Below the pieces are notes generated by a model that was not told the origin of the DNA, did not search any database, and worked only from the letters and a program-made list of their open reading frames with translations. Below, piece after piece: positions 1 to 22,365 of a stretch of 22,365 nucleotides of DNA. The stretch lies in the IMG/VR virus record IMGVR_UViG_3300025264_000128, positions 1 through 22,365 of that record, one strand, 5' to 3'. Every line of letters starts with the position of its first letter. The first letter of the stretch is position 1. A program made the translations under genes and the position numbers. This stretch comes from a virus.

Positions 1-2
1 AT

Positions 3-980
3 GCCGGTGGCTTTATTCCATGGATAAGAACTATTTCGCCTGGTGACTTGAGAGAAAGGCCGTACCTTGGTGCGATTCCTGGTGTTATAGATTCAATTAG
101 GGGAAAAGAGCTAGGACAAATACCACAGCCTCCTGTTGCCACTGCTACGAAAGAACAGATTGAAGCAGAAATTTTGACTGATACGAGGCCGGAGGGAGGA
201 CCTGAAGACCCGTATGGATATGGTGCGGCAGCTGCTGATATTGATGTTGAAGCGGAAGCAGCAAGGATGGCAAGATCAATAGAAAAAGATGCTGCGGAAG
301 AGGTCATTCCAGACGATCCGGAAAGATTTGCCGGTCGTGTGGGTACATGGTTTGGAAATTTGAACACCAGGCTTAAAGAAGATCCAGAATTCAGGCGTGC
401 TTTCATAGCAGGTGCTGCGAGAATGGGAGAGGGCGCAGAAGGACCGGCGCCGGTTTCTCTGGGCGGACAGTTCATGAGGGGCTTTGGTGAGGAACAAACG
501 CGCCAGGCTGCGGCTAAACCGGAGTTGGTTAAGACAATTGAAATGCTGACAGAAATGTATCCAGGAATGACTCCTGAATCAATATTGAAACTGATGTCAC
601 CACGCTCTTCTTACGGCGAACCTAATTTGCTGCTGCAAATGAGGGAAAACGCAACAGACATAGGCAAAGGATCAGTAAACGAGAGTCTTTTAAAGACTCA
701 AATTTTAGGAGACAATTTTGTATTGGTGGAAGAGGGCGGCGAAGAAAAACTGGATGTCAATACATTGAATAGAATTTTGAATAGCATGGATCGTTTGGGA
801 ATAGAAACCGAGTTCGATTTGGTCGACTATCTACTGAAGAAGGGATATATACAATCCACTTACGGCGTAACTCAGAAAACGACAGGCGGAGAAGGGCCCG
901 AAGAAAGTTTGGGGCAGAGAATCAAAAAAGCCTTTACTCGTACTCCAGAGCAGGAACAGATGGATGCTTACAAACGATAA
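3..980 (+). CDS. Partial virion-associated protein of unknown function (5' end outside window)
   Basis: The frame is open from base 3 to the TAA at 978-980, so the true start probably lies upstream of the window. A TTG at 48 is the only nearby start-like codon and has no convincing ribosome binding site. The visible protein (about 325 residues) has an acidic, alanine-rich middle section and the stretch GRVGTWFGNLNTRLKEDPEF, followed by a glycine/alanine-rich section and a more ordinary C-terminal third. I recognise no enzymatic motif. It lies 19 bases before the giant putative internal virion protein on the same strand, so it is probably another late structural or ejection-related protein. 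Function is inferred from position only. Confidence 0.7.
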   Translation, partial: AGGFIPWIRTISPGDLRERPYLGAIPGVIDSIRGKELGQIPQPPVATATKEQIEAEILTDTRPEGGPEDPYGYGAAAADIDVEAEAARMARSIEKDAAEEVIPDDPERFAGRVGTWFGNLNTRLKEDPEFRRAFIAGAARMGEGAEGPAPVSLGGQFMRGFGEEQTRQAAAKPELVKTIEMLTEMYPGMTPESILKLMSPRSSYGEPNLLLQMRENATDIGKGSVNESLLKTQILGDNFVLVEEGGEEKLDVNTLNRILNSMDRLGIETEFDLVDYLLKKGYIQSTYGVTQKTTGGEGPEESLGQRIKKAFTRTPEQEQMDAYKR

Positions 981-999
981 TGGTTTAGGATAATGCCAG

Positions 1000-3900
1000 A
1001 TGATAGAAGTCAAAGTACGTTCAGGCAGGGTTTACAAAGTTCCCCTCGATAATCCAGAAGAAGCCCGAAAACTCGCAGAACAAATAGACAAACAAAAATA
1101 CGGAGCCACTGAAACCAGTGTGCTTGGTGAGGTTGGCCGTGGCGTAGGCGCCGGGCTCGTAGGCATAGTTGAAGGTTTGGCAACTCTGGGCACCCAGGGA
1201 TACGATTATCTTGTTGATGAAAACGTAACCAAACAGGTAACCGATTTCTTTGAGCCATACACCCCAAAAACAGATTCCACCACCGCAATGGTGACCAAGT
1301 ACATCACCCAGTTCGGCATTCCCGGCATGGGAACGTTCTCGGTATTGTCCAAGGCTGGAAAAATGAACAAGGTATCGGCGGCATTCGGAGCCGCTGCGGC
1401 TGACTTTGCGGTAGCCACCGACGACATTGAAGCCATCAACGACATGTTTCTGGACACCGTTCCCGATGAGGTCATGCTGGAAAGACTTGAAGGATCGGAA
1501 CGCGCCGCCTTCCAGTTGCAGGACCGGCTTAAACTAGGTGCTGAAACCGCTACCCTGTTGATGACCGCGCCCTATGTCTTGGGCGCCGGGGCAAAAGCGA
1601 TCAGCGGAACCGTCGGTGCGGCAGCAAGTATTCCCGGAGTCGGTGCAGGCGCGAGAGCGATACAGAAAGGATACCGCAACATGGCCAAATCAATGGGTAA
1701 ACGCGACGGCATAATAGGACTGGCGTCACGCGGACTGTTGTCCAAGGGCGCGTTGCCAACACAGACTGTCCAACAAGCCATGATGCAATCCGCAAATCGT
1801 GTTCATGCATCCAATCTTATCATTGAAGAAAGTTTTAGGCCGATCGTCAACACCATTAACAAAGCGGCAAAGAAAGGAAAGCTGACTTTGGAAAACGAGA
1901 AAGAAATAGCGAGGTCGATACAGGATTATTTAAGGCCTATGGACAAAGCTAAAAACGCCAACCAGCCGTTGGTGGAAGCCATTGAACAAGGGCGAACCGA
2001 TCTGGCGCAATATGCCGAAGATGCGATGGCAATGAACAAGGAAGTAAAGGCTCTAAATCAGGCGTTCAAAGATGATCCGGACTTGAGTAAGGCGTGGCTT
2101 AAGAGGTCGTTAGCAAGACTAAAAAGCGGTGCCCCAGGCAAGCCCAGCGAATACGATATTAGAATGAAAGCGGGAGCCACCAAGAACTTGCTCGAAAAAA
2201 ATCTGAAAACGCTTAATGACCACGCAAAAAAAATCCAGGCTTCGGCGATGAGTACCGTGCAAAGTTTTGAAAAGGGAAGGCTGGCACGATTTACCGAAGG
2301 CGATTTGATATCAAGCCGTTTGAAAACAATGCGCAATACTATCGACGAACAAACATCTTCCTACTTGAAAATGGGAGACGACTTCCGGGAGCTCGGCGCT
2401 GATCCAAAAGCATTGGATGCCCTGTTCGTCCCACCAAACCTGGCTGAAGCGATGGCTGGAAACATCGGCTTGTACGGTACCCGTGCGTTCAAGTCCATGC
2501 GTGGAATAGAATACGAGCTCACTCCGGCAATGCGTGAGGCAGCGGAGAGGGAGCTTCGGGAAAAGATAGCAACCATTACCACAACGGACGAGGCGTCCCA
2601 GGCATTGGACAACATGCTGGCCGGAAATTTTACCGGATACGATTGGGACATTCCCGAAATACTGACAGCCACGATACGTCCCGGCTTATTGAAAGGCCTG
2701 ACCCTGGACAGCTTTCCAGCCGTTCGTAAAGCCCTTGGAGAAGTAACCGGATTTGAGCAGGCCACAGCCAAGGAGGCTATGGAAAACACCCGTCTTGCCA
2801 CCAGCATCACCGGCCAAAAGGTTTCCGAACTGGCAGGACGCGCATCCGCATTCCAGAAAATAAAAATACTGAACGACAACGCAGCCCAGCTTGGCAGAGA
2901 CCCGTTTTTGGTAGCAGCCAAGGCGGGGACAAGGCTCGGGTCTGGGGATGAACAAATCATAAACGGGGTGAAGATGCGTTACCTCGACCGTAAAACATTC
3001 GGTGCCATAGGCGATCATTTTGTGCCGTCAGAAATGTACGATGCCTTGGCCGGCACTGTCAAAGTATGGGTTGAAACTATCCCATGGGGCTTTCGCCAGG
3101 CTTATAAGGCTCTGCTCGGGGCGAAGGGAGCATCACAGCTCGCCAAAACCGTCTACACGCCACTGACACAGGTGCGAAATGCCAGCGGCGGTGTCTTCTT
3201 TTCAACAATGAACGGGAATGTTGGTAAGGCGGGGCAGCTTTCGGACTCTTTTATCAAGGCTTTCGGCAGGCTTGGGATAGCTCCGGAAAAAATGGTGCAG
3301 GAACTTGCGGAAGCAACCGAGCTCAACGTTATCCAAAGCGGATCGCCGGCATTCAAGGAAATTGAGACACTGATGAATTTGGCAACACCCATGTACGAAC
3401 AGATGTCCGGCAGGGTTAGTGGAAAAATAGGGAAGGGCATCGGCAACCTGTCACGTAAGGCACAGAATAATGTCATGGCGAAAACCTACATTGCCACGGA
3501 TGATGGCTGGAAATTTTACAATTGGCATTTTGAAAGAGACAAACTGGGGAAGGTCATCATGGCCAAGAACGGCGCCAATGTGCCGCTGCCGGTTACCCAG
3601 GTGGACAACATCGTAGAATTGCAGGCACGCGGATTGCTGGGACCCAACGGCACCGTTACCTCCAACCAGATAAGAAGCCTCGGAGACGATTTTGCGGAAC
3701 AGTTTATCAAACGTGAATCTGCCGAAGTGGTGGCAAACAACGTTCCCAATTATCTCAGGGTGCCTGCGTTCATCCGAGGGCTGAGGCTGTTGCCGATCGG
3801 AAACTTCGTTGCCTTCCCGGCTGAAATTATCAGGACTTCGGGAAATGTTTTGGGACGCGCAATCCAGGAGTTGGCAAGCGGTCACCCAGAGCTCATGCGT

Positions 3901-5166
3901 ATCGGCATGAAACGATTGACCGGTGGGCTTTTCACGACAGCCGGATTACCCGGGGCGATAACCGCGCTCGGCATGAACATGACCGGGACCAACCAAGAAC
4001 AGATCGATGCTTACAAACGTTCGTTCGCGGCTCCTTGGGAACGCGCCGGAACCCTGGTTCCGATTGCTTCCGACAGCGACGGTAACATTACCCAACTTTA
4101 CAACTTCACCTACACCAATCCTTATGAGTACATTCAGCGGCCATTCCGTGCGGTTGCCCTGAGCTTTAACGAAGGGATTACCAAGGAAGAGGATTTGAAA
4201 AAGGTTGCTTTCAACAGTTTCGCTGATGGCCTCACGCAATTTGCAGAACCATTCTTCGCGCCAGCGATTGCCACCCAGGCGGTCATGGATGTGGCCAGGG
4301 GCAGAACCGAAACCGGGCGTGTGCTCTGGAACGAGGGAGATCCTGAAGGCTACAAGTGGGGGTCGGCATTTGCCCACATGATCGAAAGTTTCAGCCCTGG
4401 AATCATGCCTTTTGAAATGAAAACAAGTCCCGGATCAAAGTTTCCACTTTACCTCTCGCCTGAGTTCAAAGATTTTCCACGCTCGGTCATGACCGGAACC
4501 GGATTGCTCGGGGAGGACAAGAAGATAAACCGCCAGGGCAAGCCTGTTGATTTGGCCGAAGGATTGGTACAGGCCTTCACCGGCTTTAAGGTGACACGCC
4601 CGCAGATAAACAGAACATTGAGATACCGTGGCTTTGAAGCTAACGACCAGATCCGTGAAGCGTCCAACCTTTTTAATCGGGAAGCCAGGCGTCGGGATAA
4701 GGTGGAGGCACAGGAACTGGTAAGTGCGTACCTGATTGCCAATGAAGCCAGGTATCGTGCATTGCGTGATGCTAAACTGACTGTCGAGGACGCAAAAATT
4801 CTGGGACTGGCCGACTATGAGATCATCAAAGAATTAAAGGCAGCCAAGGTTGCCAACCCGGAAGCGCTACTGGCCAACACTTACATACCGTTCTTCCCAA
4901 GCGGAGACGTTATTGCGGATGCAATCAGGGAAGACCACGACAAGGTTTCCAACCCTGTGCCGCTTGGCGAGATTACGGAACTCGCAGCCGGACAATACGG
5001 CAGAGAATTTATCCCGCAGGAAAACATCAAAGAGCTCCAGGTGCCGCAGCCACCGGCCCAAGTAACCCCACCAACGCCGCCAACCCCGCCGCAGCAGGCG
5101 CCGCAAAGCATGGCCGAACAGGTCTTGCGGGAGATTGAAGAAAGGAAACTGACCGGAATCTTTTAG
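1000..5166 (+). CDS. Very large putative internal virion / DNA ejection protein
   Basis: This 1388-residue protein begins at ATG 1000, with a short AGGA motif at 987-990. It opens with a small beta-like segment (MIEVKVRSGRVYKVPLDNPE), then has glycine/alanine-rich, weakly hydrophobic stretches near residues 38-62, 125-142 and 185-220 that could insert in a membrane. A long helical, lysine-rich middle follows. The C-terminus is a proline/glutamine-rich linker (about residues 1345-1368) and a short charged tail. Size, low cysteine content, amphipathic segments and a place at the end of the late block match the big internal or ejection proteins of podovirus-like phages. I see no lysozyme or transglycosylase motif. 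The next gene overlaps its stop by one base. The role is inferred; a tape-measure-like or other large virion protein is the main alternative. Confidence 0.75.
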   Translation: MIEVKVRSGRVYKVPLDNPEEARKLAEQIDKQKYGATETSVLGEVGRGVGAGLVGIVEGLATLGTQGYDYLVDENVTKQVTDFFEPYTPKTDSTTAMVTKYITQFGIPGMGTFSVLSKAGKMNKVSAAFGAAAADFAVATDDIEAINDMFLDTVPDEVMLERLEGSERAAFQLQDRLKLGAETATLLMTAPYVLGAGAKAISGTVGAAASIPGVGAGARAIQKGYRNMAKSMGKRDGIIGLASRGLLSKGALPTQTVQQAMMQSANRVHASNLIIEESFRPIVNTINKAAKKGKLTLENEKEIARSIQDYLRPMDKAKNANQPLVEAIEQGRTDLAQYAEDAMAMNKEVKALNQAFKDDPDLSKAWLKRSLARLKSGAPGKPSEYDIRMKAGATKNLLEKNLKTLNDHAKKIQASAMSTVQSFEKGRLARFTEGDLISSRLKTMRNTIDEQTSSYLKMGDDFRELGADPKALDALFVPPNLAEAMAGNIGLYGTRAFKSMRGIEYELTPAMREAAERELREKIATITTTDEASQALDNMLAGNFTGYDWDIPEILTATIRPGLLKGLTLDSFPAVRKALGEVTGFEQATAKEAMENTRLATSITGQKVSELAGRASAFQKIKILNDNAAQLGRDPFLVAAKAGTRLGSGDEQIINGVKMRYLDRKTFGAIGDHFVPSEMYDALAGTVKVWVETIPWGFRQAYKALLGAKGASQLAKTVYTPLTQVRNASGGVFFSTMNGNVGKAGQLSDSFIKAFGRLGIAPEKMVQELAEATELNVIQSGSPAFKEIETLMNLATPMYEQMSGRVSGKIGKGIGNLSRKAQNNVMAKTYIATDDGWKFYNWHFERDKLGKVIMAKNGANVPLPVTQVDNIVELQARGLLGPNGTVTSNQIRSLGDDFAEQFIKRESAEVVANNVPNYLRVPAFIRGLRLLPIGNFVAFPAEIIRTSGNVLGRAIQELASGHPELMRIGMKRLTGGLFTTAGLPGAITALGMNMTGTNQEQIDAYKRSFAAPWERAGTLVPIASDSDGNITQLYNFTYTNPYEYIQRPFRAVALSFNEGITKEEDLKKVAFNSFADGLTQFAEPFFAPAIATQAVMDVARGRTETGRVLWNEGDPEGYKWGSAFAHMIESFSPGIMPFEMKTSPGSKFPLYLSPEFKDFPRSVMTGTGLLGEDKKINRQGKPVDLAEGLVQAFTGFKVTRPQINRTLRYRGFEANDQIREASNLFNREARRRDKVEAQELVSAYLIANEARYRALRDAKLTVEDAKILGLADYEIIKELKAAKVANPEALLANTYIPFFPSGDVIADAIREDHDKVSNPVPLGEITELAAGQYGREFIPQENIKELQVPQPPAQVTPPTPPTPPQQAPQSMAEQVLREIEERKLTGIF

Positions 5167-5516
5167 TGCGCCGACGCAAAAACAAATACGGGGCCATCAA
5201 GGTCCAATACGACGGCCACAAATTTGACAGCAAACTCGAAGCCGCCAGATACAAACAGCTGAAACTCATGGAAAGCGCCGGTGAACTCTCGCACCTGGAG
5301 CTGCAACCGAAGTATCCATGCGAGGTCAACGGCAAGAAGATCTGCACTTACATCGCCGACTTCCGCTACCAGCTGAAGAACGGGGACACCGTGGTGGAAG
5401 ATGTCAAGGGCGTGGAAACAGCAGTGTTCAAGCTGAAGAAAAAGCTGGTGGAATCTCTGTACCCAGGAGTCAAGATTCAGATTGTGAAGAACCCCCGGTT
5501 CTTTGTGGTGTCATAA
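5166..5516 (+). CDS. DUF1064-type PD-(D/E)XK phage nuclease
   Basis: This 116-residue protein starts with GTG at 5166, sharing one base with the TAG of the giant virion gene, so it is translationally coupled. It carries the family pattern: a basic N-terminus, SKLEAARYKQL (E25), LELQPKYP near residue 45, YIADFRY (D65), VEDVKG (residues 77-82) and FKLKKKL (about 89-95). E25, D65, and D79/K81 in EDVK form the expected PD-(D/E)XK-like catalytic set. Known relatives are small phage endonucleases, often called DUF1064, thought to act on branched or double-stranded DNA. Placement at the end of a virion block suggests a late role, such as resolving replicated DNA before packaging. The family call is good; the substrate is unknown. 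Confidence 0.85.
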   Translation: MRRRKNKYGAIKVQYDGHKFDSKLEAARYKQLKLMESAGELSHLELQPKYPCEVNGKKICTYIADFRYQLKNGDTVVEDVKGVETAVFKLKKKLVESLYPGVKIQIVKNPRFFVVS

Positions 5517-5518
5517 AA

Positions 5519-5548
5519 AAACCCACACCAATTTCTTGATGTGGGTTT
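5519..5548. terminator. Bidirectional rho-independent terminator between convergent genes
   Basis: AAACCCACA (5519-5527) pairs with TGTGGGTTT (5540-5548). The stem can extend inward with one mismatch to a TTTC loop (5532-5535). Read on the minus strand it is followed by a run of seven T, giving a strong terminator for the gene at 5555-5818. Read on the plus strand the following TTTCTTGGTTT is a weaker U-tract for the late operon. Confidence 0.85.
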
Positions 5549-5554
5549 CTTGGT

Positions 5555-5818
5555 TTAAGCTCCGACCCCGTTGAATGTTCCCTCTATTGAGGAGTCAACT
5601 TTTACTCCTCTTTTCTTTAGCTCATTCGTAAACAGTTTAATTCTTCGATAACAGCCTTCTCTTTTTTCGTGTCCAATACAAACAAGAGTTGCTGTATTAT
5701 TTGCTATCGCTAACTGTATCTCTTCATCACTCAATTCACTAAGCGCTGGATCGCGTTTTAGTTTTTTCGAGTAAAAAGAATATCTCGGTTCTGAGTTATC
5801 ATTATCCCAATATTTCAT
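5555..5818 (-). CDS. Small phage protein of unknown function
   Basis: The gene encodes 87 residues from ATG 5818. That start is preferred because AAGGTG lies six bases upstream; an in-frame GTG at 5827 falls inside this ribosome binding site. The protein has no membrane segment. Its C-terminal half (TLVCIGHEKREGCYRRIKLF followed by ELKKRGVKV) faintly recalls the cysteine/histidine region of DUF488-like proteins, but this is too weak for a family call. It stands alone between two terminators, with its own promoter about 100 bases upstream, so it is expressed independently of the recombination operon. Confidence 0.65.
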   Translation of the reverse strand: MKYWDNDNSEPRYSFYSKKLKRDPALSELSDEEIQLAIANNTATLVCIGHEKREGCYRRIKLFTNELKKRGVKVDSSIEGTFNGVGA

Positions 5819-5870
5819 AAGTTTCACCTTAATAGTTAAATTAAAATTAATGTTTCGCTCGGTGGCGTCT

Positions 5871-5887
5871 GGTTGTTAAAGATCGCA
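5871..5887 (-). promoter_or_regulatory. boxA-like leader element
   Basis: On the minus strand the leader of the 5555-5818 gene reads TGCGATCTTTAACAACC. The core ATCTTTAACAA resembles the boxA of bacterial rRNA leaders (TGCTCTTTAACA in E. coli), which binds NusB-S10 for antitermination. It lies between the promoter near 5912 and the start codon. No boxB-type hairpin was identified beside it, so the role is inference. Confidence 0.3.
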
Positions 5888-5911
5888 GTGTGCTTTTTAA
5901 GGCACCCTTAT

Positions 5912-5920
5912 ATTATACCA
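5912..5920 (-). promoter_or_regulatory. Extended -10 sigma70-like promoter
   Basis: The minus strand has TGGTATAAT, a perfect TATAAT with the extended TGn element. No good -35 lies 16-18 bp upstream, which extended -10 promoters tolerate. It would start transcription near 5905 and leave a leader of about 87 bases before the gene at 5555-5818. Confidence 0.6.
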
Positions 5921-6097
5921 TTAGCCCTCTAAGTCCTTGATTTACAAAGAGAAAACGGAACTTAAGAATTTACAAAATTGAGAAAAACGATCCTTGTTTG
6001 GATCGATTTGGGGTATTTTTTTAGAATGAGTCTAAAGAAAAAGCCCGTGGTTAAAGGCTTTCGGAGTTGTTGCGCAACAACAAACTAGAATTTCGGA
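5921..6097. other. Non-coding stretch with several small hairpins
   Basis: No gene was found between the 5912-5920 promoter and the DUF3310 gene. The stretch holds CGATCC/GGATCG (5988-5993 and 6000-6005, 6-base loop), TTTAGA/TCTAAA (6020-6025 and 6031-6036), the terminator at 6033-6061, and a perfect 16-bp palindrome GTTGTTGCGCAACAAC at 6066-6081. The first two hairpins have unknown roles. Confidence 0.55.
6033..6061 (-). terminator. Terminator of the recombination operon
   Basis: On the minus strand, about 40 bases after the DUF3310 stop, AAAGCC (6056-6061) and GGCTTT (6040-6045) form a stem followed by TTCTTT. The stem is short but the U-rich tail and operon-end position support termination. 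The 16-bp palindrome at 6066-6081 sits just before it and may add a second hairpin. Confidence 0.6.
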
Positions 6098-6340
6098 CTA
6101 TACTTTTTTGGTGAGATCAATCGCCTCTTCCCTGGAAATCAGCATGTCCAGATAGAACCTGGCTTTGCGGTAGTCTTCACCTGGCTTGCCCTTGAATGGC
6201 GCCCGCCACATGTACTTGATGATCTGGCCACGGAGGTAGCCGACAAACTCTTTCGGATCAAGTGCAGCACCAATGGCATCGAGCGCTTCTATACGCCCCT
6301 GGGTGTAGTGTGCGGGGTGGTTTACCGGGTCGTCATCCAT
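6098..6340 (-). CDS. DUF3310 family phage protein
   Basis: The 80-residue protein shows the full family signature: VNHPAHYTQGRIEALDAI at residues 6-23, then GYLRGQIIKYMWRA (about 34-47) and EDYRKARFYLDMLI near 55-68. DUF3310 proteins are common in the early regions of phages and are sometimes labelled nucleotide kinase without proof. No P-loop is present here, so I do not adopt that label. The start ATG at 6340 overlaps the upstream nuclease gene by 8 bases, and the ribosome binding site is weak, implying translational coupling. It is the last gene of the minus-strand recombination operon. Family assignment is confident; biochemical role unknown. Confidence 0.88.
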   Translation of the reverse strand: MDDDPVNHPAHYTQGRIEALDAIGAALDPKEFVGYLRGQIIKYMWRAPFKGKPGEDYRKARFYLDMLISREEAIDLTKKV

Positions 6341-7391
6341 CTCTGGTCAATTCTTCCAGGCGTGTACCTACCCCGAACTCTTCCCGGAACCGCATCAGTT
6401 TCTTGATGACTTTCGGATCGTAGTTAACCTTGGACAGTTCACGCATTTCCTGGCTTGTATAAACGTTTTTGCCCGCTTGGTCTTTTGGTGCATTGGTAAA
6501 GACATTGTTGCCACGCAGGTATGAAGTGGTGGTTTCTCCCATTTTTTCTATCGGCAGATTCACCAGCGATGACAACCATATGTGCTGCTCACAGCCCTTG
6601 CGCTGGGTTTCCTCGTCCAGTTGCTTACTAAAATTATGGCATCTCCAGCCGCCCTCTTCCCCAAGCATGGGCTCGCTGTGGGCACAGTTGCGGCAGTTGA
6701 CGTTGTCCGGCAATTGTTTCAGGTTGTAAATGGCCTGCTGTTTCGGGGTCATGAACTTACGGATGCGGTAATCGGTTGAAGCATAGGGAGATGGGGGCGC
6801 CTTGTCTGCCATAATAATTCTTTTCGCTTTTGCTGTCATTTCTTCGAGAACACCGTCCTTGGCTTCCACAATCTCGGTGTAAATTTCGGAGTCGTTCTTG
6901 TTGTAAACAATAATCAGCGCCTTGTCCAATTCAAACGCAGCCATGTAGCACTGGATCTGGACTGAATAGTTCGTGGACCACGCCTCGTAGTCCCCGGTTT
7001 GCTGGAGTTCCTTGAACCGCCTGTCGTTTGCCGACTTGACTTCGAGCAGCAGCACCTCTTCCGGGTTGTCTTTAATTACGTTTTTGACAATGCCGTCAAG
7101 GGAACCGCCCATGTGGCCTCCCAAAAAGGAACAACGGTATTGTGTTCCGTCCTTGTTCTCTGACGAAACCCTGATGCCGTTCATTTTTTTCAGCCGATCA
7201 ACCACCTGGTCTTCTATTCGGTGTCCCAAATCAAACAGCCGCAGGATACGGCCGTCTTCAAACATCGGGAAGGACCACCTGAATTCAAACCACAGCTGCC
7301 TTTCGTTGCCGCCAACAATACTTATCCCCAAATGGGTTCTCTTTTTTTGTCCAACCAGTTCAAGCTGGTCAAACTCATCAATTAAAATCAT
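6333..7391 (-). CDS. PD-(D/E)XK superfamily nuclease with C-terminal four-cysteine cluster
   Basis: This 352-residue protein has the ordered nuclease motifs: GHRIE (H57, E60), GGSLDG (D99), LLLEVKSAN (E117, K119) and YSVQIQCYM (Q145, Q147). This arrangement fits RecB/Cas4/YqaJ-like exonucleases. After it comes a set of cysteines, C233-x2-C236, C251 and C267, which could bind zinc or an iron-sulfur cluster; unlike classical Cas4 all four are C-terminal. ATG 7391 overlaps the helicase stop as ATGA, with GGAG upstream. Grouped with a Sak4-like ATPase, an SSB and a RadD-like helicase, it probably resects or trims DNA during phage recombination. The exact polarity and substrate cannot be read from sequence. 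Confidence 0.85.
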   Translation of the reverse strand: MILIDEFDQLELVGQKKRTHLGISIVGGNERQLWFEFRWSFPMFEDGRILRLFDLGHRIEDQVVDRLKKMNGIRVSSENKDGTQYRCSFLGGHMGGSLDGIVKNVIKDNPEEVLLLEVKSANDRRFKELQQTGDYEAWSTNYSVQIQCYMAAFELDKALIIVYNKNDSEIYTEIVEAKDGVLEEMTAKAKRIIMADKAPPSPYASTDYRIRKFMTPKQQAIYNLKQLPDNVNCRNCAHSEPMLGEEGGWRCHNFSKQLDEETQRKGCEQHIWLSSLVNLPIEKMGETTTSYLRGNNVFTNAPKDQAGKNVYTSQEMRELSKVNYDPKVIKKLMRFREEFGVGTRLEELTRDG

Positions 7392-9052
7392 AACTTAATT
7401 CTCCTTTCTCCAGAATACATCACCTTGATATTGTCGTACTTGCCTTCTTTTTGGGTCATGATGCCATCGATGTGGCTAAAAGCACCGTCATCGTTTATCA
7501 GGCTGACCGCATCGTTCACGCTGGCCGGGGGAAACATATCCAAGGTAATCTGTTTCCATCTCTTTTTAGCAAACTGTTTTGCCGTTGGATGCCCAAACAT
7601 CAGCGGCAAGCTGTAGGTATTGAAAAAGTCTCCGCATTCAAACGTGACTCGGCAATAGATGTTGCCGTTCTTTGAAACGGCTGAACTCGCATAAACTTTA
7701 TTCACGTTAAAAATATTTTCCAGCACCTCGTCATGGCGCTCATCAGAGAGCACATAACCTTCATCGGCACGACCGCTTTTTGCCAGGGATGGTTTCTTGC
7801 GTGGCGGCTGGAAATAAAATGACGGGCGCTGTGGAAACGGGGTGTTGCATTCACGGCAGTTGTCAAAGGACTTCGGGTTGACTGCAAAACAGGAGTCACA
7901 AACCTTGATCTTGCCCCTTGCCGTTTCATCTTCGGGCAACGCTTCGTCCAGGCAGCCATGACGGAGCATGTTCTCGCCGTAGTCCAGCATCAGGCAATTT
8001 TCCTTGTCCGGATAGGGGCGCATGCCACGACCGCACATCTGGACGTAAAGGCCCAGGCTTTTGGTCGGGCGCAACAGCGCCAGGCAATCGGTGCGTGGCG
8101 CGTCCCATCCCTCCGTTAACACGCCAACATTGCATAAAGCATGGACAGCGCCACTATCAAACTCTTTTAATATACGTTCACGATCCTTGGTCGGTGTATC
8201 GCCGGTGACCACTTCGGCCTTGATGCCCTGTTCCTGTAGAAACAAACACATCTTCTCCGCATGCAGTACCGACACGCAGAAGAACACGGTTGCGGTTCTT
8301 CCTTTTAAATAGGCCTTGTCCATCCAGTCGTTGAAAATTTCCATGATCAACGGCTCGTTCATGACAACCTGTTCCAGATCACCCTCACGGTAATCGCCAC
8401 CTTTGAACTTAATTCGCACGTCTTTGGTGTCGATTACCGCTTGGTTCTTTACCGCAAATGCAGACAAACGAGAGAGATAACCGTCCTGCACCAGTTGCGG
8501 TATGGAAATTTGGTAAGCGATGTCCTTAAAAAAATGGTCCAGTTTGTCCCCATAAATGTAGCCTTGTCCCATGCGGTAGGGGGTTGCGGTAACGCCAATG
8601 ATCCGGCAATCTTTCTTTTCACGCATGGCATCCAGCACCTTACGATAGCGTGTCGTCTTCACAGGGGCGATATGGTGCGCTTCATCGACGATTATATAGT
8701 CCACCCCCGGAACCACATCCAAGCGCTTAGAAGACGCCAATGTGTCCCTGGATGCAATCAGCACCGGCGCATCGGTGTCGTAACTTTTAAGCGAGGCCGC
8801 AAGAATTCCGACTGACGCCTCGGGCCAGACGTTGAGCAGCTTGTCTTTGGCTTGTGAAACCAGCTCCTGGCGGTGTGCCAGAATCATGAATCGGGTGTTG
8901 TCGTTGCTCAATTCCTTGATCAGATGGGAAAACACGATGGTCTTACCGGATGCGGTAGGCAATACCAGCAGTGGGTTGTGGTCAAAAGGACGGTCCCGGA
9001 AATAATCCAGCAGGGCATTCAGGGATTCTTCCTGATAATAACGCAGTTCCAT
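7388..9052 (-). CDS. RadD-like superfamily 2 DNA helicase
   Basis: The 554-residue protein has a complete SF2 set: YYQEES near residue 5 (Q motif region), Walker A PTASGKT (32-38), DEAH (123-126), GVTATPYR (153-160), the C-terminal RecA domain with VVTGDTP and GVLTEGWDAP, and motif VI QMCGRGMRP (338-346). A zinc-finger-like CDSC...CREC (C385, C388, C399, C402) follows, as in E. coli RadD (YejH), which helps process recombination intermediates. The last 140 residues are not obviously conserved. ATG 9052 has AGGAG upstream. That site can be masked by a long-range hairpin with the start of the intergenic leader. The gene is coupled to the downstream nuclease by ATGA. Confidence 0.88.
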   Translation of the reverse strand: MELRYYQEESLNALLDYFRDRPFDHNPLLVLPTASGKTIVFSHLIKELSNDNTRFMILAHRQELVSQAKDKLLNVWPEASVGILAASLKSYDTDAPVLIASRDTLASSKRLDVVPGVDYIIVDEAHHIAPVKTTRYRKVLDAMREKKDCRIIGVTATPYRMGQGYIYGDKLDHFFKDIAYQISIPQLVQDGYLSRLSAFAVKNQAVIDTKDVRIKFKGGDYREGDLEQVVMNEPLIMEIFNDWMDKAYLKGRTATVFFCVSVLHAEKMCLFLQEQGIKAEVVTGDTPTKDRERILKEFDSGAVHALCNVGVLTEGWDAPRTDCLALLRPTKSLGLYVQMCGRGMRPYPDKENCLMLDYGENMLRHGCLDEALPEDETARGKIKVCDSCFAVNPKSFDNCRECNTPFPQRPSFYFQPPRKKPSLAKSGRADEGYVLSDERHDEVLENIFNVNKVYASSAVSKNGNIYCRVTFECGDFFNTYSLPLMFGHPTAKQFAKKRWKQITLDMFPPASVNDAVSLINDDGAFSHIDGIMTQKEGKYDNIKVMYSGERRIKL

Positions 9053-9137
9053 TGATCGCTCCTGTGTTAAAGATTACATCAAGTTGTGGCTTTTTGGTAA
9101 ACGAGAAGCCGCGCAAACTCGTGATCGGAGGCGATCA
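9053..9137 (-). promoter_or_regulatory. Structured leader predicted to sequester the helicase ribosome binding site
   Basis: On the minus strand TGATCGCCTCC (9127-9137), right after the SSB gene, pairs with GGAGCGATCA (9053-9062), which contains the helicase Shine-Dalgarno and ends next to its ATG. This gives ten pairs with one bulged C. Inside the loop are smaller stems (ACGAG/CTCGT and GGCTT/AAGCC). It could lower helicase translation relative to SSB or respond to a factor. This is inference from base pairing. Confidence 0.45.
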
Positions 9138-9138
9138 T

Positions 9139-9651
9139 TTAGTCCCAATTATCAATAGCTATCCCGGTTGCGGTTGGCACCGACTGTTTTGCAGCAGCCA
9201 CAGAAGCCTGCGGTACCCTCTTCTTGTTTGGGCCAATGAACGTCTTGATAACATTGTTGGTGTACTTGGGCTCTCCCGTAGAAGGATTGGTTTCCTTTGA
9301 ATGCTCGATGCCTACTTTGGCAGAGAAGCCTTGAAGCATCAGTCCATCCATGGTTTCCTGGTTGAGAGAGACGTCCGGGTTGCCCCCGGTTGCCGTGATC
9401 CAGTTTTTCAGCCTTGACATTGAGACAACGGTGCTGTCTCCGGTGTAAATAAAGTTGCTCCAGATTACACGGTTGGCAAACGTTGGGCCCAATACGCGAT
9501 ACATTACTTTGATGTATTGGTTTCCGGCTTTGGAATCTTTGCGCTCCCATGTTTCTGCCTGTAAATCGTAGACTCCCTCCGGAAGCGGCTCGTAGACATC
9601 CTGTGAGCCTGTATCTTCGACTTGGCTCAGGTCAATATTAAAATCATCCAT
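9139..9651 (-). CDS. Single-stranded DNA-binding protein, DUF669-like
   Basis: The chosen start is ATG 9651, giving 170 residues, because AGGAGGAA lies seven bases upstream; an in-frame start further out (9702) would add 17 histidine-rich residues with no such site. Features are LPEGVYDLQAETWERKDSKA near residues 23-42, NQYIKVMYRVLGP (44-56), NRVIWSNF and SMSRLKNW, the OB-fold-like pattern of phage DUF669 proteins. The protein ends in the acidic/aromatic tip DNWD, like SSB tails that contact partner proteins. It overlaps the Sak4-like gene by 8 bases. A Sak4-type annealase next to its SSB is a common phage pairing, which supports this call. Confidence 0.8.
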   Translation of the reverse strand: MDDFNIDLSQVEDTGSQDVYEPLPEGVYDLQAETWERKDSKAGNQYIKVMYRVLGPTFANRVIWSNFIYTGDSTVVSMSRLKNWITATGGNPDVSLNQETMDGLMLQGFSAKVGIEHSKETNPSTGEPKYTNNVIKTFIGPNKKRVPQASVAAAKQSVPTATGIAIDNWD

Positions 9652-10459
9652 TGGTTGTTTCCTCCTGTGATGGTGATGTTTCTTTTGGTGTGTTGACAGC
9701 ATCTGCTGCCTTTTGGGCTACCTCTTTGCAGTTAGCAGTAAAAGCAGACCAGTTTAAAGGTATCTTTTTATCGAGAGCCAGCCTTGACTTGGCGTCGTAG
9801 GCAGCGGTTCTCTGGGTAAAAAGATACCGGTTATCGCTATATGAAACCCCGCGTGTCGTCTGATTAAATCCTTCTCCGGACTTGACGGTAGTAATTTCAT
9901 GGTTAGCAAAAAAGTTGAAGTCGACCCAGGACCTGACCAGGGAAGAGATACGGCGGTGCGTATTCATTTCATAGCGGTCATAAGGTTCGCGCTCCGGATC
10001 GGAAAAAACCCTGATCTGTACATGCGACAGCAGAATGATGTGCATTTCTTTCTCAAGCGACAGGGCTTCCAGCTTACGCAGGATGTCGGCAAACAATTCA
10101 GAGCTTTCAACAAAGCCCTTGCCATAGGTCAGCTTCTCGATGGAGTCTATGTTGTGGCGTTGCTTGACCTCGTCCTGGCACAGCCTTTCGACCGCATCGG
10201 TGGTGTCGAGTACCACGGTTTTGTAGTTGTGTGGCTTCTTCGCAAGCTCGTCGATCGCGTCGATGATATCATCGTAGACCACGCAAACCGGAAACTTGTC
10301 CATCTTTATGTACTTGGCGCCATCTTCGGCGTCAATAAGGATGGGCCTGGGCGCACCTGCCGCCATCGTTGTCTTGCCGATGCCGTCGGTGCCGTATACA
10401 TTCATCCTGACCATGGGGTCGTTGCTGTGGCTACGGATGCTGCTGAACAAGTCGTTCAT
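9644..10459 (-). CDS. Sak4-like RecA-fold ATPase (phage single-strand annealing/recombination)
   Basis: Translation from ATG 10459 gives 271 residues and has GGAGGT five bases upstream; longer in-frame extensions run back through the preceding gene and are rejected. Motifs: Walker A GTDGIGKTT (23-31), DAEDGAKYI (43-51), Walker B TVVLDT (81-86) and LLSHVQ (143-148), followed by EREPYDRYEMNTHRR, typical of phage RecA-like NTPases of the Sak4 group. The C-terminus is polar and probably disordered. The start overlaps the upstream gene's stop as ATGA, and the end overlaps the SSB start. Sak4 proteins promote annealing together with their SSB. Family call is good, function by homology pattern. Confidence 0.82.
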   Translation of the reverse strand: MNDLFSSIRSHSNDPMVRMNVYGTDGIGKTTMAAGAPRPILIDAEDGAKYIKMDKFPVCVVYDDIIDAIDELAKKPHNYKTVVLDTTDAVERLCQDEVKQRHNIDSIEKLTYGKGFVESSELFADILRKLEALSLEKEMHIILLSHVQIRVFSDPEREPYDRYEMNTHRRISSLVRSWVDFNFFANHEITTVKSGEGFNQTTRGVSYSDNRYLFTQRTAAYDAKSRLALDKKIPLNWSAFTANCKEVAQKAADAVNTPKETSPSQEETTNG

Positions 10460-10866
10460 GACGCACCTCCGGATTCCTTTTCTGTAAGCCTGGGGTTCGG
10501 CGACACCTTGGTGATTGCCGCAAGCTGTATCAATGGTGCAAAATCCTGCGCATGTTCCATGCAATAGGTTTTGAAGTCACGCTTGCCAAGTTTGTAGATT
10601 GTTTTGAACGGCCACGCTTCGGGTGGAATTTTCTTACGCGCCTCATCAAGCAGCACCTGGTCCCATGAAAGGCTTTCCGCATAGGTGACGGTCAATCCCT
10701 CCTGGATTCCGGACCCCCCACGGTTAGCCAGTCTCGGCAAATCAATTTGCAATTCGGGATGGCTTAGTATTTGTTTGGTGATGGCCTTGATTTCGTTTTC
10801 GATAGCAAGTTTTTCTGACAGTTTTTTTAGACGAGACTGTCGAAGCTCGTACAGTGAAATAGTCAT
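10456..10866 (-). CDS. Short phage protein preceding the Sak4-like gene; N-terminal coiled coil
   Basis: The 136-residue protein starts at ATG 10866, about 35 bases downstream of the strong minus promoter, with only a weak ribosome binding site. Residues 5-35 are charged and helical (LRQSRLKKLSEKLAIENEIK), likely a coiled coil. The C-terminal half has WPFKTIYKLGKRDFKTYCMEH, a pattern I associate with small phage proteins found beside Sak4-like ATPases. No catalytic motif is visible. As first gene of the recombination operon it may be a partner or loader for the annealase, but that is inference. Confidence 0.75.
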   Translation of the reverse strand: MTISLYELRQSRLKKLSEKLAIENEIKAITKQILSHPELQIDLPRLANRGGSGIQEGLTVTYAESLSWDQVLLDEARKKIPPEAWPFKTIYKLGKRDFKTYCMEHAQDFAPLIQLAAITKVSPNPRLTEKESGGAS

Positions 10867-10891
10867 GATTTCGGCTCAATTAATTTAATAT

Positions 10892-10933
10892 TCAATAGTG
10901 ATTCTAAAACATTGAAAACTTTGTGTCAATAGT
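10892..10933. promoter_or_regulatory. Candidate operator sites of the divergent switch
   Basis: TCAATAGT occurs twice in direct orientation (10892-10899 and 10926-10933), with an inverted ATTGA (10911-10915) between them. These half-sites cover both divergent promoters and would suit the small HTH protein encoded just to the right. Binding is inferred from position and symmetry. Confidence 0.4.
10901..10929 (-). promoter_or_regulatory. Strong sigma70 promoter of the recombination operon
   Basis: The minus strand has a perfect -35 TTGACA (10924-10929), a 17-bp spacer and a -10 TAGAAT (10901-10906, five of six matches). Transcription would start near 10894 and read the six-gene minus operon ending near 6040. 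Confidence 0.75.
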
Positions 10934-10940
10934 TTATGCT
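10912..10940 (+). promoter_or_regulatory. Candidate rightward promoter of the HTH/primase operon
   Basis: TTGAAA (10912-10917), a 17-bp spacer and TATGCT (10935-10940) match the sigma70 consensus at five and four of six positions. It overlaps the leftward promoter almost fully, so the two should compete, and lies about 45 bases before the HTH start codon. Confidence 0.45.
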
Positions 10941-10986
10941 TACTTTCTGTAACCAACTTATCCCCCCTTTTTTCGAGGAGAAACCT

Positions 10987-11241
10987 ATGGCCGAAATTAA
11001 AATGACTTTATCAGAATACATCAAAGAAATCGGCGAGCAAAACCTTGCCGACCTGATTGGTGTTTCCCGAACCACCACCAAATCCTGGCGCTATTTCGTC
11101 AGGACCCCAAAAGTAAAGCAGGCGAAAAAGCTGATCAACATCAGCAACGGTTTACTGGATTGGGAGTCGATCTACGGTGACACCCATAATATGGAAGTGG
11201 ATCGAGCAATAAGAGCCACCGAAAACCAAGATGCTTCCTGA
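10987..11241 (+). CDS. Small Cro-like helix-turn-helix transcriptional regulator
   Basis: ATG 10987 gives 84 residues and has GAGGAGA upstream; a longer in-frame start at 10936 lies inside the promoter and is rejected. Residues 17-38 (EQNLADLIGVSRTTTKSWR and following) form a clear helix-turn-helix. They are followed by a short helical region and ISNGLLDWESIYG, seen in Cro/YdaS-like small regulators. There is no protease or oligomerisation domain as in CI repressors. The gene opens the rightward operon and faces the recombination operon across a 120-bp region with overlapping promoters, so it probably balances the two directions. Whether the phage is temperate cannot be told; no integrase is in the window. 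Confidence 0.82.
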   Translation: MAEIKMTLSEYIKEIGEQNLADLIGVSRTTTKSWRYFVRTPKVKQAKKLINISNGLLDWESIYGDTHNMEVDRAIRATENQDAS

Positions 11242-11249
11242 GTTTTTCC

Positions 11250-13265
11250 GTGTCTTTGGTCCTTCATATAAACGAAACATGGACTGACCTCTCCGAAGAA
11301 GCCAGGGAAGAAATGCTGTGGAGTTTTTGGGAACACAGCTTTCACCTGATTCCCTGCGGCGCCAAAGAAGAGTACATTCCAGAATACTTCCGCAAGCGGC
11401 ACACCTTTGAAACCGAGGAGGAAGTCAAGTCACGCTGGGCGAAAACCCCACGGGTAAAATGGGAGCACTATCAACGTGTACAACCCACCCAGAAGGAGCT
11501 AATTACATGGCTTGACAAGTTTCCAAAGGCAAATTGGGCGGCGTTGACCGGCATCAACTTCGTGGTCCTCGATGCAGACAGCGTGGAGGCTATCGATTTT
11601 GTTGACAGCGGCGCGGTGATGCGCTCGCCGTTAAGACAAACAACCCCGCGCGGAGGCGTTCACTTCCTCTACAGCGTCAACCCGAACCTTGAGATCAGAA
11701 ACTCTGCCGGCTCCAACAAACTGGACATTCGGGGCGTCGGCGGCTATGTAATGCTGTGCCCCTCACAGGATTATTTTTTCGCCGCGCCCAACCAATACGT
11801 CTTTGACAGCATGGACGCATTGCCGTGCCTGGGGCAGAAGGACCTGAATGCAGTTGCCGAGTTTAACAATCAGGGGAAAGTCACTTCCATCGTGAAGGCT
11901 ACCCTTGATGATCACGGTGCCGACATCGGTACCCGCAACGACAAGCTGGCACGCCTGGTCGGACGTTGGATCAGGGAGGGTTGGGGACAGCGTGAACTCA
12001 TGATTAAAGCACAGGACTGGAACCAGACAAACATACCCCCGCTGTCACCTATAGAGGTTACAACTACGACGATGTCTATCGTCAACGGACATATAAAGAG
12101 ACATCCGGAAGACATAGAGATGGGCATGCTCAGGTGGGAAACGAGCAAGTGGGAGATCCATCTTGAAGACGAACAGAAAGAGATTTTGGAACAGGAAGAT
12201 CCGATCGAGAATCTGGCGGAAGACAAACCGGAGAAGACCGATCCCCTGGGTCTGATGCCGTGGGGTGAGTTCCGCCAACTGGATATCCCAACCCCGACCG
12301 AGTATTGGGGCGACAAATTTATCTTTGAACGCGGACGGATACTGCTGTTGGGCAAGCCGAAGATCGGCAAGTCCCACTGGATCGGCGCGTTCGCAACAGC
12401 GGCGGCAACAGGCACGAAATTCATGGGGAAACCTTTCCCAAGACCGATGAAAGTCATGTGGTTGCAGGCCGAGATCATCGATGCCTACATCCGGGACCGA
12501 GTGGATCTCTACCTTAAGGCGTATGAAAAAGACAAAGAGAAAACAGATTTGCTGGGCAAGAACCTGATCGTCACCGGACGCTTGCAGAAAAACCTGATGC
12601 GTGATGCCGACATCGAGATGGTGGCACGCTCGATCGAGTTCCATGAACCCGACATGATCATGATTGATCCGGTGATCAACTTCTTTTCCGGCGAGGAGAA
12701 CAAGAACGAGGATGTGCAGAAGTTCCTGTCGAGGGTGGACAAGCTGATCGATACCTACCGGGTGACCGCAATCCTTGCCCATCACACCGGCAAGGAACGT
12801 CAGGACGACATGAGCTTCATGTCGGCGCGTGGCGGCTCTGCATTTGCAGGATGGTTTGACTCAGGCATTAAACTGCTCGGCGACAAGCCGAACGTTACCC
12901 TGTTCTATGAAGCAAGGAACGCAAGGGAGCCCGAGAGTCATTCGGCGTACTTCAATTTTGAAACAGGGTTCTGGAACATCGTTGATTTCGATGCGGAAAA
13001 ACAGATTGATGAGGTCGACATCGCGCACACGGTGGCGAACTCGATGGACAAAACGAAATTCTACACACGCGCAGAGCTTGAATTGCAAGCCCGCAAGGCG
13101 CTGAAAGACAGAGGCCTGGCAAGCGGTCAGCTGAAAGGAAAAGCCGCAGTCAGCTATGTGCAGAAATACCTCGGTGGGCGGGTGCTCACGCATGCGATAC
13201 CGGGCAGACAAACCTGGCATTGGTTAATAACTAACGAGGGGGTCAAGCCCTGGGAAGAAGAATGA
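11250..13265 (+). CDS. Bifunctional primase-polymerase / RepA-like replicative helicase
   Basis: The 671-residue protein begins with GTG 11250, eight bases after the HTH gene, with a weak ribosome binding site, so coupling is likely. The N-terminal prim-pol domain has VVLDADS (D108, D110), TTPRGGVHFLY (131-141) and KLDIRGVGGYVMLCP (157-171), matching the archaeo-eukaryotic primase fold of phage and plasmid replicators. A linker rich in glutamate (about 305-330) leads to an AAA_25/RepA-type ATPase with Walker A GKPKIGKS (368-375), Walker B MIMIDP (469-474) and AHHTGK (510-515). It should prime and unwind DNA at the phage fork. The C-terminal 80 residues may be a small DNA-binding domain. Its stop overlaps the next gene as ATGA. 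Confidence 0.88.
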   Translation: MSLVLHINETWTDLSEEAREEMLWSFWEHSFHLIPCGAKEEYIPEYFRKRHTFETEEEVKSRWAKTPRVKWEHYQRVQPTQKELITWLDKFPKANWAALTGINFVVLDADSVEAIDFVDSGAVMRSPLRQTTPRGGVHFLYSVNPNLEIRNSAGSNKLDIRGVGGYVMLCPSQDYFFAAPNQYVFDSMDALPCLGQKDLNAVAEFNNQGKVTSIVKATLDDHGADIGTRNDKLARLVGRWIREGWGQRELMIKAQDWNQTNIPPLSPIEVTTTTMSIVNGHIKRHPEDIEMGMLRWETSKWEIHLEDEQKEILEQEDPIENLAEDKPEKTDPLGLMPWGEFRQLDIPTPTEYWGDKFIFERGRILLLGKPKIGKSHWIGAFATAAATGTKFMGKPFPRPMKVMWLQAEIIDAYIRDRVDLYLKAYEKDKEKTDLLGKNLIVTGRLQKNLMRDADIEMVARSIEFHEPDMIMIDPVINFFSGEENKNEDVQKFLSRVDKLIDTYRVTAILAHHTGKERQDDMSFMSARGGSAFAGWFDSGIKLLGDKPNVTLFYEARNAREPESHSAYFNFETGFWNIVDFDAEKQIDEVDIAHTVANSMDKTKFYTRAELELQARKALKDRGLASGQLKGKAAVSYVQKYLGGRVLTHAIPGRQTWHWLITNEGVKPWEEE

Positions 13266-13423
13266 AAGACAAAGAAAGCATGATCAGCGAAAGAGCAGCG
13301 TTGCTTGCGTGGCAAGACATGCAAAGAAAACTACGCATTATCGAATGGCTATTGCCCAGGCTTCACAAGGGGCTATCGGATCCTAAAAACTACGAAAAAC
13401 TAATCGGGAGGGTTGAAGAATGA
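13262..13423 (+). CDS. 53-residue protein of unknown function in the replication operon
   Basis: A short frame runs from ATG 13262 to TGA 13423. It overlaps the primase-helicase stop by ATGA and the next start by ATGA, so it sits exactly between two coupled genes. The product begins MKDKESMISERAALLAWQDM and is helical, with charged ends and a hydrophobic centre (IIEWLLPRL) that is too short for a convincing membrane span. The next gene's ribosome binding site, GGGAGG, lies within its last codons. The perfect overlaps on both sides are the main evidence that it is translated. Function unknown. Confidence 0.65.
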   Translation: MKDKESMISERAALLAWQDMQRKLRIIEWLLPRLHKGLSDPKNYEKLIGRVEE

Positions 13424-13917
13424 AGAAAGATAAATACATACCCAAGCATGTGTTGCCTAACTACAAAAGGACAAGGCGCATGGCGAAAAGAATATGGGGC
13501 GCTCTGTTTAAAAACTTCGCGGCGTTCCCATTGGAACTCGCACGAACAACGTACAACAGAAGAACGGTGGACAAATACAACAAGGCATTAGAGCTGGGAA
13601 TTGTTTCTGGCACACAGATATTAATGGAATCAACGGTATTGGCATCGGAATCTCTGGACGAGTGGGCAGAACACCTGAGAGCAAACGAAGAATGGATGCT
13701 GACCGCCGACGGCTTTGACGAGGCCTTCATCGGGGTCACGGAATTTAGGCCTGTACATCTGCCGCGTGCCGTCTACAGCTACGAAAAATGCGTGGACATC
13801 CTGATGCAACGTGACGGCATGGAGAGGGGAGAGGCGCTCGAACACATGGAGTTTAATGTAACCGGCGCGTATGTGGGCGAACAAACCCCTGTTTTTGTAC
13901 GCAATTTGCCTTACTAG
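13420..13917 (+). CDS. Conserved phage protein of unknown function
   Basis: The 165-residue protein starts at ATG 13420 with GGGAGG upstream. Its N-terminus is strongly basic (KRTRRMAKR). The C-terminal half carries DGFDEAFIGV, then AVYSYEKCVDILMQRDGM, EALEHMEFNVTGAYVGEQTP and VF, a combination I have seen in many phage hypothetical proteins. No catalytic motif is assigned to it. It ends the replication operon, just before the repeat array upstream of terS. The gene is certain; the role is not known. Confidence 0.82.
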   Translation: MKKDKYIPKHVLPNYKRTRRMAKRIWGALFKNFAAFPLELARTTYNRRTVDKYNKALELGIVSGTQILMESTVLASESLDEWAEHLRANEEWMLTADGFDEAFIGVTEFRPVHLPRAVYSYEKCVDILMQRDGMERGEALEHMEFNVTGAYVGEQTPVFVRNLPY

Positions 13918-13930
13918 AGGGATACTGAAA

Positions 13931-14086
13931 GTGTATAAAATGGAAGAAAAAAAAGGGCTTATCCTTGGTGTAAATACGGTAGACTACGGGTATAAAATGG
14001 ATGGTATGGTGCCTTTTCAGAAACCATACCATGTGCCTCTGAAACCCCTATATAATAAGGAAAGTATACATGGTATGGTGGTATGA
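13931..14086 (+). CDS. Doubtful 51-residue frame running into the repeat array
   Basis: A frame from GTG 13931 (AGAGGGAT about seven bases upstream) to TGA 14086 encodes MYKMEEKKGLILGV and then a tail translated from the tandem repeats. The ribosome binding site is acceptable, but most of the frame is repeat DNA with hairpins. It may be a leader peptide or chance. I keep it only as a possibility. Confidence 0.25.
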   Translation: MYKMEEKKGLILGVNTVDYGYKMDGMVPFQKPYHVPLKPLYNKESIHGMVV

Positions 14087-14164
14087 TCATACTATGCTAT
14101 ACCGCCATACCATCGCCTCTGAAACGCCTATAAAACGGACATGGTATGGCGGTATGGTGGTATG
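13933..14164. repeat. Tandem and inverted repeat array upstream of terS
   Basis: Three related units start at about 13990, 14048 and 14128. Each has a TATAA-A-rich element, GGA and ATGGTATGG; units one and two end in CATACCAT then GCCTCTGAAAC. GTATAAAATGGA occurs at 13933 and 13990. GCCTCTGAAAC occurs at 14035 and 14115. ATGGTATGGT (14001-14010) pairs with ACCATACCAT (14023-14032). ATACCGCCATACCAT (14099-14113) can pair either with 14070-14084 (one G-U pair) or perfectly with 14141-14155. GTATGATCATAC (14081-14092) is a palindrome. No gene of confidence lies in 13918-14278. Possible roles are a packaging recognition site, replication origin iterons or an RNA switch. Confidence 0.85.
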
Positions 14165-14235
14165 CTCTCCTAAAGGAGAGAGGAAGGGATTGTATAGAAC
14201 AACCTCCCCTCTACCGACATCCTCCTTTTTTTAGG
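14165..14235 (+). terminator. Possible attenuator with alternative hairpins before terS
   Basis: CTCTCC (14165-14170) and GGAGAG (14175-14180) form a tight hairpin with loop TAAA. Alternatively AAAGGAG (14172-14178) can pair with CTCCTTT (14222-14228), leaving TTTT (14229-14232), with an imperfect inner stem between 14179-14187 and 14203-14210. The two pairings exclude each other, as in terminator/antiterminator pairs. This is drawn by eye and not computed. Confidence 0.35.
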
Positions 14236-14278
14236 CGCGTGTTTGGAGAAGAAGTTTTAAGGTTACTAGGAGTATAAA

Positions 14279-14809
14279 GTGGCGAAAAGAAAAAAGTTGA
14301 GCAAAATGCAACGTCTTTTTATAGAGATGTATGTGTATCAGGATCTGAAACAATCCGAATGTGCGTTGCGTGCGGGATACAGGCATCCGGAGGTGATGGC
14401 TTCAAGGATGCTGAATCATGAAAGGTACAGGCATGTGCAAGAACGTATCCAGGAGTTGCAATATATGCAGAGGCAGAAATACGAGATCACGTTTGAAAAG
14501 GTTGCTGAAGATTTGAAGAAGATCCGGGATGCGGCGCTCGAGGAAGGATCATTCGGGGCGGCAGTAACCGCAGAGTTGGGACGGGCTAAACTGGCAGGCC
14601 TGATGGTGGACAGGAAAGAGGTTAAGTTCGGGAAGATAGATCAGATGGATCGCCAGGAAGTCGAGGCGAGATTGCGGAACCTGATGGAACAGCACAAACT
14701 GGCGCCGATGGTGAAAGACGTTACTCCGGAAGATGTTGCTTCGGAAGATGTTTATTCGGAAGAAGCGGCGATCGAGGATGAGATGGTTGACGAGGAGGAT
14801 GAGGGTTGA
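14279..14809 (+). CDS. terS: Terminase small subunit
   Basis: The 176-residue protein starts with GTG 14279, with AGGAG six bases upstream. Residues 6-60 (LSKMQRLFIEMYV, CALRAGYRHPEVMASRML) match the helix-turn-helix N-terminus of Terminase_2-type small subunits, which bind the packaging site. A helical middle follows with AVTAELGRAKLAGLMVDRKEVKFGKIDQM, the usual oligomerisation region. The C-terminus is very acidic and contains a 5-residue repeat (PEDVA, SEDVY, SEEAA; 15-bp DNA repeat at 14726-14770). Oddly, no terminase large subunit follows; minus-strand genes begin 14 bases later. terL may lie with the late block outside the window. Confidence 0.82.
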   Translation: MAKRKKLSKMQRLFIEMYVYQDLKQSECALRAGYRHPEVMASRMLNHERYRHVQERIQELQYMQRQKYEITFEKVAEDLKKIRDAALEEGSFGAAVTAELGRAKLAGLMVDRKEVKFGKIDQMDRQEVEARLRNLMEQHKLAPMVKDVTPEDVASEDVYSEEAAIEDEMVDEEDEG

Positions 14810-14823
14810 ATCAACCGGTGAAA

Positions 14824-15093
14824 TTAATTCAGCTTGGATGGATCGATCCAGTCTTTGTCTTTGGATATTTCTTTGATAAGTTCATCGTTGAAGTAACAGT
14901 CTGGACAGACACCTGGCTTTACCATTGGGATGGGGATGTGCTTAAAGCGCCCATGAACCTTGCAGTCAACGGATATGGTTGCCTGTTCTTGAAGATGATC
15001 CAATAAGGCATCGGCAATCATTTCTGCCAAGTCTTTGATCTTGGATTTATCTTTTGACATCGATGGGGGGTAGGTTGAGTATGCATTTGGCAT
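14824..15093 (-). CDS. Small protein with CxxC-type putative zinc site
   Basis: The start ATG 15093 (89 residues) is chosen because GAGGTG lies six bases upstream; it overlaps the preceding gene by 47 bases. A shorter start at ATG 15060 has no ribosome binding site. The helix DLAEMIADALLDHLQEQ is followed by CKVHGRFKHIPI and CPDC, a C/H plus CxxC arrangement likely to bind zinc. It is the last gene of the long minus-strand operon and converges on terS. Confidence 0.7.
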   Translation of the reverse strand: MPNAYSTYPPSMSKDKSKIKDLAEMIADALLDHLQEQATISVDCKVHGRFKHIPIPMVKPGVCPDCYFNDELIKEISKDKDWIDPSKLN

Positions 15094-15310
15094 TATCGCC
15101 ACCTCGATCAGTCATGACCATAAGAATCAGCTTGTCGCCTTTGGTTTCCAGACGTACCCCCAGGTCGCCAAAGAGGAACCACTGCACCTCATCACCCTTT
15201 AGTTGATAGTCGGATGGCCAAAGTATATGCTCGAAGTCTTTACGGGCTTCTTCCTCGTCAAGTCTGAACGAGTCAAGTTCTCTTTGCTCGGATGTGGTTA
15301 GTGTTGTCAT
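15047..15310 (-). CDS. Small phage protein of unknown function
   Basis: The 87-residue protein begins at ATG 15310, overlapping the upstream membrane-protein gene as ATGA. The first 30 residues are acidic (EQRELDSFRLDEEEARKDF), followed by alternating hydrophobic segments (WFLFGDLGVRLE, DKLILMVMTDRGG) that suggest a small alpha/beta fold. No family was recognised. Confidence 0.7.
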   Translation of the reverse strand: MTTLTTSEQRELDSFRLDEEEARKDFEHILWPSDYQLKGDEVQWFLFGDLGVRLETKGDKLILMVMTDRGGDNAKCILNLPPIDVKR

Positions 15311-15918
15311 TGTTTTAGTTGATAGTCGGTTACTATGGCAAGCAACTCTTTTACAGCTTTGTCTTTTGCTAGGTTGTGTTTTAATACTGCTATTTTTTCT
15401 GTTGTGGTTTTTACATTAAGAGTTTCTTTTTTAATTATTTCTTCTGATTGCACGAGGTTTTCTTCCAACTCTCTAATTTCCTTAACTGAGTCAGCAACAG
15501 AAGTGTCTTTTGTTTTTACCATTGGTTTCACCTTTTGTTTTTTGGTTAAAGTTTTTATAGCATTATCCGTTGTCTTAGTCACCAGGTTATCAATAGCCGC
15601 CTCGTTTCGCTGTCTGATTTTATCTGCGGTTGATAAGTTTTCGACCAGGGAATCGCCAACATTTGCTTGAGACGCAAGTACAACTCCCCGATCTTTTTTT
15701 CCTTTATCATCAGGGTTCCATATCCCCAATGAGTTCTTGGTAATTAGCATTGTTAAACCGCTGATGGCAAATAGAGAGCCGAGGGTGCAAGAAAGAGCGA
15801 TTCCCATAGCTAGAGCTGTGCTGTTAGTTGTGCCAGACATGAAGTTGGTAAATCCCCACCACATCATAGGCACAGATAGTGCTAGTAAAATAATTGCTTG
15901 TTTCTTTCTCTTAGTCAT
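15307..15918 (-). CDS. Membrane protein with two N-terminal helices and a C-terminal coiled coil
   Basis: Translation from ATG 15918 gives 203 residues; GAGGAGA lies six bases upstream and supports it over an in-frame start at 15936. Hydrophobic segments at about 7-27 (IILLALSVPMMWWGF) and 37-60 (ALAMGIALSCTLGSLFAISG) form a membrane hairpin. Residues 70-203 are polar, lysine-rich and heptad-like (KEIRELEENLVQSEEIIKKE), a probable coiled coil. The layout would place a long rod on one membrane face. It follows a 34-aa membrane peptide and precedes small soluble genes. Lysis-related, superinfection-exclusion or membrane-scaffold roles are possible; none is shown. Confidence 0.78.
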   Translation of the reverse strand: MTKRKKQAIILLALSVPMMWWGFTNFMSGTTNSTALAMGIALSCTLGSLFAISGLTMLITKNSLGIWNPDDKGKKDRGVVLASQANVGDSLVENLSTADKIRQRNEAAIDNLVTKTTDNAIKTLTKKQKVKPMVKTKDTSVADSVKEIRELEENLVQSEEIIKKETLNVKTTTEKIAVLKHNLAKDKAVKELLAIVTDYQLKQ

Positions 15919-15929
15919 TTGGTTTCTCC

Positions 15930-16034
15930 TCACCATTCTGGTTCGTCTGGATATTTAAACATTATGTAAGCCGGTGCGGCAAAACAAAAAATGATTGCCA
16001 GGATTCTTAATAATTCTAAAAGCTGATCAGGCAT
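15930..16034 (-). CDS. 34-residue single-span membrane peptide
   Basis: A frame from ATG 16034 to TGA 15930 encodes 34 residues with one hydrophobic span (LLELLRILAIIFCFAAPAYI) and an acidic C-terminus DEPEW. AGGAG lies seven bases upstream, and the ATG overlaps the previous stop as TGATG. Its stop codon adjoins the ribosome binding site of the two-helix membrane protein. The perfect coupling supports translation. It may be a partner of the next protein. Confidence 0.65.
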   Translation of the reverse strand: MPDQLLELLRILAIIFCFAAPAYIMFKYPDEPEW

Positions 16035-16210
16035 CAGGATTCTCCTTGCAGTTTGGCTAATCCTTCCCAATACATTTCGCCATCAGGAGATAGATATATT
16101 GTTTTTTGTGTGTCTTTGTTTCCACAAAAGGGACAGGCTTTAATAAAAACCGTTGTTTCTAAATAGTGGTTTTCACATTTCTGACACTCTACTACTTGTG
16201 GTTTGCTCAT
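16034..16210 (-). CDS. 58-residue zinc-ribbon protein
   Basis: ATG 16210 is preceded by AAGGAG. The product starts MSKPQVVECQKCENHY and has two CxxC knuckles, C9-x2-C12 and C26-x2-C29 (ACPFCG), the layout of a small zinc ribbon. The C-terminus includes YLSPDGEMYWEGLAKLQ. Its stop overlaps the following membrane peptide as TGATG. It may bind nucleic acid or a host protein; specific role unknown. Confidence 0.72.
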   Translation of the reverse strand: MSKPQVVECQKCENHYLETTVFIKACPFCGNKDTQKTIYLSPDGEMYWEGLAKLQGES

Positions 16211-16227
16211 CAGGATTCTCCTTTAAA

Positions 16228-16524
16228 TCAATAGATCTGATACATTTCGCTGTGAGCATCTTTTGTGTTGATGTCATCACAAGCATATATATTTATTCCT
16301 ACCGATCCCTTTTCATCGCCATAAGCACCACTCTCAGTATCAAACACATTGAAAATGAACAGCTTATCGCTTAGTTCACAAGGGCAATAAAACCATTCAT
16401 CCTCGCCATATTCCTTTCCCAAGACTTCTTTTTTTATCAAAGTCTCCAATAGATTGATGTACTCATTTGGACTGAGTGGTGGAATAATGCTTTGATGTCT
16501 TTTATCAAAGTCTTCAACGCTCAT
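16228..16524 (-). CDS. Small protein of unknown function
   Basis: The 98-residue product runs from ATG 16524, one base overlapping the upstream stop as TGATG; a GTG directly before it is less likely. It has a helical N-terminus (NEYINLLETLIKKEVLG) and a beta-rich remainder with CPC near the middle. No family recognised. Confidence 0.68.
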   Translation of the reverse strand: MSVEDFDKRHQSIIPPLSPNEYINLLETLIKKEVLGKEYGEDEWFYCPCELSDKLFIFNVFDTESGAYGDEKGSVGINIYACDDINTKDAHSEMYQIY

Positions 16525-16625
16525 CACTTCTTCCCCTTAAAATCATCATATAAATATAGTGGCAAAAACAATAGCCCAAACAGAAGCCACAAAAGAGTCT
16601 CCCAGGTTTTGAAGTGAATGAACAT
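16524..16625 (-). CDS. 33-residue single-span membrane peptide
   Basis: The frame from ATG 16625 to TGA 16524 encodes MFIHFKTWETLLWLLFGLLF and then LPLYLYDDFKGKK: one leucine/phenylalanine-rich span with a basic tail. The ATG shares one base with the upstream TAA (TAATG) and the stop shares one base with the next ATG (TGATG). This double coupling fills what would otherwise be a 100-base gap. Function unknown. Confidence 0.65.
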   Translation of the reverse strand: MFIHFKTWETLLWLLFGLLFLPLYLYDDFKGKK

Positions 16626-16936
16626 TACCAACCTTCCCTATTGTTGAGATGAAAAGTAATCTCGCAAGAGTCATCAAACTCTAGCCACTTGTCTACAAGT
16701 TTGGATTTTTTATGGTCAATGACGGGATGTCCATATTCGCCCTTGACTATGCGTCCGTTCTTGTATTTTTTATAGACCGGGTCTAGTTTTTTGTAGTCAA
16801 TTATGACCACCCTCTCTGATACTGCACAGTTTTCCGAGTGGATATCCAAGTCAGCATCGAGTCCGTATTGTTCTTTTACATATTGTTCAATGGCATCCAT
16901 GACAATACTGGAATGTATTTTAATTTCTATGCTCAT
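16625..16936 (-). CDS. Small protein of unknown function
   Basis: The 103-residue protein starts at ATG 16936, with AGGAGAAGCC upstream and a TGATG overlap with the previous gene. It begins MSIEIKIHSSIVMDAIEQYV and contains ERVVIIDYKKLDPVYKKY, suggesting a mixed alpha/beta fold. No motif was recognised. Confidence 0.68.
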   Translation of the reverse strand: MSIEIKIHSSIVMDAIEQYVKEQYGLDADLDIHSENCAVSERVVIIDYKKLDPVYKKYKNGRIVKGEYGHPVIDHKKSKLVDKWLEFDDSCEITFHLNNREGW

Positions 16937-17223
16937 CAGGCTTCTCCTGTTTCTGTGGCATAGTATTCTTCTGCTCGTTCCCACTCATTATCAAAATCAA
17001 TATTATTTTTGTTGCAAAAGTGTTTAAGATCACAAATAACATCAGCTACTCGGTAATATTCTTTGTCAGTATCATTACCTTGTAGACCTAAAATTCTTTT
17101 GATTTTGTTGGCTCTACCACAGTTTTCTGGTTCATAATACTCACACCCTTGACCTTTTGATGCGCAATGGTGGTCAAAGTCAGGGTAATGGCTCATGCAA
17201 GGTTTGTTTCTAACATCACTCAT
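16936..17223 (-). CDS. Cysteine-rich small protein
   Basis: The 95-residue protein from ATG 17223 overlaps the upstream gene by 8 bases. Its first half has C9, H12, H18, H19, C20, C26, C27-type spacing (CMSHYPDFDHHCASKGQGCEYYEPENC), a likely metal-binding region. The second half is an acidic helix (NEWERAEEYYATE). It resembles short phage cysteine-rich proteins in general appearance only. Confidence 0.68.
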   Translation of the reverse strand: MSDVRNKPCMSHYPDFDHHCASKGQGCEYYEPENCGRANKIKRILGLQGNDTDKEYYRVADVICDLKHFCNKNNIDFDNEWERAEEYYATETGEA

Positions 17224-17701
17224 CTGTTATCCACTCCCCGATGTTGTTGGACGTGCCAACAAACTCTTTTCTTTTATCAAATTCTTTTTTGTCAATTTCT
17301 TCTAAAGTGCAACAGATAATTCTGTTATCACTCCAAATATCCCCATTTGACTCGTAGGCTTCAAACCAGTTGTGGAGAGCAACCTTGTCCCCGTCCGTTT
17401 CGGTGTTTAATTTATAAGACGAATAGCCAAGGTAACTTTCATCGTACTCATGTTCTCCGTCCCGTATTTCGTCATAAACCATGTAGTAATACATCACTTC
17501 TTTTGCATCAAGTGTTAATGCTTCTCTATGAACGGTGTCTATCTTTCCAATAATTCCTTTCGCATCAATCATTGATTCATATACACCTGAATATTCATCA
17601 CATATTGCTTTAGCTTTTTCCTCTGCATCTTCTTTAGAGGTAGCTTTTACTTTTACAACAAAGCCTTCCTCATAACAAACACTTACTCTATATGTTTTCA
17701 T
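17216..17701 (-). CDS. Acidic protein with DpnD/PcfM-like N-terminus
   Basis: ATG 17701 (161 residues) is preferred: GGAGAAG lies upstream and the ATG overlaps the preceding stop as TGATG. The first 35 residues (YRVSVCYEEGFVVKVKATSK, then EDAEEKAKAI) have the beta-beta-helix pattern of DpnD/PcfM-like proteins and resemble the genes at 17701-17883 and 18345-18524. The rest is tyrosine- and acid-rich. Function unknown. Confidence 0.68.
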   Translation of the reverse strand: MKTYRVSVCYEEGFVVKVKATSKEDAEEKAKAICDEYSGVYESMIDAKGIIGKIDTVHREALTLDAKEVMYYYMVYDEIRDGEHEYDESYLGYSSYKLNTETDGDKVALHNWFEAYESNGDIWSDNRIICCTLEEIDKKEFDKRKEFVGTSNNIGEWITDE

Positions 17702-17883
17702 CACTTCTTCTCCTCGATATCACTACATTCCCAATCTTTTGAAGCATCATACCCAATAGCCTCTATTAGTACTTCTTTGCCTTTTTCATATGCTTCATCT
17801 TCGTCTTTAGCCTCTACAACATAATCGTATTGCAGAGTATCAAAAGGCATAAAACTAACTGTGTATTCTTTTGGTTTACTCAT
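17701..17883 (-). CDS. Short DpnD/PcfM-like protein
   Basis: The 60-residue product MSKPKEYTVSFMPFDTLQYD continues with YVVEAKDEDEAYEKGKEVL, a beta-beta-helix pattern with an A-x-D-E-x-E-A-like helix start. GGGAGAAAG lies upstream, and TGATG overlaps link it to both neighbours. Role unknown. Confidence 0.65.
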   Translation of the reverse strand: MSKPKEYTVSFMPFDTLQYDYVVEAKDEDEAYEKGKEVLIEAIGYDASKDWECSDIEEKK

Positions 17884-18104
17884 CAGCTTTCTCCCTTCAT
17901 GTGGTTCTTTTGGTATGCTCTTAGCGATTCTATTTTTGCTTCCAGTTGTTCGATGTATATATCCTTTGAGACAATTTCTTTTTGGAGGTGTTCGTTTTCT
18001 TTACGCAGTCCATTTGCCAGGCATTCAAACATCTTGGCCTGTGCGTTTTCTTGAGGGGTGAGTCCCCATGCTTTCTCGGTCGAGTATGTTTCCGGTTTGG
18101 CCAT
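17883..18104 (-). CDS. Small coiled-coil protein
   Basis: The 73-residue protein starts at ATG 18104 with a weak ribosome binding site. Residues 20-68 (LANGLRKENEHLQKEIVSKD then IYIEQLEAKIESLRAY) show clear heptads, so it is probably a dimeric coiled coil. Its stop overlaps the next ATG as TGATG. Unknown function. Confidence 0.68.
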   Translation of the reverse strand: MAKPETYSTEKAWGLTPQENAQAKMFECLANGLRKENEHLQKEIVSKDIYIEQLEAKIESLRAYQKNHMKGES

Positions 18105-18120
18105 CAGATTAAGTTTCCCA

Positions 18121-18348
18121 TTATTCTATTATGCATACTCCGAGTATATATACAAGATATTTCTGACCAGGCCAGGCATTTAATGTGCGGGCGTTGTTGT
18201 GCGGCCAAATGCGTTCTGCATTATGCGTTCTGCGATCTGCGTTCTTTTTATTTTTGCGCACGATTGCACGCAATGAGATCACACCCAGTCCCCAATAGGA
18301 GATGATATGCATAGCAAATCTTGAGAGTAGGGTGTGACCGTTGGTCAT
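18121..18348 (-). CDS. Uncertain frame spanning a heptamer repeat
   Basis: A 75-residue frame from ATG 18348 overlaps the upstream stop as ATGA, as its neighbours do, but it lacks a ribosome binding site. Its middle is encoded by the heptamer repeat (peptide NADRRTHNAE). The ends are hydrophobic. It may be a gene invaded by the repeat or only intergenic sequence. Confidence 0.35.
   Translation of the reverse strand: MTNGHTLLSRFAMHIISYWGLGVISLRAIVRKNKKNADRRTHNAERIWPHNNARTLNAWPGQKYLVYILGVCIIE
18210..18244. repeat. Five tandem heptamers (TGCGTTC/TGCGATC type)
   Basis: Units are TGCGTTC, TGCATTA, TGCGTTC, TGCGATC and TGCGTTC in exact 7-base register. The same words appear at 20312-20339 and 22201-22300. 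The array is not CRISPR-like, as it has no spacers. Confidence 0.9.
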
Positions 18349-18524
18349 TCATCATTGTCTACTGCCTCTGCTTCAACAGTAAATGAATCAATAAGTTTCT
18401 TTTTAACTATATCGTTGTCGTACCAATCTCCTTGATCGACCTTATCCATCGCCTCTTTTTCACTATCCGCATCTACAACCACAGATGTAGCGTAATGCTC
18501 ACTTACTAATACTTCATATTTCAT
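18345..18524 (-). CDS. 59-residue DpnD/PcfM-like protein
   Basis: The frame from ATG 18524 to TGA 18345 encodes MKYEVLVSEHYATSVVVDAD followed by SEKEAMDKVDQGDW and an acidic tail. The N-terminal strands and the A-D-S-E-K-E-A helix start are typical of DpnD/PcfM-like small proteins. The ATG overlaps the upstream gene's stop as ATGA, and GGAGAG lies upstream. Function is not established for this family. Confidence 0.7.
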   Translation of the reverse strand: MKYEVLVSEHYATSVVVDADSEKEAMDKVDQGDWYDNDIVKKKLIDSFTVEAEAVDNDE

Positions 18525-18763
18525 CGTCTTTCTCTCCTCTTTTTAACAGCTTCTCTTTTTGTTCTAAACCAATTTGCGCCATGCGCTGTTACTAAGACGT
18601 AGCCATAATTTCTTGGTTCTCTATCAGGCTTGGTAAATTGATACATAGGCAGAAAAGGAATGGGTTCATAACTCTTTCTAAACTTTTTCCATTCATTGAC
18701 GTGTTTTCTCCATTCTTGGTAGCCTCTTATGTTGTATTCTTCGGAAGTTATAATTTCACTCAT
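18521..18763 (-). CDS. Small basic protein of unknown function
   Basis: The 80-residue protein starts at ATG 18763 with AGGAGGTG upstream. It is rich in aromatic and basic residues (QEWRKHVNEWKKFRKSYEPI) and ends KREAVKKRRERR, which may bind nucleic acid. It overlaps both neighbours. No family recognised. Confidence 0.68.
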   Translation of the reverse strand: MSEIITSEEYNIRGYQEWRKHVNEWKKFRKSYEPIPFLPMYQFTKPDREPRNYGYVLVTAHGANWFRTKREAVKKRRERR

Positions 18764-19085
18764 CAGACACCTCCTCTAAAAAATCTGTGTAATCGATTTG
18801 TCCTTTTTCCCCTGTCCATTTGTTCTCGCAAACAAAATAGGCAAGCCTATTGACTAGGTGATAGCCATTGGAAATTACTGTAGTCCCATCGCACTCCAGT
18901 AGAGTCCATATGTTTTGGTCGTTCTGTTTTTGAGCCATTTGATCCAGAATGAAGTCCAGTTCTTTTCCATAAGTTTCAAAGGAAAAATTAATTCCGTCTA
19001 CTGCGAAATAAGTACCCTCATCCATCCCATTTGGTATGGGCTTGTACTTGTCAAACCATTCATCGCTATTTACTTTTTCAGTCAT
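18756..19085 (-). CDS. Small protein of unknown function
   Basis: The 109-residue product starts at ATG 19085 with GGAGGC upstream. It is acidic overall, with segments EGTYFAVDGINFSFETYGKE and ISNGYHLVNRLAYFVCENKW suggesting a mixed fold. It overlaps the next gene by 8 bases. No motif recognised. Confidence 0.68.
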   Translation of the reverse strand: MTEKVNSDEWFDKYKPIPNGMDEGTYFAVDGINFSFETYGKELDFILDQMAQKQNDQNIWTLLECDGTTVISNGYHLVNRLAYFVCENKWTGEKGQIDYTDFLEEVSDE

Positions 19086-19095
19086 CAGATGCCTC

Positions 19096-19395
19096 CTAAA
19101 TTATCCATTGTTTTTCTTCTATATCTTTCCATCCTGACTGGGTGTATTCTTTCCAAAGTTTTTTGTATTCCTCGTCAAAATCTTCTTCGTCCTGATCAAA
19201 ATCGTAGGGGGTAAAAGACTGTTGTTTAGGATGAATGATTGTGCCGGCGTTCATCCAACCTGAGCATTTGTTGATGCCATAGGCAAATGCCATTGCTTCT
19301 TCCCGTGTTTTAAAACTGTGGGTTTCCGGCACCTGATCGCTCGATTGGGGATTCTCGCCCCATAAAACAGTCACATAAAATTGTTGTTCATTCAT
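19096..19395 (-). CDS. Small acidic protein of unknown function
   Basis: ATG 19395 (99 residues) has AGGAGGT five bases upstream, so the TTG just before it is not needed. It begins MNEQQFYVTVLWGENPQSSD, with THSFKTREEAMAFAYGINK giving a strand-helix pattern common in small phage proteins. The C-terminal part is acidic (DFDQDEEDFDEEYKK). Unknown function. Confidence 0.7.
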   Translation of the reverse strand: MNEQQFYVTVLWGENPQSSDQVPETHSFKTREEAMAFAYGINKCSGWMNAGTIIHPKQQSFTPYDFDQDEEDFDEEYKKLWKEYTQSGWKDIEEKQWII

Positions 19396-19711
19396 CAAAC
19401 ACCTCCTGTCCTTGTTCGTCTAAATGCTTCAAGCAGTCATCTTCTTCATCAAATATATCTACCAAACCTAAAACCTTGTTTGTTTTATATTCAACAACAA
19501 CGCAATGATCGTGAGGTTCTTCCGTTAAAACAATATTGCTAAAATCCCAAACACCATCTGTGTCCGTGCAGTTATAGTCGGGAGAAAAACCCTCGCTTTC
19601 CTCGATAGGTGTACCCTCTTTATTGAAAATAATTACATGGCTTACATTGGGTTTTTTGCCCTCATAGTAAAAACCACCTATGTAGTATTCGTAGTGTTTT
19701 TGTCTACTCAT
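19388..19711 (-). CDS. Small acidic protein of unknown function
   Basis: The 107-residue protein starts at ATG 19711, overlapping the previous stop as TGATG, with GGGAGAG upstream. It starts MSRQKHYEYYIGGFYYEGKK, has an internal beta-rich section (HVIIFNKEGTPIEE), and is acidic at the C-terminus. It overlaps the next gene by 8 bases. No family recognised. Confidence 0.7.
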   Translation of the reverse strand: MSRQKHYEYYIGGFYYEGKKPNVSHVIIFNKEGTPIEESEGFSPDYNCTDTDGVWDFSNIVLTEEPHDHCVVVEYKTNKVLGLVDIFDEEDDCLKHLDEQGQEVFDE

Positions 19712-19926
19712 CAGACTCTCTCCCCTTTATCAATGGTTCGAGACTGATTGTGCGTGATACCAGTCTCAATAAATAGCCACCTCACTCTTTCGAGCCACAC
19801 ACATAGAAGGCTAAACCATTTGCTCATAAAATTGGTTAGGGTTATAGCGTAAATTTTTTCCCTAATTAATATCGCTCTATCTCTAAGAGATACGCATAGC
19901 ACGATAAACCAATTTTGTTTGTTCAT
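19711..19926 (-). CDS. Small hydrophobic/basic protein with an internal duplication
   Basis: The 71-residue frame from ATG 19926 overlaps its neighbours as ATGA and TGATG. Two segments are alike: NWFIVLCVSLRDRAILI (about 5-21) and KWFSLLCVWLERVRWLFI (about 36-53). The pattern WF-x2-LCV-x-L-x2-R in both suggests a tandem duplication. Each copy could be an amphipathic, membrane-contacting helix. Composition differs from the acidic neighbours, so the call is moderate. Confidence 0.5.
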   Translation of the reverse strand: MNKQNWFIVLCVSLRDRAILIREKIYAITLTNFMSKWFSLLCVWLERVRWLFIETGITHNQSRTIDKGERV

Positions 19927-20117
19927 AGTTCTTCCTTGTATTTACTACCATCTTCGTTACATTCTTCTCCGTCTTCGTTTTCAAAAAATGCGTGTTCCCA
20001 ATCTAATTCTTCCTTACTACCGTCTCCGTAAGTTACCCAAATTGATGCTATTTCTTCATCTTTTGGAACAACAATTTCATCAACATAAAGTCTTTCGTAT
20101 ATTTTTGGTTTACTCAT
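19923..20117 (-). CDS. Small very acidic protein
   Basis: The 64-residue product starts MSKPKIYERLYVDEIVVPKD and ends in a glutamate/aspartate-rich tail (FFENEDGEECNEDGSKYKEE). High acidity could mimic DNA, as some phage inhibitors do, but that is speculation. It overlaps both neighbours by 4 bases. Confidence 0.66.
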   Translation of the reverse strand: MSKPKIYERLYVDEIVVPKDEEIASIWVTYGDGSKEELDWEHAFFENEDGEECNEDGSKYKEEL

Positions 20118-20422
20118 AGTTGTTCCTTTTTAATTTCAATAATGGTGAATTCAAAATCATGTTTGGTGCTTGCTTCTGCGATCTTTTTAAAATCTGTGTC
20201 GCTGTTTATCTTAACGTATTGTGGTGCTGTGTCCTCTCCTCCAACGTAGCATTTTGCGAGCGTTTGGGTGTCGTCATTGGCAACACTCATCAACGCTTTA
20301 AAAAGAATATTTGCGGTCTGCGTTCTGCGATCTGCTGACCGGATATTTCCACTCGGAACAAAGCCGAATGATTTAACTTTCTTGAAGCTGTCGGTGAATG
20401 TTTTTAAGTTTGAATCTCTCAT
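20114..20422 (-). CDS. Small protein carrying an in-frame heptamer repeat
   Basis: ATG 20422 (102 residues) starts four bases after the upstream stop and lacks a clear ribosome binding site, so reinitiation is likely. Residues about 28-37 (SADRRTQTAN) are encoded by heptamers at 20312-20339 without breaking the frame. The flanks (TDSFKKVKSFGFVPSG and ILFKALMSVANDDTQTLAK) look like ordinary protein. Function unknown. Confidence 0.66.
   Translation of the reverse strand: MRDSNLKTFTDSFKKVKSFGFVPSGNIRSADRRTQTANILFKALMSVANDDTQTLAKCYVGGEDTAPQYVKINSDTDFKKIAEASTKHDFEFTIIEIKKEQL
20312..20339. repeat. Heptamer repeats inside a coding region
   Basis: TGCGGTC, TGCGTTC, TGCGATC and TGCTGAC follow each other in 7-base steps. 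The middle two match exactly the words at 18224-18237. Confidence 0.85.
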
Positions 20423-20426
20423 GGTA

Positions 20427-21065
20427 TTAGTGGAGAGGGAAGCCCACAATATTGAGCCGGTTCCGGACTTGGCATAACTGGCAATTTTTACAGGTTATTT
20501 TATCGTTGTAAGTGGCGGGGCATATGTTGATCAAGTTTCCCGCCGGCGTGGTGATTGTATGGTTGTAGTTCTCGGTACTGGGCAATATAACGACAACTGG
20601 GGCAATTTCTAGGGCTAACAGTCTATCGGCTTCCTCTATTGAATCAGCCGATAAGTTGACGGTGAACCCGTTGTCATTGGCGTATTTAATCTTCTTATAG
20701 TTGCCCGTGTTGTTGTGTTTATGGGTGTAGGTATACCCGCGCTTGCCTCTATTGGCATCAACTAGTTTTTTTAACTTGTTGAAGTTTATAGTCTCGCCGG
20801 TGCCGGCTAAATCACCGGCTTGATTATGTCGCCAGAATGTTTCCGGCTTTAATGCACTAACACGGGCTAAGAAATCACCGTAGTTGTTGCCCCTTGTTTT
20901 GTTGGTTACATGTTGCCAATGGTGACTAATAAAATAGCCACTAATGGCATAACATGATCCATCATTTAAGGGGCAACTGGGGGGGCAACTGGCGCGTTCG
21001 GTTGTGCTGACTGGTATTAATCCCAGTTTTTTATTGCCACTCTTAAGATTAAAATGAGTATGCAT
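20427..21065 (-). CDS. Conserved cysteine-rich protein (resembles DUF7227-type family)
   Basis: The 212-residue protein has IPVSTTERASCPPSCPLNDG then SCY (C27, C31, C38), WRHNQAGDLAGTG (about 79-91), GYTYTHKHN, FTVNLSADSIEEADRLL, PVVVILPS, and a C-terminal CPATYNDKITCKNCQLC cluster. I recall this order in a conserved phage and bacterial family named DUF7227; the number is from memory. Repeated strand-helix units suggest a barrel-like alpha/beta fold, and the two cysteine clusters suggest metal or iron-sulfur binding. C-x3-C-x6-C is not the canonical radical SAM motif. The start at 21065 overlaps the upstream TAA as TAATG. Function unknown. Confidence 0.78.
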   Translation of the reverse strand: MHTHFNLKSGNKKLGLIPVSTTERASCPPSCPLNDGSCYAISGYFISHHWQHVTNKTRGNNYGDFLARVSALKPETFWRHNQAGDLAGTGETINFNKLKKLVDANRGKRGYTYTHKHNNTGNYKKIKYANDNGFTVNLSADSIEEADRLLALEIAPVVVILPSTENYNHTITTPAGNLINICPATYNDKITCKNCQLCQVRNRLNIVGFPLH

Positions 21066-21493
21066 TATTTGATATGGATTATTTCTAAATGATTGTCTAG
21101 CCAGTCTTCGCTGTAGCCCCGATTTATTGCCTCTCTTTTGAGCTCTTTGGCTAGTGTGTTTGGAAGTCTTGCGAGTGTAACCGGCTTGGGATTAATACGG
21201 TTTAATTTTCTAATGAATGACCGCTCCCCATCATCATGGTCAGTCCATACAACCTCTATACCCTGATTTCTAGCAGTTGTAACAAATAATTCAGCATGAC
21301 AATCACCCTCAAGATAGTAAGTTGGCGGGGTGCTATTATCTACATAAGAATAATGACTGAATTGGTTTAATAAAACATTAACTCTTTTCATTTGTGCAGT
21401 TGATACTTTTAGCCATTGATGCCCCCCGTCATAATGAAATACAGTATTCATAACTTCGTATGTAATGGGGCGGTTTTGTTTTTGAATGTTCAT
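21065..21493 (-). CDS. Protein of unknown function upstream of the cysteine-rich gene
   Basis: The 142-residue product starts at ATG 21493, overlapping the previous gene as ATGA. It includes HYDGGHQWLKVSTAQMKRV near 20-38, an alpha/beta centre (ELFVTTARNQGIEVVWTDHD) and a helical C-terminus with ELKREAINRGYSEDWL. No family was recognised. Tight coupling suggests it works with the cysteine-rich protein. Confidence 0.7.
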   Translation of the reverse strand: MNIQKQNRPITYEVMNTVFHYDGGHQWLKVSTAQMKRVNVLLNQFSHYSYVDNSTPPTYYLEGDCHAELFVTTARNQGIEVVWTDHDDGERSFIRKLNRINPKPVTLARLPNTLAKELKREAINRGYSEDWLDNHLEIIHIK

Positions 21494-21702
21494 AATATTG
21501 GCGTTTCATCTACATAGATAATCACGTCATCAAGTGTTAAACCGTGTACTTTTGCGAGTCCTCTTTTGACTGCTATCAATTCCGGCGTTGTGGGGCATGG
21601 TATGTTGCCCAGTTTATAAACTTTGCATACATGCCCCCAAGGTACCATTATTGGTTCTTTATCCTTATAGTTTGAAATTTGAATGGCGTATGAATAAAAC
21701 AT
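21490..21702 (-). CDS. Small protein of unknown function
   Basis: The 70-residue product from ATG 21702 begins MFYSYAIQISNYKDKEPIMV and ends with GLTLDDVIIYVDETPIL. The leader is AAGGGGGCTTAATTATG, almost the same as that of the next gene upstream, with a G-run acting as ribosome binding site. Unknown role. Confidence 0.68.
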   Translation of the reverse strand: MFYSYAIQISNYKDKEPIMVPWGHVCKVYKLGNIPCPTTPELIAVKRGLAKVHGLTLDDVIIYVDETPIL

Positions 21703-21714
21703 AATTAAGCCCCC

Positions 21715-21903
21715 TTACATTGCTGGACGACCATAAGTAATCGTTCCATCATAATTTGTGTATTCAGTTGTTTCTCGGCGTTTAATAATCCAGTCTTTTT
21801 TTTCTTCTTCTGTGAACCAAGGACAACTGCCAAAGAAGGAAACAGTCTTTTTGGTTTTTGTGTTGTAGTAATATGGAACAATTACAGTTTTTGTTTTACT
21901 CAT
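21715..21903 (-). CDS. First gene of the long minus operon, unknown function
   Basis: The 62-residue product MSKTKTVIVPYYYNTKTKKT and following contains CPWFTEEEKKDWIIKRRETT and is basic. The start ATG 21903 follows GGGGGTTTAATT, a G-run ribosome binding site. A candidate promoter lies about 40 bases upstream. Confidence 0.68.
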   Translation of the reverse strand: MSKTKTVIVPYYYNTKTKKTVSFFGSCPWFTEEEKKDWIIKRRETTEYTNYDGTITYGRPAM

Positions 21904-21941
21904 AATTAAACCCCCGTTTTAAAATAGTTTTTCATAGATAC

Positions 21942-21970
21942 ATTATCTCAAAGTGTAGACTCTATGTATA
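21942..21970 (-). promoter_or_regulatory. Candidate promoter of the small-gene operon
   Basis: On the minus strand TATACA (21965-21970), a 17-bp spacer and GATAAT (21942-21947) with the extended TGA just before it. The start site would be near 21935, leaving a short leader to ATG 21903. The -35 matches only four of six. Confidence 0.45.
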
Positions 21971-22200
21971 CAACTATATGCATTAAACGGGCAATTAATT
22001 TGATTAACGGCGGTTAATAAAAAACTTATGTAAAGGCTAGTTTTTTGGAAATAATGACCGCCCGCCCCCCGTCCGGATAAACTTTCGTTGTAGTTTTGGG
22101 CGGGCATCGGGGCATCGAGGGGCGTGGAGTGGGGCGCCCCGCCCCCCTACTCCGCCGGTGCCGGCTCGGATGCTCGAATTGCTACAATGCCCGTAGTTTC
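21971..22200. other. Non-coding stretch with hairpins and a GC-rich block
   Basis: No convincing gene. It holds ATTAAC-GGCG-GTTAAT (22003-22018), AAAAAACT/AGTTTTTT (22019-22026 and 22039-22046), two tandem GGGCATCG (22102-22117) and a GC-rich stem at 22121-22156 with palindrome GGGGCGCCCC (22131-22140). The block differs sharply in base content from the AT-rich flanks. Confidence 0.6.
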
Positions 22201-22300
22201 TGCGATCTATGCCCGCATAATATAAAATGCTTCTGCGATCTACTCCGCATAATATTATTTTGCGTTCTATTTGCGTTCTGTTTTGCGTTCTACTGCGATC
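22201..22300. repeat. Phased heptamer repeats TGCGATC and TGCGTTC
   Basis: TGCGATC lies at 22201, 22234 and 22294; TGCGTTC at 22261, 22272 and 22284. The last four are spaced 11, 12 and 10 bases, about one helical turn. The first two sit in a 33-base direct repeat that also includes CCGCATAATAT. A run of A follows. The final 65 bases show no gene. Confidence 0.85.
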
Positions 22301-22365
22301 TAAAAAAAAAAAAATAATACCCCGATCATGAACCGGTTATGCACCAGGAATTAAGCACCGCCCAG

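Follow-up and report, generated by a model that had tools for sequence, protein, structure and literature searches.

Seven-base words recur as one-stranded arrays among the small leftward genes of the window, by which we mean the whole 22,365-nucleotide stretch analyzed here, and direct repeats of the same kind surround the corresponding small-gene block of other marine phages, where many arrays run up to the −35 box of a promoter. We lean slightly towards reading the words as operator arrays through which a hypothetical sequence-specific protein would regulate a set of small genes, much as the plasmid omega protein does at its heptad operators.

The repeated words in the window are non-random. 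On the plus strand, TGCGWTC occurs 15 times (2.96 expected), a number reached in none of 1000 dinucleotide shuffles, so that the recurrence described in the original prediction holds; counted on both strands, the word occurs 17 times (5.8 expected; 0 of 100 shuffles reach 17). Clustering is stronger still, with seven plus-strand neighbor pairs at distances of ≤14 bp (0.003 expected) and, when the middle base is left free, four immediate tandem pairs on the same strand (0.001 expected), neither of which was matched in 1000 dinucleotide shuffles. Thirteen of the 15 plus-strand words lie within 18210–22300. The relevant features of the window are as follows.

14279..14809, plus strand: terminase small subunit (TerS), a syntenic marker common to distant array-bearing phages at ~30% identity.
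17883..18104, minus strand: small leftward gene with array 1 in its 5′ intergenic region.
18210..18244, plus strand: array 1, with TGCGTTC at 18210 and the tandem units TGCGTTC, TGCGATC and TGCGTTC at 18224, 18231 and 18238.
20177..20183, plus strand: isolated TGCGATC word from the word count.
20312..20332, plus strand: array 2, with the tandem units TGCGGTC, TGCGTTC and TGCGATC at 20312, 20319 and 20326.
20427..21065, minus strand: DUF7227 gene (Pfam PF23872, E 5.6e-75; phrog_2554).
21942..21970, minus strand: promoter-like TATACA-17-GATAAT with TG before the −10, a consensus match only, ahead of a leftward unit starting at 21903.
22201..22300, plus strand: array 3, six TGCGWTC words spaced 33, 27, 11, 12 and 10 bp.

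All three places originally named for the words were recovered, and arrays 1 and 2 are 7-bp tandems as described; array 3, with its spacing of 10–33 bp, is not a heptamer tandem. Array 2 had been given as 20312–20339: its start stands, with the variant unit TGCGGTC, while its last unit begins at 20326 and ends at 20332. On the minus strand, which encodes the small leftward genes of the block, the words read GANCGCA, a unit with one variable position; the pattern of five fixed and two free positions is clear in pelagiphages. Array 1 reads GAACGCAGATCGCAGAACGCA..GAACGCA on the gene strand and is intergenic, upstream of the leftward gene at 17883–18104. Array 2 lies ~100 bp beyond the DUF7227 gene on its 3′ side, within an open frame (20114–20449, minus strand) that has no clear ribosome site. 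Relatives of this frame were sought in the viral contigs to show whether array 2 is an insertion, and none was found besides the same phage. Array 3 is intergenic, flanked on one side by the leftward block and on the other by a rightward gene past the window end; the latter is seen as an open frame in a contig (L004) that matches the window at 100% and extends 897 bases further, and these extra bases hold no further word copies.

As in the HTVC027P-like cassette described below, the window arrays lie on the strand of the downstream genes and in a block with a GP88/DUF7227 gene. The DUF7227 gene of the window belongs to the GP88/DUF7227 group and is related to the GP88-type gene of other array-bearing phages; in the array-bearing lineages examined, genes of this group are flanked by arrays. 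No window array ends at a −35 box: array 1 lies ~79 bp from a −10-like CATAAT, which is weak and below the promoter-scan threshold, and array 3 lies ~230–330 bp upstream of the promoter-like TATACA-17-GATAAT, so that the nearest such sites are ~79 bp and ≥230 bp away. Promoter-like sites in this region are rarer than in shuffles. The promoter link of the window arrays is thus carried over from relatives and is loose in the window itself.

The 671-aa primase/helicase-like protein of the window has 49 relatives in viral contigs. One of these, the 38.8-kb contig G006, is 83% identical to the window over the primase, and its TerL is ~60% identical to those of the Pelagibacter phages HTVC027P and HTVC023P, and also to DSL-LC04 and 023Pt_psg01; the window therefore belongs to, or borders, this broad group. 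In G006 and a second contig, L448, the DUF7227 protein is 92% identical and CGCAGA units lie upstream of the TATAAT promoter of the DUF7227 gene, ~65–80 bp from its −10. The L448 units sit behind a terminator and all share one strand (16:0). Copies in L084 are degenerate and dispersed, L021 (54% identity over the primase) carries GGCCGCAAGC repeats at the same place, and in the stretches of three close relatives with replication genes in common (L007, L045 and L014) tandem arrays are weak or absent. The exact TGCGWTC word was not found conserved in close relatives, the shared part being a CGCA(G) core.

Scanning the viral contigs for TGCGWTCTGCGWTCTGCG yielded 23 loci, ten of which have a TerS ~30% identical to that of the window and the same array orientation relative to TerS. 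These contigs, termed group C, carry several CTGCG-NN arrays each, all on one strand. The 51.9-kb contig G001 has seven CTGCGNNCTGCG occurrences, all of them on the same strand and within 1.8 kb (27.9–29.7 kb); the opposite strand has none, and the reversed control pattern is absent. Along the gene strand, the group C cassette comprises a terminator, a GC block, [NNCGCAG]2-4, TTGAC-17-GATAAT and the gene. Most of the arrays have the end or the terminator of the preceding gene on one side and a sigma-70 promoter on the other, as in TTCGCAGGTCGCAGG-TTGACT-17-GATAAT. In both group C and HTVC027P, some arrays lie off promoters, in the 3′ end of a nuclease-like gene.

HTVC027P uses the word CAAGC-NN. 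Its 57.6-kb record contains 17 CAAGCNNCAAGC pairs, and 16 of them cluster in 1.2 kb (16.5–17.7 kb). These 16 share a strand; they immediately precede the TTGACA promoters of gp33 and gp34 and also occur where the block ends. Pelagiphage array promoters have the form TTGACA-17-TATAAT, with the arrays directly upstream and in register with the −35 box. We found at least 120 stretches in which TTGAC follows CAAGCNNCAAGC, and the 61 of these with at least four pairs had a strand count of 757:0. Among interior units that the count left unconstrained (n = 547), five positions are 94–98% fixed and two are random. A repeat gap of 2 stands out among gaps 0–8, and gap 9 peaks too, as two units would.

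This first CAAGC set was partly ascertained through TTGAC, and we regard a set chosen by the gp33 protein only as more trustworthy. It comprises 80 loci selected solely by a gp33 relative, 71 of them with enough upstream sequence. Heptads were present ≤250 nt upstream in 65 of the 71, 63 of which also had TTGAC, and the strand totals were 1100:0. After removal of redundancy (n = 37), 32 loci had heptads and 26 had TTGAC within 30 nt; in 17 of these 26, the heptads were in phase modulo 7 with the −35 box (p = 4e-9). Repeats at gap 2 occurred in 32 non-redundant loci, compared with 1–5 loci at gaps 0, 1 and 3–8.

Over all contigs, we counted 163 distinct heptad promoters before 28 small-gene families, the biggest being GP88 (69) and a 46-aa gp34-like protein (29); many contigs are related to each other, and such array counts come partly from kin and are not independent events. 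The word changes by lineage: one marine group has CGCAG-NN, the HTVC027P-like pelagiphages have CAAGC-NN, and the closest relatives of the window have CGCAGA. Common to them is the locus, where one-stranded direct repeats surround a block of small genes that contains a GP88/DUF7227-type gene. GP88 presence alone was rejected as the cause, because HTVC033P and four other GP88-type phages have no CAAGC/CGCAG pairs nearby. As HTVC033P has the same listed host as HTVC027P, the arrays cannot be accounted for by the gene alone or by the host alone.

HTVC027P has no RNA polymerase of its own, and in its published RNA-seq analysis the temporal class ‘extra cluster 2’, high 6–9 h after infection, consists solely of gp33 and gp34; the authors gave no regulatory reason for it (PMC12753301). 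These are the two HTVC027P genes with heptad promoters.

On the operator reading, a putative phage- or host-encoded protein would bind the repeated unit cooperatively, ahead of the promoters from which the small-gene block is read leftward, and would time transcription of this block by host RNA polymerase, the block including the GP88/DUF7227-type gene and changing small accessory genes. In pelagiphages and the CGCAG-NN group, where a 2-bp spacer of free sequence separates the pentamers and the array extends to the −35 box, a protein bound there would touch or exclude sigma region 4, acting as a class-II-like activator or as a repressor. In the window lineage, the same kind of unit, AGANCGCA, lies further upstream. 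Pentamers that recur every 7 bp with two free bases between them, and whose register matches the −35 box, fit cooperative binding by a small protein, and we favor a role at the DNA level over one in RNA because the promoter arrays lie upstream of the transcript to be controlled. Non-randomness, one-strandedness, the five-plus-two constraint, the −35 register and the conserved position can be read from the sequences themselves; protein binding, the sign of regulation and the same job for the window arrays are what we infer. A counterpoint is that array 2 lies in an open reading frame and other arrays lie off promoters.

Against operators of this type runs the period of 7 bp, which is not helical and would require dimers on adjacent units to follow a path around the DNA.

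The ribbon-helix-helix family RHH_1 (PF01402) gave no match over the cut-off in eight phage records and was absent from HTVC027P (0) and G001; psg01 had one weak PF01402 match, and a 46-aa protein of G001 had a sub-cut-off ParD_like match. GP88 was considered as the DNA binder and rejected, the predicted secondary structure in its confident model (pLDDT 90) not being an HTH or RHH fold. Compared with the PDB, this model had no match at E ≤ 0.001, the best hits being weak and TIM-barrel-like, with viperin first at E 0.04. We found no mention of the arrays in the pelagiphage literature examined for repeats and promoters or in wider literature searches.

Several other explanations were weighed against operator arrays. 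The repeats could mark recombination boundaries: exchangeable small-gene cassettes (gene, terminator, array, promoter) would end in short stretches of homology that ease gene swapping between phages, the promoter link being a by-product. Arrays in nearly every intergenic gap of the variable block, the 28 gene families found behind one promoter type, the group C cassette layout, and the presence of genes for an annealing protein and an exonuclease would all suit this explanation. We nevertheless regard it as unlikely, since recombining sequences need neither two random positions within a five-plus-two pattern nor a phase fixed relative to the −35 box.

Slightly less probable again is that the arrays are iterons of a replication origin, or a pac site, bound by a replication initiator or TerS. 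Iterated short words are typical of such elements, and in each lineage TerS is close to the block. However, the arrays are distributed among several promoters that can be as much as 4 kb from each other, none of the arrays in the window adjoins TerS (14279–14809), and group C and HTVC027P use different words despite having DNA polymerase, helicase and primase-like genes in common.

A host origin, in which the phage would have copied the operator of a host regulon that is read by a host protein, was one of the three options of the original prediction, and we consider it improbable. The words differ between related phages as if tracking hosts (CAAGC in HTVC027P, which infects Pelagibacter HTCC1062, and CGCAG in its relative G001), G001 shares CGCAG with group A phages despite unrelated replication genes, and many bacterial genomes, notably those of Pseudomonas, contain CAAGCNN arrays. 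Yet the 5.6 kb surrounding the GP88-type gene of HTVC033P, a phage with the same listed host, are free of such arrays, none of 125 bacterial CAAGC arrays is followed by TTGAC, and no Pelagibacter is among the genome matches listed.

Neutral minisatellites from slippage are the least probable of these: perfect tandem 7-mers of many kinds do occur in bacterial genomes, but the strand totals of 757:0 and 1100:0, the fixed location across phages with ~30% TerS identity, and the combination of five constrained and two free positions already contradict slippage for the pelagiphage arrays, and on the counts, strand bias and five-plus-two pattern both chance and neutral slippage were rejected. As for the remaining options originally offered, the protein-binding array is the one we favor, whereas the mobile repeat was discarded: instead of dispersed copies at unrelated places in both orientations, we found arrays in one block of 1–4 kb, on a single strand, with a lineage-specific word, and their position relative to genes stays the same over large phage divergence.

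Tentatively, operator arrays of this kind may point to a marine phage family, including abundant pelagiphages, with an exchangeable small-gene regulon expressed from promoters that carry −35-phased five-plus-two heptads of a lineage-changing word. Such a regulon could be an early or middle anti-defense-like island. HTVC023P-type pelagiphages are described in PMC9599517 as widespread and as belonging to the most abundant ones in nature; little is known about how their genes are controlled. The arrays offer a testable reason for the gp33/gp34 expression class of HTVC027P, and the search handle of word, 2-bp spacer, word and TTGAC would serve to find a regulon of small, mostly uncharacterized genes.

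Among known short repeats, the STRR sequences of cyanobacteria resemble the arrays described here in being short tandem heptamers; the array-locus phages with a known host are not cyanophages (HTVC027P infects Pelagibacter). The SRL/SRR repeats of T7-type phages are likewise tandem 7-mers, located beside the terminal repeats, whereas the HTVC027P arrays are internal and upstream of promoters.

The closest comparison is with the operators/parS sites of the omega (RHH) protein of pSM19035, which consist of contiguous non-palindromic 7-bp repeats (WATCACW) with five fixed and two loose bases, overlap the promoter regions of several genes, and are bound cooperatively by one dimer per heptad (PMC9499535). 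Contiguous 7-bp direct repeats also make up window arrays 1 and 2 and those of the relatives, though not window array 3, and overlap with or abutment to promoters is found in pelagiphages and group C. In contrast to the omega sites, the phage units are GANCGCA, CGCAGNN or CAAGCNN and not WATCACW, all units point in the same direction, the arrays of pelagiphages and group C end at the −35 box, and the phages searched have no RHH_1 gene over the cut-off. In archaeal viruses, a consensus early-gene regulatory sequence has been used to find anti-defense genes (PMC11065993). There, too, one conserved upstream element with a promoter precedes many different small early viral genes; that element consists of archaeal transcription signals and not of heptad arrays, and the anti-defense function belongs to that system. 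The window words, one version of a short-repeat array carried by a large group of marine phages, are probably of the heptad-operator-like kind.

Array 2 of the window lies within an open reading frame, in which it encodes RSADRRTQT:

Window, 20114-20449: open reading frame holding array 2

No clear ribosome site was found for this frame, and a search of viral contigs returned no relatives other than the same phage; it may not be a real gene. Between the putative leftward promoter and array 3, the window carries a very GC-rich block with direct repeats (22060-22170); the arrays of group C, the contigs sharing TerS with the window, are likewise adjoined by GC-rich blocks. Several group C cassette promoters (L067, L072, and the 51.9-kb contig G001) have a near-palindrome, similar to TATGGGATNATCCCATA, that overlaps the −10 box and may represent a second operator.

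The GP88-type protein of the gp33 family yielded a confident predicted model (pLDDT 90):

L450, 2840-3439: GP88-type protein, gp33 family

Seventeen columns are invariant in this protein family, including six cysteines. Structure comparison of the model returned TIM-barrel-like matches, all weak and with viperin at the top, and no firm fold match was found.

Relatives carry other repeats. In phage 023Pt_psg01 (L087), whose gp33 homologue is 69% identical, 4-bp units replace the heptads at corresponding places:

L087, ~11.0-11.5 kb and upstream region of the gp33 homologue: 4-bp repeats AAGC/GAGC

The more distant relative L021 (54% over the primase) has GGCCGCAAGC repeats on the flanks of its GP88-type gene (17242-17859), with a different period and again positioned behind a terminator. 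Loose CCGTG-NN repeats in a non-coding stretch upstream of TerL in DSL-LC04 (L086; 13400-13700) are perhaps another array version.

Outside the TerS-sharing group, tandem TGCGTTC units also occur in four contigs in unrelated contexts (L055, L061, L075, and L059). Many bacterial genomes, particularly those of Pseudomonas and relatives, also carry tandem arrays of CAAGC-NN, the heptad type of HTVC027P-like pelagiphages (L326-L443); these bacterial arrays often start with AGC-NN, and some lie beside terminators.
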